Source of the DNA: Sphingobium phenoxybenzoativorans
GTDB taxonomy: Bacteria > Pseudomonadota > Alphaproteobacteria > Sphingomonadales > Sphingomonadaceae
Direction of reading: 5' to 3'
Length of the DNA stretch: 64,000 nt
NCBI RefSeq assembly: GCF_001757355.1
Contig: NZ_MINO01000001.1
Location: forward strand, 238,900 to 302,899
This document shows, in pieces, positions 1-64,000 of the stretch; position 1 is the stretch's first letter, and the number at the start of each line of letters is the position of its first letter. The notes under the pieces were generated by a model, which was not told the DNA's origin, made no database searches, and saw only the letters and a program-made list of their open reading frames with translations. Both the position numbers and the translations under genes were made by a program.

Positions 1-48
1 GGGCAGGCCGCGCCTATAGCAGCGGCTTTCGCGCAAAGGCAAGTCCCG

Positions 49-825
49 TCAGGCGATAAATTGCTCCGCCGCTATCCGGTCGTCCAATGTGTGCTCAGGA
101 TCAAAAAGCAGGATGAGCGGCGTTGTGCGGTCAATCTTCACTTCAACGGCGGCGACATCGCGGACTTCGCGCTGATCACCAACAGCGCTAACGGGGCGCT
201 TTACAGGATCAAGAACCGTGAAGCGCACAACCGTAGCATCAGGCAGGATTGCACCACGCCAGCGCCGTGGACGGAACGGGCTGATGGGTGTGAGAGCCAT
301 CAATCCCGAACCCAGGGGCAGGATAGGGCCGTGGGCCGATAGATTATAGGCCGTCGATCCTGCAGGCGTTGCGACAAGCACGCCATCACAGACCAGCTCC
401 GGCAGAACCACCCTGCTATCGACGTGAACCTCCAGCTTGGCGGTCTGGCGCGTCTCGCGCAGCAGAGAGACCTCGTTGATTGCCGGTATGGAAAATTGTT
501 CGCCGTCGACCGTGTCCACCGTCATGCGCAGGGGGAGTACCTTGAATGGCTTGGCGGCTGCGAGCCGCTGTTCAAGCCGCTCCAGCCGCCATTCATTCAT
601 CAGGAAGCCGACCGTCCCCAAATTCATACCGAATACGGGCACGATCCGGCGCGCCTCCAGCATTGCGTGAAGGGTCTGCAGCATGAAGCCATCGCCGCCC
701 AGGGCGATGATCATGTCGGCCTCGTGCGGTTCCACAAAATCATAGGAGGCGCGCAGCCGTTCCTCCGCAGCGCGGGCTGCAGGCGCGGGCGAAGCAACAA
801 GGGCGCGCTTCGGTTCGGCGATCAT
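49..825 (-). CDS. nadK: NAD kinase
   Basis: Phosphorylates NAD to NADP in the cytoplasm and so sets the NADPH supply. The 258-residue protein carries the family signature in order: GGDG at residues 43-46 (nucleotide-binding loop), the NE pair at 117-118, and DGVLVATPAGSTAYN at 147-161, which builds the NAD site. Length is slightly short for the family (often 260-300) but domains are complete. Its ATG overlaps the TGA of moaA by four bases (ATGA), so the two are probably translated from one message. Nothing degenerate is seen. The stop lies 48 bases from the left edge, so downstream partners are not visible. Confidence 0.95.
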   Translation of the reverse strand: MIAEPKRALVASPAPAARAAEERLRASYDFVEPHEADMIIALGGDGFMLQTLHAMLEARRIVPVFGMNLGTVGFLMNEWRLERLEQRLAAAKPFKVLPLRMTVDTVDGEQFSIPAINEVSLLRETRQTAKLEVHVDSRVVLPELVCDGVLVATPAGSTAYNLSAHGPILPLGSGLMALTPISPFRPRRWRGAILPDATVVRFTVLDPVKRPVSAVGDQREVRDVAAVEVKIDRTTPLILLFDPEHTLDDRIAAEQFIA

Positions 826-1841
826 CCGCCTGTCACGTTCATGTGACGCCTGGTTGCACCCTGCGTGCTACCCTGCGTGATGGCGAAACCATGCCGTTCC
901 GGCTTGGCGGCCAATGCCCTGTCGAGCAGAGCGTCGATGGCGCTTGCCCCATTTTCACGGAAGGCGGCCTTTAAATCGATATGATCCTCATGGCCAAGGC
1001 ACATGAAAATTTTACCCTGACACGTGAGACGCATGCGATTGCAACCCGCGCAGAAATTATCCGTCAGTGGCGTGATAAGACCCAATTTTACGTCAGTGCC
1101 GTCAACTGCGAAATAGCGGGCGGGTCCTCCAGTGCGGTATTTCATTGGGAGCAATTCGTAATGCTTGCCTATGGCCGCCACCGCTTCATGCAAAGGCATA
1201 TAACGGTCAAATCGATCCTCTCCGACTTCGCCAAGCGGCATTGTCTCGATCAGCGTCAGATCATGCCCTTGAACAGAGCACCATTCAAGCATCGGCACAA
1301 ATTCGCTGTCATTAACGCCGCGGAGCGCGACCATGTTGATCTTGATAGCTATACCGGCTGAGCGCGCTGCCGCGAGCCCATCCAGCACCTTATCAATCGC
1401 GCCGCCGCGTGTGATGAAAGCGTATTTTCCGGCATCCAGACTGTCGAGGCTGACGTTGATCCGCCGAATGCCTGCACTTGCAAGTGCATCAGCATGTTCT
1501 GCAAGGTGGGTGCCGTTAGTGGTCAATGTCAGTTCTTTGAGCGCTCCGGTCCGCAAATGGCGTCCGATCCGGCGGGCCAGCTCAGGGAAATCGCGCCGCA
1601 CGAGCGGTTCACCGCCCGTCAGGCGGATGTGACGAACTCCGCGTGCAATGAACCTGTCCGCGATGATCGCTGTTTCCTCTAGCGTCAGGACATCTTTGCG
1701 CGACAGGAATTGCATCTTTTCCGACATGCAGTAACGGCAACGAAGATCGCAACGATCGGTCACGGAAATGCGCAGATAATCGATGCGCCGACCAAAGCCG
1801 TCGGTCATCGCGCGATCCAGCATCTTTTCCGCACTTTGCAT
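822..1841 (-). CDS. moaA: GTP 3',8-cyclase MoaA (molybdenum cofactor biosynthesis)
   Basis: Radical-SAM enzyme that rearranges GTP as the first step of molybdopterin synthesis, working with MoaC. The 339-residue sequence shows the N-terminal 4Fe-4S motif CDLRCRYC (Cys31, 35, 38), the SAM-binding TGGEPL stretch, and the C-terminal second cluster motif CxxC-x13-C (CAGC...MCLG). It ends in the conserved Gly-Gly needed for activity. An internal Met at residue 12 (MTDGFGRRIDYLR) is an equally plausible start, since neither site has a strong Shine-Dalgarno sequence. It lies upstream of nadK and divergent from the EAL gene. Molybdoenzyme genes (fdhD, YdeP-like) lie a few kilobases away. Confidence 0.96.
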   Translation of the reverse strand: MQSAEKMLDRAMTDGFGRRIDYLRISVTDRCDLRCRYCMSEKMQFLSRKDVLTLEETAIIADRFIARGVRHIRLTGGEPLVRRDFPELARRIGRHLRTGALKELTLTTNGTHLAEHADALASAGIRRINVSLDSLDAGKYAFITRGGAIDKVLDGLAAARSAGIAIKINMVALRGVNDSEFVPMLEWCSVQGHDLTLIETMPLGEVGEDRFDRYMPLHEAVAAIGKHYELLPMKYRTGGPARYFAVDGTDVKLGLITPLTDNFCAGCNRMRLTCQGKIFMCLGHEDHIDLKAAFRENGASAIDALLDRALAAKPERHGFAITQGSTQGATRRHMNVTGG

Positions 1842-1983
1842 CTTGTTTAGCTAGGACATGGCAGGGCGGGGCGCAAGCATGCGGGTCTTTTCCGGCATGC
1901 TGTTCGCAAGGCCGCAGTAACCTCCTCGTGCTAAACCGTCCCGCTACGGCCTGGACAGGACCGGAACATAAGAAGGTACCCGA

Positions 1984-4014
1984 TTGACGCGCAGAGACCA
2001 ACATGACGAAGGCCGGCCGGGGGTGTTTATTCTGTCCCAGCATGATCGGGATGGATTGGCGGGCTTTGCCGGAGAGGCGGGGTGGCGGGTCATTGCGTCA
2101 AGGCGTCCGATGGAGGCCGAACAGAGATTTTTGGCAAGCGACGTCCAGATAGTGGTGATCGATGCCCGCCGTTCCACTTCGCCCGATCTATTGGTTGAGC
2201 CGTTTGCTGGAGCGGTAGAGGCGACCGGCGGCGCGCTTATTGCGCTTGTAGGAGAGGGCGCTGAGAGTGCCGTTCCGCAAATCATGGCGGCGGGGGCGAC
2301 ACATTATCTAGCAGCGCCTTTTGGCCTGGATGCATTTGCCGCGACACTTTCTTCCGCCCAGCGGCTCGTCGAACGGCTGGGTGGCGATGTGAAGCGGGCC
2401 GGTGATAGCCGCGCCATCAGGAGAAGCGACGCGCTGCGCTGGCGCTTTGACCGGGAGGCTGGGGAAATCGAACTCAGCGAGGCGCTTGCAGCCGAAATAG
2501 AAAGCCATTGCGCGCCAACGCCGCGCTCCTTGCTCAAATCACTGTCCAGATCGGACCGCGTTGCTGCAATCGCAGCGATCCGTATGGTGGCCCACAGTGG
2601 AGGAACTGCTGCATTCGCCCATGACATGGCTGGGGGTGGGCGTAAGCGCGTAGCGCATCATCTGCACGCTGACAAAGATAGTATCGTTGGAGAAGTGGAA
2701 TTGCTGCCCGGCGCCACGATATGGCGCAAGCGTGGGCAACGTGATTATCTTACTGGCCTCAGCAATCGCGCGGAAGCTCTGTTATGGCTGGATGAGGCGT
2801 TGATGGAGGCGAAAACCCCACCAATCATATTGCTTCTCTCAGTCAGTCAGCTTGATCGCGTAAATACCGCCTATGGACAGATGGCGGGTGACGCCTTGCT
2901 GGGACGGCTTGCGCGCAGAATGGAACGCCTAGTTGACGAGCTTGCCGGAACCGGCGCGTTGCTTGCCCGCATAACCGGCACGGAGTTCCTGATCGGATTA
3001 TCGGGAGAGGTAGGCAGTGAAACCGGGATGGAGCGTGCGAAATTCCTAGCCCGGAGGCTGGTCGCTACCGTCAGTCAGCCATTCAATGCGGGCGATCATC
3101 TGATCAGGCTGACCGGCCGATGCGGGATTGCCGGGGCGAGGAAGGGCGACGATGCCGTCCGATTGTTGCGGCATGCGGCGATGGCTCTGGCCGATGCGCG
3201 ACAGTCCGATGGTGAGGGCATTCGCATATTTACCCGTCAGAGGCACAGCCGGGAGGTCGACCCGGATCGTCTGGAAGCAGACCTGCGGCTCGCACTCGAC
3301 CGTGGCGAAATCGGTATCGTTTTCCAGCCACAATATGCGACGGGGAATGACGAGCTTCTGGGAGTGGAGGCGTTGGCGCGGTGGACCCATCCCGAACATG
3401 GGGCCTTGGGCGCAGGTGTTCTGTTCGCGACGGCGGAACGATCGGATTTTCTGTTACCGCTTTCGGCGCATATCCATGCAGAGGCGCTCCGGCTTGCGGC
3501 CGCTTGGCCATCCGGCTTGAATGCGTTGCGTCTGTCGATCAATGTTACTGCGGCGGATATCTCCCAACCGGACTTTCTGGAAAATTTTCTCATCCTCGTG
3601 GACCGCAGCGGTTTTCCGCGCGGGCGCCTGACGGTGGAGATCACCGAGAGTGGGCTTGTGGACGATATCGATGCCGTGGCCGTGCTGCTGAACCAGATGC
3701 GGGCGGAGGGCTTGCGAGTGGCTATCGATGATTTCGGCACTGGCTATTCCAGTCTTGCCTACCTCAAGGCGCTGCCGCTCGATTATCTCAAGATCGATAG
3801 CGGTCTGGCGCAGGATATTGCCGGATCTGCGCGTGACCGGATCATTGTACGCGGCGTGATCCAGATGGCCAGATCCCTGGGGCTAACCGTCATCGCGGAA
3901 GGGGTGGAAACCGAGCAGCAGCTATCGCTCCTCGCGCGCGAAGGGTGCGAAATATACCAGGGTTTCTTGCGGTCTCCTGCAATCAGCAGCGATCAACTGG
4001 CGCAATTGGTCTAA
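1984..4014 (+). CDS. Degenerate GGDEF - EAL domain protein, probable c-di-GMP phosphodiesterase
   Basis: The 676-residue protein has an N-terminal receiver-like region (about 1-130), a GGDEF-fold domain (about 250-410) and an EAL domain (about 420-676). The cyclase signature is replaced by GTEF at residues 332-335, so diguanylate cyclase activity is unlikely. The EAL half looks intact: EALARW near 462, the Asn of LSINVTA, VEITES, DDFGTGYSS, the Lys of YLKIDSG and the Glu of AEGVET are all present. I infer a phosphodiesterase degrading c-di-GMP, perhaps regulated by the GGDEF fold. The start is TTG, supported by AGAAGG at 1971-1976 with a 7-base spacer. No transmembrane segment is visible, so it is probably cytoplasmic. 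Confidence 0.9.
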   Translation: MTRRDQHDEGRPGVFILSQHDRDGLAGFAGEAGWRVIASRRPMEAEQRFLASDVQIVVIDARRSTSPDLLVEPFAGAVEATGGALIALVGEGAESAVPQIMAAGATHYLAAPFGLDAFAATLSSAQRLVERLGGDVKRAGDSRAIRRSDALRWRFDREAGEIELSEALAAEIESHCAPTPRSLLKSLSRSDRVAAIAAIRMVAHSGGTAAFAHDMAGGGRKRVAHHLHADKDSIVGEVELLPGATIWRKRGQRDYLTGLSNRAEALLWLDEALMEAKTPPIILLLSVSQLDRVNTAYGQMAGDALLGRLARRMERLVDELAGTGALLARITGTEFLIGLSGEVGSETGMERAKFLARRLVATVSQPFNAGDHLIRLTGRCGIAGARKGDDAVRLLRHAAMALADARQSDGEGIRIFTRQRHSREVDPDRLEADLRLALDRGEIGIVFQPQYATGNDELLGVEALARWTHPEHGALGAGVLFATAERSDFLLPLSAHIHAEALRLAAAWPSGLNALRLSINVTAADISQPDFLENFLILVDRSGFPRGRLTVEITESGLVDDIDAVAVLLNQMRAEGLRVAIDDFGTGYSSLAYLKALPLDYLKIDSGLAQDIAGSARDRIIVRGVIQMARSLGLTVIAEGVETEQQLSLLAREGCEIYQGFLRSPAISSDQLAQLV

Positions 4015-4034
4015 ATTTCCGCGAAGGGCGAAAT

Positions 4035-4826
4035 CTACGGTTTCGGCGGCGCTGCGATACGGAGGATTGAGTCTTCCCGGGCCAGCACCACCAGATCCAG
4101 GCCCGCCTCCTGCGCGCGACGGACAGCGAGGTCTGTCGGCGCGGATATGGTGGCAAGCAGGGGGCAATGGGCCAATGCGGCTTTTTCAACCAGATCGTAG
4201 GAGCAGCGCGACGACAATAGGGCAAATCCCCCGTCCCACTGCCGCCCTGCCACAAGCATCGCGCCGATCAGCTTGTCGAAAGCATTGTGGCGGCCGACAT
4301 CTTCCCGAACGAGCAGCACTTCCCCATCGGCGGAGCATAATGCCGCAGCATGCATAGCGCCTGTTGCGCGATTAAGCGGCTGCTTCGCATAAATATCCTT
4401 AAGAGCGCGGAAAAACGCTGAATACTTGATCCGTGCGGTCTGCTGGATGCGGGGCAGGGGCCGCATCGCCTGGGTCAGATTTTCAATCCCACATAGGCCG
4501 CAGGATGAGTCTGCGACCCGGTGACGAACGCGGTCCAGAACATGGGGAGAGCAATCATCGGCGAGATGGACGCGCAGCAAGATGCCCTGATCCGTCTCGT
4601 GAGTATCGAAGCCGAGGATGTCCTGCGATTGGGTTATCAACCGTTCGGAATAGGCGAACCCCGTTATCAAGTCGCCAATATCGCTTGGGCTGCCCATCAA
4701 CACGGCGTAGCCAATACCGTTGAATTCAAAAGCCAGCGGAACTTCCTGCGCCAAAATACGCTCGACCGCCGTGCATGCGCCATCTGGCGTGATGCGGCGG
4801 AAACCCGTGATGGGGAAGGATGTCAT
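4035..4826 (-). CDS. fdhD: Formate dehydrogenase accessory sulfurtransferase FdhD
   Basis: FdhD carries sulfur from IscS to the molybdenum cofactor of formate-dehydrogenase-type enzymes. The 263-residue protein has the functional cysteine pair in SSCGLCG (Cys109 and Cys112) and the conserved core ending VREDVGRHNAFDKLIG. It follows the YdeP/FdhF-like gene by 11 bases on the same strand, so the two almost certainly form an operon in which FdhD activates its neighbour. It converges with the EAL gene, whose stop is 20 bases away. The start at 4826 is the first Met of the conserved region; no clear ribosome-binding site is seen. Confidence 0.95.
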   Translation of the reverse strand: MTSFPITGFRRITPDGACTAVERILAQEVPLAFEFNGIGYAVLMGSPSDIGDLITGFAYSERLITQSQDILGFDTHETDQGILLRVHLADDCSPHVLDRVRHRVADSSCGLCGIENLTQAMRPLPRIQQTARIKYSAFFRALKDIYAKQPLNRATGAMHAAALCSADGEVLLVREDVGRHNAFDKLIGAMLVAGRQWDGGFALLSSRCSYDLVEKAALAHCPLLATISAPTDLAVRRAQEAGLDLVVLAREDSILRIAAPPKP

Positions 4827-4837
4827 TATGGCCGGCG

Positions 4838-7141
4838 TCAGGCGCTACGCCGGATGGTCACAGGGATGGACTTGTAGGCTGGAGTGCCACTCTGCGCATC
4901 ATAGTCGTCCAGGGGGATCAGGCAGTTTGCTTCGGGGTAATAGGCGGCCGTGGAGCCGCGAGCTATGGGATGCGCGATCGCCGTCACTGCCTGCATGACG
5001 CGGCCCGGTTCGGATTCCACATCGACCAGATCGCCATGGGCAAGACCCAACATGGCCAAATCATCCTGATTGCAAAAAATGACGTCGCGGCGGCCGCTAA
5101 TGCCCCGATAGCGGTCATTAAAGCCGTAGATGGTGGTATTATATTGATCATGGCTGCGGATCGTTGTGAGGAGAAGGCTGTCGGCATCTCGTGATGGAAC
5201 GTCGTGCACAATGAAATGCGCCTTGCCATCCGGGGTATTCCAGCGCCGTTCCGATGCCGCGATTGTAAGCCTGAACCCGCCTGGCGTGCGAACGCGCTGA
5301 TTGAAATCGCGAAAGTCAGGGAAAACCGCCTCGATCTTGTCACGAATGCGATCGTAGTTCCCGGTTAGCATGTCCCAATCGCTACGCGTCGCCGACAAAG
5401 CGGCCTTCGCCAGACCCGCGACAATGGATGGTTCCGATTTCAAATCAGGTGCGGGCGGTTTCAGCCTACCCCGTGATGCATGCACCATGGACATGGAGTC
5501 CTCGACCGTGACCCATTGGGGTCCGGCGGCCTGCATATCCTGCTCAGTCCTTCCAAGACATGGAAGTATGAGCGTTTCCTTGGCCGTGAGCAGGCAGGTG
5601 CGGTTGAGCTTCGTGACGATATTGACCGACAGATCGAGCTTGCGAATGGCTGCAAAGCAAGCATCCGGGTCAGGCATCGCCACCGCCAGATTGCCTCCAA
5701 GGGATATGAGCGCGCGCGCTTCGCCCCGCTGCATGGCCGCGAGAGCCTGCACAGCGTTATGTCCATGTTTTCGAGGGCTTTGGATTGCGAACGCGGCATC
5801 AAGCCGGTCCAGCATCGCGTCACTTGGCAACTCGGTGATGCCGACCGTGCGATCGCCCTGTACATTGCTGTGACCGCGCAGGGGGCAGATACCGGCTCCC
5901 CGCTTGCCAATATTGCCTCGCAGCAACAGCAGATTGGCAATCTGCTGAACATTCTCCGTGCCATGCTTATGCTGGGTGATACCCATGCCGTAGCAGATGA
6001 TGACCCTTTCTGCCTTGGCATAGATTTGGGCCATGCTTTCGATCGCGGCGCGCACAAGGCCGGATTGGCGCTCGATCCAATCCCAGGACGCCGCACGCAG
6101 ATATGCTTCAAGCTTTTCAAAACCGGTGCAGTGGTCAGCAATGAAAGGCAGATCAAGAACGGCGGGACCTCCGCTGGCCATGCTGGCGTCATGCATTTCC
6201 AGCAACGCCTTCATCATGCCGGAGAGCATTGCGTAATCGCCGCCTATTTTTACCTGGTGATAGGCGGACGCAAGCTGTGTTGCGCCGGGCAGGAGCATTT
6301 CGGAGGGGTGCTGCGGCGATTTGAACCGTTCCAGCCCCCGTTCGCGCATTGGGTTGGCGACAATGATCGGAACGCCGCGTTTGGACGCCGCGGCCAGCGT
6401 AGACAGCATGCGGGGGTGATTAGTCCCCGGATTATGACCGATACAGAAAATCGCGTCGGCATGGTCGAAATCTTCGAGCGTGACAGTGCCCTTGCCAACA
6501 CCAATCGATTTGGGGAGGCCAACGCTGGTTGCCTCATGACACATGTTGGAACAGTCGGGAAAATTGTTGGTCCCGAACTCACGCGCGAATAGCTGGTAAA
6601 GGAAGGCCGCCTCGTTGGAGGCGCGACCGGAGCAGTAAAATTCCGCCTGGTCGGCATGTTCCAGCGCCTGCAGGGCTGTTCCTGCGCGGGAAAAGACATC
6701 TTCCCAAGACGCAGGTACGAAATGATCCGTCGCGGCGTCATAGCGGAGGGGATGTGTGAGCCGCCCTGCATCTTCCAGAGCATGGTCATTCCACTCCCAA
6801 AGCTCCGAAACGCTATGCTGGGCAAAGAAGTCTGGATCGACCCGTTTGACCGTAGCTTCCCATGTCACTGCCTTCGCGCCGTTCTCGCAAAACTCGAAGG
6901 AGGAGGTGTGTTTCGGGTCGGGCCATGCGCAGCCCGGGCAATCAAACCCTTCTGGCTGGTTCATTTGTAGCAGGGCGCGGGTATCCGTACTGGCGCCCAT
7001 CTGATCCCTTATGGTGCGCGCGACCGCTCGCAGCGCTCCCCAGCCGCCCGCAGGACCGGCATAGGGATGCACGCCTTCGACGGGAGTTGGCGTTTCTCCG
7101 GCAGGGATTGCATCTGGGTGGTTGGCTTTTTCTTTCAACAT
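4838..7141 (-). CDS. FdhF/YdeP-family molybdopterin oxidoreductase
   Basis: Large (767 residues) bis-MGD molybdoenzyme of the YdeP branch. N-terminal cysteines lie in CPGCAWPDPKH and FEFCENG, a spacing unlike the classic CxxCxxxC cluster of FdhF but usual for YdeP proteins. The likely molybdenum ligand is the Cys of NMCHEAT. C-terminal MGD-binding features include SHDQYNTTIYGFNDRYRG. No TGA/selenocysteine is needed. The physiological substrate is not established for this family: formate dehydrogenase-like activity and acid or oxidative stress roles have both been proposed. Co-transcription with fdhD supports a sulfurated Mo centre. No electron-transfer subunit gene is adjacent, so its redox partner is unknown. 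Confidence 0.9.
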   Translation of the reverse strand: MLKEKANHPDAIPAGETPTPVEGVHPYAGPAGGWGALRAVARTIRDQMGASTDTRALLQMNQPEGFDCPGCAWPDPKHTSSFEFCENGAKAVTWEATVKRVDPDFFAQHSVSELWEWNDHALEDAGRLTHPLRYDAATDHFVPASWEDVFSRAGTALQALEHADQAEFYCSGRASNEAAFLYQLFAREFGTNNFPDCSNMCHEATSVGLPKSIGVGKGTVTLEDFDHADAIFCIGHNPGTNHPRMLSTLAAASKRGVPIIVANPMRERGLERFKSPQHPSEMLLPGATQLASAYHQVKIGGDYAMLSGMMKALLEMHDASMASGGPAVLDLPFIADHCTGFEKLEAYLRAASWDWIERQSGLVRAAIESMAQIYAKAERVIICYGMGITQHKHGTENVQQIANLLLLRGNIGKRGAGICPLRGHSNVQGDRTVGITELPSDAMLDRLDAAFAIQSPRKHGHNAVQALAAMQRGEARALISLGGNLAVAMPDPDACFAAIRKLDLSVNIVTKLNRTCLLTAKETLILPCLGRTEQDMQAAGPQWVTVEDSMSMVHASRGRLKPPAPDLKSEPSIVAGLAKAALSATRSDWDMLTGNYDRIRDKIEAVFPDFRDFNQRVRTPGGFRLTIAASERRWNTPDGKAHFIVHDVPSRDADSLLLTTIRSHDQYNTTIYGFNDRYRGISGRRDVIFCNQDDLAMLGLAHGDLVDVESEPGRVMQAVTAIAHPIARGSTAAYYPEANCLIPLDDYDAQSGTPAYKSIPVTIRRSA

Positions 7142-7230
7142 GGTGCGGCCAATCCCTTCTATCGGTGATCAGGATATAGGAGGTCTGCCCGATGCACAAA
7201 GAGTCAAACAGAAAAGGTTCGATCGGCTAT

Positions 7231-10200
7231 TTATTGCCCGGCGACTTTTGCCAGCCCCTTTGACAGTTGAAGCGCGCCATTGAGGCGCGACGCGGAATCG
7301 CCCCAGCCACGTGTGATGACCAGCTTGCTGTCAGGACGCAGTTTTGCCGTGCCTTCGAGTTTCTGGACATAGGCGATGAGTCCGGGTGGATTGGGGAAGC
7401 TGTCGTTCTGGAAGGTAACGAGCGCGCCTTTCGGGCCGACATCGATCTTGGCGACCGATGCTGTCAGGCAGTTCTGCTTGATCTCGATAAGCTTCAGCAA
7501 ATTCTGGGTCGGCGCAGGAAGTTTACCGAACCGGTCGATCAACTCTGCGGCAAAAGCCTCGATCCCCTGCCGATCCTCCAATTCGTTGATGCGGCGATAA
7601 AGGCCCATGCGCAGGTCGAGGTCGGGGACATAATCGTCCGGAATCATGATTGGCGCATCGACAGTGATCTGCGGCGAGAAGCTTTCCTTCGTCCGGTCAC
7701 GCAGAATGCCGCCCGCCTTGGCGTCCATGATCGCCTCCTCCAGCATTGACTGGTAGAGTTCGAAGCCGACTTCGCGGATATGGCCCGACTGCTCGTCCCC
7801 GACCAGATTGCCCGCCCCGCGAATATCGAGATCGTGGCTGGCGAGTTGGAACCCGGCGCCCAGCGTGTCGAGGTCTGAGAGCACCTTTAGCCGCTTTTCC
7901 GCCGTTTCTGTGATGATGCGGTCTGCCGGTGTGGTCATGTACGCATAGGCGCGCGTTTTCGACCGGCCGACCCGGCCGCGAAGCTGATAAAGCTGAGCAA
8001 GCCCGAAACGGTCGGCGCGGTGGATGATGAGCGTGTTGGCGCTTGGGATATCAAGCCCACTTTCAACAATAGTGGTCGAGAGGAGCACATCATAGCGCTT
8101 GTCGTAGAAGGCTGACATGCGTTCCTCGACTTCGCCGGCAGACATTTGTCCATGGGCGACGATGGGCCGCACTTCAGGCACCTCGTTACGCAAAAATTCT
8201 TCGATGTCGGGCAGGTCGGCGATGCGGGGGACAACGAAGAAGCTCTGGCCGCCGCGATAATGTTCCCGCAGCAGCGCTTCGCGGATAACAACGCCGTCCC
8301 ACGGCATGACATAGGTACGGACGGCGAGGCGGTCGACCGGCGGGGTCTGAATGACGGAAAGTTCGCGCAGGCCCGACATCGCCATTTGCAGGGTCCGGGG
8401 GATGGGCGTGGCGGTGAGCGTCAGCACATGGACATCGGTCTTCAGGCTCTTGAGCCGTTCCTTGTGGGTAACGCCGAAGCGTTGCTCCTCGTCGACGATG
8501 ACGAGACCCAGGCGTTTGAACTCCAGTCCCTTGGTCAGCAAGGCGTGGGTGCCTACAACGATATCAAGCGTGCCGTCCGCCAATCCCTCTTTGACTGCTT
8601 TCGCCTCGGCAGCCGGGACAAGACGGGAAAGCCGTCCAACCTTGAGCGGGAAGCCCTTGAAGCGTTCCTCGAAATTGTTGAAGTGCTGGCGGGCGAGAAG
8701 GGTGGTCGGACCGATGAGCGCGACTTGCATCCCGGCCATCGCCGCAACGAAGGCTGCGCGAAGGGCCACCTCTGTCTTGCCGAATCCGACATCGCCGCAG
8801 ACCAGGCGGTCCATCGGCTTGCCCTCGCCAAGGTCACTTAAGACATCCGCGATGGCGCGGTCCTGATCGTCGGTTTCCTGATAGGGGAAACGATCGATAA
8901 AAGCTGGATATCCAGAGGCGTCGGGTTCGGCGACCGGTGCGGGGCGAAGCGCTCTGGCTGCGGCCGTCTTGAGCAACTCTCCCGCGATCTCCCGGATGCG
9001 CTCGCGCATCTTCGCCTTGCGGCGCTGCCACGCCTCTCCGCCCAGCTTGTCCAGGGCGACGCCGTCCGTTTCCGAGCCGTAACGGGACAGAACATCAAGA
9101 TTTTCAACGGGAACATAGAGCTTGTCGCCGCCCGCATAGCCAAGCGCCACGCAGTCGTGCGGCGCATTGCCGACCGGGATCGACATGATGCCGTCATAGC
9201 GGCCGATACCGTGGTCCGCATGAACGACAAGATCGCCAGGAGTGAGGGTCGCCAATTCCTGCAGGAATGCGTCAGCGCTTTTCTTGCGCTTGGCGCGGCG
9301 CACGAGCCGGTCGCCCAACATATCCTGTTCGGTGAGCAGCGCGACATCAGGTGCCGTGAAACCGTGATCGAGCGGCAGGACGACCAGGGCGACATTCCCG
9401 GAGGCGGCGGCCCCTAGCGCCTGCTGCCAACCGTTGGCCTCCACCATCTTCTTCACGCCATGATCAGCAAGAAGACCTGTCAGGCGGTCTCGCGCACCCC
9501 CCGAATAGCTGGCTATGACAATTTTTTTGGTGCCAAGACGCAGGGAAGCGAGATGCTTCGCCACAGCCTCATAGATATTGACGTTCTGCGCGCGTTCCGG
9601 CGCAAAATCCCTTGCGCTGTCGACGCTGAAGTCGAGCACCCTGTCGCTTTCCGGCTCGTGGAATGGCGAAGTGATATGGATGGCGTGGGTGCGGACAGCA
9701 TCCTCCCACTCGCCGCTGCCAAGGTAAAGCAGGGCGGGGTCGATCGGACGATATGCTCCGGGGTTGGCGGAACGGGCCTCCAGCCGGTTGGCGTGATAAT
9801 CCCTGATCGCCTCGAAACGGGCTTCCGCTGCGCCTGTTACGCCATGATCGCGCACATAGACGGTATGCTCGCCCAGATGTTCGAACATCGGCACCAGCCG
9901 CTCCTCGAACAAGGGCAACCAATGCTCCATGCCCGCCAGCCGCCGGCCCTCGCTCACTGCCTGATAAAGGGGATCTCCGGTGGCGGTTGCGCCAAAAGTC
10001 TCGCGATAGCGGCTGCGAAACCGCTTGATGCTTTCCTCATCGAGCAGGGCCTCCGAAGCCGGAAGCAGGACAAAGCCTTCGACATTTTCGGTTGTGCGCT
10101 GGGTCGACGGATCAAAGCGGCGAACGGTTTCAATTTCATCCCCGAAAAAGTCGAGCCGCAATGGCTGCGGCTCACCGCCGGGGTACAGATCAACAATACC

Positions 10201-10698
10201 GCCGCGAATGGCATATTCGCCCGCATCATGGACCGTATCCGTGCGGACATAGCCGTTCGCCTGCAGCAGTTGCGCCAGCTTGTCGATTGCGATCCGTTCA
10301 CCCGGCGCGAGCCGTGCCACCAACTGCCGGATACGGAAGGGGGTGAGGGTGCGCTGGGTGAGCGCGTTGATCGTCGTAAGAACGAGTTGCGGTCCGCGCT
10401 GTGCGGTCTGCAGCGCATGAAGCCCCGCCAGCCTCTCCGACGCCGCGCGCAGAGAGGGCGAGGCGCGATCGTAGGGAAGACAGTCCCAGGCAGGAATGCG
10501 GATGACGTCCAGTTCCGGCGCGAACCAATGAACCGTGTCGGCAATGGCCTGCATCAATTGTTCGTCTGGCGCGACGAATACGGTACGGCCTGGAGCGGCG
10601 CGGGCAATGTCCGCCAGCATCCATGGCTGAAACCCCGCCGGGACGCCGGACAAGGTAAGCGGTGTCTTGGCCTTGATGATTTTCTGCAGGTCGGTCAC
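7231..10698 (-). CDS. mfd: Transcription-repair coupling factor Mfd
   Basis: ATP-driven translocase that removes RNA polymerase stalled at DNA lesions and recruits UvrA. The 1155-residue protein has the UvrB-like N-terminal modules, an RNAP-interacting CarD/Tudor-type domain (starting near LTPGDLVVHADHGIGRYDG), and a RecG-like helicase core. The core has Walker A GDVGFGKTEVA near residue 635, motif II DEEQ near 735 and TATPIPRTLQMAMSG. The C-terminal TRCF domain follows. Length matches the family. It lies 16 bases downstream of sdhE on the same strand. The helicase core is clearly homologous to that of the nearby divergent recG, as known for these families. Confidence 0.97.
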   Translation of the reverse strand: MTDLQKIIKAKTPLTLSGVPAGFQPWMLADIARAAPGRTVFVAPDEQLMQAIADTVHWFAPELDVIRIPAWDCLPYDRASPSLRAASERLAGLHALQTAQRGPQLVLTTINALTQRTLTPFRIRQLVARLAPGERIAIDKLAQLLQANGYVRTDTVHDAGEYAIRGGIVDLYPGGEPQPLRLDFFGDEIETVRRFDPSTQRTTENVEGFVLLPASEALLDEESIKRFRSRYRETFGATATGDPLYQAVSEGRRLAGMEHWLPLFEERLVPMFEHLGEHTVYVRDHGVTGAAEARFEAIRDYHANRLEARSANPGAYRPIDPALLYLGSGEWEDAVRTHAIHITSPFHEPESDRVLDFSVDSARDFAPERAQNVNIYEAVAKHLASLRLGTKKIVIASYSGGARDRLTGLLADHGVKKMVEANGWQQALGAAASGNVALVVLPLDHGFTAPDVALLTEQDMLGDRLVRRAKRKKSADAFLQELATLTPGDLVVHADHGIGRYDGIMSIPVGNAPHDCVALGYAGGDKLYVPVENLDVLSRYGSETDGVALDKLGGEAWQRRKAKMRERIREIAGELLKTAAARALRPAPVAEPDASGYPAFIDRFPYQETDDQDRAIADVLSDLGEGKPMDRLVCGDVGFGKTEVALRAAFVAAMAGMQVALIGPTTLLARQHFNNFEERFKGFPLKVGRLSRLVPAAEAKAVKEGLADGTLDIVVGTHALLTKGLEFKRLGLVIVDEEQRFGVTHKERLKSLKTDVHVLTLTATPIPRTLQMAMSGLRELSVIQTPPVDRLAVRTYVMPWDGVVIREALLREHYRGGQSFFVVPRIADLPDIEEFLRNEVPEVRPIVAHGQMSAGEVEERMSAFYDKRYDVLLSTTIVESGLDIPSANTLIIHRADRFGLAQLYQLRGRVGRSKTRAYAYMTTPADRIITETAEKRLKVLSDLDTLGAGFQLASHDLDIRGAGNLVGDEQSGHIREVGFELYQSMLEEAIMDAKAGGILRDRTKESFSPQITVDAPIMIPDDYVPDLDLRMGLYRRINELEDRQGIEAFAAELIDRFGKLPAPTQNLLKLIEIKQNCLTASVAKIDVGPKGALVTFQNDSFPNPPGLIAYVQKLEGTAKLRPDSKLVITRGWGDSASRLNGALQLSKGLAKVAGQ

Positions 10699-10714
10699 GG
10701 GCGTTTGCGCAAGC

Positions 10715-10987
10715 TCACGGTTCTATCTGGATGAAGTCAAGTTTTCGAAAGGCATCCATCATCGGCCCTTCAAACTGCGCCGGCACCGGTTGGGTGCCAA
10801 GGCCCCAGGCCATGATGTCGACATCCTGCTCCTCCAGAAACAGCTCGAACCAGGCGATTTCCGCTTCGTCCCAGCCTGTGCCGTAACGATTGAAAAAGCC
10901 GCCCACCATCAGGTCGGCTTCCTTCGTGCCGCGATGCCAGGCGCGAAAGCGCAGTCGGCGGAGGCGCGGATTGTCTTCCATGAACAT
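10715..10987 (-). CDS. sdhE: FAD assembly factor SdhE
   Basis: Small (90 residues) protein promoting covalent flavinylation of the succinate dehydrogenase flavoprotein. It shows the hallmark RGTKE (residues 19-23, the RGxxE motif) after LRFRAWH, then an acidic helical segment with WFELFLEEQD and a C-terminal Phe/Ile tail, as in the family. The start at 10987 (MFMEDN) or at the second Met, 10981, are both possible. It is the first gene of a probable sdhE-mfd operon (16-base gap) and is divergent from recG, with 84 bases between starts that must hold both promoters. This reading is well supported despite being easily hidden inside a long antisense frame over recG. Confidence 0.93.
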   Translation of the reverse strand: MFMEDNPRLRRLRFRAWHRGTKEADLMVGGFFNRYGTGWDEAEIAWFELFLEEQDVDIMAWGLGTQPVPAQFEGPMMDAFRKLDFIQIEP

Positions 10988-11071
10988 CCTTGCTGGCCCA
11001 GAGCGGGCACGAGAAATTGGCCCGCGGCCATTTGCATGGACCCCGCGGGCTGCGATAGTGGCGAGATAGCC

Positions 11072-13135
11072 ATGCGACCCGACATACTCAATCCGCTGTT
11101 TGCCGAAATTTCGGCCCTGAAGGGGGTCGGCCCGGCTTTGGCGCGTCCGCTGGAGCGGTTGGGATTGGCGCGGGCAGTAGATGTGGCGTTTCACCTGCCC
11201 ATCAGTTGGGTCGACCGGAAACTGACCGACACGCTGGATATGGCCGACGCGGGACGGATTATCGGCATTGTGCTGACGCCAGTGGAGTATAAGGCAAGCG
11301 GCGGCACTCGCGCGCCTTTCCGGGTCCATGCAACGGACAGCCAAGGCAATTATGTTTCGCTGATCTTCTTCGGACGGAATAGTGGCTGGCCACGCAAATT
11401 GCTGCCGATCGGTGAGCCGCGTTTCGTTTCCGGAAAGCTCGACCTGTATGGGCAGGATTTGCAGATCGTGCATCCGGACCATGTGCTGCCCACCGATGAA
11501 GCGAAGGATATCCCGGAGCGGGAACCGGTTTACGGTCTGTCGGAGGGGCTGACCAACAACCGGATGCGGGAACTGGCCGCCCAGGCGTTGCAGCGCGCGC
11601 CGGAACTGCCCGAATGGATCGAGCCGAGCGTGCTTGCTCACAGGGACTGGCCCGGTTGGCATGAAGCACTGGCGCGGGCGCATAAGGACCCGGCCGATGC
11701 GACAGCAAAGGCGCGCCTTGCCTATGACGAGATATTCGCCGGACAACTGGCGCTGATGCTGGTGCGCGCATCGTCCCGCAAACGGCGGGGCATGCCGGTG
11801 CAGGGCGACGGGCGTTTGCGATCCCTGCTGAAACTGCCCTTTGCGCCGACGGGTGCCCAGCGGCGGTCGATCGGCGAGATCGAGGGCGATATGGTGCAGG
11901 CCACGCCGATGCTCCGATTGCTGCAGGGAGATGTCGGATCGGGCAAAACCCTTGTCGCGCTGATGGCCTTGCTGAACGCGGTCGAGGCGGGCGCCCAGGG
12001 GGCGATGCTGGCGCCGACGGAGATTCTGGCCCGGCAGCATTTCGCCACCCTGCAGAAGATGTTGGCCGGTTTGCCCGTCAATATCGCCATTCTGACGGGG
12101 CGGGAGAAAGGAAAGGCGCGGGAAGCGACCCTGATGGGGCTGGCCGATGGCAGCATTCACATCCTGGTCGGCACGCACGCAATATTTCAGGAGGCGGTAC
12201 AGTATCGCAACCTGGCGCTGGCCGTAATTGACGAGCAGCATCGCTTTGGCGTCGCGCAGCGCATGATGTTGACGGCCAAGGCCGAACTGACCCCGCACCT
12301 GTTGGTGATGACGGCGACCCCGATTCCACGCACGCTGACGCTGACCTATTATGGCGAGATGGAGGTATCCCGGCTGGACGAGATGCCGCCTGGCCGGCAG
12401 CCGATTGAAACGAGAGTCCTTTCGGCGTCGCGCCTGGACGAAGTTGTTGAAGCGCTCGGCCGTCATATCGCAACCGGCGGGCAGGCCTATTGGGTGTGCC
12501 CGCTGGTGGAGGAAAGCGAGAACAGCGATCAGGCGGCCGCCGAAGCGCGGGCGGAGAGCCTGCGCATGCGGTTTGGCGATGCCATTGGACTTGTTCACGG
12601 GCGGATGAAGGGGCCGGAGAAGGATATGGTGATGGATGCCTTTGCCAGCAATCGGACAAAGGTGTTGGTGGCGACCACTGTGATCGAGGTCGGCGTGGAT
12701 GTGCCGAATGCAACTCTGATGATCATAGAGGGGGCGGACCGGTTCGGGCTGGCCCAGTTGCACCAGTTGCGGGGCCGGGTGGGGCGGGGCGACAAGCCGT
12801 CCGTATGCCTGCTGCTGCGCGGCGGCGCGCTGGGCGAGACATCGCGGGCGCGGCTGGCCTTGATGCGGGAGACCAATGACGGCTTCCGGATCGCCGAGGA
12901 AGATCTGAGATTGCGCGGCGCCGGAGAATTGCTGGGGACGAGGCAGTCAGGCGAAGCGCAGTTCCGGCTGGCGAACCCGGAGCAGATCGCAGCGCTGATC
13001 GATCTGGCGCGGGACGATGCGCGGCTGCTGATCGATAGGGACGGCGGACTGGATTCCGGGCGCGGGCAGGCGGCGAGGACCTGTCTTTACCTGTTTGAGC
13101 GGGATGCGGCGGTGGGGTTGTTGCGGAGCGGTTAG
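11072..13135 (+). CDS. recG: ATP-dependent DNA helicase RecG
   Basis: Branch-migration helicase that regresses stalled replication forks and resolves R-loops. The 687-residue protein has the N-terminal wedge/OB domain, Walker A GDVGSGKT (from residue 286), motif II DEQH (from 387), TATPIPRTLTLTYYGEM, and C-terminal HGRMKG and RGRVGRG motifs. The chosen ATG begins MRPDILNPLFAEISALKGVG, which matches the usual N-terminus; a reading frame continues upstream but overlaps sdhE on the other strand and is not conserved in character. Length is normal. Downstream is a 360-base gene-free gap with a repeat and hairpin. Confidence 0.96.
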   Translation: MRPDILNPLFAEISALKGVGPALARPLERLGLARAVDVAFHLPISWVDRKLTDTLDMADAGRIIGIVLTPVEYKASGGTRAPFRVHATDSQGNYVSLIFFGRNSGWPRKLLPIGEPRFVSGKLDLYGQDLQIVHPDHVLPTDEAKDIPEREPVYGLSEGLTNNRMRELAAQALQRAPELPEWIEPSVLAHRDWPGWHEALARAHKDPADATAKARLAYDEIFAGQLALMLVRASSRKRRGMPVQGDGRLRSLLKLPFAPTGAQRRSIGEIEGDMVQATPMLRLLQGDVGSGKTLVALMALLNAVEAGAQGAMLAPTEILARQHFATLQKMLAGLPVNIAILTGREKGKAREATLMGLADGSIHILVGTHAIFQEAVQYRNLALAVIDEQHRFGVAQRMMLTAKAELTPHLLVMTATPIPRTLTLTYYGEMEVSRLDEMPPGRQPIETRVLSASRLDEVVEALGRHIATGGQAYWVCPLVEESENSDQAAAEARAESLRMRFGDAIGLVHGRMKGPEKDMVMDAFASNRTKVLVATTVIEVGVDVPNATLMIIEGADRFGLAQLHQLRGRVGRGDKPSVCLLLRGGALGETSRARLALMRETNDGFRIAEEDLRLRGAGELLGTRQSGEAQFRLANPEQIAALIDLARDDARLLIDRDGGLDSGRGQAARTCLYLFERDAAVGLLRSG

Positions 13136-13495
13136 CGTTCCGCCCTTTCGCCGAACAGCTTCCTTCCCGGATCGCAGCGACCAACCGCACAAGCCCGTTT
13201 TTCTGGAATTTTTCTCTCCCGTGGCGGACCGAAGTTGCGGAAGTTGCGGGTATCCATTGATCCCGCAACTTCGCGCAAACAGAACAGAGCTACGCCGGCT
13301 TCCCATTGCCCGATTGCGCAATTTTCCCTGCTTTATCGTGAACCGATGGGCCTTGGTCTGGTCTATGGTCATGGACGGACGGCTATCATATGCGGCCGTG
13401 TGTAGGACAGGCGACGACATCTGCCATAGCGCGCCCTTTCCACGACGAAATGCTGCATCTGCGAAACAAACCGGATCATATTGCGTTGGCCGGTC
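13136..13495. other. Gene-free gap with 22-bp repeat and hairpin
   Basis: This 360-base interval between recG and the MscS gene holds no convincing gene; short frames here have no recognisable features. It contains copy 1 of the dispersed 22-bp repeat (13230-13251). Overlapping its right end is a perfect 11-bp inverted repeat: GAAGTTGCGGG at 13240-13250 pairs with CCCGCAACTTC at 13262-13272 around an 11-base loop. The stretch AATTTTTCT lies at 13207-13215. The hairpin lacks a T run, so it is not a classic terminator. No clear promoter for the MscS gene was identified. Confidence 0.6.
13230..13251 (+). repeat. 22-bp dispersed repeat, copy 1
   Basis: The unit is C, then two tandem GAAGTTGCG blocks, then GGT. 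It is identical in all 22 bases to copies at 17389-17410 and 25572-25593, all in the same orientation and all in gene-free gaps. Here the second block also forms the left arm of a perfect 11-bp hairpin. Function unknown. Confidence 0.85.
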
Positions 13496-14590
13496 ATGGC
13501 CAATCCCGTTACTGACCTGAGCTTCTCTGGCATCTCTCCCGCCGCCGCGCTGTCGATCGGCGCGTCCGTCGCGGTCGCCTTCGCCATTCATTGGGCATTT
13601 TTCGCCGTGGCGACCCGGCTCGCGCGCCGCGGCAAGAGCGAAAGTGACGATATACTCGTGGCTGCGGTCCGGCAGCCGACGCGCTGGCTTGCTGTGCTTC
13701 TGGCGCTGGCGGCGGGGTTGCAGCCACTAACGCTTGGGCCGCGTATCGGGAGCGTCTGGTCCATCGGGTCGAAGATGATTCTTGCCTTGCTGATTGGTTG
13801 GCTGGCGCTGCGTTTGCTGAAGGCGGGGCGGCAGATCGTCGAAATGAAAAGCGACATCAGCGTTGAGGATAATCTGAAGGCGCGCAGGCGCCATACGCGC
13901 GTCCGCATCCTTTACCGCATCATGCAGTTTGTGACGGGTTTTATCGTCGTCGCGCTGATGCTGATCGCCATTCCCGGCGTTCGCACGGTCGGCGTGACGC
14001 TGATGGCGTCGGCTGGTCTTGCGGGCCTCGCCGTGGGCGCAGCGGCGCAACCGGCGCTGAAGAACCTGATCGCTGGTATCCAGATGGCGTTCTCCGAGCC
14101 GATCCGGCTGGATGACGTGGTTATCGTGGAGGGAGAATGGGGGCGGGTCGAGGATATCCGCCTTACCTATGTCATCATACGCATCTGGGACGATCGGCGG
14201 ATGATCGTGCCGGTTTCCTATTTTCTGGAAAAGCCCTTCCAGAACTGGACAACCCAGACCAGCGACCTGTTGGGCACAGTGTTTTTCCATGTCGATCCCA
14301 CCGCCGACGTGGGCCGCATTCGCCGGAAGTTTGTGGAGGTAACGCAGGCCAATCCGCGATGGGACAAGCGGGTGGCGATCGTACAGGTCACGGAACATCG
14401 CACGGATGCGCTGGAGCTACGCGGCTTGCTGAGCGCGCGGAACGCCGCAGTGGCATTCGACCTGCGCTGTGAAGTGCGTGAGGCGGTCATGGAATTTCTG
14501 CGCAGGGAGATGCCGGAAGCCTTGCCGCGCAGGCGGCAGCTTCAGGACAATGACGAGGAGTTCACCAAGCGGTTTGGCGCTTCGGTATAG
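13496..14590 (+). CDS. MscS-family mechanosensitive ion channel
   Basis: Inner-membrane channel that opens under membrane tension to release osmolytes. The 364-residue protein has several N-terminal membrane segments (for example SIGASVAVAFAIHWAFFAV and MILALLIGWLALRLL). The MscS pore helix region follows, around AGLAGLAVGAAAQPALKNL, then the conserved beta domain with IRLDDVV, GRVEDI, YVIIRIWDDRR and IVPVSYF...NWT. ATG at 13496 was preferred to an in-frame TTG 15 bases upstream. The last 29 bases overlap tail-to-tail with the PilZ gene on the other strand. Confidence 0.93.
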   Translation: MANPVTDLSFSGISPAAALSIGASVAVAFAIHWAFFAVATRLARRGKSESDDILVAAVRQPTRWLAVLLALAAGLQPLTLGPRIGSVWSIGSKMILALLIGWLALRLLKAGRQIVEMKSDISVEDNLKARRRHTRVRILYRIMQFVTGFIVVALMLIAIPGVRTVGVTLMASAGLAGLAVGAAAQPALKNLIAGIQMAFSEPIRLDDVVIVEGEWGRVEDIRLTYVIIRIWDDRRMIVPVSYFLEKPFQNWTTQTSDLLGTVFFHVDPTADVGRIRRKFVEVTQANPRWDKRVAIVQVTEHRTDALELRGLLSARNAAVAFDLRCEVREAVMEFLRREMPEALPRRRQLQDNDEEFTKRFGASV

Positions 14591-14888
14591 ATACCAGCAT
14601 CAGCGCATAGTCGGCCTGAGCCACTGGATTTACGAACTCCGTCCCGATCCGGCCGTCCTCTACCCAGCGCACAATCGCGTCCACGGTGCGGACATGCGGC
14701 AATTCTATAATCAGCTTATCGCCCTTGCGCACATCGGCGTCGATCCGGGCCATCAAGCCCAGAGCGGAGATGTTGATCACCCGTATCTCGTGCATGAGCC
14801 CGCGCAAGGCGGCCTTGGTGCCGAAATCAACCAATTCCCGCTCTGCCCGGCGTAATTCACTGGGATTCTTCGCCGCTGCGCCACGCAT
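14562..14888 (-). CDS. PilZ domain protein, putative c-di-GMP receptor
   Basis: A compact PilZ domain. The arginine motif lies in RRAERE and the second signature in NISALGLMAR (form (D/N)xSxxG), followed by strands ending VRWVEDGRIGTEF. Such proteins bind c-di-GMP and alter motility, polysaccharide or other targets. From ATG 14888 (MRGAAAKNP) it is 108 residues. The frame opens as far as a TTG at 14957, giving 131 residues; neither has a convincing ribosome-binding site. It follows tyrS on the same strand by 36-105 bases depending on the start, so it may be co-transcribed. No partner domain is present, so its target cannot be read from sequence. Confidence 0.85.
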   Translation of the reverse strand: MRGAAAKNPSELRRAERELVDFGTKAALRGLMHEIRVINISALGLMARIDADVRKGDKLIIELPHVRTVDAIVRWVEDGRIGTEFVNPVAQADYALMLVSIPKRQTAW

Positions 14889-14993
14889 TGGTCCGACCAC
14901 TTGCACCACCCTGTTTTTTTCAACCCGAACCAAAGGGTTACAGGAAGAATGCTGCAACAGCGTGATGGAAAGTGGTTAACGCATCGCCTTCTA

Positions 14994-16211
14994 TCAGCTT
15001 GTGACCAGACCATGTTTTTTGGCGCCGAAGCTCACCTTATCCCCTGCGGAAAGCGTGAAGGTGGGGTCGGTCACGACCGAACCATTGACCCGGATGGCGC
15101 CTTCAGCCAGCTTTCTGCGGGCTTCCTTGTTCGAAACCGCGAAACCCAGAGCCACATTGGCCTGCACCACGGTCAGCCCCTCAGCACCGAGGCTGACGGT
15201 CGGGAGGTTCGCGTCGGACGAGCCTTCCTCAAAGGTTTTTCGCGCCGTTTCGGCGGCAATCTCCGCCGCATCGGACCCATGGGCGAGGGCCGTGGCGGCA
15301 TCAGCGAGAATCTTTTTGGCGTCGTTGATCTCTGCGCCTTCCAGCTTTTCCAGCCGGGCGATCTCATCCAGCGGCAGATCCGTGAATAGACGCAGGAAGC
15401 GCCCCACATCGCCATCCTGCGTATTCCGCCAGAATTGCCAATAGTCGTAGGACGGCAGGGCGTCGGCATTGAGCCAGACCGCTCCGTTCATGGTCTTGCC
15501 CATCTTGCCGCCATCAGCCGTGGTGATCAGCGGTGTGGTCAGGCCGAACACCTGCGTCCCGTCAACCCGCCGCGACAGTTCGATGCCGTTGACGATATTA
15601 CCCCATTGATCCGACCCGCCCATTTGCAGGCGGCAGCCCGAACGGCGAGAAAGCTCCAGAAAATCATAAGCCTGGAGGATCATGTAGTTGAATTCGAGGA
15701 AGCTCAGCGACTGTTCCCGGTCGAGCCGGGTCTTTACGCTGTCGAAGCTCAGCATGCGGTTGACGGAGAAATGCTGCCCGATATCCCGCAGGAAGGGGAT
15801 ATATTCCAGCTTGTCGAGCCAGTCGGCATTGTCGAGCATGATTGCGTCGGACGGGCCGTCGCCAAAGGTCAGGAACTTCTCGAAAACGCGCTTGATGCTG
15901 GCGACGTTCGAAGCGATCACGTCGCCCGTCATGAGCTTGCGCGCCTCGTCCTTGAAGCTGGGATCGCCAATCTTGCCGGTGCCGCCGCCCATCAGCACGA
16001 TAGGCTTGTGCCCCGCCTGCTGCATGCGGCGGAGCATCATGATCTGAACGAGGCTGCCGACATGCAGCGACGGCGCGGTGGGATCGAACCCTATATAACC
16101 GGGCACGATCTGGCGCGTCGCGAGCGCGTCCAGCGCCTCCGCGTCGGTGATCTGGTGGATATAGCCGCGCGTGTCGAGTAAGCGCAGAAGATCGGATGTG
16201 AATGTCGTCAT
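14994..16211 (-). CDS. tyrS: Tyrosyl-tRNA synthetase
   Basis: Charges tRNA-Tyr. The 405-residue class I synthetase has the HIGH-type motif as SLHVGS (His50-Ser53), the KMSKS-type loop as KMGKT near residue 235, and a C-terminal S4 RNA-binding domain (about 340-405, ending [12 protein letters not shown]). ATG 16211 ([20 protein letters not shown]) matches the family N-terminus; the frame extends 105 bases upstream but into the anmK gene on the other strand. It is divergent from anmK with only 40 bases between starts. The sequence is complete and ordinary. Confidence 0.96.
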
Positions 16212-16251
16212 GGCGGGCGGCGCATAACATGGGGATTTGCGCTTGGGTAGC

Positions 16252-17340
16252 ATGTTGGCCATCGGTTTGATGTCTGGGACATCGCGGGACGGGATCGACG
16301 CGGCGTTGATCCGCACGGACGGGGAGGGAATCGCCGAATCGCTCGCCTTTCATGCGATGGCGTATGAGGACGGATTCCGCATGCGTCTGGCGGAGACATG
16401 CCAGCGGGCGATGGCGATGGACGCGCCGGGATTTGAGCCGCTGATCGCCTCCGTGCAGGAGGAGCTGACCGAGCTGCATGTGCAGGCGGTCGCCGACCTG
16501 TTGGGGCGGAGCGGGCGGATGGCGGAGGAGATCGGCGTCATCGGCTTTCACGGGCATACGGTGGCGCACAAGCCCGATCGTGGCTGGACCTGGCAGGTCG
16601 GGGACGGAGCCGCTCTGGCGGGCGCATTTGGCATTACGGTTGTCGGCGATCTGCGGAGCGCGGATGTGGCGGCAGGGGGACAGGGGGCGCCGTTACTGCC
16701 CGTCTATCATCAGGCATTGGCCTATGATCTGGCGAAACCCGTGGCGATCCTCAATCTGGGGGGCGTGGCGAATGTCACGTTTATCGGGGATGAAGGCGCG
16801 CTGATTGCTTTCGACACCGGCATGGCGAGCGGGCTCATCGACAACTGGATGCAGGCGGAGGGGAACATGCCCTATGACGAGGGCGGCCTTGTCGCGGCGT
16901 CCGGGCGTGTCGACGCAGCCGTGCTGGGCGCGATGCTCGACAACCCCTGGTTCGACGCGCCGCCGCCCAAGAGCATCGACCGGGAGGAGTTCACGATCGA
17001 TCCCGTGCGCGGCCTCGGCCTTGCCGATGGGGCGGCGACGCTGACCGCCTTTACGGCGCAGTCCGTGGCGCGGGGTATCCGCCTGTTGCCAGAGCGGCCC
17101 AAGGCGATTTTCGTCGCCGGGGGTGGACGGCACAATGGCACCATGATGCGGATGCTGGAGGAGGCGACCGGCATAGCCGTGTCGTCCGGCGACGATCTGG
17201 GCTGGAATGGCGACAGCGTCGAGGCGGAGGGATTCGCCTATATGGCGGTCCGTCGACTTCATGGTCTGCCGATCAGTTTTCCGGGGACGACGGGCGTGGC
17301 CGCGCCGATGACGGGCGGCGTTGTTTTCGCGCCGCATTGA
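16252..17340 (+). CDS. anmK: Anhydro-N-acetylmuramic acid kinase
   Basis: Converts anhydro-MurNAc from peptidoglycan turnover into MurNAc-6-phosphate for cell-wall recycling. The 362-residue protein opens with the diagnostic nucleotide-binding loop [10 protein letters not shown] (residues 5-14). It also has [35 protein letters not shown] and a C-terminal VAGGGRHN as in the ASKHA-fold family. ATG 16252 was chosen over an in-frame TTG 15 bases upstream. Divergent from tyrS. Downstream is the repeat-rich region, with the 22-bp repeat starting 49 bases past the stop. Confidence 0.96.
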
Positions 17341-17388
17341 CGGGGCGGTGGTGGAGCCGGAATCCGCTCATTCATTCGGCAAATCCAA

Positions 17389-17410
17389 CGAAGTTGCGGA
17401 AGTTGCGGGT
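17389..17410 (+). repeat. 22-bp dispersed repeat, copy 2
   Basis: All 22 bases match the copies at 13230 and 25572 (C, two GAAGTTGCG blocks, GGT), same orientation. It lies between anmK and the 11-bp array, 33 bases before the first array unit. No accompanying inverted copy is seen here. Confidence 0.85.
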
Positions 17411-17443
17411 TCTGATGCGTTTTGACCGGATTTTGCCCGGAAA

Positions 17444-17663
17444 GTCGCATGTAGGTCTCACTAAAGTCCCATGTAGGTCGCATGTACGTCCCATATGCGT
17501 CCCACTTACGTCCCACTTACGTCCCATGTGCGTCTCACTTGCGTCTCATGTGCGTCGCACTTGAGTCTCATGTAAGTCCCGGTTGCGTCGCACTTACGTC
17601 GCATCTGCGTCGCGGTTGCGTCGCATGTTGGTCTCACCCGGGTCGCGGGTGAGTCACAGGTGC
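17444..17663 (+). repeat. Tandem array of 20 units of a degenerate 11-bp repeat
   Basis: Cutting the sequence at each GTC gives exactly 20 consecutive 11-base units with no insertion or deletion. The consensus is GTCSCAYKTRC. Columns 1-3 (GTC) and column 5 (C) are invariant in all 20 units, column 6 is A in 17 and column 9 is T in 18. Column 4 uses all four bases (G 8, C 6, T 5, A 1), and columns 7, 8, 10 and 11 also vary. Because 11 is not a multiple of 3, every reading frame cycles with an 11-residue period; on the minus strand this gives repeats such as RRKCDATGTYM. No spacers exist, so it is not CRISPR. I do not know this element. Confidence 0.9.
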
Positions 17664-17880
17664 GGCCCGGTTCGGCGCCGGGCAGGCGGTTTTGGTCAGC
17701 GGGTTTTGGATATTGTTCCATGCGGGGGAGTAGAGCATGGGGCGGGGGATGTAGGACAGGCGTTCAGGGCATCGATATGAGTGTGCGTTGCGACCTCAGA
17801 GAGTATGACGGCTAACGACCATTCATTGTCATTCCCAAGCTATTCCCCTTATGCCTCAAAGCGGTCGTAAATTCAGAGTC

Positions 17881-18222
17881 ATGGGGAGATTGAAGTTGGC
17901 TGCGCGAGAATTTGTCAGAGCATGCAAGGAAGAGCGAGATGCATTGCTCGCCATGTTCAGCGATGCATCCGCAGGCACGATTGTCGGGCAGCACCTCGAC
18001 GCAGCACAGTTGAACTCGGAACAGCGTCGTAATGTGATCGCCGCGCTCGACGCGGCTCTTACCGACACGTTCTACACTTTGTTGATGGGCCTTGCTGGCG
18101 AAGCCTCACTTGGAGGGCGGCAGCAGGCATATAGGCTGTCAGATGAAATGGGGCGGCCTATCTCGCCGTCTGAACATGCCGACCTTGGCGACCTCGCATT
18201 TGAGGCTTTTCAAGCCGATTGA
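17881..18222 (+). CDS. Small hypothetical protein
   Basis: A 113-residue acidic helical protein that I cannot assign. It reads as a real protein: balanced composition, with amphipathic segments around REFVRACKEERDALLAMF and NSEQRRNVIAALDAALTDTF, then a Gly/Leu-rich middle and an acidic tail. No signal peptide, membrane segment or catalytic motif is visible. ATG 17881 is preferred; the frame also allows ATG 17851 (ten residues longer). Base composition looks lower in G+C than the flanking housekeeping genes. It sits between the 11-bp array and the palindromic repeat pair, in a region that looks like an accessory insertion point. Confidence 0.6.
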   Translation: MGRLKLAAREFVRACKEERDALLAMFSDASAGTIVGQHLDAAQLNSEQRRNVIAALDAALTDTFYTLLMGLAGEASLGGRQQAYRLSDEMGRPISPSEHADLGDLAFEAFQAD

Positions 18223-18279
18223 ACGTCTGAGTTCGTAGTTAAAGGACTCACAGCAGACTGTCTCCTATCCACCCTTTTC

Positions 18280-18368
18280 CGTCATCCCCGCGAAAGCGGG
18301 GACCCAACACGCCTTGGGCACATAAGGCGTGGGAGGCGAGATGGGTTCCCGCTTTCGCGGGAATGACG
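18280..18368. repeat. Palindromic intergenic repeat element A
   Basis: The arms start CGTCATCCCCGCGAAAGCGG (from 18280) and end CCCGCTTTCGCGGGAATGACG (to 18368). Each arm is itself a smaller palindrome around GAAA/TTTC. The whole forms a long imperfect stem of the REP type often seen between genes in sphingomonads. It occupies the 3' side of the small hypothetical gene. Confidence 0.8.
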
Positions 18369-18401
18369 AGTCATGGAATAGATGAGGCAGCTAACCACCC
18401 C

Positions 18402-18502
18402 TTCGTCATCCCGCACGTGATGCGGGATCTATTGGCTCCATGCTGGCGTGACGGCACAAGCGCCAGCGCTCATGGATCCCGGATCAAGTCCGGGATGACG
18501 AA
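18402..18502. repeat. Palindromic intergenic repeat element B
   Basis: A second, related element. The outer arms TTCGTCATCCCG (18402-18413) and CGGGATGACGAA (18491-18502) are perfect inverted repeats. Each side holds its own hairpin (CCCGCA/TGCGGG near 18410-18426 and CCCGGA/TCCGGG near 18478-18494). It could act as a transcription attenuator between the converging hypothetical gene and the VWA gene. Confidence 0.8.
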
Positions 18503-18546
18503 ATCGGGGATATGTTAGCTTGCCACCCAAATTAGCTAACCACCCA

Positions 18547-19725
18547 TCACCGCTTGCGGGTAAGCTCCTTCATCGCCGCTTCCAGCCCGGCGAGGGTGAG
18601 CGGATACATGCGGTCGTTCAGCAGTTCCCGGATCAGGCGTGTGGACTGGCTATAGCCCCAATGCTCCTGCGCGCTGGGGTTCAGCCAGACCGTTGCGGGA
18701 TAGGTGTTCGTCACCCGGTTGAGCCAGGTTACGCCTGATTCCTCATTGAAATGTTCGACCGACCCGCCGGGATGGGTGATTTCATAGGGAGACATGGCTG
18801 CGTCGCCGACAAAGACGACCTTATAGTCATGGCCATATTTGTGAAGAATGTCCCAGGTCAGCATCCGCTCGTTGAACCGGCGGCGATTATCCTTCCACAC
18901 GCCTTCATACAGGCAGTTATGGAAGTAGAAAAATTCGAGATTTTTGAACTCCGCCGTCGCAGCGGAAAACAGCTCCTCGCACAAGGTTATGAAGGGGTCC
19001 ATCGACCCCCCGACGTCGAGGAAGAGCAGTAGCTTCACGGCATTGTGGCGTTCCGGGCGCATGCGGATGTCGAGCCAGCCCTGCCGCGCTGTGCCGCGGA
19101 TCGTCTCGTCCAGGTCGAGTTCGTCTGCGGCGCCTTCCCGCGCGAAACGGCGCAGGCGGCGTAGCGCTATCTTGATGTTGCGGGTGCCCAGTTCCTTGCT
19201 GTTGTCGAGATTCTGGAACTCGCGCTGTTCCCACACCTTTATCGCGCGTTTGTGCGTGCTTTCTCCGCCGATCCGAACGCCTTCGGGATTGTAGCCGCCA
19301 TTGCCGAAAGGAGAGGTGCCGCCAGTGCCGATCCACTTGTTGCCGCCCTGATGCCTGCCCTGCTGCTCCTCAAGCCGTTTTTTCAGCGTGTCCATGATTT
19401 CATCCCATGATCCCAGGGATTTGATTTTCTCCATTTCCTCTGGAGACAGGAATTTTTCCGCGACGGCCCTCAGCCATTCTTCCGGGATATCCTGCGTGGC
19501 CACGCCATAATTGCCCTCCAGGCCCCTGAACACTTTGGCGAACACCTGGTCAAAGCGGTCGATCAGGCTCTCATCCTTCACGAAGGTCGCGCGGGCGAGA
19601 TAATAAAATTCCTCCGGATTCCGTTCGATAACGTCGCGCTCAAGCGCTTCCAGCAGCACCAGATGCTCCTTGACGCCCGCAGGGATGCCGGCGGCGCGCA
19701 ATTCGTCGAGAAAGTCGAGAAACAT
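18547..19725 (-). CDS. CoxE-like VWA domain protein
   Basis: A 392-residue protein with a C-terminal von Willebrand A domain. The metal-adhesion motif reads LDVGGSM near residue 235, a variant of DxSxS, with later TLCEEL and FVGDAAMSPYEI segments. Proteins of this class (CoxE/YeaD-like) usually pair with MoxR AAA ATPases to act as metal-insertion or protein-complex chaperones. A MoxR ATPase lies 4 kb away at 23702-24544 on the same strand, separated by unrelated genes. The N-terminal third (EFYYLARATFVKDESLIDRF) is typical of the family. It lies 3 bases from the DUF817 gene upstream of it, implying co-transcription. Confidence 0.85.
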   Translation of the reverse strand: MFLDFLDELRAAGIPAGVKEHLVLLEALERDVIERNPEEFYYLARATFVKDESLIDRFDQVFAKVFRGLEGNYGVATQDIPEEWLRAVAEKFLSPEEMEKIKSLGSWDEIMDTLKKRLEEQQGRHQGGNKWIGTGGTSPFGNGGYNPEGVRIGGESTHKRAIKVWEQREFQNLDNSKELGTRNIKIALRRLRRFAREGAADELDLDETIRGTARQGWLDIRMRPERHNAVKLLLFLDVGGSMDPFITLCEELFSAATAEFKNLEFFYFHNCLYEGVWKDNRRRFNERMLTWDILHKYGHDYKVVFVGDAAMSPYEITHPGGSVEHFNEESGVTWLNRVTNTYPATVWLNPSAQEHWGYSQSTRLIRELLNDRMYPLTLAGLEAAMKELTRKR

Positions 19726-19728
19726 CGA

Positions 19729-20613
19729 TCAGGCCGATACCGGCTTAATGCTGGCCTCGCTTGGGGCGGCGGCATGTATCAGCGATACGAGAACGAACGA
19801 AATGATCATCAGCAAATACCAGGAACCCAATTTTCCTATCGACACCAGGTGCCATCCATCCTTCTGGTCTGGATAGGTCCAGGCGTTGGCGAAGGTGCCA
19901 ATATTCTCTCCGAACCAGATGAACAGCGCAACCAGGAAGAATCCAACGAGCAGCGGCATGGCGCGGGCGCGGCGGAACGGGGTGAACCATATCGTCGTGC
20001 GCCGGAACAGGAAGATCGCGAACGCAAAGAGGCCAAGCCTGAGGTCCGGCAGCCAATGGTGCGCGAAGAAGTTCACATAAATGGCGGCAGCCAGGAGGAT
20101 GGTGGTCCAGCGCGGCGGATAGCCGGTGAAGCGGAAGTCGAAGATGCGCCAGATACGGGCGATATAGCTGCCGACCGCCGCATACATGAAGCCGGAGAAC
20201 ATCGGGACCGGCCCGATATGCAGCAGGCTGGCCTCTGGATATATCCACGAACCGGCTGCGGTCTTGAACAGTTCCATAACCGTGCCGACGACATGGAATG
20301 TGCAGATCACCCACGCTTCGCGGAGCGTTTCAAGCCGCAACAGGAGCATGAGCGCCTGGATGCCGACCGCCGCAAGGGTCAGGAAATCATAGCGATGGAG
20401 CGGCAAATCGGCGGGGTAGAAAAAATGCGTGCCGAGCAACAGCGCCAGCATCAATCCGCCAAACAGGCAGGCCCAGCCCTGTTTGAAACCGAAAAGCAGA
20501 AATTCGTAGCAGCCAGAAGCGACGCGACCCTGAACCACGACGGCTTCAAGGTCCCTGCGCACTTTCGCAAAGCGCGTCATGCCGAGGGAAAAGAGCGAGG
20601 CTGGTTCGGTCAT
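19729..20613 (-). CDS. DUF817 integral membrane protein (YoaT-like)
   Basis: A 294-residue polytopic protein with about eight predicted hydrophobic segments, for example LFGGLMLALLLGTHFF, ILLAAAIYVNFFAHHWL and LLVGFFLVALFIWFGENIG. Conserved features of DUF817 are visible: FHVVGTVMELFKTAAGSWIYPE and the GENIGTFANAWTYPDQ stretch. Function of the family is unknown. It is immediately upstream of the VWA gene (3-base gap) and divergent from the chemoreceptor-like gene, whose start is about 100 bases away. I know of no link between DUF817 and VWA proteins. Confidence 0.85.
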   Translation of the reverse strand: MTEPASLFSLGMTRFAKVRRDLEAVVVQGRVASGCYEFLLFGFKQGWACLFGGLMLALLLGTHFFYPADLPLHRYDFLTLAAVGIQALMLLLRLETLREAWVICTFHVVGTVMELFKTAAGSWIYPEASLLHIGPVPMFSGFMYAAVGSYIARIWRIFDFRFTGYPPRWTTILLAAAIYVNFFAHHWLPDLRLGLFAFAIFLFRRTTIWFTPFRRARAMPLLVGFFLVALFIWFGENIGTFANAWTYPDQKDGWHLVSIGKLGSWYLLMIISFVLVSLIHAAAPSEASIKPVSA

Positions 20614-20715
20614 CGCCTCAGCCTAGCGGTGGATAAATACAAACGCCAGAAACGCGACGTCACTGCAACGCAACATTAATTCTTGCAATGCATCATTAAT
20701 GGGGCAGTATCCATT

Positions 20716-22119
20716 ATGGGGCATTCGCTTGGGGCGCACTTGGAAAAGCAAGAGCTTTTAGCCGAATTGGGGGAACAGTCGGCGGAGATATCGCTGCAAT
20801 GCAGCGAGGCCGCCGGTTTTCTGGCGCAGATCGACCAGCGGATACAGTCGGACGCAGCGCATCTCGCCAGACTGCAAAGCAAGATGGAGGCGCTCTCCGC
20901 CAATCAGGCGGAGAGCGGCGTGGCGGCTCTGGAACTGCGGGTGACCGCGCAGAAGGCGGAACGCATCATCGCCGAAGGCAATGACGCGGCAGCATTGTCT
21001 CTTGACGAAGTTGCCGGGCTGATCGCGCATGTGACGGGCCTAGAAGTGCATCTGCGCAATTTTCTGGCCGTGATCGAGGCTGTCGGCGGTATTTCCGAAG
21101 AGCTTGGCGCGATCGCGCACCAGACGCGCATGCTAGGCGTGAATGCCGCGATCGAGGCTGCGCGGGGCGGCGAGGCGACCCAGGGTTTTGCGGTGGTCGC
21201 CGATGAAATACGGCGCCTTGCGGCCCAGGCGGGCGAATCCGCGCGATCCGTTCGGGAAAAACTCGATCAACTGGACAGCAATGCGCGCGGATTGATGAGC
21301 GGGGTCGAGGCCAACATCGTGCGTGGCCGGGAAGCGGGCATCCATATTGACGACATGCGTACGATGATGACGGAAGTATCCTCGCTGGTGACGCAATTTC
21401 AGCAGCGGTCCCACGCCATCGCCGGTTGCACCGAGGAAGCAGGGGAAGATGTCGAGTCCCTTCGCGCGGGTCTGGACGAGTTCAGCCGGTCGGCATGCGA
21501 AAGCGCGGTGCAGGTCAATCATGCGCTTGGCCGGCTCGACGAACTGGAAAGCACGGCCAACACCATGTTGAACCGCGTCGCCCATGGCGGCGTACGCACC
21601 CGCAACAGCAAATATATCGCAATGGCCGAGGAAGGCGCGGAGGAAGTTGCGGCGCTGATCGGAGATGCGCTGGATTCCGGGCATCTTACCGCCGAAGCCC
21701 TGTTCGACACGCGCTACCGTAAAGTGCCGGGAAGCGATCCGATCCAATATCTGACGGATTTCGTGGACTTTGCGGACCTGCGTCTGCGCGCCCTGCTGGA
21801 CCGTCGTACGGCGCTGGACCCGGCCGTCGTCGGGTGCTGCCTTGTCGACATGAACGGTTTCCTGCCGACCCATATCAGCGCCCGCAGCCAGCCCCAAAGG
21901 CAGGGAGACAGGCTATGGAATCTGGAAAATGCCCGTAATCGGCAGATATTCATGGATGGGCAGACCCGCCGGGCGCTCGACAGCGACGGCGATTTCTTTC
22001 TGTTCACCTATCGCCAGGATCTGGGCGAAGGGCGATACAGGGCGCTACGCAGCGTATTCGTGCCGTTGGAATTCGGCGGTCGGCGATGGGGGCTTTACGA
22101 GGTCGGCTACCTGATCTGA
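20716..22119 (+). CDS. Soluble methyl-accepting chemotaxis-like protein
   Basis: A 467-residue protein with a long N-terminal coiled coil, then the chemoreceptor signalling hairpin. The tip lies around GAIAHQTRMLGVNAAIEAARGG and is followed by FAVVADEIRRLAAQAGESA. A C-terminal sensory-like domain (about 320-467) contains VDMNGFLPTH and NARNRQIF. No transmembrane helix is seen, so it should be cytoplasmic. No che genes are nearby, so whether it signals to CheA or another output is unknown. The frame also opens 33 bases upstream at 20683; the ATG at 20716 has a GGGG stretch upstream, though at a long spacing. Confidence 0.85.
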   Translation: MGHSLGAHLEKQELLAELGEQSAEISLQCSEAAGFLAQIDQRIQSDAAHLARLQSKMEALSANQAESGVAALELRVTAQKAERIIAEGNDAAALSLDEVAGLIAHVTGLEVHLRNFLAVIEAVGGISEELGAIAHQTRMLGVNAAIEAARGGEATQGFAVVADEIRRLAAQAGESARSVREKLDQLDSNARGLMSGVEANIVRGREAGIHIDDMRTMMTEVSSLVTQFQQRSHAIAGCTEEAGEDVESLRAGLDEFSRSACESAVQVNHALGRLDELESTANTMLNRVAHGGVRTRNSKYIAMAEEGAEEVAALIGDALDSGHLTAEALFDTRYRKVPGSDPIQYLTDFVDFADLRLRALLDRRTALDPAVVGCCLVDMNGFLPTHISARSQPQRQGDRLWNLENARNRQIFMDGQTRRALDSDGDFFLFTYRQDLGEGRYRALRSVFVPLEFGGRRWGLYEVGYLI

Positions 22120-22144
22120 CGCCAGCTTATCCGACCCAAAGCGC

Positions 22145-23176
22145 TCAGCGGTTCGCCTGTTTGCTGACCGTTACCCTGCCATCGGCAGCATGCGCCGCAC
22201 TGAGAAGCATCGTCGCGCCCTTCCGATCGCTGCCATCTATGATCGCCGCGATTTGTTTTGTGGTGGGCAGGCGATCATAGGCGCTGTAGACGTCGGTGCG
22301 GCCAACCTGATGCACGGAAAGCCGGTATCCGCCGCCTGCCGGAAGCCGGTCAAACCGCATGATCTTGCCTGCGTCGTCCAGCGGGATCAGCACCGGCGAA
22401 GCGTCGCCGCTGCCCACGGCCTGCAGCATGTCGTAGCTGGCGTCGCCAACCTGAACGGTTCCGCGAACGCAGACATTATCCTCTCCATCCCTGGGGAAAG
22501 GCAGATCGGTCATGCCGGCTGCGCCAGAGGAGCGGTCCGCAACAACATGTGCGCCCGGACCGTCAGCCATGGGGCATGAAGCGATTTGCCGGGCCATAGC
22601 CGGGCGAGGAGATGCGTCGCCCTCAAACCGGAGACCGGCGAGGAGAGAGTTCATGCCTGAATTGACATCCTGCATGCGCTCGGTTGGTCCGGTGACGCGC
22701 AATTTGATCATCCAGCGCCCTGCGTGAATGAACGCCGCTTCAGTCACCAATTGCCCATCGGCGCCGCTGTAGACGGAACGGATCGCTGTGTTGCTGTGCT
22801 GACCTGCAGATGTCACGTCAAAGGCGGTGCGGCGCGTATCCGGGCCGAAGCGTTCATGGATCGCCTTGTCGGTCATGTAAGATGATATGGCGGCATCGGC
22901 ATAGCTGGGCATGTAGATATATGCCGTTGCCTGCACTACGCCATCAGCGGACGCGAATTGCGCATAATTGTCCAGACCAGCGCCCTGATCGGAAATCTCG
23001 CCGGATTTGATCAGGCTGAGATTGCCTGCCGATTGGGGAATGGCGATCCCCGCCGCCGTGACCCGCAGACTATCCGCATCGACGCGCCACGCGCCATCAT
23101 CGGCATCAGGCGCAACGGCATGAGCAGTGGCCGGAAGGGCCATCGCCAGAAGAAAAGACAAAATGGCAAGACGCAT
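22145..23176 (-). CDS. Secreted hypothetical protein
   Basis: A 343-residue protein with a clear Sec signal peptide (MRLAILSFLLAMALPATAHA, cleavage after the AHA) and so periplasmic or secreted. No domain is recognised. The middle region (residues about 30-190) reads like an alpha/beta domain. It ends with a segment around LPTTKQIAAIIDGSDRKGATM and a basic tail. A good Shine-Dalgarno (GGGGGAGG) precedes the ATG. It is convergent with the chemoreceptor-like gene (25-base gap). I would call it conserved hypothetical only. Confidence 0.75.
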   Translation of the reverse strand: MRLAILSFLLAMALPATAHAVAPDADDGAWRVDADSLRVTAAGIAIPQSAGNLSLIKSGEISDQGAGLDNYAQFASADGVVQATAYIYMPSYADAAISSYMTDKAIHERFGPDTRRTAFDVTSAGQHSNTAIRSVYSGADGQLVTEAAFIHAGRWMIKLRVTGPTERMQDVNSGMNSLLAGLRFEGDASPRPAMARQIASCPMADGPGAHVVADRSSGAAGMTDLPFPRDGEDNVCVRGTVQVGDASYDMLQAVGSGDASPVLIPLDDAGKIMRFDRLPAGGGYRLSVHQVGRTDVYSAYDRLPTTKQIAAIIDGSDRKGATMLLSAAHAADGRVTVSKQANR

Positions 23177-23271
23177 TCGGCACCTCCCCCTTAGGACGCG
23201 CCGTCTTCGCGGCGTTATGCAGGGAGGATCACACGCGATCCCCCATTATGCAAGGGTAAGGATGCCTGCTT

Positions 23272-23685
23272 TCAGGCGACCGGAGGTATTTGGGCCTCAT
23301 AATGAGGCAATTCAGGGTCAAGGCAGGCCCATTCGGGAGCGGCCTGCGTCCAGATCACCGCCTGCGGAGCGATCAGGCCCGGATCGTCCAGCGCCCCCGC
23401 ACGGATGAAAGTGAGATGTGGCCGCGATTCGGCGATGCTGAACAAAGGCGTGCCGCAAGCCGGGCAGAAGCCCCGGCGCATGGCGTTGCCGCTGTCCGCG
23501 ACGCTCTCATGCCATCTGACTTCGCCCTGAGTAGAGACCTTGTCCGACGGGAAGCACACATTCACCGTGGCGCTGCCACCGCCAAGATATTGGCACAGAC
23601 GGCACCAGCACATGCGCGCAGCCATCGGTTCGGCGTCTATGGCGATCCGCACAGCGCCGCACAGGCATCCAGCTCCATGCGGCAT
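23272..23685 (-). CDS. GFA-family (Gfa/CENP-V fold) zinc protein
   Basis: A 137-residue protein of the Gfa-like fold. Zinc-binding cysteines are visible in CLCGAVRI, CWCRLC and CPACGTPLF, the standard arrangement. The family includes proteins once thought to speed glutathione-formaldehyde adduct formation, but most members have no proven substrate. The start at 23685 (MPHGAGCLCG) fits the family and leaves 16 bases after the MoxR gene stop, so it is probably the second gene of a moxR-gfa unit. The longer open frame would overlap MoxR and is rejected. Confidence 0.85.
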   Translation of the reverse strand: MPHGAGCLCGAVRIAIDAEPMAARMCWCRLCQYLGGGSATVNVCFPSDKVSTQGEVRWHESVADSGNAMRRGFCPACGTPLFSIAESRPHLTFIRAGALDDPGLIAPQAVIWTQAAPEWACLDPELPHYEAQIPPVA

Positions 23686-23701
23686 GCCCCGAACCTCCCC
23701 G

Positions 23702-24544
23702 TCAGACCTTGCGGCGCGCCATGAAGGCCAGCCGTTCAAACATCATCACGTCCTGCTCATTCTTCAGCAGCGCGCCATGCAAGGGAGGGATCGCCTTGGC
23801 CGGGTCCTGCGATTGCAGAACATCCAGCGGCATGTCCTCCGCCAGCAACAGTTTCAGCCAGTCGAGCAGTTCGCTGGTTGAAGGTTTCTTCTTCAGGCCG
23901 GGCACATCCCGTATCTCGTAAAAGATATCGAGGGCCTTGCTGACCAGGATCTTCTGAATGCCGGGGAAATGGACATCGACGATGTTCTGCATCGTCTCCC
24001 GGTCAGGGAATTTGATATAATGGAAGAAGCAGCGGCGCAGGAAGGCGTCCGGCAGGTCCTTCTCATTATTCGAAGTAATGACGACGATCGGACGCTCGGC
24101 CGCCTGAATGGTCTCGCCCGTCTCATAGACGTGGAAAGCCATGCGATCGAGTTCCTGCAACAAGTCGTTCGGAAATTCGATGTCCGCCTTGTCAATCTCA
24201 TCGATCAGCAGGACAGGCAGCGCGGGGGACGTAAACGCCTCCCAAAGCTTCCCCTTACGGATATAGTTGGCGATGTCGTGAACCCGCGCATCGCCAAGCT
24301 GACCATCACGCAGCCGGGCGACCGCGTCATATTCATACAGGCCCTGATGCGCCTTCGTCGTCGACTTGACGTTCCATTCTATCAGGGGGGCGCCGGCGGC
24401 CTTGGCGATTTCCTGCGCCAGAACGGTCTTTCCGGTGCCGGGTTCGCCCTTCACGAGCAGCGGCCTGCGCAACAGCACGGCTGCATTGACCGCCACTTTC
24501 AGATCATCTGTGACGACGTAATCGCTGGTGCCTTCAAAGCGCAT
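23702..24544 (-). CDS. MoxR-family AAA+ ATPase
   Basis: A 280-residue AAA+ ATPase: Walker A GEPGTGKT (residues 33-40), Walker B LLIDEIDKAD (112-121), sensor-1 region VVITSNNEKDLPDAF, and an arginine-finger region RRCFFHYIKFPDR. MoxR proteins act with VWA partners to assemble or activate metal enzymes and complexes; the likely partner is the CoxE-like protein at 18547-19725. ATG 24544 (MRFEGTSDYVV) matches the usual N-terminus; the frame extends ten residues upstream. It is followed closely by the GFA gene. Confidence 0.93.
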   Translation of the reverse strand: MRFEGTSDYVVTDDLKVAVNAAVLLRRPLLVKGEPGTGKTVLAQEIAKAAGAPLIEWNVKSTTKAHQGLYEYDAVARLRDGQLGDARVHDIANYIRKGKLWEAFTSPALPVLLIDEIDKADIEFPNDLLQELDRMAFHVYETGETIQAAERPIVVITSNNEKDLPDAFLRRCFFHYIKFPDRETMQNIVDVHFPGIQKILVSKALDIFYEIRDVPGLKKKPSTSELLDWLKLLLAEDMPLDVLQSQDPAKAIPPLHGALLKNEQDVMMFERLAFMARRKV

Positions 24545-24638
24545 GCTGTTTCTGTTTCCCGTGTTGCAATGCAAACAGGACTAGGGAAGCAAGTCAGGGG
24601 ATGCAAGCCGGGGGATGCAAGAGAGCGAGTGAGGGCGT

Positions 24639-25316
24639 TCAGACCCTGGCGCGGACCGATGCGCGCGCCTGGAGCAGGTCCCACAGGCCCCGGTGCTGGC
24701 GCAGCATCTGGCGCGCGCCGAACTGCATGGCGCGGGCGATGCCCTCATCTTCCATTGCGATCGCGTCCGCGATGGCGAGCGTTTCAGGCGCCAGCGGAAG
24801 CATGCAGGGTTTCGGTTCAACGCCGGAGCGGATGGCGGCCACGTCGAGCAGGTTGCGTACAGCCTGCCAGTCGAGAACGAGCGCTATCGCAGCGCCCATG
24901 GCGCAGCCGCGGCGATCCGATTGGGCCAGCATGTCGAGCGCATGCCGCTGTTGCAGCACAGCCGTTTCCGAATCGCTCTGGCCGGTGGTGCTGGGCAGGG
25001 GGCCGACAGCAACCGTCACCTGGGTCAGAAAAGCGCGTTCGGTTGCAAAACCGTCAGCCGCCTGGACCAGCCAGGCGCGCGCCGCATTCTCCGTAGTGCG
25101 GGTGGCTGCATGGTCAATTACGCCCGGCTGGCGGCCATGCAGCATGCACAGATAGTGGGTGGCGTCGGCAAGATTGGCGAGCGAACGGGTGAGCATGGAG
25201 GGGTGGGCTTCGGCGGGATAGCTGTGACTTCCGGTGCCATCCGCAGCGACGAGCGCCGCCAGAATATCCGAAATCGAGCCAATCCGGCCAATTGTTGCCG
25301 CGTCCTGCATTGTCAA
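24639..25316 (-). CDS. Hypothetical protein
   Basis: A 225-residue, mostly helical, Ala-rich soluble protein without a signal peptide or recognised motif. It contains HPSMLTRSLANLADATHYLC and an internal Asp/Arg-rich stretch (MLAQSDRRGCAMGAAIALVL). Codon and amino-acid use look like the neighbours, so I accept it as a gene. It may start at the second Met (MQDAAT) two codons in. It lies about 95 bases upstream of moxR on the same strand, so weak linkage is possible. I do not assign a function. Confidence 0.7.
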   Translation of the reverse strand: MTMQDAATIGRIGSISDILAALVAADGTGSHSYPAEAHPSMLTRSLANLADATHYLCMLHGRQPGVIDHAATRTTENAARAWLVQAADGFATERAFLTQVTVAVGPLPSTTGQSDSETAVLQQRHALDMLAQSDRRGCAMGAAIALVLDWQAVRNLLDVAAIRSGVEPKPCMLPLAPETLAIADAIAMEDEGIARAMQFGARQMLRQHRGLWDLLQARASVRARV

Positions 25317-25571
25317 ACCCCGTTGGGCCGCCCGTTTGCGCTGGGCGGGAAATTCAACGGCTAGACTATGCGCCGGGGGTAAATAGCGGGTTAAGCGCTC
25401 AATTCTCGTGTTGCAGTGCAGCGGGATTGGACGGCTGTATAATATGCTGATAAATAAGGATTTATTGTTTCATCTGTTTGGCCGTGGGGCAATATGTTCC
25501 GAAACGGCACACAAACAGTTGAGAGAAGCTGCATCACGGGTTGGATTGCTTCAATTTTTCTTTCGCACAGT

Positions 25572-25593
25572 CGAAGTTGCGGAAGTTGCGGGT
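25572..25593 (+). repeat. 22-bp dispersed repeat, copy 3
   Basis: Identical in 22 bases and orientation to the copies at 13230 and 17389. Like copy 1 it has AATTTTTCT a short distance upstream (10 bases here, 14 there). It sits roughly 260 bases from each flanking gene. Confidence 0.85.
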
Positions 25594-25792
25594 TGCAGCC
25601 GCGCTTCCAGGTCTGGGGCAGGGCTGGGGTCTTGGGTGGTTGCCAAAGCCCAAATTGCGCCGGCGGCGCAAAAGCGCGGCGGAGCGGCCATTTGCAGGGA
25701 TGCCAGCCATGGAGAATATCCTCTCGCCAATTGAGATTTGGCGGAGGTAACACCGGCTGGACGCAATAGGACAGGGCTATGAAAGGCTCAGC

Positions 25793-25825
25793 CCGGACGG
25801 AGGGGTGATCCCTGCCTCCGTCCGG
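25793..25825 (-). terminator. Probable rpoD terminator
   Basis: Perfect 11-bp inverted repeat: CCGGACGGAGG (25793-25803) and CCTCCGTCCGG (25815-25825) around an 11-base loop. It begins 12 bases beyond the rpoD stop. On the minus strand the stem is followed by a short pyrimidine stretch rather than a long T run, so efficiency is uncertain. Confidence 0.7.
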
Positions 25826-25837
25826 CCCGATATGCGC

Positions 25838-27895
25838 CTACTGGTCGAGGAAACTGCGCATCTTGCGGCTGCGGCTCGGATGTTTGAGCTTGCGCAGCGC
25901 CTTCGCCTCGATCTGACGGATGCGTTCGCGGGTCACGCTGAACTGCTGGCCCACTTCCTCAAGCGTATGATCGGTGTTCATGCCGATGCCGAAGCGCATG
26001 CGTAGCACGCGCTCCTCGCGCGGGGTGAGGCTGGCAAGGACGCGGGTGACGGTTTCCTTGAGGTTGGCCTGAATGGCGGCATCCACCGGGATGATCGCAT
26101 TCTTGTCCTCGATGAAATCGCCAAGATGCGAATCCTCCTCGTCGCCGATCGGCGTTTCGAGGGAGATCGGTTCCTTGGCGATCTTCATCACCTTGCGCAC
26201 CTTCTCCAGTGGCATGGAAAGGCGCTCGGCCATCTCCTCCGGCGTCGGTTCGCGGCCCTGCTCATGCAGGAACTGGCGGGACGTGCGCACCAGCTTGTTG
26301 ATCGTTTCGATCATATGGACCGGGATGCGGATCGTCCGGGCCTGATCAGCGATCGAGCGCGTGATCGCCTGCCTGATCCACCAGGTCGCATAGGTGCTGA
26401 ACTTGTAGCCGCGGCGATATTCGAACTTATCCACTGCCTTCATCAGGCCGATATTGCCTTCCTGAATAAGATCAAGGAATTGCAGGCCGCGGTTGGTATA
26501 TTTCTTGGCGATGGAGATGACGAGGCGAAGGTTCGCCTCAACCATTTCCTTCTTGGCGATGCGCGCCTCGCGCTCGCCCTTCTGCACCATGTTCACGATG
26601 CGGCGGAATTCGCTGAGCGACATGCCGGTCGCCTGGGCGATCTCACCCACTTCGGCGCGGATGCGGTCGACGGCGCGGGCCTCCGCAGAAGCGAATGCAG
26701 CCCATTTCTTGTCGATCTTGGCGACCTTCTCCAGCCAGCCCTCGTCAAGCTCATGATTGACGTAATTGTCCAGGAAGTCCTTGCGCGGAACCTTGTTGCG
26801 TTCGGCAAGACGCAGCATCTGGCCGCCAAGCGCGGTCAGGCGGCGGTTATAGGCATAAAGCTGATCGACGAGATATTCGATCTTCTGCTGATGGAACTGG
26901 ACGCTCTCGACCTGGGCGGTCAGCTCCTCGCGCAGTTCCTGATATTTGTCTTCCTGCTTCTGGGGGAACACGTCGCCATTGCCGAGCGCAGTGAGGCGGG
27001 CCTCCTGCGCACGGGAGAAGGCGCGGAAGATCTCCGTGATGGTCGCGAATTTCTCAAGCGCCATCGGCTTGAGCTGTTCTTCCATCTGGGCGAGGCTGAG
27101 AGTGTTGTCCTCCTCCTCGTCATCATCCACGCGCGGCGCCCGGCGCTCGGTCATGGAATCCTCGTCCTCATCGGAATCAGCGGATTCTTCTTCCGGCTCC
27201 TCTTCCTCCTTGAAGGACGGGCCAGCCGTCTTTTCGCTGATCTCGCCATCATCCTCGGCGCCTTCTTCCAGGCTTTCCGGGGCAGGGTCCTTCGAAAGCA
27301 TCGCATCGAGATCAAGGATCTCGCGCAATTGCATTTCGCCGTTGTTGAGGGCGGTGGACCATTCAATGATGGCGTTGAACGTGGTCGGGCTTTCGCACAG
27401 ACCCAGAATCATCGTGTCGCGCCCAGCCTCGATACGCTTGGCGATGGCGATCTCGCCCTCGCGGCTGAGCAATTCGACGGCGCCCATTTCGCGCAGATAC
27501 ATGCGCACGGGATCATCGGTGCGATCGACCGTTTCCTTCTTCTTCTCGGTAACGGCGCGGGAGGTGCCGTCATCCTCCTCCTCGTCGGACGAATCGACCG
27601 AATCGGCCTCATCCTCACGCCGGTCCTCGCCGTCTTCGCCGGCTTCCTCATTCTCGACGATGTTGACGCCCATGTCATTGAGCGCGGACATCACGTCCTC
27701 AATCTGCTCGGAGGACATCTGGTCCTGCGGCAGGGCGTCGTTCAGCTCGTCATAGGTGATGTAGCCGCGCTTCTTCGCGCGCGTGATCAGCTTGCGAACG
27801 GCAGCTTCGTTGAGATCCAGCAGGGGCGCATCGCCGCCTTCGTCACCGCCGTCGCCTGCACCCGCACCAACAACCTTGTTCGCCTTGCTCGCCAT
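25838..27895 (-). CDS. rpoD: RNA polymerase primary sigma factor (sigma-70)
   Basis: Housekeeping sigma factor directing RNA polymerase to most promoters. The 685-residue protein has region 1.1 (about 15-85), a long acidic non-conserved stretch (about 85-120 and 215-265), region 1.2 ([16 protein letters not shown]) and region 2 ([36 protein letters not shown]). It then has region 3 and region 4 with the helix-turn-helix near [20 protein letters not shown]. Length is usual for alphaproteobacteria. It follows dnaG by 37 bases on the same strand, the classic dnaG-rpoD arrangement. A hairpin lies just after the stop. Confidence 0.98.
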
Positions 27896-27932
27896 GTATT
27901 CGCCTTGAAACCGCGCGCCCTGAAAGGACGCG

Positions 27933-29816
27933 TCACAACATATCCTCTGGCTGCATCAGATCTGCCAGCCGCTGCGCATGGTCTGCTTTGATCTGACGCC
28001 ACTTCTGTTGTTCCAGAAGCGTTGTCTCGTCCAGCAGTTCCATCATGCGCCGCGTCGCTTGCTCCAACGCCGCCTCGATCTCCGGCCCGGCCGCCATCAC
28101 CCGAATCGCTTCCCGGAGATCGCGACGCGCGATATCCGGCTCAGCTTGTTTTCGGGTGAAGGTGAAAGTCAGCGCGTCGGCCCGGAGCAGCCCTTTCGCC
28201 ATATTATACAGATCACCTTGCCCCAATATGGTAAGGAGGGCCTCCGTTTCAACAATTTCTTCGCGCATTGCCGATTTCAGCAGCAATTCCATGAGAGCGG
28301 CCAGGGGCGCATCGGCTATCCGGAGGTGAGAAAGCTCCTCCGCATGATGGCGTATTTCAACCGGATAGCGCAGCAGTCCGGCCACAACGCCCCGCAGGAG
28401 CAGGCCCTCCAGTCCCGAATTGCTGATGGTCTTGGCCTCATCGGTTGCAGGCGCGATGGGCGGTTTCCATGGTCCGCGGCGATCGGCGGGCCGCCTTTCG
28501 TTGCGGCGGGGCTGAGGCGTGAAAGGACGGCGGGCGAAGAACAGGGCGTCGTGCCGTTCCCTGAAGATATGGGTGTAGTGCGCGCGAATGTCAGAGTGGG
28601 CTATGGCGGCCGTGATGTCGTTCAGCCGCTGCTTGAGGCCAGCGCGCTGTTCCGGCGTATCGAGAGGTCCGGCGGCGACCTCATGAGCCCATAGCCGTTC
28701 GACCAGCGGCTCCGCGGCGCTGAGCACCGCTTCAAATGCCTGAGGGCCGGAGGAGCGCACAAGATCGTCGGGGTCCTGCCCCGGCGGCAGGGTGGCAAAG
28801 CCGAGGCTGTGGCCGGGGCGCAGCAGGGGCAGGGCGCGCATGGCCGCGCGGATCGCTGCCTTCTGTCCCGCCGAATCGCCGTCGAAGCAGAGGACGGGCA
28901 CCTCGACCATTTTCCACAGCCGCTCGATCTGATGCTCGGTCAGGGCTGTACCCAGCGGCGCGACGCTTTCGGGAAAACCGGCCTGGGACAGGGCGATCAC
29001 GTCCATATAGCCTTCGACCACGATGACCCGGCCGGTCTGGCGCGAGGCGGGCGAGGCGCGATCCAGATTGTAGAGCGTCCGGCCCTTGTCGAACAGCGGC
29101 GTGTCCGGAGAGTTCAGATATTTGGGTTCGCCCGCGCCAAGGATACGGCCGCCGAACGCAATGACCCGGCCGCGCGCATCGCGGATAGGGATCATCAAAC
29201 GGCCGCGGAAACGGTCATAGCTTTCGCGTCTGGCCGCCTTGCCTTCCGGCTCGCTGGCGGCGGGATCGATCAGCAGGCCAGCCTCGATCAGCCGGGGTTC
29301 GCCATGGGCGGTGAGGGCCGCCTTGAGCTTGCCCCGCGAGTCGGGGGAATAGCCGAAGCCGAACGCCTTCTGTGTTTCGGGGCGGATGCCGCGCCGTTTC
29401 AGATAATCGCGCGCCTCGCCGCCATCCATGCCGTCAAGCTGCGCGACGAACCAGTCCTGAGCGCCGCTCATCACGTCATGCAGGGTCTGCGCCTGTTCCG
29501 CACGCTTGGCGGCGCGTGGATCGGCGGCGGGGACCTCCAGCCCTGCCGCTGCGGCCAGCTCCTTCACCGCCTCCATGAAGGGCAGGCCGCGCTGGTCGGT
29601 CATCCAGCGGATCGCATCCCCATGCGCGCCGCAACCGAAGCAGTGATAGAAGCCCTTCTCGTCGTTTATCGTGAAGCTGGGCGTCTTTTCATTATGGAAA
29701 GGGCAACAGGCCTTATATTCGCGGCCCGCCTTTTGGACCTTCACGGTCTTGCCGATCAGGGTCGAAAGCGTGGTGCGGGCGCGCAACTCGTCGAGCCATT
29801 GGGGGGTGAGACTCAT
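27933..29816 (-). CDS. dnaG: DNA primase
   Basis: Makes RNA primers for replication. The 627-residue protein has an N-terminal zinc finger with Cys38, His41, Cys59 and Cys62, the RNA polymerase core, and a TOPRIM domain with [11 protein letters not shown] and [10 protein letters not shown]. The C-terminal DnaB-interacting region follows. The ATG overlaps the stop of the upstream GIY-YIG gene as ATGA, so translation is probably coupled; a Shine-Dalgarno AGGGGAG lies inside the upstream gene's 3' end. It is followed by rpoD after 37 bases. Confidence 0.97.
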
Positions 29817-30166
29817 AATCTCCCCTTTCCTTGGGGGGAGGGAAACACGCTATCCCCGGTCGTCCCGAGCAAAGTTGAGGGACGCTCGCGCGGCGGTTTG
29901 GCGTAGTGAGACACGGCTTTCCAGTCGCCTTGAATCAGCGCCTCCTTCTTAGCGCGGGACCATGGCTTCACGCGTCGCTCAATTTCCAAAGCTTCGATCC
30001 GCGAACCGAACATCTCGGTCCACATGAGCGTCACTGGCAGCCTTTTAGATGTGAAATCACAGAACCCACCGGTTTGATGCTCGCCGATCCTACGGTCCAG
30101 ATCATCGCTATGGCCGGTATAGTACCGACCATCCGAGCAGCGGAGGAAGTAGACCCAAAAAACCAT
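29813..30166 (-). CDS. GIY-YIG nuclease-fold protein with repeat-derived C-terminus
   Basis: A 117-residue UPF0213-type protein. The GIY-YIG signature reads VYFLRCSDGRYYTGHSDDLDRR near the N-terminus, followed by RIGEHQTGG, RLPVTLMW and EALEIERRVKPWSRAKKEALI, the usual order of the single-domain YhbQ-like family. Function in bacteria is unclear; some relatives are structure-specific nucleases. The last roughly 25 residues (ERPSTLLGTTGDSVFPSPQG...) do not look like the family. They are translated from a palindromic repeat arm around 29858-29885, and the frame then runs into the dnaG start (ATGA). ATG 30166 (MVFWVYFLRC) is chosen over 30184. Confidence 0.85.
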   Translation of the reverse strand: MVFWVYFLRCSDGRYYTGHSDDLDRRIGEHQTGGFCDFTSKRLPVTLMWTEMFGSRIEALEIERRVKPWSRAKKEALIQGDWKAVSHYAKPPRERPSTLLGTTGDSVFPSPQGKGRL

Positions 30167-30184
30167 AAGATGATTATGCCCCAA

Positions 30185-30262
30185 CCTTCGTTCGTGTCGA
30201 GCGAAGTCGAGACACGAGGGCGCGGCGCTTTATCCCTCGACTTCGCTCGGGACGAACGGAGG
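30185..30262. repeat. Palindromic repeat element C
   Basis: The arms 30185-30214 and 30233-30262 are inverted repeats sharing CGTTCGT and CGAGCGAAGTCGAG, with a few mismatches, around an 18-base centre. A diverged single arm of the same family lies inside the 3' end of the GIY-YIG gene (about 29858-29885). The element sits between yqeY and the GIY-YIG gene. Confidence 0.8.
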
Positions 30263-30318
30263 TTTGTGACCAATTTGGCCCAAGACCCCACTAGCCTCCC
30301 GCAAGCGGAAGGGGAGGC

Positions 30319-30771
30319 CTAACTCAACGCCGCCTTCACCAGTCCACTCGCCTTGCTCATGTCGATCACAGTGCCGTGGCGCTCCTTCAGGACGGCCATG
30401 ACCTTGCCCATATCCTTGGGGCTGGCCGCGCCGACCTCCGCCTTGATCGCCTCGATCGCGGCCTTGGTGTCCGCCTCGCTCATCTGGCTGGGCAGGAAGC
30501 TTTCGATCACGTCCAACTCCGCCTGTTCCTTCGCGGCGAGTTCCGTGCGGCCGCCGCTTTCGAACATGGTGATCGATTCGCGGCGCTGCTTCGCCATCTT
30601 CTGAAGGACGTCGACGACGATCGCGTCATCCTCCGGCACCTGGGCGGCGGTGCGCAGCTCAATATCCTTGTCCTTCAGCTTCGCCAGGATCAGGCGCACG
30701 GCGGCCAGCCTTTCCTTGTCCCCCGCCTTCATCGAGGCGATCTGGGCGGCCTTTATGGCGTCGCGAATCAT
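30319..30771 (-). CDS. GatB/YqeY domain protein
   Basis: A 150-residue, mostly helical protein of the YqeY family, which resembles the tail domain of the GatB amidotransferase subunit and may bind tRNA. Features include MIRDAIKAAQIASMKAGDKERLAAVRLI at the start (within the helical bundle), PEDDAIVVDVLQKMAKQRRES, and the YqeY domain with FLPSQMSEAD and SPKDMGKVMAVLKERHGT. ATG 30771 is preferred because it matches the family start; the frame extends upstream into the carA leader. Divergent from carA. It precedes the GIY-YIG and dnaG genes on the same strand, an arrangement common in alphaproteobacteria (yqeY-dnaG-rpoD). Confidence 0.92.
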   Translation of the reverse strand: MIRDAIKAAQIASMKAGDKERLAAVRLILAKLKDKDIELRTAAQVPEDDAIVVDVLQKMAKQRRESITMFESGGRTELAAKEQAELDVIESFLPSQMSEADTKAAIEAIKAEVGAASPKDMGKVMAVLKERHGTVIDMSKASGLVKAALS

Positions 30772-30929
30772 GGCGAAGGAGCTCCTCTGTTGCCGGAAAG
30801 GAACAGACATAACCGGAAATTGGATTCGATAATAGCATTGACCCTGCGGCCGTGCGGGCATAGGTGACCGGCCGTTTAACCCGCAGCAGACCGGGTCACC
30901 GCAAAAGCAGCATAAAGGACGCCCCGACC

Positions 30930-32099
30930 ATGGCAGACGCCAAATCCCCGACCGTGCCCAAGGGAGCCACGGGGGTATTGGTTCTGGCGGATGGCACGGC
31001 AATCTTCGGCCGCGGTTTCGGCGCGGTGGGCGATGCGGTGGGGGAAGTGTGCTTCAACACCGCCATGACCGGATATCAGGAGGTCATGACCGACCCCAGC
31101 TATGCCGGGCAGATCGTGACTTTCACCTTTCCTCATATCGGCAATGTCGGCACCAATCTGGATGATGTGGAGGCGGACAATCCCTTCGCGCTTGGTTGTG
31201 TGGTGCGGCAGGACGTGACCGAGCCGAGCAATTTCCGCAATGTCGAGCCGTTCGACCAGTGGATGAAGGAACAGGGCCGCATCGGCCTCTCCGGCGTCGA
31301 CACCCGCGCGCTGACCCGGATGATTCGCGTGAAGGGCGCGCCCAATGCGGTGATTGCGCATGACCCGGATGGCGCTTTCGATATCGCGGCGCTGACGGAA
31401 AAGGCAAAGGCTTGGCCGGGGCTGGAGGGCATGGACCTGGCCATAGAGGTGACGGCCAAGGAAAGCCGCGCGTGGAAGGACGGCCCGTGGAAGCTGGGCT
31501 TCGGCTATGGCTTGGACGAGGCAGGTGATGAACGCCCCCATGTCGTCGCGATCGATTATGGCGCGAAGAACAATATCTTCCGCAATCTGGTGAAGGCTGG
31601 CGCCAAGGTTACGGTGCTGCCCGCGACGGCGACCTATGACGAGGTGATGGCGCTGAAGCCCGCCGGCGTGTTCCTGTCCAACGGTCCGGGCGATCCGGCG
31701 GCGACGGGGGAATATGCGGTGCCGGTGATCGCGAAGCTGCTGGCGGCGGACATGCCGATCTTCGGCATCTGCCTTGGCCACCAGCTTCTCGGCCTTGCGG
31801 TTGGCGCAAAGACGGTGAAAATGCATCAGGGCCATCGCGGCGCCAACCACCCCGTCAAGCGGCTGGAGGATGGCCTGGTCGAGATCACCAGCATGAACCA
31901 CGGCTTCGCGGTTGATACGGATACGCTGCCCGCCAATGCGAAGGCGACCCATGTTTCGCTGTTTGACGGCAGCAATTGCGGTCTGGAACTGACCGACAAG
32001 AAGGCTTTCTCCGTGCAGTATCACCCCGAGGCTTCGCCGGGGCCGCAGGACAGCTTTTATCTGTTCGAGCGGTTTGTGGCGGGACTAGCGAAAGGCTAA
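30930..32099 (+). CDS. carA: Carbamoyl-phosphate synthase small subunit
   Basis: Glutaminase subunit that passes ammonia to CarB for carbamoyl phosphate, the precursor of pyrimidines and arginine. The 389-residue protein has the N-terminal CPSase small domain (VLVLADGTAIFGRGFGA, TAMTGYQEVMTDPSY) and a C-terminal class I amidotransferase domain with the nucleophile in GICLGHQ (Cys281) and the His-Glu of YHPEASPGPQD. ATG 30930 has AAGGA ten bases upstream. The 158-base leader contains a GGTGACC/GGTCACC inverted repeat (30863-30869 and 30894-30900), which could be an operator. carB follows after a small inserted gene. Confidence 0.96.
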   Translation: MADAKSPTVPKGATGVLVLADGTAIFGRGFGAVGDAVGEVCFNTAMTGYQEVMTDPSYAGQIVTFTFPHIGNVGTNLDDVEADNPFALGCVVRQDVTEPSNFRNVEPFDQWMKEQGRIGLSGVDTRALTRMIRVKGAPNAVIAHDPDGAFDIAALTEKAKAWPGLEGMDLAIEVTAKESRAWKDGPWKLGFGYGLDEAGDERPHVVAIDYGAKNNIFRNLVKAGAKVTVLPATATYDEVMALKPAGVFLSNGPGDPAATGEYAVPVIAKLLAADMPIFGICLGHQLLGLAVGAKTVKMHQGHRGANHPVKRLEDGLVEITSMNHGFAVDTDTLPANAKATHVSLFDGSNCGLELTDKKAFSVQYHPEASPGPQDSFYLFERFVAGLAKG

Positions 32100-32102
32100 A
32101 CA

Positions 32103-32327
32103 ATGGCGACGGTTCGCGATTTCAAGATTGAGCCATTGGATAATGCGCGACCTCATGAAGATGTCGAAGCCGTGGTGCGTCTAGTCGATTGCGGTCGAGA
32201 AAAGCTCATTCAAATTGATACTTATGGGCGGCCAGGGCGTGAAATTCCTGGGAAATGCTCTCAAACCATTCGTCTTGATAAAGCAGCTTTTGAGAAGCTG
32301 ATTCAGCTCGGGAAAAGCCATTTCTAA
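32103..32327 (+). CDS. Small low-G+C protein between carA and carB
   Basis: A 74-residue protein beginning 3 bases after the carA stop; its TAA shares a base with the carB ATG (TAATG), so it is translationally embedded in the carAB operon. I do not recognise a family with confidence. The sequence has [21 protein letters not shown] and [20 protein letters not shown], then a helix [12 protein letters not shown]. By my count G+C is about 48%, far below the roughly 60-65% of carA and carB, and codon use is correspondingly A/T-ending. That suggests later insertion into the operon. No signal peptide or membrane segment is seen. Confidence 0.75.
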
Positions 32328-35300
32328 TGCCCAAACGCACAGACATCTCCTCCATCCTCATCCTCGGCGCGGGGCCGATCATTATCGGGCAGGCGTGCGA
32401 GTTCGATTATTCGGGCACGCAGGCGGTCAAGGCGCTGAAGGAGGAGGGCTACCGGATCATCCTGGTCAACTCCAACCCAGCGACGATTATGACCGATCCG
32501 GAATTTGCCGACGCGACCTATATTGAGCCGATCACGCCGGACATCGTTGCCAAGATCATCGCCAAGGAGCGGCCCGACGCGGTTTTGCCGACCATGGGCG
32601 GGCAGACGGCGCTGAACACCGCGCTGGCGCTGTGGCATGACGGCACGCTGGAGGCATATGGCGTGCAGATGATCGGCGCGGACGCCGCCGCCATCGACAA
32701 GGCCGAGGATCGCCTGAAATTCCGCGACGCGATGGACAAGATCGGGCTGGAGAGCGCCAAGTCGCGCATCGCCCACACGATCGAGGAAGCGATGGACGCG
32801 CTGGACTTCGTGGGCTTGCCCGCGATCATCCGGCCCAGCTTCACGCTGGGCGGCACCGGCGGCGGCGTCGCCTACAACCGCGACGAGTTCAAGAAGATCG
32901 TGCTGTCCGGTCTCGACGCTTCGCCCACGACCGAGGTGCTGATCGAGGAATCGCTGCTCGGCTGGAAAGAATATGAGATGGAGGTCGTCCGGGACCGGAA
33001 CGACAATTGCATCATCATCTGCTCTATCGAGAATGTCGATCCGATGGGCGTCCATACCGGCGATTCCATCACCGTCGCGCCGGCGCTGACGCTGACCGAC
33101 AAGGAATATCAGATCATGCGCAACGCCAGCATCGCTGTGCTGCGCGAGATCGGCGTCGAGACGGGCGGGTCGAATGTCCAGTTTGCGGTGAACCCCGCCG
33201 ATGGCCGCCTGGTCGTTATCGAGATGAACCCGCGCGTTTCGCGGTCCTCTGCGTTGGCCTCCAAGGCGACGGGCTTCCCCATTGCAAAGGTCGCGGCGAA
33301 GCTGGCCGTCGGCTACACGCTGGACGAAATTGAGAATGATATCACCGGCGCGACGCCTGCGAGTTTCGAGCCGACCATCGACTATGTCGTGACCAAGATC
33401 CCGCGCTTCGCCTTTGAGAAGTTCAAGGGCGCCGAGCCGCTGCTGGGCACCGCCATGAAGTCAGTCGGCGAGGTGATGGCCATTGGCCGGTCGATCCATG
33501 AGTCCATGCAGAAGGCGCTGCGGGGACTGGAGACGGGCCTGTCGGGCTTCAATGTGGTCGACCATCTGGTCGGCGCGCCCAAGGATGACATCATCGCCGC
33601 TCTGGCGCTGCCGACGCCCGACCGGTTGCTGGTCGCGGCCCAGGCTTTGCGGGAAGGGCTGAGCGTCGAGGAAGTGCACGCCATCGCCAAATATGATCCC
33701 TGGTTCCTGGAACGGATCAAGGAGATTGTCGAGGCGGAGCAGGAGGTTATCGATAACGGTCTGCCGCAGGATGCCGATGGTATGCGTCGCCTGAAGTCGA
33801 TGGGTTTCTCCGATAAGCGGCTCGCCTGGCTGGCGCTGCAGTCGGCCAATCTGCGTCCCGGCATGCGGCGCGCCGTGGCGCGCGGATCGGGCCTGATCCG
33901 CGAGGCTGTGGTCGCGATGACCGGCGGCATCACCGAGGATGAGGTGCGGGCGCTGCGTCACAAGCTGAACGTGCGTCCGGTGTTCAAGCGCATCGACACC
34001 TGCGCCGCAGAGTTCGAGGCGCGCACGCCCTATATGTATTCGACCTATGAGGCGCCCAGCTTCGGCGAACCGGAAAATGAGGCGATGCCGTCCGACCGCA
34101 AGAAGGTGGTCATCCTGGGTGGCGGGCCGAACCGGATCGGGCAGGGGATCGAGTTCGACTATTGCTGCTGCCACGCCTGCTTCGCGCTGGAGGATGCGGG
34201 TTACGAGACCATCATGGTCAATTGCAATCCGGAGACGGTGTCTACTGATTATGACACGTCCGACCGCCTGTATTTCGAGCCGCTGACGGCAGAGGATGTG
34301 CTGGAGATCCTTGAGGTCGAGAAGTCCAACGGCACGCTGGTTGGCGTGATCGTCCAGTTTGGCGGCCAGACGCCGCTCAAGCTGGCGCAGGCGCTGGAGG
34401 ATGCGGGTATTCCGATCCTTGGCACCTCGCCCGACGCCATCGACCTGGCGGAAGATCGCGAAAGGTTCGCGGCCCTTATCAACAAGCTCGGTCTGCTGCA
34501 GCCGGCTAACGGCATCGCCCGCAGCCGGGAGGAGGCGATCGCCGTCGCCAACCGGATCGGTTATCCTGTGCTTATGCGCCCCAGCTATGTGCTTGGCGGC
34601 CGGGCAATGGAGATCGTCGACGGGCAATCCCAGCTTGAGGAATATATCGCCACCGCCGTTCAGGTGTCCGGCGACTCGCCGGTGTTGATCGACCAGTATC
34701 TGCGCGACGCGATAGAGGTGGACGTGGATGCGCTGTGCGACGGAGACGATGTTGTCGTGGCGGGCGTACTCCAGCATATCGAGGAGGCAGGCGTCCATTC
34801 AGGCGACAGCGCCTGTTCGCTCCCGCCCTACAGCCTTCCTGTAGAGATTGTAGCGGAGATCGAACGGCAGGCGGAGGTTCTTGCTCATGCGCTGGAAGTG
34901 CGCGGACTGATGAACATCCAGTTCGCGGTGAAGGACGGGCAGGTCTATCTGATCGAGGTCAACCCGCGCGCGAGCCGCACCGTGCCCTTCGTCGCCAAGG
35001 CCATCGGTACGCCCATCGCCAAGATCGCAGCGCGGGTGATGGCCGGCGAGAAGCTGAAAAGCCTGCCGAAGATCGACCGGAACGCCATACAGCATGTGGC
35101 GGTCAAGGAAGCGGTTTTCCCCTTCGCCCGCTTCCCCGGAATCGACCCGATCCTGTCACCGGAAATGAAAAGCACCGGCGAAGTCATGGGGATCGATCAG
35201 GATTTCTCCACCGCCTTTGCCAAGGCGCAGATCGGGGCTGGCACCATGTTGCCGGTGCAGGGATCCGTGTTCATCTCGGTGAAGGACAGCGACAAGACCG

Positions 35301-35665
35301 TGATCCTGCCCGCCGCGCGCAAGATTGCGGATATGGGCTTTACCATCGTGGCGACCGGTGGAACGGCGCGCTACCTGGAGGAACAAGGGCTGCCCGTCGA
35401 AACCGTCAACAAGGTGGCTCAGGGGCGTCCGCACATCGTGGACAGGATCACCGATGGCGGCATCGACCTGATTTTCAACACCACGGAGGGATGGCAATCC
35501 TTGAAGGACAGCCAGTCCATCCGCGCCAGCGCGCTGACAAAGAAGGTGCCGAGTTTCACCACGGCGGCCGCCAGCGTCGCCGCCGTTGACGCCATTGAGG
35601 CGTTACGCGGACATGCACTTGAAGTACGCGCCCTCCAATCCTATTATCACCTGTCGCAAGACTAA
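32327..35665 (+). CDS. carB: Carbamoyl-phosphate synthase large subunit
   Basis: Synthesises carbamoyl phosphate from bicarbonate, ammonia (from CarA) and two ATP. The 1112-residue protein has two homologous ATP-grasp halves, beginning [20 protein letters not shown] and [20 protein letters not shown]. The metal-binding motifs lie in [12 protein letters not shown] and [18 protein letters not shown]-terminal methylglyoxal-synthase-like allosteric domain (about 970-1112, with [15 protein letters not shown]) is complete. Length is standard or slightly long. Its start overlaps the stop of the small inserted gene. The frame runs uninterrupted to 35665. Confidence 0.97.
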
Positions 35666-35756
35666 ACTCTCCCAAAGAGTGATTGAGGCAGCGGGGCGCT
35701 TTGATAGCGGGGCGCCCAGAGAGAATTATTGACGAAGAAGGCTATTGGGGAACGCG

Positions 35757-36233
35757 ATGGCGACCGTTGAAAAGATGCCCATGCTGATGGTTGGTTATGA
35801 GAAGCTGACAGCGCAGCTTCGTGACCTGAAGGCAGAGCGTCCCTTGATCGTGGATGCGATCGAGGAAGCGCGCGCGCATGGCGACCTTTCGGAAAATGCC
35901 GAATATCACGCGGCCAAGGAACGTCAGGGCCAGGTGGAAGCGTCGATCGCCGACCTGGAGGACAAGCTGTCCCGTGCGCAGATCATCGATCCCAAGGAGC
36001 TTTCGGGCGATAAGGTCGTGTTCGGCGCGACCGTGACCCTGCTTGACGAAGATGACAAGCCGGTCACCTATCAGCTTGTCGGTCAGGCCGAGGCGGACGC
36101 CAAATCGGGCATGATCTCCTATAACAGCCCGCTGGGCCGCGCGCTCATCGGTCGCCAGATCGGCGATGAGGTGGAGGTCACGGTGCCGTCGGGCGAGAAG
36201 TTCTACCTGGTCGATAAGATCGAGTTCGTCTGA
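35757..36233 (+). CDS. greA: Transcription elongation factor GreA
   Basis: Rescues backtracked RNA polymerase by stimulating transcript cleavage. The 158-residue protein has the N-terminal coiled coil with the catalytic acidic tip ([17 protein letters not shown]) and the C-terminal FKBP-like domain ([33 protein letters not shown]). ATG 35757 ([10 protein letters not shown]) gives the usual length; an in-frame TTG lies 12 bases upstream. It is 91 bases downstream of carB and could be partly co-transcribed. It is 7 bases upstream of the rhomboid gene. Confidence 0.96.
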
Positions 36234-36240
36234 CCCTGCG

Positions 36241-36909
36241 ATGAAAATCCCAAGGGGCAGGGCGACGGATTGGGTGGCGGGCATTACCACCCTTGCCTTT
36301 CTCATCATATTTCTGACCGGATATACCGATAGCGCGGCTTTGATGGCGGGCTTCATCCCGTTGCGCGCGACAGATCCGGCCGCCTTTGCTCAGATCGCGG
36401 AGTCGGCCGGGATGTTGCCGGTATGGCTGACTCCGCTCAGCGCCATGTTCGTCCATGCGGGCTGGATGCATATTGCGTTCAACATGCTGATGCTGATGTT
36501 CTGTGGACGGCATGTCGAACATGTGATGGGCGCGAAACTGCTGCTTGGGCTGTATGCCATAGGCGCCTATGCGGCCGCCGCGGCCCAATGGCTCTGGGAA
36601 CCGCAGGCCTATAATCCGATGATTGGCGCCAGTGGCGGCATTTCGGCTCTGCTCGGCACCTATGCCTTGCTCTACAGCCAGCAGAATGTCCGCGCGTTCG
36701 GGCCTGTTTCCGCAAATGTGATGCGTATTCTATGGCTTGCCGCGGGTTGGGCGGCGATCCAGTTGATGATCGGTGTGGCGATGCGCGGCGCTGCGGGCGA
36801 TCTGGGCCATATTGCCGTGGCCGCGCATATCGGCGGATTTATGGCCGGACTGGTCCTGACAAAACCCGCCCTGAGACTGAGATTCCGCAAGAGGCCGGCA
36901 AGCGTCTGA
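36241..36909 (+). CDS. Rhomboid-family intramembrane serine protease
   Basis: A 222-residue polytopic protein with about six hydrophobic segments. The catalytic serine lies in GASGG (Ser131) and the catalytic histidine in VAAHIGGF (His196). The conserved HAGWMHIAFNMLML helix with the oxyanion-side His and Asn is also present. It therefore looks active; substrates are unknown. ATG 36241 follows the greA stop by seven bases. It converges with the DUF4170 gene (24 bases between stops). Confidence 0.92.
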   Translation: MKIPRGRATDWVAGITTLAFLIIFLTGYTDSAALMAGFIPLRATDPAAFAQIAESAGMLPVWLTPLSAMFVHAGWMHIAFNMLMLMFCGRHVEHVMGAKLLLGLYAIGAYAAAAAQWLWEPQAYNPMIGASGGISALLGTYALLYSQQNVRAFGPVSANVMRILWLAAGWAAIQLMIGVAMRGAAGDLGHIAVAAHIGGFMAGLVLTKPALRLRFRKRPASV

Positions 36910-36933
36910 TCGATTTGCCGGCTTGGGCGCCAG

Positions 36934-37146
36934 TTAAGCGCCTGGCTCCAGCAGCCGGTGCAGATGGACAACGACATACTTCATTTCCGCATCATCGACG
37001 GTGCGCTGCGCGGCGGCGCGCCAGGCCTTTTCCGCCGTAGCGAAGTCAGGAAACACGCCGACGAAATCGATGGCGTTCAGATCTTCAAATTCCAGGCCCT
37101 GCGGATCTTTCACACGGCCACCCATCACCAGATGCATTTTGCTCAT
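36934..37146 (-). CDS. DUF4170 protein
   Basis: A 70-residue protein with the DUF4170 pattern: MHLVMGGRVKD, a DFVGVFPDFATAEKAWRAAAQ helix, and a C-terminal YVVVHLHRLLEPG. The family is small, alphaproteobacterial and without known function. Convergent with the rhomboid gene. A 113-base gap separates it from the next gene on the same strand. Confidence 0.88.
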   Translation of the reverse strand: MSKMHLVMGGRVKDPQGLEFEDLNAIDFVGVFPDFATAEKAWRAAAQRTVDDAEMKYVVVHLHRLLEPGA

Positions 37147-37259
37147 GGCGTCGCTATTCCTTTCACGGGGAGTGAGCGACCGCCATTAGCAGCGCTATCC
37201 GCCCTTTCCAAGGGGCGGTAGCGCGAAAATCCCGGCTTTTCCTTTATGCTTTGGGCCTG

Positions 37260-37883
37260 TCAGGCCTTTGGCAAGCGCTGGTTCACCGCCTTGCCCGCAG
37301 CGATGAGCGCGTCGCCGGCCTTATGCGCCGCACTCTCCGCAAGGCGGGATGCGCGTTCGGGCAGGCGCGCGCGCTCGATGGCCTCGCGCGCCGCCTCTGC
37401 CGCCTCGGTTGCGCGCGAACGGACAGTTGCGGGAATGTCTGCATCGGCAAGCGCTGTCCGGGCGGTGGAGGTCAGCTCCGCAGCCTTGGCGCGCGCCGCC
37501 GCCGCCGCTTCACCGGCGCGGACGCGGACAGCTTCTGCGGCCTCGCTCTGCTCCAGCGCATCCTTGGCCGATTTCGCTGCCGCCAGAGCGCGTGCGCCCA
37601 CAGCCGTTGCTATGCCGGGAGCAGCCTTGGCGGCCGCACGGCCACGCGGGAACAGCAGGGATATCAGCGCACCCGCAGCAACCGCCGCTGCAGTGGCCGC
37701 AATCGGATGCTCGACGATGAAGCGATTGGCAGCGCTTGCCGCCTTCAGGCCCTGGTCACGCGCGGTCGCATAGCTTTCACCCGCAGCCTTTCGCGCACCG
37801 TTCAATCTTTCCACCGCGGCTCCGGCTTTGCCGTCTGCATATTCGCGAATGCGGCCAAGCTGATCGTGAATGTCGCTGCTCAT
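37260..37883 (-). CDS. Ala-rich YqjD/ElaB-like protein
   Basis: A 207-residue, strongly Ala-rich helical protein. A hydrophobic segment PIAATAAAVAAGALISLLFP (about residues 61-80) could anchor it in the membrane. The rest is a long amphipathic alternation of Ala, Glu, Arg and Lys (for example AKSAKDALEQSEAAEAVRV), predicted coiled coil. It is the last of four co-directional genes (2-base gap to the preceding one). Resemblance is to small ribosome- or envelope-associated proteins of the YqjD/ElaB kind, but this is only by composition and layout. Confidence in the gene is higher than in the label. Confidence 0.7.
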   Translation of the reverse strand: MSSDIHDQLGRIREYADGKAGAAVERLNGARKAAGESYATARDQGLKAASAANRFIVEHPIAATAAAVAAGALISLLFPRGRAAAKAAPGIATAVGARALAAAKSAKDALEQSEAAEAVRVRAGEAAAAARAKAAELTSTARTALADADIPATVRSRATEAAEAAREAIERARLPERASRLAESAAHKAGDALIAAGKAVNQRLPKA

Positions 37884-37885
37884 AG

Positions 37886-38206
37886 TTAATCCTCCGAAAG
37901 CTTTCTCTCGCGATATTTGTCCCGCCCAAAAACGTATAAGCGCTTGAAAAGTGCCGTAAGCGGACGACGGAAGACAAAAACAATGATAGCGGCCAATGCG
38001 CCGCCCAAGGCAAATCGATGGCGTGTCACGACGGAGCGGGCTTGTTTTCCGCTGTCCTGCAGGGCTTCAACCAGCGCCGCCTGCGCACGCGCTTTCAGGC
38101 GGGATGCCGACAGACGATCGCGAGCGATGCCAAAGGTGGAAAGAAAGCGCTGACGCGCAACATCCGCTTCTGCGCTGGCCCTTCGATAATCATCCATATC
38201 GCTCAT
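37886..38206 (-). CDS. Small membrane protein (DUF3618-like layout)
   Basis: A 106-residue protein with an N-terminal helical soluble part (DDYRRASAEADVARQRFLST, KARAQAALVEALQDSGKQA) and one transmembrane segment (FALGGALAAIIVFVFRRPL) near residue 75. A basic tail follows (RDKYRERKLSED). The ATG overlaps the stop of the holin-like gene by four bases (ATGA). The layout of a helix ending in a single membrane anchor resembles DUF3618 proteins, but no signature residues are diagnostic. Confidence 0.7.
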   Translation of the reverse strand: MSDMDDYRRASAEADVARQRFLSTFGIARDRLSASRLKARAQAALVEALQDSGKQARSVVTRHRFALGGALAAIIVFVFRRPLTALFKRLYVFGRDKYRERKLSED

Positions 38207-38625
38207 GGCCTGTCCTTATCGGGGAAAAGGCGGCGGAGACGCTGCTTCGCGGCGTATAGGAGGATCGCCACGATCAGCAGAGCGGTGATCGACACAGCGA
38301 AGGTCGCCCCCAGCGGGGTTAGATAGGGCGCCAACGCGAACACCAGCCCGATCATCAGAGTCACTAATGTACCAAAGAGCAGTATCAGGGCGACCGCGCC
38401 AAGAATGGCGACCGTTCGCAGGCCAGACCCGATGAATGCCGCGCGTATTTTTTGCCGGTTGATTTCCGCGTCGGCATAGGCCCGGCCGTCATCGACCAGC
38501 CGCCGCAATACCTCCTTCAAGGGTTCTTCCTTCACCGGCCGATCATGCGGCAGGGCTGTCCCTGCGCCATTCTCTCCGAACGGGCCGGTAGATGAAGTTT
38601 CTCTGGCTTCTGTCACGGTTCGCAA
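38203..38625 (-). CDS. Phage_holin_3_6-family (holin superfamily III) membrane protein
   Basis: A 140-residue protein with a basic helical N-terminal half (KEVLRRLVDDGRAYADAEIN) and two adjacent membrane segments (VAILGAVALILLFGTLVTLMIG and FAVSITALLIVAILLYAAK), the usual form of PF07332 members. Despite the family name these are chromosomal envelope proteins, and no phage genes are near. It overlaps the next gene by ATGA and lies 42 bases after the Ala/Lys-rich gene, consistent with one operon. Confidence 0.8.
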   Translation of the reverse strand: MRTVTEARETSSTGPFGENGAGTALPHDRPVKEEPLKEVLRRLVDDGRAYADAEINRQKIRAAFIGSGLRTVAILGAVALILLFGTLVTLMIGLVFALAPYLTPLGATFAVSITALLIVAILLYAAKQRLRRLFPDKDRP

Positions 38626-38667
38626 TCATGCCCCGGTTAGACGGCGACTGGTCCCGCCAGGAAAAGT

Positions 38668-39228
38668 TCAGGCGTTGTCCGAACCCGAACCCTTGGCAAG
38701 CCGCATCAGCACGAAGCCGACCACGGCCGCCGCGCCGATGGCGACGGCAGGGCTTTTACGGACGAAATCGCGCGCTTCGCCAACGAGCTGGTCGACATCC
38801 TTGGCGTCCAGCGACTTGGCCGCTCCAGCCACGGCTTCGGCGGCGTAACGCGCATAGTCGCCATATTGCGGGCCGAGTTTTGCATCGACGGTGCCAGCCG
38901 TGTCGGCGATCAGCTTGGCAAGACCCTGCATCGCGGAGCCGGTCTTGTCCTTGGCGGAACCAGCAGCCGACCGCGCCGTCTTTGCGGCCTGTTCCTTGAT
39001 CTGGTCGGCCTGCGCCTTCCAGGCGGTGCTTGCCTTTGCGGTCCTCGCTTTCGTCGCACGCGGTTTCCGGGGCGCGGCCGTCTTGGGCGCAGCCGCCTTG
39101 CGGGTCGCGGCCTTCTTTACCGGTGCCGCCTTCACAGCCGCAGCCTGCGCCGCTGTCGCAGCCTTGGGCGTGCGAGGCTTACGAGGTTTACGGGGCGCCT
39201 TGGGCGTGGACTCGGCAGTATCGGCCAT
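38668..39228 (-). CDS. Lys/Ala-rich membrane-anchored protein
   Basis: A 186-residue protein with an N-terminal Lys/Pro/Ala-rich tail (APRKPRKPRTPKAATAAQ, several KAA and RKP repeats; about residues 10-65) like histone H1-type proteins. A helical YqjD-like segment follows (QIKEQAAKTARSAAGSAKDK). A C-terminal membrane anchor (SPAVAIGAAAVVGFVLMRLA) ends it. That combination suggests a membrane protein that binds nucleic acid or acidic partners through its tail. It is the first gene of the four-gene unit; upstream is the 197-base gap before eno on the opposite strand. Confidence 0.72.
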   Translation of the reverse strand: MADTAESTPKAPRKPRKPRTPKAATAAQAAAVKAAPVKKAATRKAAAPKTAAPRKPRATKARTAKASTAWKAQADQIKEQAAKTARSAAGSAKDKTGSAMQGLAKLIADTAGTVDAKLGPQYGDYARYAAEAVAGAAKSLDAKDVDQLVGEARDFVRKSPAVAIGAAAVVGFVLMRLAKGSGSDNA

Positions 39229-39416
39229 TTTCTGTAAACTCCTGCAATCTGTGCGCCATCAATGCATGGGCCAAATAACAGTTCCGCGTGCGTAATGCAC
39301 CCCGATACTGTCGCATTTCGGGAGCATCTGGTTTGCGTGTCCCGCCGCCATTGCCATATCGCCCGCCTCTGGCTAAGCGGACGCCGACAAAACGCCGCGC
39401 CGGCGTCAGAAGCTGA

Positions 39417-40700
<1,284 letters not shown>

Positions 40701-40767
40701 TGCGGCTTTGGTCGCAAGTTAACCAATATTTCCTTGCAACCCTGAATCGCCTGTGATTCAAGGCGAT

Positions 40768-41079
40768 ATGGCTCATATCGTAAAGCTTCGCATGCTGCTT
40801 TTCTCCGCCCTTGGGCCGGCGTTGGCAGTGCTGTTGCTGTTCCTCTTTGCGGGCTACGCGATATTGGGTCCGCGCGGATTGCTGGCCTGGGGGGATTATT
40901 CCCGCCAGTTGCACAACGCCCAGGCGGAACTCGCGGTGGTCAAGGCCGACCGGAACCGTTTGAAGAACCGGGTCGACCTGCTTGATCCGCGCAGGACGGA
41001 CCCGGATATGGCCGATGAGCTCATCCGGCGGGAGCTTGGCCTCAATCATCCCGATGAAGTGGTCGTTCCGCTGAATTAA
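40768..41079 (+). CDS. FtsB/DivIC-type septum formation initiator
   Basis: A 103-residue bitopic division protein. It has a short cytoplasmic N-terminus, one transmembrane segment (MLLFSALGPALAVLLLFLFA; about 10-30), then a periplasmic coiled coil (LHNAQAELAVVKADRNRLKNRVDLL). The conserved region RRELGLNHPDEVVV ends it. FtsB bridges FtsL and FtsQ. ATG 40768 is preferred over a GTG 15 bases upstream and has AAGG just before it. Location after eno is the usual one for this gene. Confidence 0.9.
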   Translation: MAHIVKLRMLLFSALGPALAVLLLFLFAGYAILGPRGLLAWGDYSRQLHNAQAELAVVKADRNRLKNRVDLLDPRRTDPDMADELIRRELGLNHPDEVVVPLN

Positions 41080-41194
41080 CGGCGTAAAGATTTGGCTTTT
41101 TGGCCCGCCGGAGTGGCGGTTGCCGTTGCATTGTCCCTTACACTGATCCTATATCCGGCACTCCTCCCCGGACAAAGCGAGAAGGATTCTTCCT

Positions 41195-42268
41195 TTGGCA
41201 AAAACCACTACGTCGCGCGCCGACAAGGCAAAGGACGCTTCGGCTGTTCCTGCACCGGCCGATCATAATCGGGAACGGCCCGATACCCCCGTCGATTACA
41301 AAGCGAGCAAGGAAGAATTGCTCGAATTCTACCGGCAGATGACTCTTATCCGCCGCTTTGAAGAAAAGGCCGGACAACTTTACGGCCTGGGTTTCATTGG
41401 CGGATTCTGCCATCTCTACATTGGGCAGGAGGCGGTTGCCGTTGGCATCCAGTCCGCCCTGGAGCCAGGCAAGGACAGCGTGATCACCGGCTATCGCGAC
41501 CATGGCCATATGCTGGCCTATGGCATCGATCCCAAGGTGATCATGGCTGAACTGACCGGCCGCGCGGCCGGCATTTCCCGCGGCAAGGGCGGGTCCATGC
41601 ACATGTTCTCCGTCGAGCATAAATTCTACGGCGGCCATGGCATCGTCGGCGCGCAGGTTGGCCTGGGCACGGGCCTGGGTTTTGCGCATAAATACCGCGA
41701 CGATGGCGGCGTGTGCGTTGCCTATTTCGGCGATGGCGCGGCCAATCAGGGCCAGGTCTATGAGAGCTTCAACATGGCGGAGCTGTGGAAGCTTCCGATC
41801 ATCTTCGTCATCGAGAATAATCAGTACGCCATGGGCACGTCGGTCAATCGTTCCTCCGCAGAGGATCAGTTGTACCGGCGTGGCGAAAGCTTCCGCATTC
41901 CCGGCCTGCAGGTCAATGGCATGGATGTGCTGGCCGTGCGCGGCGCGACCGAGGAAGCGCTGGCCTGGGTAAAGGCCGGCAAAGGCCCCATCCTGCTGGA
42001 AATGAAGACCTACCGTTATCGCGGCCATTCCATGTCCGATCCGGCGAAATACCGGTCGCGCGAGGAAGTGCAGGAAATGCGCGACAAGTCCGATCCCATC
42101 GAAGGCGCCAAGAAGCATCTGGAAGCTGCGGGCGTGACCGAGGACGAGTTGAAGAAGATCGACCAGGAAATTCGCAAGATCGTTGCCGAGGCGGCGGATT
42201 TTGCGGAATCCTCGCCGGAGCCTGATTCTTCCGAACTCTATACTGACGTGCTGGTGGAGCAATATTGA
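41195..42268 (+). CDS. pdhA: Pyruvate dehydrogenase E1 alpha subunit
   Basis: Thiamine-diphosphate subunit that decarboxylates pyruvate. The 357-residue protein has the ThDP/Mg motif [19 protein letters not shown]...ENNQYAMG, the conserved [14 protein letters not shown] and GYRDHGHML stretches, and the phosphorylation-loop region [20 protein letters not shown]. The start is TTG at 41195, supported by a strong Shine-Dalgarno GAAGGA at 41181-41186 with an 8-base spacer. The 30-residue Lys/Ala/Pro-rich N-terminus ([13 protein letters not shown]) is typical of alphaproteobacteria. It overlaps pdhB by one base (TGATG). Confidence 0.96.
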
Positions 42269-43677
42269 TGGGTGTCGAGATCAAGATGCCAGCGCTTTCC
42301 CCGACCATGGAGGAAGGCACGCTCGCCAAATGGCTGGTCAAGGAAGGCGACGAAGTCAAATCCGGCGATATTCTCGCCGAGATCGAGACCGACAAGGCGA
42401 CGATGGAATTCGAAGCCGTGGATGAGGGCAAGATCGGCAAGATCATGGTGCCCGAAGGAACCGACGGCGTGAAAGTCGGCACGGTCATCGCAACCATGGC
42501 GGGTGAAGGCGGGGCGGAAGCTGCGCCAGCAGCCGCACCGGAACCGGCGGAAGCCAAGGCCGAGCCAGCCGTCGAAGCTGCGCCCGCCAAGGCTGAAGAC
42601 GCAGAAGCGCCTAAAAAGGCGGAATCGGGTACGGCAAAGCTGGAGAGCAAGGCGAAGCCCGCATTGGCCGACCCCGATATTCCGGCAGGTACGGAATATG
42701 TGAAGGTCACTGTGCGCGAGGCGCTCCGCGACGCCATGGCGGAGGAAATGCGGGCCGATGACCGCGTTTTCGTAATGGGCGAGGAAGTCGCCGAATATCA
42801 GGGCGCTTACAAAGTCACGCAGGGCCTGCTGGAAGAATTCGGGCCGAAGCGGGTGATTGACACGCCGATCACCGAATATGGCTTTGCTGGGGTTGGCACC
42901 GGCGCGGCGATGGGCGGTTTGAAGCCTATCGTTGAGTTCATGACATTCAATTTCGCCATGCAGGCGATCGACCACATCATCAACTCGGCCGCAAAGACCA
43001 ATTATATGTCCGGCGGACAGATGCGGTGTCCGGTTGTATTCCGCGGGCCCAATGGCGCGGCCAGCCGGGTGGGTGCGCAGCACAGCCAGAATTATGGGCC
43101 ATGGTATGCCAGCGTTCCCGGTCTTATCGTGATCGCGCCCTATGACGCCGCTGACGCCAAGGGGTTGCTGAAGGCAGCGATCCGCTCGGAAGACCCGGTC
43201 GTGTTCCTGGAAAACGAGCTGGTTTACGGGCGCACTTTCGAAATTCCGAAAGTCGACGATTATGTGCTGCCGATCGGCAAGGCGCGGATCGTGCGGGCCG
43301 GTAGCGACGTGACGATCGTCAGCTATTCGATCGGCGTGGGCCTGGCGCTTGATGCTGCCGAAACGCTGGCGGGTGAGGGGATCGAGGCGGAGGTTATCGA
43401 CCTGCGCACCCTGCGACCGCTGGATACGGCAACCGTGCTTGAAAGCCTGAAAAAGACCAACCGCATGGTGGTTGTCGAGGAAGGCTGGCCGGTTTGCTCG
43501 ATTTCGAGCGAGATTGCCGCAGTCGTCATGGAAAAGGGCTTTGACGATCTCGACGCCCCGGTCCTGCGCGTCACCAATGAGGATGTGCCGCTGCCCTACG
43601 CCGCCAATCTGGAGAAGGCGGCGTTGATCGATGCCGCCCGCGTGGTGAAGGCGGCCAAGCAGGTCTGCTATAAATGA
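42268..43677 (+). CDS. pdhB: Pyruvate dehydrogenase E1 beta subunit with N-terminal lipoyl domain
   Basis: Forms the E1 heterotetramer with PdhA. Residues 1-80 are a lipoyl domain with the lipoylated lysine in ETDKATMEF (Lys43). An Ala/Glu/Pro-rich linker follows (about 80-140). Residues 145-469 are the transketolase-like beta subunit with [20 protein letters not shown] and the C-terminal swivel domain. A lipoyl domain on E1 beta is known from alphaproteobacteria. E2 and E3 genes do not follow; a terminator-like hairpin ends the transcript. Its stop is 64 bases from the convergent TadE-like gene. Confidence 0.96.
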
Positions 43678-43683
43678 ATGAAG

Positions 43684-43711
43684 GGCCGGGGCGGTTCATG
43701 CCGCCCCGGCC
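43684..43711. terminator. Terminator after pdhB, possibly bidirectional
   Basis: Perfect 11-bp stem GGCCGGGGCGG (43684-43694) with CCGCCCCGGCC (43701-43711) around the 6-base loop ttcatg. It is followed by TTT and preceded by AAG. It sits between convergent pdhB and the TadE-like genes and could end both transcripts. Confidence 0.8.
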
Positions 43712-43741
43712 TTTCAAAGCGTCCTGGCCGGCAGACGCCGG

Positions 43742-44413
43742 TCAGCAGGTGGACGCTACGACATTCTCCGTATTGTAGACGCCGTTGGTGCCGCCGGTAT
43801 AGTCGCGCTGGTCGCGTACGGTCATGGCGGCAACCTCTCTGATCATGGATTTCGGCACGAAGGCCGTCGAGATCAGCGGCTTATAGTCGTAGGCGATTTC
43901 AACGAACATCACCGCGCCATCGTCGGGCGCCTTCAGCGTCTGCCCGTTTACCGCGATGCCGGTCATGTTGGTCTGTCCGGCTGTGCCATAGCTGGAGGGC
44001 CAGGTTTTTGATCCTCTGCATCGCTGCCAGCGAATCCTGAACCTGTCAGTCGTATTGGGATTGGCCACGGGTTCCAGGCTGGACAGAATGACGCGGCCGT
44101 TGGTGTAGAGATTGGTCTTGCCCGCCTGCAAACCGGCGCCAGTGAGCAGATCGTTGATCTGCGCCTCGCTGATGGTCTTGCTCGACAGCACGGTGCCTGT
44201 GCCGATCCGCGATGCGTTGTCGGCGATATGGACGGCGACCTGGCTGAGGCGCATCTTGGTGGTCGTGTAATTGGTCAGTTCCGCGCCGCCCATCGCCACC
44301 GTCACCACGAAGGGAAGGCAAAGCGCGAACTCGACAAAAGCAAGGCCGCTAGTGTCGCGGCGCAGCCTGGCCAGGATTTGCGAGAGCGGGGACAGGGGAA
44401 GGCGCGCCATCAT
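43742..44413 (-). CDS. TadE-like pseudopilin
   Basis: A 223-residue protein with the TadE/TadG N-terminal pattern: basic residues, then a hydrophobic helix containing the conserved Glu (DTSGLAFVEFALCLPFVVTV, near residue 30), then a periplasmic part. It ends with a cysteine (VVASTC), and two Cys/Trp-containing stretches lie in the middle (RWQRCRGSKTW). Such pseudopilins help assemble Flp pili. The start overlaps the stop of the next upstream gene by ATGA. No flp, cpa or tadABC genes are in view. Confidence 0.83.
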   Translation of the reverse strand: MMARLPLSPLSQILARLRRDTSGLAFVEFALCLPFVVTVAMGGAELTNYTTTKMRLSQVAVHIADNASRIGTGTVLSSKTISEAQINDLLTGAGLQAGKTNLYTNGRVILSSLEPVANPNTTDRFRIRWQRCRGSKTWPSSYGTAGQTNMTGIAVNGQTLKAPDDGAVMFVEIAYDYKPLISTAFVPKSMIREVAAMTVRDQRDYTGGTNGVYNTENVVASTC

Positions 44414-45021
44414 GTGCAGTTCCTTGCGGTAGGGGCCGCATATTCAGATTGGTCGCCATAGGGCTGGTTGGCGAGCACTGTGCTGGCCTGCATGGTCGTC
44501 GTGGCCGGCAGGCCGATAAGGCTGAACTTGAACATGCGCGGATAGGACACCGACACGGTGTAGACGACATTGTCCTTCGCGCCGCCCTGGCCGTCGTCAC
44601 CGCCGTCCTTGTCCCAGACGCTGTTGTTATTATTGTCCTGATAGGGTTCGCCTGCATCGCAGCGCCCGTTGGCGTTGGTGTCGGTATAAGGCTCAGCAAC
44701 AGCCTGTGCCGCCTTTGTGAAGTCCTTGTAATTGCGCCGCGAAAAAGTGACGGTCGCATTCTTCGCCAGATTTTTGAGACGCGCCTCCACGCTGGCGTCC
44801 AGGGCTGCCTGCTTCGCGGCTTCGGTGCCCGATTCCAGGGTGAGGTCGCGCGCGGCCTTCTGGATGATGCCCTGCAGCTCCGTCTGCATATACAGGCCGT
44901 GCGCCATATCGAACGTGCCGAGCAGCGTGATCAGGAACACAGGCGCGACCAGTGCGAACTCGGTCACATAGAGGCCGCGTTCGTCCTTTGGCAGGCGCTT
45001 CAGGCGATTGAGCATAGCCAT
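44410..45021 (-). CDS. TadE-like pseudopilin
   Basis: A 203-residue protein. The N-terminal hydrophobic segment with the conserved Glu reads GLYVTEFALVAPVFLITLLG (about 15-34). The rest is periplasmic with coiled segments and a Ca-binding-like, Asp/Asn-rich loop (DTNANGRCDAGEPYQDNNNN; about 110-130) that resembles a dockerin- or EF-hand-type loop. The ATG at 45021 shares one base with the stop of the VWA gene (TGATG), so it is translationally coupled; the second Met (45015) is possible. A long open frame upstream of this start is antisense noise. Confidence 0.83.
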   Translation of the reverse strand: MAMLNRLKRLPKDERGLYVTEFALVAPVFLITLLGTFDMAHGLYMQTELQGIIQKAARDLTLESGTEAAKQAALDASVEARLKNLAKNATVTFSRRNYKDFTKAAQAVAEPYTDTNANGRCDAGEPYQDNNNNSVWDKDGGDDGQGGAKDNVVYTVSVSYPRMFKFSLIGLPATTTMQASTVLANQPYGDQSEYAAPTARNCT

Positions 45022-46898
45022 CAGTTTGTCAGCCTCAGTTGCGAGATTTCGTCGGCGATCGCCTTGAACTGGGCAATCAGAGAGGCGCTGTCCGACGCCG
45101 AATAGAAGCGGCCGGGCGATGCGCAGTTCTGCAATCGCGTCTGCGCGGCCGAACTGACCCCGCTGCCGTAGGAAATCACCCACAGCGTGATATTCTTGTT
45201 CTTGATCGCCGTGCAAAGCGCGGTGGTGCGGGCGTTGACGGTATCGTCGAGAATGCCGTTTGACGGCGCGCTGGAGTCGGTTGTTTGCCGGCGATCCCAC
45301 CAGGCGACGCCCTGTGAAGTGTAGCCGGTGTTGCTCGTGACCGTATCACCGTCCGTCATGAAGATCAGATGGCGCTCGATCTGGCCGCCTGCCGGCGTGA
45401 AGGCGTTTTCGCTGGCGAACAGGCCGGTTGGAGACATGAGGCGGGCGCCCCACACAAGACCGATGTCATGATAGGTATTGCCGTTAGCGCTCAGCGAATT
45501 CACATAGTTTTTGAAGGTGTTCGCCGTAGGATATTCCTGCAGCTTGCGCGATGCGACGGGGCAGGCATAGCTGTAGTTGCGGCTCAGATCGCTCGTCGAG
45601 GTGACGTTCGCATAGCTGTTGTTGCCCGAACTATTGTACCGGCCCCATACAGCATTGGGCAGCAGCGGCTTCCACTGCGTCGCCGGGTTCGCCGTGGATG
45701 GCACCATGTCGATGTCCATGTCATAGGCGGATGCCGGAACCGGGCTATAGTCGTCCGTGGCGTTGCCGTCGCTGTTCTTCCAGGTCTGGCGCTCCTCGAT
45801 GCAGCCGTCCCACGCGACCGATGTCATCGCATTGGCATAGCCGATCGGCAGGTTGACCGAACTGTTCCATGTATAGCCGCCCGCTTTCAATGCGCTCACA
45901 TCATGCGTCACCGGTTGATAGGTGTAGGCATAATCGGGCTGCTCGACATAATTGGTGTAACGGTTGCGGCTTAATGTGGATTGGCTGTTCCACCAATTGG
46001 CGGTGCAGGTATACCAATCACCGTTCGTTGTACGATAACCCGCTTGGGGAGAATTGTTGACCGTATTTTTTGTATTTGCCGGAAGGTTGTTACAATTGCT
46101 TTGTTGGCTGGTCGTCGTCGTTGAATCGCCCGAATAATAGGACCAGCCTCCGGTCACAGCCGACACGCGCGATTGATAAAGCGCATTATTGGCGACCCAG
46201 TCGTTGCTGAGCAGCCCACCGACATTCACGTTCGACGAATAGGGGACGAAGCCGAAGCGCAATTGAACATTGGCGCTGTTGCCGCCCGATGGCGTACTGC
46301 CGCAGTTCGCGTCATTGATGTCGAGTTTTGCCAGCGCCTCATAGAAGCATTTCACGGCCAGCTTAAGACCGTTGATCTTGGTCATCGTATCCGACGAGTT
46401 GGCCTTGCTGCCCATAGAGCCGGTGGTGTCGAGCACGAACATGACGTCCGTGTTCGGAATGCGCATTTCCGCCGAGCAGGTGACGTTGATCGTCTTGGTG
46501 GTGAAGCCGAACACTTTCATGATCATCATCGGAACGACAACCGATGCCGTGCCGGTCACATTGCCGGCATCTTCGGAAAACGCCTTGGTCAGGCCGCTGG
46601 TGCCATAGGCTCCGCTGACGAAGTTGGCGTTGAAGATATTTTCCGCCGTGGTGTTGGCCTTGTTGCTGTTTGCCGACCACGCGCCGCCGCCCATCATCTT
46701 GCGACCGGCGAGAGCGCCGGAATCGCACGCGAACTGAAGCCGGTTCTTGGCAAGAAAAATGCGGCTCATGTCGATGCCGCCGCCAAGCAGGCCAAGCATG
46801 GGGAAGACTCCTGCAGCGACCATCGCAAGGACGTTGCCGGCCTGGCTTTGCAGCAGGCGGCCAAGGAATCCCTTCAAAACGTGACCGTTTTTCGTCAT
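45021..46898 (-). CDS. TadG-like pilus protein with VWA domain
   Basis: A 625-residue protein. An N-terminal membrane segment (LAMVAAGVFPMLGLLGGGID; about 24-43) precedes the pseudopilin-like domain. A VWA domain has MIDAS motif DTTGSM (157-162), and a long Ser/Thr/Asn/Tyr-rich insertion (about 260-470) with many Trp and Cys residues follows before the second half of the VWA domain. TadG proteins are accessory to Flp-pilus assembly or act as adhesins. ATG 46898 (MTKNGHVLKGF) is the likely start. Three genes run in order VWA, TadE, TadE as an operon with 1- and 4-base overlaps. Confidence 0.83.
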   Translation of the reverse strand: MTKNGHVLKGFLGRLLQSQAGNVLAMVAAGVFPMLGLLGGGIDMSRIFLAKNRLQFACDSGALAGRKMMGGGAWSANSNKANTTAENIFNANFVSGAYGTSGLTKAFSEDAGNVTGTASVVVPMMIMKVFGFTTKTINVTCSAEMRIPNTDVMFVLDTTGSMGSKANSSDTMTKINGLKLAVKCFYEALAKLDINDANCGSTPSGGNSANVQLRFGFVPYSSNVNVGGLLSNDWVANNALYQSRVSAVTGGWSYYSGDSTTTTSQQSNCNNLPANTKNTVNNSPQAGYRTTNGDWYTCTANWWNSQSTLSRNRYTNYVEQPDYAYTYQPVTHDVSALKAGGYTWNSSVNLPIGYANAMTSVAWDGCIEERQTWKNSDGNATDDYSPVPASAYDMDIDMVPSTANPATQWKPLLPNAVWGRYNSSGNNSYANVTSTSDLSRNYSYACPVASRKLQEYPTANTFKNYVNSLSANGNTYHDIGLVWGARLMSPTGLFASENAFTPAGGQIERHLIFMTDGDTVTSNTGYTSQGVAWWDRRQTTDSSAPSNGILDDTVNARTTALCTAIKNKNITLWVISYGSGVSSAAQTRLQNCASPGRFYSASDSASLIAQFKAIADEISQLRLTN

Positions 46899-47033
46899 AG
46901 ACAGTCTCACCCAAAAGCCTGGGCGCCCCCCCACAGGGCGAAACCACCGCTTCCCATGCATCAGAAGTAGTTAAGGACGCCTACAGCGACATGGTTAATT
47001 CCACCCTAAAGACAGAGATTCCGGGCGGCGGGA

Positions 47034-47696
47034 ATGGATGAGGATGGGTTGGAGATTGTGCCGCTGGCGCGCTTGCTGTCGGCCTATGGCGGCCGGGATG
47101 CGGCAAGACATCGCCTGATCTGGGCCTTTGATGCGCGGCTGGCGGATATTGTGCGGACGACAAGAGAACCGGTGATCGGACAGATGCGCCTGACCTGGTG
47201 GCATGAGGTGCTGACCGACGCGGCGCAGGCAAAGGGGCGCGGCGATCCGCTGGTTGATGCGTGGCGCGCTGCTGGAATGGCTGCGGGCAAGGGATGCCTC
47301 GCCATGATCGATGGATGGGAGGAACTGATCGGACCGGACGCGCCGGATGATACGGCGCTCAGAGCCTTTGCGGAGCGGCGGGGTGGCGGGCTATTTTCGG
47401 CCTTGGCCGGGGAGCCGGATGATCCATCGGCGCTGCTGCAAAATGCTGGCGCTGTCTGGGCGCTTTGGGACTTGTCGGGGCATGTGACCAGCGGGGCGAC
47501 GGCCGATCGGGCCATCATGCTGGCGCGTGATTATCTGCCTGCTACCAAAGGTCTGCCGTGGCCTGGCGAATGGAAGGCGCAGAAGATCGCCCTCGGTCTT
47601 GCCCGCCGCGATATCCTGCGGGACAGGGCCGCGCCTGGATCGCTCACGCCCGGCATGTATTTCCATTTGGTGCGGATTGCTTTGTTTGGCCGGTGA
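47034..47696 (+). CDS. Squalene/phytoene synthase-fold protein
   Basis: A 220-residue protein of the trans-isoprenyl-diphosphate-synthase fold. It has the EPVIGQMRLTWWHEVL block shared by squalene/phytoene synthases and NDUFAF6-like proteins. The two Asp-rich motifs (DxxxD) needed for prenyl transfer are not visible and the protein is shorter than catalytic members. I therefore favour a non-catalytic, NDUFAF6-like protein over a terpene synthase. The ATG at 47034 has GGCGGGA just upstream. It precedes the EF-hand gene by 54 bases on the same strand. Confidence 0.75.
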   Translation: MDEDGLEIVPLARLLSAYGGRDAARHRLIWAFDARLADIVRTTREPVIGQMRLTWWHEVLTDAAQAKGRGDPLVDAWRAAGMAAGKGCLAMIDGWEELIGPDAPDDTALRAFAERRGGGLFSALAGEPDDPSALLQNAGAVWALWDLSGHVTSGATADRAIMLARDYLPATKGLPWPGEWKAQKIALGLARRDILRDRAAPGSLTPGMYFHLVRIALFGR

Positions 47697-47750
47697 CCGT
47701 TGGCTTTCCCTGTCATGCGGCATATGAGCAATCCTTCGGGGGATAATCAT

Positions 47751-48212
47751 ATGAGCCGGATTCTGGCGGGTGGCATGGCCGGATTATTGATGGTCGCAGC
47801 CGGGCTTTTCTGGTGGCAGGGCCGCGCGGCCGTCGAGCAGGAATCCGCGCCACCCGTTGCCGCATACAAGGCCGCGCCGGATACGATCCCCGTGGGAGAC
47901 CCGAATGCCATTGGCGAAGCGCCGCCAATGCCGGCGAGCGCGACGCCGGAGAGCCGCGAGGAACGGCGTTTCCACCGTTATGACAGGGACCGGGACGGCA
48001 TCATCACGCGCAACGAGATGATGGCCAGCCGGGTCAAGGCGTTCAGGCAGCTCGATACCGACCACAATAATCTGCTGTCATTCGAGGAATGGGCCGTTGC
48101 GACCGGAGAACGCTTTGCCGCTGCGGACGGTGACGGGAACGGACGGGTTACGCCAGCGGAGTTCGCCAAGACGGCGCCGAAGCCGAAACCTGATCCGAAA
48201 TGCGGTTGTTAG
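47751..48212 (+). CDS. Secreted or membrane-anchored EF-hand protein
   Basis: A 153-residue protein with an N-terminal membrane segment or signal ([16 protein letters not shown]; about 9-24) and a Pro/Ala-rich linker. Three canonical EF-hand loops follow at 78-89 ([12 protein letters not shown]), 102-113 ([12 protein letters not shown]) and 126-137 ([12 protein letters not shown]). It ends KCGC. It probably binds Ca in the periplasm. ATG 47751 is preceded by GGGGGA, which favours it over an upstream in-frame start. Its 3' end overlaps trmFO by four bases in convergent orientation. Confidence 0.85.
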
Positions 48213-49564
48213 GCTGGCGCCCTAATGGGAGCTTGCTTGATCCATTCCGCCAGGGCAGCGCCTGCCCGCGAGGTCATGGCTTCCTTCCGCTGCTTTTTAC
48301 GAACATCGTCCATTGGCGGGAACAGGCCAAAATTCACGTTCATCGGCTGATAGTTTTCCACCTCTGCGCCGCCGGTAATATGGCCCAGTAGCGCGCCAAG
48401 CGCTGTTGTGGATGGCGGCGACGAGATTTTCCGGCCCGCCAGCTCGGCGGCGGCATATAGCCCTGCAAGCAGCCCAACGGCGCTGCTCTCCACATATCCC
48501 TCACATCCCGTGATCTGACCGGCGAAGCGGATGTGAGGGGCGGCTTTCAAGCGCAGTTCATTGTCGAGCAGCTTCGGGCTTTGGATGAAGGTATTGCGGT
48601 GCAGGCCGCCCAGCCGGGCAAATTCGGCCTTCTCCAATCCAGGAATGGTGCGGAACAACGCGATCTGCGCCCCATGCTTCAGCTTGGTCTGGAATCCGAC
48701 CATGTTCCATAGCGTGCCCAGGGCATTGTCCTGCCGCAACTGCACCACGGCGTGCGGCCAGCGGCCCGTGCGGGGGTCGTCCAGGCCAACCGGTTTCATC
48801 GGCCCGAACCGCAATGTGTCGAGACCCCGCGCAGCCATCACCTCAATCGGCATGCACCCCTCAAAATAGGGCGTGTCCTTTTCCCACTGTTTGAACTCCG
48901 TCTTTTCGCCATCAAGCAATCCCTGATGAAAGGCGGCATATTGCTCCCGGTTCATCGGGCAATTGATATAATCCTTGCCGTCGCCTTCCGGGCCAACCTT
49001 GTCCCATCGGCTCGCCATCCAGCAAATGTCCATATCTATGCTGTCACGGTGGATGATGGGGGCGATTGCGTCGAAGAAAGCGAGGGACTCAAGGCCCGTC
49101 GCCGCGCCAATGCTGCCGGCGAGAGTCATGGCGGTCAGCGGTCCGGTCGCCACGATCGTCAGCCCCTCGGCGGGCAGGGTGTCGATGCGCTCACGGACGA
49201 TCTCGACATTGGGATGCTCCATCAATGCGCGGGTTACGCCTTCGGAGAATATGTCGCGGTCGACTGCCAGAGCCGATCCGGCTGGAACTTTCGCTTTGTC
49301 CGCCTCACGCATGATCAGCGATCCAAGCGCGCGCATCTCCCGATGGAGCAAACCGACCGCGTTGCGATCTCCATCATCGGAACGGAAGCTGTTGGAGCAA
49401 ACCATTTCGGCAAGACCATCGGTCTGGTGGGCAGGCGTCATGTCGCCGCCGCCGCGCATCTCCGAAAGGCGTACCTGCACGCCGGCCTGGGCGAGCTGCC
49501 ATGCCGCTTCCGACCCGGCCAGGCCTCCGCCGATGATATGGACTTGGGGGAGGGCATGGGTCAT
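48209..49564 (-). CDS. trmFO: tRNA (uracil-5-)-methyltransferase TrmFO
   Basis: Folate- and FAD-dependent enzyme that makes ribothymidine at position 54 of tRNAs. The 451-residue protein has the FAD dinucleotide-binding motif [14 protein letters not shown] at the N-terminus, [11 protein letters not shown], the conserved core VDTC-like regions such as [10 protein letters not shown] and [17 protein letters not shown], and the C-terminal [10 protein letters not shown]. Full length. Divergent from the VOC gene (85 bases apart). Ordinary sequence, complete. Confidence 0.95.
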
Positions 49565-49649
49565 TTTCGAAAGTCACCGGTTATGCATGTATGATGCGGA
49601 CGAGAACCGGCCCTGTAGGACAGTTCCATGCCATAGGGAAAGAATTGAG

Positions 49650-50039
49650 ATGATCGACCATATCGGCTTTGCGGTCGCCGATGCCAACCGGTCCCGCAGT
49701 TTCTACGACGCCCTGCTTGGCGCGATTGGCATTCGCATGATCATGGAGATAGCCGGAGAGGTCACCGAGAGCGGCGGAACGGCCTTTGGATACGGCCATG
49801 CCGACAAGCCCTATTTCTGGATCGGCGACAACGAACGGGTTGGCGAAGGCACGCATATCGCCTTTGCCGTGGAAAGCCGGGCGCTGGTCGATGCATTCCA
49901 CGCCGCCGGGCTGGCGGCGGGCGGCGAGGATCATGGGGCGCCCGGCGTCAGGCCGCATTATCACGCCAATTATTATGCGGCGTTCATTCTGGACCCGGAT
50001 GGGATGAATATCGAGGCAGTGTGCCACGCGCCGGAATGA
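49650..50039 (+). CDS. VOC (glyoxalase/bleomycin resistance) family protein
   Basis: A 129-residue single VOC domain. The first metal ligand is the His of MIDHIGFAV, the second His appears in THIAFAVESR, and the Glu of NIEAVCH near the C-terminus completes the usual His-His-Glu set. Family members include metal-dependent isomerases, dioxygenases and resistance proteins, so the substrate cannot be told. AGGGAA precedes the ATG. It is convergent with the SMP-30 gene (4-base gap). Confidence 0.87.
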   Translation: MIDHIGFAVADANRSRSFYDALLGAIGIRMIMEIAGEVTESGGTAFGYGHADKPYFWIGDNERVGEGTHIAFAVESRALVDAFHAAGLAAGGEDHGAPGVRPHYHANYYAAFILDPDGMNIEAVCHAPE

Positions 50040-50043
50040 AGCG

Positions 50044-50901
50044 TCAGATTGTCCGGCCAAATCGCGCCGTTGCGGAACGGATGCCGCGGATACCGGTGTC
50101 AAACCGGATGACGCCGCCCACAGGCTCTCCCTCGGCATTTTGACCGCCGGTCGAAACATAGAGCCAGCGATCGCCCGGACCGCCGAAATCCAGGCTGATG
50201 ATGTTGGGGAAGGGCAGGGGAATGCGCCGGTCCACCTGACCGCCCGGCATGTAGCGGATCACCTCCGCGCTTTGGTAGCAGGCCACCCAGATGCCGCCAT
50301 CTGTATCGACGGCCAGCCCGTCGCTGTCCTCGACTTCGATGATGATCCTGCCATTGGCGAGCATGGCGTCGTGCCCGACATCCCATGCCCAGATGCCGAT
50401 GGACGTCTCCGAATGATAGAGCGTGCCACGATCCGGGCTGTAGCTGATGCCATTGGAGGCGAAGACGTCATCGCGGAATATGGTCGTCTGTCCATTTGGC
50501 GACAGGTGGAAAAGCTTGCCGGGGGAAAGCGGCTGATGGGTTTCAAAAGCGGCGGTGAAGTCGATGGTGCCGCCATAGAGTCCGCCGTCCGATGCAGCCT
50601 CTATATCATTCACGGCGATGATTGGCTCACCGTCAATTTCCGTCAGAAGATCTGCGGCATCTCCGGTGTCGGGGTTCGCAATGACAAGACCGCCCTTGCC
50701 TGAACAGATGATGCGGCCGTCTGCATTCATGAGAACGCCGCCGACCCACATCCGGCCGGGCAGGACGGGTTTGCAGCCATGAAAATCCCGGCGGTGCACG
50801 CCGCCGCCGAGCAGGTCTGCGAAATAGAGAATATCATTGCCGTCCACGCGGGGGGCTTCGACGAAGCGGTATCCCGACGCCAATATCTCAAATTCAGCCA
50901 T
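50044..50901 (-). CDS. SMP-30/gluconolactonase-family protein
   Basis: A 285-residue six-bladed beta-propeller of the SMP-30/LRE type. Metal-site residues appear in the conserved places: Glu in RFVEAPRVDG, Asn in AVNDIEAASDG, Asn in FASNGISYSPD and Asp in DSDGLAVDTDGG. This suggests a lactonase or related hydrolase acting on sugar lactones; substrate unknown. ATG 50901 is chosen because it starts a typical MAEFEILASGYRF; the frame extends upstream. It follows the DUF952 gene by 19 bases. Confidence 0.88.
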   Translation of the reverse strand: MAEFEILASGYRFVEAPRVDGNDILYFADLLGGGVHRRDFHGCKPVLPGRMWVGGVLMNADGRIICSGKGGLVIANPDTGDAADLLTEIDGEPIIAVNDIEAASDGGLYGGTIDFTAAFETHQPLSPGKLFHLSPNGQTTIFRDDVFASNGISYSPDRGTLYHSETSIGIWAWDVGHDAMLANGRIIIEVEDSDGLAVDTDGGIWVACYQSAEVIRYMPGGQVDRRIPLPFPNIISLDFGGPGDRWLYVSTGGQNAEGEPVGGVIRFDTGIRGIRSATARFGRTI

Positions 50902-50920
50902 GATCCCCTCCCGGACGGCG

Positions 50921-51268
50921 TCAGAAGCCGGCGGGGAACTCATGTTTCCCGTCCGGGCCGATCCGCAACCTAGCATGCGTTGTCACGGCAGCGAGGGGCA
51001 AATCACCGTAAAGATGCGGAAAAAGCTGACCGCCTCGCGATTCCTCCCACTTTACCCCGTCGCCCAGGGAGGAGAGGTCGACCATCGCCAGAACAAGATC
51101 ATCCTGACCGGCAAAATGCTTCGCAGCGGTTTCGGCGGCTTGCGCGCGGGTGGACATGTGGATGTAGCCGTCGGCCAGATCCACAGGCGCTCCGGCGAAT
51201 ATGCCGTCTGCACGCAGGGCGGCAAATTGCTCCCGCGTGAGAATCTTGTAGGCGAACAGCTCTGCCAC
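50921..51268 (-). CDS. DUF952 protein
   Basis: A 115-residue small alpha/beta protein of the DUF952 family. The pattern is YKILTREQFAAL, DGYIHMSTRAQA, VLAMVDLSSL and HLYGDLPLAAV. It is related in fold to ADP-ribosyltransferase-like or glutathione-transferase-linked small proteins, but function is unknown. It lies 3 bases after gyrA and 19 before the SMP-30 gene, so probably one transcription unit. Confidence 0.88.
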   Translation of the reverse strand: MAELFAYKILTREQFAALRADGIFAGAPVDLADGYIHMSTRAQAAETAAKHFAGQDDLVLAMVDLSSLGDGVKWEESRGGQLFPHLYGDLPLAAVTTHARLRIGPDGKHEFPAGF

Positions 51269-51271
51269 CGA

Positions 51272-53953
51272 TCAGGCTTCCGTCGTTGCTTCTTCCTCGC
51301 CGTCGTCGCTTTCCTCGATGCGGGCGGCGCTTACCACATGCTCGTCATTGGCGACATTGAACAGGCGGACGCCAGCCGAGTTGCGGCTGATGACACGCAT
51401 GCTGGAAAGACCCATGCGGATCAGCTTGGCCTGGTCGGTGACCAGCATCAGATGGTCATCATGGACGACTGCAAAGCTCGCCACGACGGAGCCATTGCGG
51501 GCGATATTGTCGATATTGGTGATGCCCTGACCGCCACGATTGGTGCGCCGATAATCATAGGCGGACGAGAGCTTGCCATAGCCATTGGCGCAGACCGTCA
51601 GGATGAACTGCTCCGCATCGGCAAATTCCTTCATCCGTTCGGGCGAAAGGGCCGGGACGTTCTCATTCTCCTTCCACGGGGCGGCGCGCAGATAATCCTC
51701 GCGCTCCTGCGGCGTGGCGTCGAAGCCGCCAAGGATCGAAAGCGAGATGACCTCATCCCCGTCCTTGAGCGTCACGCCGCGTACGCCCGTCGAATCGCGG
51801 CTCTGGAACTCCCGGACATCAGTTGCGGAGAAGCGGATCGCCTTGCCCTGACGCGTGGCGAGCAGCACGTCGTTTGTCTCATCGAGCAGCGCGACGCCGA
51901 TGAGCCGGTCGTCGCTGCCCTCATCGAATTTCATGGCGATCTTGCCCGCCGCACGGACACTGGTGAAAGCATCCATCGAGTTGCGGCGCACCGAACCCTT
52001 AGCCGTGGCGAACATGATATGGAGCTTCGCCCACTCGGCTTCGTCCTCCGGAAGCGGCAGGACGGTGGAGATGGTTTCTCCCGCCGCCAGCGGCAAAAGG
52101 TTGACCATTGGCCGGCCCCGCGTGGCTGGCCCGCCCTCCGGCAGGCGCCACACCTTCATGCGGTATGCCTTGCCATGTGTGGAGAAGAACAGGACCGGCG
52201 TGTGGGTGCTGGTCACGAACAGGTTGGTGACGGCATCCTCATCCTTGGTGGCCATGCCCGAACGGCCCTTGCCGCCACGCGCCTGCGCCCGGAAGGTTTC
52301 GAGCGGCGTGCGCTTGATATAGCCCTGATGCGTGACGGTGACGACCATGTCCTCACGTTCGATCAGGTCCTCGTCATCGATGCCATCGGCTGCCGGAGCG
52401 ATCTCCGACCGGCGGGGGGTGGCAAACTCCTTCTCGATCGCCTCAAATTCCTCACGCATGACTGCGTATAGTTTCACGCGATCGCCCAGAATGGCGAGAT
52501 ATTCGGTGATGGCGGTGGCGAGTCCCGCCAGTTCATTGCCGATTTCATCCCGGCCCAGCGCGGTCAGGCGGTGCAGCCGCAGGTCGAGGATTGCGCGCAC
52601 CTGAATTTCGGTGAGGCGATAGCTGTCGCCAGTAACATCCGTGTCGATCGCCTCGACCAGCCGGATATAGGGCGCGATCTCCGCGATCGGCCATTCGCGG
52701 TTCAGAAGCGCTTCTCGCGCTTCGGCCGGACTGGATGATCCCCGGATGATCCGAACGACCTCGTCCAGATTGGTGACCGCGATGACGAGGCCCAGCAAGA
52801 TATGCGCCCGTTCACGCGCCTTGTTCAGCTCGAACTTGGTGCGGCGAGTGATCACCTCCTCGCGGAACTTGACGAAAGCCTCGATGATATCGCGCAGGTT
52901 CAGCAACTCCGGCCTACCCCCGCGAATGGCGAGCATGTTGGCCGGGAAGCTCGACTGGGCGGGCGTGTTCCGCCAGAGCTGGTTCAGCACCACATCGGGC
53001 GTTGCATCCCGCTTCAGGTCAAGGACGATCCGAACGCCTTCGCGGTTCGATTCGTCGCGGATGTCGCTGATTCCCTCGATCCGCTTTTCCTTGGCGGCTT
53101 CCGCGATCTTTTCCACAAGGCCGTTCTTGCCGACCTGATAGGGGATTGAGGTAAGTATGATGGAGCGCCGGTCTCCCCGGCCTTCCTCAACCTCATGCCG
53201 GGCGCGCATCATGATGGAGCCGCGGCCGGTGTGATAGGCGCTGCGCGCGTCGGACTGGCCCAAGATCAGGGGCGATGTCGGGAAATCGGGGCCGGGCACA
53301 ATGGCGATAAGGTCGTCCACGGTGACGCCGGGATTGTCAATATAGGCGAGGCAGGCGCGGATGACCTCGCCCAGATTGTGCGGCGGGATGTTTGTCGCCA
53401 TGCCGACGGCAATGCCGCCCGCGCCATTGACCAGCAGGTTCGGGAAGCGCGCGGGCAGAACCTGCGGCTCGCTTTCCGATGCGTCATAGTTGGGCGTGAA
53501 ATCGACGGTATCCTTGTCGAGATCGTCAAGCAGTGCGTTCGCCACCTTCGCCAAGCGCGCTTCGGTGTAACGCATCGCGGCAGGGGGATCGGGGTCCATC
53601 GATCCGAAATTGCCCTGGCCGTCGATAAGCGGCACGCGCATCGACCAATCCTGGGTCATGCGGGCCAATGCGTCGTAAATCGAGCTGTCGCCGTGCGGGT
53701 GATATTTACCCATCACCTCGCCGACGAGGCGCGCCGACTTGCGGTAAGGACGGTTGTAGACGAACCCCGATTCCTGCGCGGCGAAAAGGATGCGGCGATG
53801 GACGGGTTTCAGGCCATCACGCACGTCCGGGAGGGCGCGGCTGACGATGACGGACATGGCGTAGTCGAGATAGCTCGCCTTCATCTCGTCGACGATATTG
53901 ATCGGGCTGATATCCGAAGGATCGGCGAGAAGCTCGTCGGTGCTCAAGGGCAA
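51272..53953 (-). CDS. gyrA: DNA gyrase subunit A
   Basis: Breakage-reunion subunit of gyrase. The 893-residue protein has the quinolone-target region [12 protein letters not shown] (Ser90 and Asp94, the wild-type residues), the active-site tyrosine in MRYTEAR (Tyr129) and the C-terminal beta-pinwheel with the GyrA box QARGGKG. It ends with an acidic tail ([14 protein letters not shown]). Nothing degenerate. The 284-base gap upstream before the TPR-like gene contains an alternating purine-pyrimidine tract 75 bases from the start. Confidence 0.97.
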
Positions 53954-54027
53954 TTCTCTTTATCTGGATTAAGGGTGCAAGCGTTGCTGCATTTCCCCTA
54001 GACCAGCGAAACACCCCTGTCACCCCT

Positions 54028-54049
54028 CGCGCGCATACGCGCGCGCACG
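54028..54049. other. Alternating purine-pyrimidine (Z-DNA-prone) tract upstream of gyrA
   Basis: 22 consecutive bases alternate pyrimidine-purine (CGCGCGCATACGCGCGCG then CACG). This composition is the most favourable for left-handed Z-DNA under negative supercoiling. It also allows a short hairpin (CGCGCG at 54028-54033 with CGCGCG at 54038-54043). It starts 75 bases upstream of the gyrA ATG, in the promoter/leader of a supercoiling enzyme. Confidence 0.7.
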
Positions 54050-54237
54050 GGCAAAGAATGCTGATGTGTTACGCTGCCGACGAACCGTTGCTGTGCAGCG
54101 ATGGATCGTTCACTTCCTTATGACAGGCCGGAATTGCGCATCTATATGGCTGTTCAACAGTTGTTCACCGTCCACTGCCTAGCTCCAACCCCCGGAGCAG
54201 GACGGTGCCGGTCCGCTGCCTTGAGAGGAGATTAACC

Positions 54238-55527
54238 ATGCGTCTTGTTTCCCCCGTAGTTCTCGGCCTGATGCTTGCCGTCGCCGGTTCTGCGACAGTC
54301 GCCACGCCGGCATTCGCCGCGAAGAAGGAAAAGGAGCCCGCAGCGCCCAAGCGGAATTTCAGCAAGGCTTTTGTGGAAAAGGCCCAGCCGCTTGATAAGG
54401 CCGCGCAGGCCAAGGATTATGCGGCCCTCGCCGCCGCTCTCGGCGAGGCGCAGGCGGCCGCGACCAGCCCCGACGACAAATATATGGTCGGATATTATGT
54501 GCTGCAGCTCGGCACCGGCACCAACGACATCGCGAAGCAGCGCGATGGCATCAAGCAGATGCTGGCGACGGGAACCGCTGGTCCGGACGAAGCCAAGTTC
54601 AATTTCTTCGCGGGCAAGCTCGCCTATGATGCGAAGGATTATGATGACGCCATTCCCTATCTGCAGAAGGCCACCGACGCAGGATATGAAGGCAGCTCCT
54701 CTCCGCTGCTTCTGGCCGAGAGCTATTTCCAGAAGGCGATCGTCGCCAGCGGCGGCACAGGCCAGTTGAATGCTGCGTCCAAGCCGGTTGCCCAGCAGGG
54801 TCTGGCCCCGCTCAAGAAGGCGATCGAGGTAGAGAAGGCGGCGGGCAAGCCGGTTCCGGCGGCCTGGATGGAGCGCGGCTTCACCATTGCCTATGTTTCC
54901 GGGTCGCCGGACGCGGCCGATTGGTCGAAGCAGAACCTGATGGCCAATCCGTCGGGCAAGAACTGGAGCAATTTGCTCCGCACCTTCCAGGATACGAACA
55001 AGACGATCACGCGTGGCGAGAATCTCGATCTGTTGCGCCTGATGCGCCAGACCGGTTCCTTCCAGAGCGAAGGCGCCTATGGCGAATATATCGATATCGC
55101 CAGCAAGTCCGGCTTGCTGGGCGAGGTGAAGTCCGTGATTGAGGAAGGCCGCGCTGCGGGCAAGATCGCACCTGCCAAGTTCGCCGATTATTATGGCCAG
55201 GCGAACGAGGGTATCGCCAAGGACAAGGCTTCCCTGGCGGCAGGCGAGGCAAGCGCAGCCAAGGCGCCGACTGGCCGGCCGGCGGCATCGACTGCCGATG
55301 CCTATCTTGGCTATAAGGATTATGCCAAGGCGATCTCGCTGTATCGCACCGCCCTGCAGAAGGGTTCCGTCGATGCGGGCGAAGTCAACACCCGGCTTGG
55401 TATCGCCCTGGCGCTATCGGGCGACGCCGCTGGCGCGAAGTCTGCGTTCGAGCAGGTGACGACTGGCGCGCGCAAATCGATCGCCGAATATTGGCTGCTC
55501 TGGTTGTCCACCAAGCAGGCAGCTTGA
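54238..55527 (+). CDS. Secreted TPR-like repeat protein (paralog 1)
   Basis: A 429-residue exported protein. Signal peptide MRLVSPVVLGLMLAVAGSA to TVATPAFA, then a helical repeat region that reads like degenerate tetratricopeptide repeats (for example YAALAAALGEAQAAATSPDD and FNFFAGKLAYDAKDYDDAIP). A Gln/Lys-rich middle and a last repeat-like segment (DYAKAISLYRTALQKGSVDAG) follow. It is paralogous to the next gene: both share KPVPA-type and LDLYRL/LDLLRL segments and the C-terminal pattern. GAGAGGAG lies just upstream with a 7-base spacer. Probably periplasmic; function unknown. Confidence 0.82.
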   Translation: MRLVSPVVLGLMLAVAGSATVATPAFAAKKEKEPAAPKRNFSKAFVEKAQPLDKAAQAKDYAALAAALGEAQAAATSPDDKYMVGYYVLQLGTGTNDIAKQRDGIKQMLATGTAGPDEAKFNFFAGKLAYDAKDYDDAIPYLQKATDAGYEGSSSPLLLAESYFQKAIVASGGTGQLNAASKPVAQQGLAPLKKAIEVEKAAGKPVPAAWMERGFTIAYVSGSPDAADWSKQNLMANPSGKNWSNLLRTFQDTNKTITRGENLDLLRLMRQTGSFQSEGAYGEYIDIASKSGLLGEVKSVIEEGRAAGKIAPAKFADYYGQANEGIAKDKASLAAGEASAAKAPTGRPAASTADAYLGYKDYAKAISLYRTALQKGSVDAGEVNTRLGIALALSGDAAGAKSAFEQVTTGARKSIAEYWLLWLSTKQAA

Positions 55528-55528
55528 G

Positions 55529-56794
55529 ATGCGCGCCTTAGTCCGCCGCGGTGGCCTGGTTCTCGCGGCGGCGATGGCCATGGTTCCGGCAACGCAAGGC
55601 ATCGCTGCGCGTGACAAGCCGACCGATGCGCTGATGACCGGAAGCTTCCGGGCTGCGGCGGGTCAGGCGCGCGCGGCGCTTGATGCAGGCGACGTAAATG
55701 GAGCAGCGGCGCAGGTTTCTGCGCTGCTGCCGTCCAACCCGCTGGAAAATTACACGGCGGCTGCGCTTCGCATGGAGGTCGCCGCCAAGCGTGGTGACCC
55801 GCAGGCCAAGCGCAAGGCTCTGACGGACATATTGGAAAGCAAGGCCGTTCCTGCGGGGCAGGAGCCGTATCTGCGCTATCTGGCTGCTTATTATTCCTAT
55901 TATCTGGGCGTATTCAATGATGCGCTGGCGCAGATCAACTATGCGCGGCAGATGGGGTATAACACCACTGAAAGCACTGTGCTGCTCGCCGATATCCTGA
56001 TCAAATCGGGCAAGCCCACGGAAGGGCTGGCGCTGGTGGATCAGGCCATGGAACAGCAGAAGGCGGCCGGCAAACCGGTGCCCGCCACCTGGTATGACCG
56101 GGCGATCGGGGTTGCGTACAAGCAGGGTAGCTGGGGCGAAGTCGCCAAATGGTGCGAACGCAAGCTCCGGGCCTATCCGAGCGAGGGCAACTGGCGTTCC
56201 TGCCTCGCCAATTATCTGACTGCTCCCGGTGTCGACCCGCAACTGCAGCTTGACCTGTATCGCCTTCAGGCCGCGACCGGAGCCATGGCAAGCGAGAGGG
56301 ACTATCGCAGCTATTCCACGCTGGCGTCGGCAGCCGGATATGATGCGGAAGCCAAGGCGGTCATCGACGCAGGCCGGACGGCGGGCAAGCTGGACGCTAC
56401 CGAGGTGGAAACGACCAAGCTGCTAAAGACCGTGAAGGTCAAGGCGCCCAAGACGATCGCCGCCCTGCCGGCGCAGGTCAAGAAAGCCAAGGCTGCATCG
56501 AACGGTATGCCTGCGCTGGAAGTGGGAGACGTCTATTTCTCGCTGGGCCAATATCCGCAAGCGGTGGAGCAGTATCGCCTCGCCTTGTCCAAGGGTGGGA
56601 TAGATCCCACGCGGGTCAACGGCCGGTTGGGTGTAGCGCTGGCGCGGTCTGGCGATCTGCCGGGCGGGAAGGCGGCTCTGGCGCAGGCTGGCGGAAACTG
56701 GACGAATGTCGCCGGTTTCTGGAATGTCTGGGTGGATCAGCAGGCGCAGGCCAAAACCGGCCTTACGCCCGCCATGTCCGCGCCGCCATCCTGA
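55529..56794 (+). CDS. Secreted TPR-like repeat protein (paralog 2)
   Basis: A 421-residue exported protein, one base after paralog 1, so co-translated. Signal peptide MRALVRRGGLVLAAAMAMVP to TQGIAA. TPR-like helices include AGQARAALDAGDVNGAAAQV and NDALAQINYARQMGYNTTES, and a last segment YPQAVEQYRLALSKGGIDP matches the corresponding segment of paralog 1. The two therefore arose by duplication. Divergent from the direction of the Lrp gene, which converges on its 3' end after 10 bases. No known family name. Confidence 0.82.
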   Translation: MRALVRRGGLVLAAAMAMVPATQGIAARDKPTDALMTGSFRAAAGQARAALDAGDVNGAAAQVSALLPSNPLENYTAAALRMEVAAKRGDPQAKRKALTDILESKAVPAGQEPYLRYLAAYYSYYLGVFNDALAQINYARQMGYNTTESTVLLADILIKSGKPTEGLALVDQAMEQQKAAGKPVPATWYDRAIGVAYKQGSWGEVAKWCERKLRAYPSEGNWRSCLANYLTAPGVDPQLQLDLYRLQAATGAMASERDYRSYSTLASAAGYDAEAKAVIDAGRTAGKLDATEVETTKLLKTVKVKAPKTIAALPAQVKKAKAASNGMPALEVGDVYFSLGQYPQAVEQYRLALSKGGIDPTRVNGRLGVALARSGDLPGGKAALAQAGGNWTNVAGFWNVWVDQQAQAKTGLTPAMSAPPS

Positions 56795-56804
56795 ATTGCT
56801 TGGC

Positions 56805-57275
56805 CTAGCGTAGCGGTACGCCGGGCGAGCTTTTTGAGGTCCGAATGGTGAGCGACGTTTTGACGCTCACCACATTCGGCGCTGGAGTGAGCTTCGAGGT
56901 CAGAAATTGCTGGAAGCTTTGAAGGTCACGCGCAACGACCTTCAAAATGAAGTCTATCTCTCCGTTCAGCATATGGCATTCCCGCACCTCAGGCAGCGCG
57001 GCGACATGATCCTCAAATGCTTTCAGGTCGTCTTCCGCCTGACTTTTCAGGCTGACCATGGCGAATACAGTGATGGTAAAGCCCAGAGAGGCTGCATCGA
57101 CATCAGCATGATAGGAGCGGATCGTGCCGCTGTCCTCCAGCGCCCTGACCCGGCGCAAACAGGGTGGAGCGGTAAGGCCGACCTTCTTCGCAAGATCGAC
57201 ATTTGTCATCCGGCCATCATCCTGCAATTCCGCCAGAATTTGCATGTCGATGTCGTCAATGTTCGAACCTGCCAT
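56805..57275 (-). CDS. Lrp/AsnC-family transcriptional regulator
   Basis: A 156-residue regulator: N-terminal helix-turn-helix (NVDLAKKVGLTAPPCLRRV; about 24-42) and C-terminal RAM/AsnC ligand-binding domain with FTITVFAMVSL, ALPEVRECHMLNGEIDFILKV. Such proteins respond to amino acids. ATG 57275 (MAGSNIDDIDMQIL) fits the family start. A short palindrome, ATTGCA/TGCAAT, lies 46-63 bases upstream (57321-57338) and is a likely site for autoregulation. Divergent from the histidine-kinase-like gene. Confidence 0.93.
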   Translation of the reverse strand: MAGSNIDDIDMQILAELQDDGRMTNVDLAKKVGLTAPPCLRRVRALEDSGTIRSYHADVDAASLGFTITVFAMVSLKSQAEDDLKAFEDHVAALPEVRECHMLNGEIDFILKVVARDLQSFQQFLTSKLTPAPNVVSVKTSLTIRTSKSSPGVPLR

Positions 57276-57320
57276 TCGCCGACAATTTCCTTTCCTAGAT
57301 GCGCCCAGCATCATAATATT

Positions 57321-57338
57321 ATTGCACTATAATGCAAT
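57321..57338. promoter_or_regulatory. Candidate Lrp operator
   Basis: Perfect 6-bp inverted repeat ATTGCA (57321-57326) and TGCAAT (57333-57338) with a 6-base AT-rich centre (ctataa). It lies between divergent lrp and histidine-kinase genes, in locally AT-rich DNA, and could regulate both. No footprint evidence; inferred from position and symmetry. Confidence 0.55.
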
Positions 57339-57455
57339 TGTCCCACTATGCGACGACCGATTTTGGGACCGCATCGTCGCTTTCCCTTTACCGCAGCGCA
57401 GCTTAATTCACTTGGCAAGGAAGCATCAAATCAAAAGCTTTCACCGGGGAATCGC

Positions 57456-59159
57456 GTGCGTTTCAATGATCTTATGCAGACGGTACTGGCCGCAGAAGAA
57501 CGGAGCGGCCCCGGAGCGGTAACGCTCTGGCGTCAGTGCGTGGATTTGCTGGCGCAAAATGACCGGCCGGGACAGCCCGCCATGCCCGCGAATGAACGGG
57601 ATGCGTTGCTTGACCGCCTTGATTCGCTCCGCTCCAAAGTGACCGAAACGCAACGCATATCCACGGTTGTCGAGCTGGGGACACGGCTTCGTTCGCCGTC
57701 TCTCATCCGCTTTTTCGCTGACGACCGGCCGTCTATCTGCGCTGCGGCGATGGCGCGCGCGCGCCTGCCCGACGACATTTGGCCGGACCTGCTCTCCACT
57801 TTGGGACCAACGGCGCGCGGCATACTTCGCAATCGCAGAGATCTGGGGCCGGAAACCGTCCGGGCGCTGAAGGCGTTTGGCCAGGCCGACCTGCTGCTGA
57901 CCAGCGAAGGCGTGGAGGAATCCGTTCCGGTTACGCCCACAGAGGTCAAACCAGACATTTCCCTCGTTTCTCCCGCAGCGCCGCCGGTCGAAGACGAAAG
58001 CCAGATTCGCCGCCTTGTCGACCGGATCGAGGAATATACCAGCACCAGCAGGCAGAAGGCTGGCGAGGCCGCCCCCGCCGCGTTGCGCCCGGCCGAAGCG
58101 GCGCCGCTACGCCGGTTCAGCTTCGAAACGGATCTGAACGGCGCCATTACCTGGGTGGATGAAGGTCCCCGTGCGGCGCTGATCGGCTTGAGCATTGCCG
58201 ACCCCGCCTTGCCCGGCGGAAGCGGCCCCGACGCGCATGTATCCGGCGCATTTTCCCGCCGCAGCGGGTTTCAGCACGGCCGGTTTACGATTGTGGATGG
58301 CGTGCTGGCCGGTGAATGGCGGTTGTCCGCCGTGCCCTTCTTCGATTCGCAAACCGGGCGGTTCCAGGGCTTCCGGGGGCAGGCGCGCCGGCCGCACTTG
58401 CACGAGGTGCCTGCGACATCCGATGGGGACAAGCTGGCGCTGGGCGGCTTGTCCGCGGATTCGGTGCGGCAACTGGTGCATGAACTGCGCACCCCCCTCA
58501 ACGCGATCCTTGGTTTTGCCGAAATCATCGAGCAACAGCTTTTTGGCCCGGCGGGCAGGCAGTATCGCGACATGGCGTCGCAGATTATGGGCGACGCGCG
58601 CCGCCTGCTCTCGGCATTTGACGATCTTGACCTTGCAGCGCGCGTTTCGCGTGGTGAGGATGTCGTGGAGCCGCGTCCGGTCGATGCAGCGCTGCTGATC
58701 GCGCGGATAGCCACCCGGTTCCGGGTCGATCGCGGCAAGGAAACGCGCCCAATCACCATTTCTGTTGCCGAAGGGCTGCCCCAGGCGCGCCTTGATCCGA
58801 TCCAGGCGGAGCGCATGGTTCAGCATCTTCTGCGGACGCTGATATCAGTCGCGCCGGAAGGCGAACCCATCACCGGCTCCTGCTGGTTCCAGCCGGATAG
58901 CGGGTCCGGCCGCGTCATCCTGGCGATGGATCGTCCTTCGACGCTGGCTGGGATGGATGAGGTGCAACTCCTCGATCCCGGCTATGGGCCCGATGGCGAT
59001 TGGCCCGATGGTCCGCTGCTCGGCCTTGGTTTTTCGCTGCGGTTGATCCGCAGCCTCGCCGCCAGCAGCGCGGGCAGCCTGGACATTGACGGCGGACGGT
59101 TTTTGCTGGCCATGCCGGCAGTGGCCGTCGCTCCCGAAGACGGGCCGGATATTTCCTGA
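57456..59159 (+). CDS. Histidine-kinase-like protein with degenerate ATPase domain
   Basis: A 567-residue protein from GTG 57456, supported by GGGGA five bases upstream; a longer frame from 57348 (603 residues) is possible but runs into the lrp promoter. The N-terminal helical part is followed by a PAS-like region (about 225-320), then the HisKA dimerisation helix with the H-box VHELRTPLNAILGFAEII (His342). The C-terminal ATPase domain has a G2-type loop (LLGLGFSLRLIRSLA), but the N-box Asn is missing (QHLLRTLISVAPEG) and no DxGxG G1 box is visible. It may bind ATP poorly or act as a phosphatase or scaffold. No response regulator gene is adjacent. Confidence 0.85.
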   Translation: MRFNDLMQTVLAAEERSGPGAVTLWRQCVDLLAQNDRPGQPAMPANERDALLDRLDSLRSKVTETQRISTVVELGTRLRSPSLIRFFADDRPSICAAAMARARLPDDIWPDLLSTLGPTARGILRNRRDLGPETVRALKAFGQADLLLTSEGVEESVPVTPTEVKPDISLVSPAAPPVEDESQIRRLVDRIEEYTSTSRQKAGEAAPAALRPAEAAPLRRFSFETDLNGAITWVDEGPRAALIGLSIADPALPGGSGPDAHVSGAFSRRSGFQHGRFTIVDGVLAGEWRLSAVPFFDSQTGRFQGFRGQARRPHLHEVPATSDGDKLALGGLSADSVRQLVHELRTPLNAILGFAEIIEQQLFGPAGRQYRDMASQIMGDARRLLSAFDDLDLAARVSRGEDVVEPRPVDAALLIARIATRFRVDRGKETRPITISVAEGLPQARLDPIQAERMVQHLLRTLISVAPEGEPITGSCWFQPDSGSGRVILAMDRPSTLAGMDEVQLLDPGYGPDGDWPDGPLLGLGFSLRLIRSLAASSAGSLDIDGGRFLLAMPAVAVAPEDGPDIS

Positions 59160-59160
59160 C

Positions 59161-60273
59161 ATGCACGACAGGGCGCCCTTGCAAACGCAATGGCAACCAT
59201 TTGCCGGTATCGACTCTGGCATGCATTCACATATCCCCGACGGCAATCTGCTTCATCCGCCCGCAGCCGAAGACATTATCGAACTGGATCGCACCTTCGG
59301 GACGCGCTTCCTCCTTTTCGTCGATACCGAGGAGGAGTTTGACTGGGATGCGCCTTTCAGCCGCACAGCGCATACCGTCACGGCCCTGAAGGGTCTGGAG
59401 CAGGGCCAGGCGTATTTCGCGGCCGCCGGCGTAAAGCCTATTTATGTCACGGATTATCCGATGCTGGATAATGAAGCGGTCGTTGCGATGATGAGCGAGT
59501 GGGTGTCGGACGGATCGGCCGATATCGGCGCGCATCTTCACCCATGGGTCAATCCGCCCTTTGTGGAGGATGTGAACCGGGCCAACAGCTACGCAGGCTT
59601 CCTGCCGGAGGATGTGGAGCGCGCGAAGCTGCAGGCCTTGCGGGACCGCATTCATATTGCATTTGGTCAGGCACCCATCGCCTATCGCGCCGGCCGGTAT
59701 GGCGCCGGGCCGAACACGGCGCGGCTGCTGGAGGAAATGGGTTTCCGCCTGGATACGTCCGTACGGAGCCGGTTTGATTATTCGGCCGACCATGGCCCGG
59801 ATTTCTATGGCATGCCGCTTGGTCCCTTCTGGGCGGGGCCGGAGCGCAATCTTATCGAACTGCCGCTGTCCACGGCCTTTACCGGCCTGCTGCGCGGGTC
59901 AGGGCAGTCGCTCTATTGGGCGGCGCATGCGATGGGACCGATGCGGGCTGCGCTGGCGCGCGCCCGGTTGCTCAGCCGCGTACCCCTGACGCCGGAGGGC
60001 GTACCGGCGCGCGATGCCTGCGAGGCGATCGACGCGCTGCTCGAAACCGGCACGCGGGTTATCAATCTCAGCTTTCACTCGCCGACGCTGGAACCCGGAC
60101 ATACCCCCTATGTGCGTGATGCCGCCGAACTTAGCGCCTTCTACCAGTGGTGGGAGATTGTTCTGGAGCATCTCGACCAACGCGGCGTCCGCCCCGCCAC
60201 TTTGGCCCGGTTTCTCGCAGCCGTTCCGCCGCGCGCCCAAATCGGTGACCAAGCGGCTTGCCAAGCGGCCTGA
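59161..60273 (+). CDS. Polysaccharide-deacetylase-like protein
   Basis: A 370-residue cytoplasmic-looking protein of the NodB-homology (CE4-like) superfamily. The conserved Asp/His region is visible in LLFVDTEEEFDWD and IGAHLHPWVNPPF, followed by APIAYRAGRYGAGPN and VINLSFHSPTLEPGH. Sphingomonads and relatives have such WalW-like proteins near glycan genes, but no glycosyltransferase genes are in view. ATG 59161 lies 1 base after the histidine-kinase stop, so the two are translated together. A later Met (59221) is possible. No signal peptide. Confidence 0.8.
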   Translation: MHDRAPLQTQWQPFAGIDSGMHSHIPDGNLLHPPAAEDIIELDRTFGTRFLLFVDTEEEFDWDAPFSRTAHTVTALKGLEQGQAYFAAAGVKPIYVTDYPMLDNEAVVAMMSEWVSDGSADIGAHLHPWVNPPFVEDVNRANSYAGFLPEDVERAKLQALRDRIHIAFGQAPIAYRAGRYGAGPNTARLLEEMGFRLDTSVRSRFDYSADHGPDFYGMPLGPFWAGPERNLIELPLSTAFTGLLRGSGQSLYWAAHAMGPMRAALARARLLSRVPLTPEGVPARDACEAIDALLETGTRVINLSFHSPTLEPGHTPYVRDAAELSAFYQWWEIVLEHLDQRGVRPATLARFLAAVPPRAQIGDQAACQAA

Positions 60274-60313
60274 CCCTCGGCTACTGCCCGCCCGGCAGTA
60301 TGCTGCACAGGTG

Positions 60314-60389
60314 GGGCCTGTAGCTCAACGGTTAGAGCTGGCCGCTCATAACGGCTAGGTTGCGGGTTCGAGTCCTGCCGGGCCCACCA
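60314..60389 (+). tRNA. ileX: tRNA-Ile2 (CAU anticodon)
   Basis: Cloverleaf 76 bases long including encoded CCA. Acceptor stem GGGCCTG/CGGGCCC is closed, with one T-G pair. The D arm has AGCTCAACGGTTAGAGCT, the anticodon arm GGCCGCTCATAACGGCT with loop CTCATAA, and the T arm GCGGGTTCGAGTCCTGC. The CAU anticodon could mean Met, but the CTCATAA loop and overall pattern fit the minor isoleucine tRNA whose C34 is modified to lysidine by TilS and which reads AUA. It is in the same direction as the upstream gene. Confidence 0.85.
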
Positions 60390-60556
60390 TTTTTCCGGCG
60401 TTTAGGCAGAAAAGCAGCGCGAATGTTGCGCTATCTTGTGCGTCACCTCGCGCCCGATATGGCGAAGGTCCCTTTTTGGGTGCTGCCAGGTGCCGGAAGG
60501 AGGCGTGTGAGCTTTCCTCCTTCCTTCCAGCCAGCCTTCTAGCGTGCAAAGCCCTG

Positions 60557-61144
60557 TCATCGATCCCAGAACAGGTTGCGCCTGTTGGCTTTCAGGCGTT
60601 TGCGATACATTTCAATGTAAAGCCACAGCCCCGTTCCCGACAGGAATAAGAGGCTTACGCCGCTCAAAATGCTGATTATCGTGCCCAGCCAGCCAAATTG
60701 ACGGCCGGCGTGAATTTCCTGGAGGATAAGGTGCCAGCGGCCACCCAATTCTGGTGGCCCCGGCAACTGCGCGCCCGTCGCCAGATCGATCCGCTTGGGC
60801 TTGGCTTCTTTGGCGGAGAGATCGGCAAGCACGGCAAAGCCCTTAGTCTCGCTACCACCGTAATTAACATGGACTTCAAGCACATGGTGCCCGCTTTGCT
60901 GCAATTTTATTCTCTGCAGACCTTCTGTGATGAAAGCACCGGCGGCTGTCGGGTCGGGAAGTTCAGCGGGCTGACGAACCGGCTTTGGCGGCAGTTTGGG
61001 GCCGCGTCCCAACTCGCCCATCGCCACGGTCTGATCAATGTGAAGCCCAAGCCCGGTCAGCGCGATAATGATGAGGATGATGCTGGCGACCAGGCCGATC
61101 CATCTGTGATATTTGCGCAAAGCATTCAAAATTTCTCTCCCCAC
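60557..61144 (-). CDS. PepSY-associated transmembrane protein
   Basis: A 195-residue protein with two membrane segments, WIGLVASIILIIIALTGLGL (about 15-34) and LGTIISILSGVSLLFLSGTG (about 151-170). A periplasmic PepSY-like domain lies between them, with HHVLEVHVNYGG and LATGAQLPGPPELGGRWHL. The pattern of basic N-terminus followed by RKYHRWIG is typical of PepSY-associated TM proteins, which often accompany TonB-dependent siderophore or copper uptake. Divergent from the TonB-dependent receptor gene. Confidence 0.87.
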   Translation of the reverse strand: MGREILNALRKYHRWIGLVASIILIIIALTGLGLHIDQTVAMGELGRGPKLPPKPVRQPAELPDPTAAGAFITEGLQRIKLQQSGHHVLEVHVNYGGSETKGFAVLADLSAKEAKPKRIDLATGAQLPGPPELGGRWHLILQEIHAGRQFGWLGTIISILSGVSLLFLSGTGLWLYIEMYRKRLKANRRNLFWDR

Positions 61145-61599
61145 ATTACTATTATTGGATCAGCGGAAATTATTTATTTGGATTTTGGTATAAGTTTCAG
61201 ATAATTTCTAATTATTGCTAGAATTTATCTGGAAAATTCGCGATTCATCTTGGTAGTTGATCGTTTCTCAACGAAATTAGAAAGGAAATCGCTACAGGCT
61301 ATCAGTCGGCGGTTGATGGGCCAATTCGCCGTTCGGCAAGGCAGTATTCCGCCATCGGTCTTCGCGGACTGAGCGTTATTGAGATTGCCGGTCCTTTGCC
61401 GTTTTTTCAAAGATCGCTAGGGGCCTGCTGATAGTGGGCGAGGCGGCCTAGTGCATTGGCAAGGCTCGTTTGCTCAAAGGGCGATGGCGTTCCCAATTTA
61501 TCTCTGTGACTAACCTCACGTGCCAAATTTAGGCGCACTTCTCGCAATAATATGACGAGGAGGCGTTTGATCTGGCGGATACTCTGGGAGGGGATAATC
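61145..61599. other. AT-rich divergent intergenic region
   Basis: This 455-base region between PepSY and the TonB-dependent receptor is visibly AT-rich, most of all from 61145 to 61260. It should contain both promoters. An inverted repeat GAATTT (61221-61226) and AAATTC (61234-61239) is a possible operator, but no Fur box matches well. Translations in this region are short and contain stops; no gene is called. Confidence 0.5.
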
Positions 61600-63858
61600 A
61601 TGCTTCGCAAATTCCTATCGACGTCCGCAATCCTTACTGTGTCGGTGTTCGGCGCGGCGACTGCCTATGCGCAGGAGCCGGCTCCTGCAGAACAGGCGTC
61701 GGCCGATAAAGGCGCGAAAATCGAGGATATCGTCGTAACGGCGCAGCGTCAGGCGCAGAGCGTGCAGCAAACGCCGCTCGCCATCACCGCGGTCGGCGGC
61801 GACACGCTCAAGGACAGGGGCATTGTCGATATCGACGCGCTTACCCGGTCCATTCCGAACTTCAATTTCTCCCGCGTTGGCAGCGATGCGCGCGTATTCA
61901 TTCGCGGCGTTGGGCTTGTGGGCAACAGCGCTGCAGGTTTTGACGGTCGCGTCGCAATCTATACCGATGATGTCGTCAATGGGCGCACGCAAGCCGCTCT
62001 CGGTTCGCTTTTCGACCTCAACCGCATCGAGGTGTTGCGCGGTCCGCAGGGAACTCTCTACGGCCGCAATGCGACAGCGGGTGCGGTCAACATCATCTCC
62101 AATGATCCAACCAACACATTGGATGGATATGCATCGCTCACGGTGGGCAATTATAATCTGATCCGCGCCGAAGGCGCGATCAGCGGCCCGCTTTCCGACA
62201 CGGTTTCGGCAAGATTGGCCTTTCAGACCAATGATCGCGATGGTTTCGGCAAGAATGTCATGACCGGAAACCCCGTGGACAGCGAGCGTAGCAGGGCGGT
62301 TCGCGCCAAGCTGCGCTTTGAACCGTCGGAAACCTTCCATTTTACCCTGACCGGCGAATATCGCTGGGAGGATGACAATGCGGGCGGTTACGCCTTCGTC
62401 CGGCCGAACCCGTTCCGCGCGGACGTGAATGTCGCCAGGGGCTATGTCCACCCGTCCAACCCGCGCGACCGGGCAGGCGTGGATCAGCAGTTTTTCATGG
62501 AGAATTTCGGGCTGACCGGGAACGCTGTTCTCAAGCTCTCCGACAGCCTGGAGCTGACATCCGTTACCGGCTATCGTTATCTGGATCAGGCGAGCATCAG
62601 TTCTACCGACAATTCCAATTCACTGGGTACGGCGGTCGACCTCGCCACCGGATCGCGGCAATTGTCGCAGGAATTGCGGCTGGCGCTAAAGAGCGATCTC
62701 ATCGATCTGGTTGTGGGTGGATTTTATTTCCACGAAAAGAACGACTTCGTTCTGGATGCGGCTGTTTCACCACTCTATTTTGGAGGGGGTCAGTTCCCCC
62801 TATATGTGGGTTTCCGTTCCGGTGGCGCGCAGAAAACGAATGCCTATGCGGCCTTCGCCCAGGGGACGCTTCACGTCACCGATAAGCTCGGCATCGATAT
62901 CGGCGCGCGATACAGCTATGAGAAGCGCAGCATCGATCAATTTAACCTGATCGATTTCGTCAATGTCTTTACGCGCAACCCGGCGCCAGTCGTTGGTTGT
63001 CCGGCGCCTGCAGTGGGCGGTTTTGTTCCCGGACGCACTCTTTGCTATCGCACGAGCACGAACAGCGCTTCCTGGTCATCCTTCGACCCGAAGGTCGCGA
63101 TCCATTACCAGATCAGCGATACCGTCATGGCCTATGCCTCTTATTCCCGCGGTTTCAAAAGCGGCGGATTTGACTTTGGCCAGCTAAGGCCGGCCTTCGA
63201 TCCTGAAAAGCTGGTTGACTATGAGGGTGGCATTAAGGCCGACCTGTTTGACCGCAGGCTGCGGCTGAACCTTGCTGGCTTCTATTATGATTACACCAAT
63301 CTTCAGTTCAACGTCGTCCGGTTCCTCCCGACGCCTGGAAATATCACCATCAACGCGGCGAAGGCGCGGCTTTATGGTGCGGAAGCTGAGATCACGGTGC
63401 TCCCAGTTGATGATCTGAGGCTCGCGTTCAATCTTGCATGGTTGCACAATGAATATCGCGAGTTGACGGACTCTCATCCGGTGACGAACGTGGTGACCAA
63501 CCTTGCCGGCAATCAGCTCATCTCCGCACCGAAATATAAGCTGGTCGGTGAGGTCGGTTACACCTTCCATCCAAGCTTTGCGGACATAACACCTCGCGCC
63601 GAGCTTAGCTGGACCAGCAAGCAGCAATTCTCGCATTTCAATCTGGACTATATGTCGCAGCCGTCCTTCTGGGAGTTGAACCTCTATCTGGACGTTGTTC
63701 GCCGTGGTGACTGGAAGGTCAGCGCATACGGCCGCAATGTGACCAACAAGCTCTATTATGTCGCCAACTCCATGGCGTCTGCGGTCTACGGATCGTTCAT
63801 CGTCGGTCAGCCCGCTGCCCCGGCGACATATGGACTTGCCGTCACCAAATATTTTTGA
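61600..63858 (+). CDS. TonB-dependent outer-membrane receptor
   Basis: A 752-residue outer-membrane protein. Signal peptide (MLRKFLSTSAILTVSVFGAA to TAYA), TonB box-like IEDIVVTAQRQ, plug domain (about 55-165, with LNRIEVLRGPQGTLYGRNATAGAV), then a 22-strand barrel ending in a C-terminal Phe (YGLAVTKYF). The plug resembles sphingomonad receptors for plant- or lignin-derived compounds rather than classic siderophore receptors, but ligand cannot be told. AGGGG precedes the ATG. A strong hairpin follows the stop. Its divergent neighbour is a PepSY protein. Confidence 0.93.
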   Translation: MLRKFLSTSAILTVSVFGAATAYAQEPAPAEQASADKGAKIEDIVVTAQRQAQSVQQTPLAITAVGGDTLKDRGIVDIDALTRSIPNFNFSRVGSDARVFIRGVGLVGNSAAGFDGRVAIYTDDVVNGRTQAALGSLFDLNRIEVLRGPQGTLYGRNATAGAVNIISNDPTNTLDGYASLTVGNYNLIRAEGAISGPLSDTVSARLAFQTNDRDGFGKNVMTGNPVDSERSRAVRAKLRFEPSETFHFTLTGEYRWEDDNAGGYAFVRPNPFRADVNVARGYVHPSNPRDRAGVDQQFFMENFGLTGNAVLKLSDSLELTSVTGYRYLDQASISSTDNSNSLGTAVDLATGSRQLSQELRLALKSDLIDLVVGGFYFHEKNDFVLDAAVSPLYFGGGQFPLYVGFRSGGAQKTNAYAAFAQGTLHVTDKLGIDIGARYSYEKRSIDQFNLIDFVNVFTRNPAPVVGCPAPAVGGFVPGRTLCYRTSTNSASWSSFDPKVAIHYQISDTVMAYASYSRGFKSGGFDFGQLRPAFDPEKLVDYEGGIKADLFDRRLRLNLAGFYYDYTNLQFNVVRFLPTPGNITINAAKARLYGAEAEITVLPVDDLRLAFNLAWLHNEYRELTDSHPVTNVVTNLAGNQLISAPKYKLVGEVGYTFHPSFADITPRAELSWTSKQQFSHFNLDYMSQPSFWELNLYLDVVRRGDWKVSAYGRNVTNKLYYVANSMASAVYGSFIVGQPAAPATYGLAVTKYF

Positions 63859-63866
63859 AGAGAAAA

Positions 63867-63906
63867 GGCGCATGTCCGCCGCCGTTTGTGGCGGCGGACA
63901 TGCGCC
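63867..63906. terminator. Strong hairpin downstream of the TonB-dependent receptor
   Basis: Perfect 17-bp stem (GGCGCATGTCCGCCGCC at 63867-63883, complement at 63890-63906) with the loop gtttgt. No T run follows on the plus strand, but AAAA precedes it, so the U-tract would be on the minus strand. It may stabilise the mRNA end or terminate a minus-strand transcript from beyond 63906. Confidence 0.65.
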
Positions 63907-64000
63907 CGGAATGGGATGCTGCTTTGCCGAAAGGTGAATGGCGCCACCCGGCCATGCAATGATACCCTGAAGCGGTAGACCAGAGTGATGATGGCGTTTT
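63907..64000. other. Right edge, no gene seen
   Basis: The last 94 bases contain no recognisable gene start or RNA. They may be the beginning of the next intergenic region. Confidence 0.4.

Follow-up and report, generated by a model that had tools for sequence, protein, structure and literature searches.

Three described systems come closest to the arrangement reported here. One is the phage terminase small subunit (TerS) with its repeated packaging sites. In ParR-parC plasmid centromeres, direct repeats cluster next to the operon that encodes a small DNA-binding protein, and ParR of plasmid R1 requires at least two 11-bp repeats (PMC9426499). REPIN-RAYT combines a gene with a population of dispersed gene-less elements (PMC3116915). 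Here we describe a dispersed Sphingobium element that carries an array of 11-bp direct repeats and whose full copies encode a predicted helix-turn-helix (HTH) protein.

Within the window, that is, the whole 64,000-nucleotide stretch of Sphingobium phenoxybenzoativorans DNA that was analysed, the array divides exactly into 11-bp units (Table 1). Columns 1, 2, 3 and 5 read G, T, C and C in 20/20 units, column 6 is A in 17/20 and column 9 is T in 18/20; columns 4 and 8 use four bases each, and columns 7, 10 and 11 use three. A recount thus bore out the exact array with four invariant columns described by the sequence-only reading, and the pattern lies far above chance: its four-unit form matched 104 times in the window's genome, where the reversed control had no match, and was absent from the 60 other genomes searched. 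The three-unit form occurred in 1/396 genomes of the order, and the close relative G103 (Sphingobium MAG nzgw534) belongs to neither the 60-genome nor the 396-genome sample. Arrays of the GTCNCA version were found only in the window's genome and one close relative. A dyad reading of the repeat (TGNGTCNCA) was dropped because column 11 and column 4 of the next unit are not complementary (G then C in 3/305). The three-unit pattern was also met in 114 viral stretches; among the 80 listed, 77 had a single match and three had two matches 33 bp apart, and we took these as chance or coding repeats.

Table 1. Coordinates of the element, its parts and its sister copies in the window.
Feature	Position	Strand	Remarks
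Whole element	17381..17759	-	Promoter-like motif, start codon, array, end motif, read 17759 to 17381; both ends common to other genome copies
End motif AAATCCAAC + GAAGTTGCGGAAGTTGCGGG	17381..17409	.	Window's genome has 27 occurrences when up to 2 mismatches are allowed; exact in 2/94 genus genomes
11-bp array	17444..17663	.	20 x 11 bp; GTC.C.. on + strand, TGNGAC on promoter-motif strand
Remnant reading frame, start ATGGAACAA (MEQYP...)	17506..17721	-	Retained beginning of the lost HTH gene, running into array; not thought a working gene; start common with the complete genes in L070 and L082
Promoter-like two-box motif CTGTCCTACA...ATGCTCT	17732..17759	-	Second box departs from TGNTA consensus
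Sister element without array	13231..13410	-	Interval between recG and mscS-type gene; ATG at same distance from promoter motif
Sister element without array	25573..25774	-	No ATG at the distance seen in the 13231 copy

The array is part of an element spanning 17381-17759 and does not stand alone. The dispersed 22-bp repeat that had been noticed beside it is GAAGTTGCGGAAGTTGCGGG, which is present three times in the window (13231, 17390 and 25573) and which, in exact form, was counted 22 times in the window's genome and 11 times in G103. All 16 arrays of the window's genome, and all 8 of G103, begin 43-64 bp past this motif or a variant of it. An array is found in 16/27 element copies of the window's genome; the 11/27 copies that lack one include the two sister elements of the window. 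At their other end, the copies carry TGTAGGACAG or a near form, which on the other strand reads CTGTCCTACA, followed in many copies by TGNTA at a fixed distance. A 19-base form of the end motif matched 36 stretches in a collection of named genomes, the only genomes with more than one match being five Sphingomonadales MAGs (11, 6, 4, 3 and 2), and the remaining ten matches being singletons; extended by the next six positions, the end motif had 0 viral matches. The orientation of genes around the elements showed no clear preference by crude ORF calls. Adjoining the element, a 123-aa ORF at 17851-18222 has no Pfam match and no link to the array that we could see, and other interspersed palindromic repeats (..CGTCATCCCCGCGAAAGCGGGG..) lie at 18277-18510, between the element and a CoxE-like gene.

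The two-box motif, searched as CTGTCCTACA-N12-TGNTA, was found in 50/94 genus genomes and its reversed control gave 0 matches; because the motif had been defined from copies in the searched genomes, the weight lies on the control rather than on the count by itself. In 6/30 fetched loci (L312 truncated), the motif lies directly upstream of a small HTH gene, and two of these six (L299 and L319) have at the far side the end motif common with gene-less copies. Together, these observations indicate that the element is read from its promoter-like end, which in the window means the minus strand. Behind the same promoter motif, L297, L301, L315, L299 and L319 carry larger HTH relatives (327-345 aa and 180-187 aa), which had no match among the Pfam models tried. 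In four other Sphingobium (L228, L238, L241 and L253), anmK is followed by a short, different element that has a TGTAGGACAG-like end.

A profile of the HTH proteins located a relative inside one array element of the window's genome, L070. Both this copy and its G103 ortholog, L082, have the order promoter motif, ATG GAA CAG CAC CCT..., ORF, 11-bp array and end motif, with an ORF of 104 aa in L070 and 110 aa in L082; a different repeat type is inserted in L082. The gene is kept in only 1/16 array copies of the window's genome, the second HTH match of that genome (C137) lying outside such an element. By sequence comparison, the window copy has the promoter-like motif, start codon, array and end motif without the gene body: it reads MEQYP and then departs, and is hence a gutted copy. 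More generally, an ATG lies 33-44 nt past the promoter motif in 21/21 array copies that have a promoter end, 12 of which read MEQ (three further array copies lack this end), and at that distance in 5/13 array-free copies; shared descent accounts for part of this retention. Comparison of the HTH gene between G000 and G103 gave a dN of 0.093 and a dS of 0.173, by which the gene is only weakly constrained between the two.

The pairing of gene and array extends across the genus. A profile built from 81 homologs matched 20/21 Sphingobium genomes of our own choosing, weakly in three (G002, G007 and G074). Past the stop codon, at least three in-phase GTCNC at 11-bp spacing were found in 16/28 gene loci (one on the opposite strand) and at least four in 10/28, against 0/247 control windows for at least three; the 28 are those of 30 fetched loci in which the ORF was found, L437 (where there is an in-frame stop) and L445 having been left out. 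Autocorrelation free of any motif, computed over the 150 bp past the stop codon, gave 0.462, 0.428 and 0.405 at lags 11, 22 and 33 and 0.228-0.305 at other lags, and control stretches gave 0.236 at lag 11 with no peak there; leaving out L443 and L444, which are weak family members without arrays, the periodicity exceeded z = 2 in 24/26 gene loci. The 11-bp register of the original description is kept. With L449 also left out and phases chosen by motif, the first unit starts a median of 9 nt past the stop codon (25 loci), and the commonest cores after genes are GTCGC (89/232) and GGCGC (55/232).

The GTCGC core, three in a row at 11-bp spacing, matched 32/94 genus genomes, 18 of them at least three times, and its reversed control matched once in each of nine; the 60 array places that we fetched are part of these matches. 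Across the order, it matched 28/396 genomes; since the reversed control matched once or twice in 37, we gave weight to repeated matches alone. Outside Sphingobium, repeated matches were confined to a second genus of the same family (g23; five genomes, 4 to 27 matches), in which comparable promoter-like and ATG features are readable. The correspondence is not exact in every genome: G002 has 8 GTCGC matches and weak gene matches, and G023, G083, G084 and G108 have the gene and lack the GTCGC pattern, their loci still being periodic at 11 bp. As the core on the promoter strand is TGNGAC in the clade of the window and GTCGC in other clades, the core or its orientation has changed. A period-11 scan at CoxE-like gene loci, extended to other Sphingobium, gave 107 in the window's genome, 80 in G103 and at most 32 elsewhere, with a shuffled maximum of 27.

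Proteins of this family are currently labelled LysR, AraC-like, transposase-like, terminase small subunit or hypothetical. In PHROGs, each of the four family proteins searched came out as a terminase small subunit, with matches to phrog_4044 at 5.6e-6 (P0241), 1.5e-6 (P0181), 1.2e-7 (P0001) and 2.5e-8 (P0135). Pfam gave only weak HTH matches, and Terminase_2 came up only below cut-off, for P0129 and P0135. A structure model of a family protein is all-helical, with four helices in 104 aa. P0241 had no match in the plasmid collection.

We favour, at a probability of roughly 60%, the reading that the array belongs, as its DNA-array part, to an element dispersed in Sphingobium, that full copies of this element encode a predicted HTH protein resembling the DNA-binding end of TerS, and that the array is likely the binding platform of this protein, contacted once per 11-bp unit. 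On this sequence-based proposal, protein made from full-length copies would bind the arrays cooperatively, with about one protomer per helical turn, both beside its own gene and at gene-less copies; binding may control the element's own unit, and the gene-less copies may serve as decoys or fixed chromosomal marks. The sequence-only reading had offered a phased protein-binding array, a structural element and a source of variable peptides. A predicted binding array is the best supported of the three: in most of the gene-bearing copies that we examined, an array of this kind comes immediately after a gene for a predicted DNA-binding protein. Peptides do not fit, since stops interrupt the frames and the HTH gene terminates ahead of the array; a coding repeat was likewise rejected for its stops and frame shifts. 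A bolder extension, which we regard as possible but doubtful, is that sphingomonads have a new class of gene-array system on their chromosomes. In it, a stand-alone terminase-type DNA-binding domain would coat the 11-bp arrays next to its own gene, and the gene-less copies would spread the same arrays around the chromosome as permanent marks, with a centromere-like or packaging-like role in organising or selecting DNA.

The dispersal of the element could also be explained if these were miniature mobile DNA, with gene-less copies as non-autonomous relatives, the enzyme encoded elsewhere and the array serving as its recognition site with no role for the host. Dispersed gene-less copies do have both ends common with gene-bearing ones, the site between recG and mscS holds an element in the window's genome and none that we recognised in G103, and in L060 the end GTAGGACAT is the inverse of its CTGTCCTAC end. 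However, 9/11 G103 elements have flanks matching those of elements in the window's genome, so any movement must be slow or old. Inverted TCCTAC/GTAGGA ends are present in few copies only, and neither a clean empty site nor a target duplication was obtained. A search with transposase models found no transposase domain in the element-encoded proteins, although a distant transposase could be encoded elsewhere. Gene-less copies, too, show conservation of the array core. We regard the mobile-DNA reading as rather unlikely. At one site (L055/L101) an array is present in the window's genome and none in G103; this difference in element type, with the different short element behind anmK in the four other Sphingobium, hints at gene conversion or repeated use of sites.

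A small RNA gene, with a transcript running from the motif at 17759 across the array and acting by base-pairing or as a protein sponge, would account for the genus-wide two-box promoter-like motif. It would also suit the GCTCTTT found within 100 nt past that motif in 11/30 places (L296-L325, other Sphingobium), compared with 2/1336 background windows. We take this sequence to resemble boxA, and it may mark antiterminated transcripts; its reverse complement was seen in Sphingomonas MAG copies. The folding of the arrays nevertheless makes an RNA gene improbable: the 17 arrays fold no better than column-keeping shuffles (mean z about 0) or unit shuffles, which counts against the structural element of the earlier reading when taken as RNA. 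Selected RNA structure had been a candidate from single-array z values of -2.5 and -4.2, and these disappeared under column and unit shuffles. Nor was there an Rfam match for the element; only tRNA reached the gathering threshold, with sub-threshold microRNA models near the array.

The sequence-only reading had proposed constraint on the core, and had held constraint to be unlikely if relatives showed random indels and mutations across all columns. Relatives gave a mixed answer. Units are gained and lost, mostly as whole 11-bp units; the anmK site has 13 units in G103 against 20 in the window's genome. When six ortholog array pairs were aligned by unit, L049/L091 lay far above unit shuffles, L051/L103 slightly above, and four did not. 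In L049/L091, the one clean pair on which the test of core conservation rests, identity is 68/70 in the core, 72/84 in the variable columns and 121/148 in the upstream flank (Fisher p 0.02 and 0.001), which supports the proposed constraint. Over the 61 aligned units of all six pairs, columns 1, 2, 3 and 5 differ in 4/244, column 6 in 8/61 and the rest in 18-41%. Ortholog pairs of other Sphingobium also have a nearly unchanged core, a conservation biased by the fact that their loci were gathered by the GTCGC core, and their other columns can differ more than the flanks. L371/L391, L371/L422, L391/L419 and others are such cases. This excess suggests exchange of units and not point mutation alone. 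A functionless slippage minisatellite is very improbable: the units do lie head to tail and vary in number between orthologs, but neighbouring units are less alike (0.370) than units within an array on average (0.423, against 0.420 between arrays), across the genus the HTH gene is repeatedly followed by DNA of this period, and changes avoid the core. A spurious 3-unit run, L058, is counted in the 332-unit set and was left out of the unit-similarity and folding analyses.

If the binding-platform reading is true, a family of variously labelled small proteins would be tied to a DNA target that travels with the gene and is also seeded genome-wide without it, and the role of the protein would be directly testable. 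It would also mean that a phage-type packaging domain has been put to use on bacterial chromosomes, and that an intergenic minisatellite with the look of noise can serve as the target in a gene-target pair.

We found no description of this element in the open-access literature, with subscription journals largely outside the scope of the search. The encoded protein resembles TerS in matching the TerS family phrog_4044. It differs in consisting of the DNA-binding region only (about 104 aa), in being chromosomal with no match in the phage collection (P0135), and in that its gene precedes a long 11-bp array with dispersed gene-less copies. Direct repeats lie beside the element gene as they do beside the ParR-parC operon; in contrast, ParR is a ribbon-helix-helix protein, whereas the element protein is predicted to be helix-turn-helix with an all-helical model, and the element arrays occur on genome-assembly contigs at many places, mostly without the gene. 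REPINs, for their part, are inverted REP doublets tied to a tyrosine transposase, whereas the body of the element is an 11-bp direct array, and the search with transposase models found no HUH/Y1 transposase among its proteins. As the two sources describe them, each of ParR-parC and REPIN-RAYT has one half of this design in common with the element and is missing the other half.
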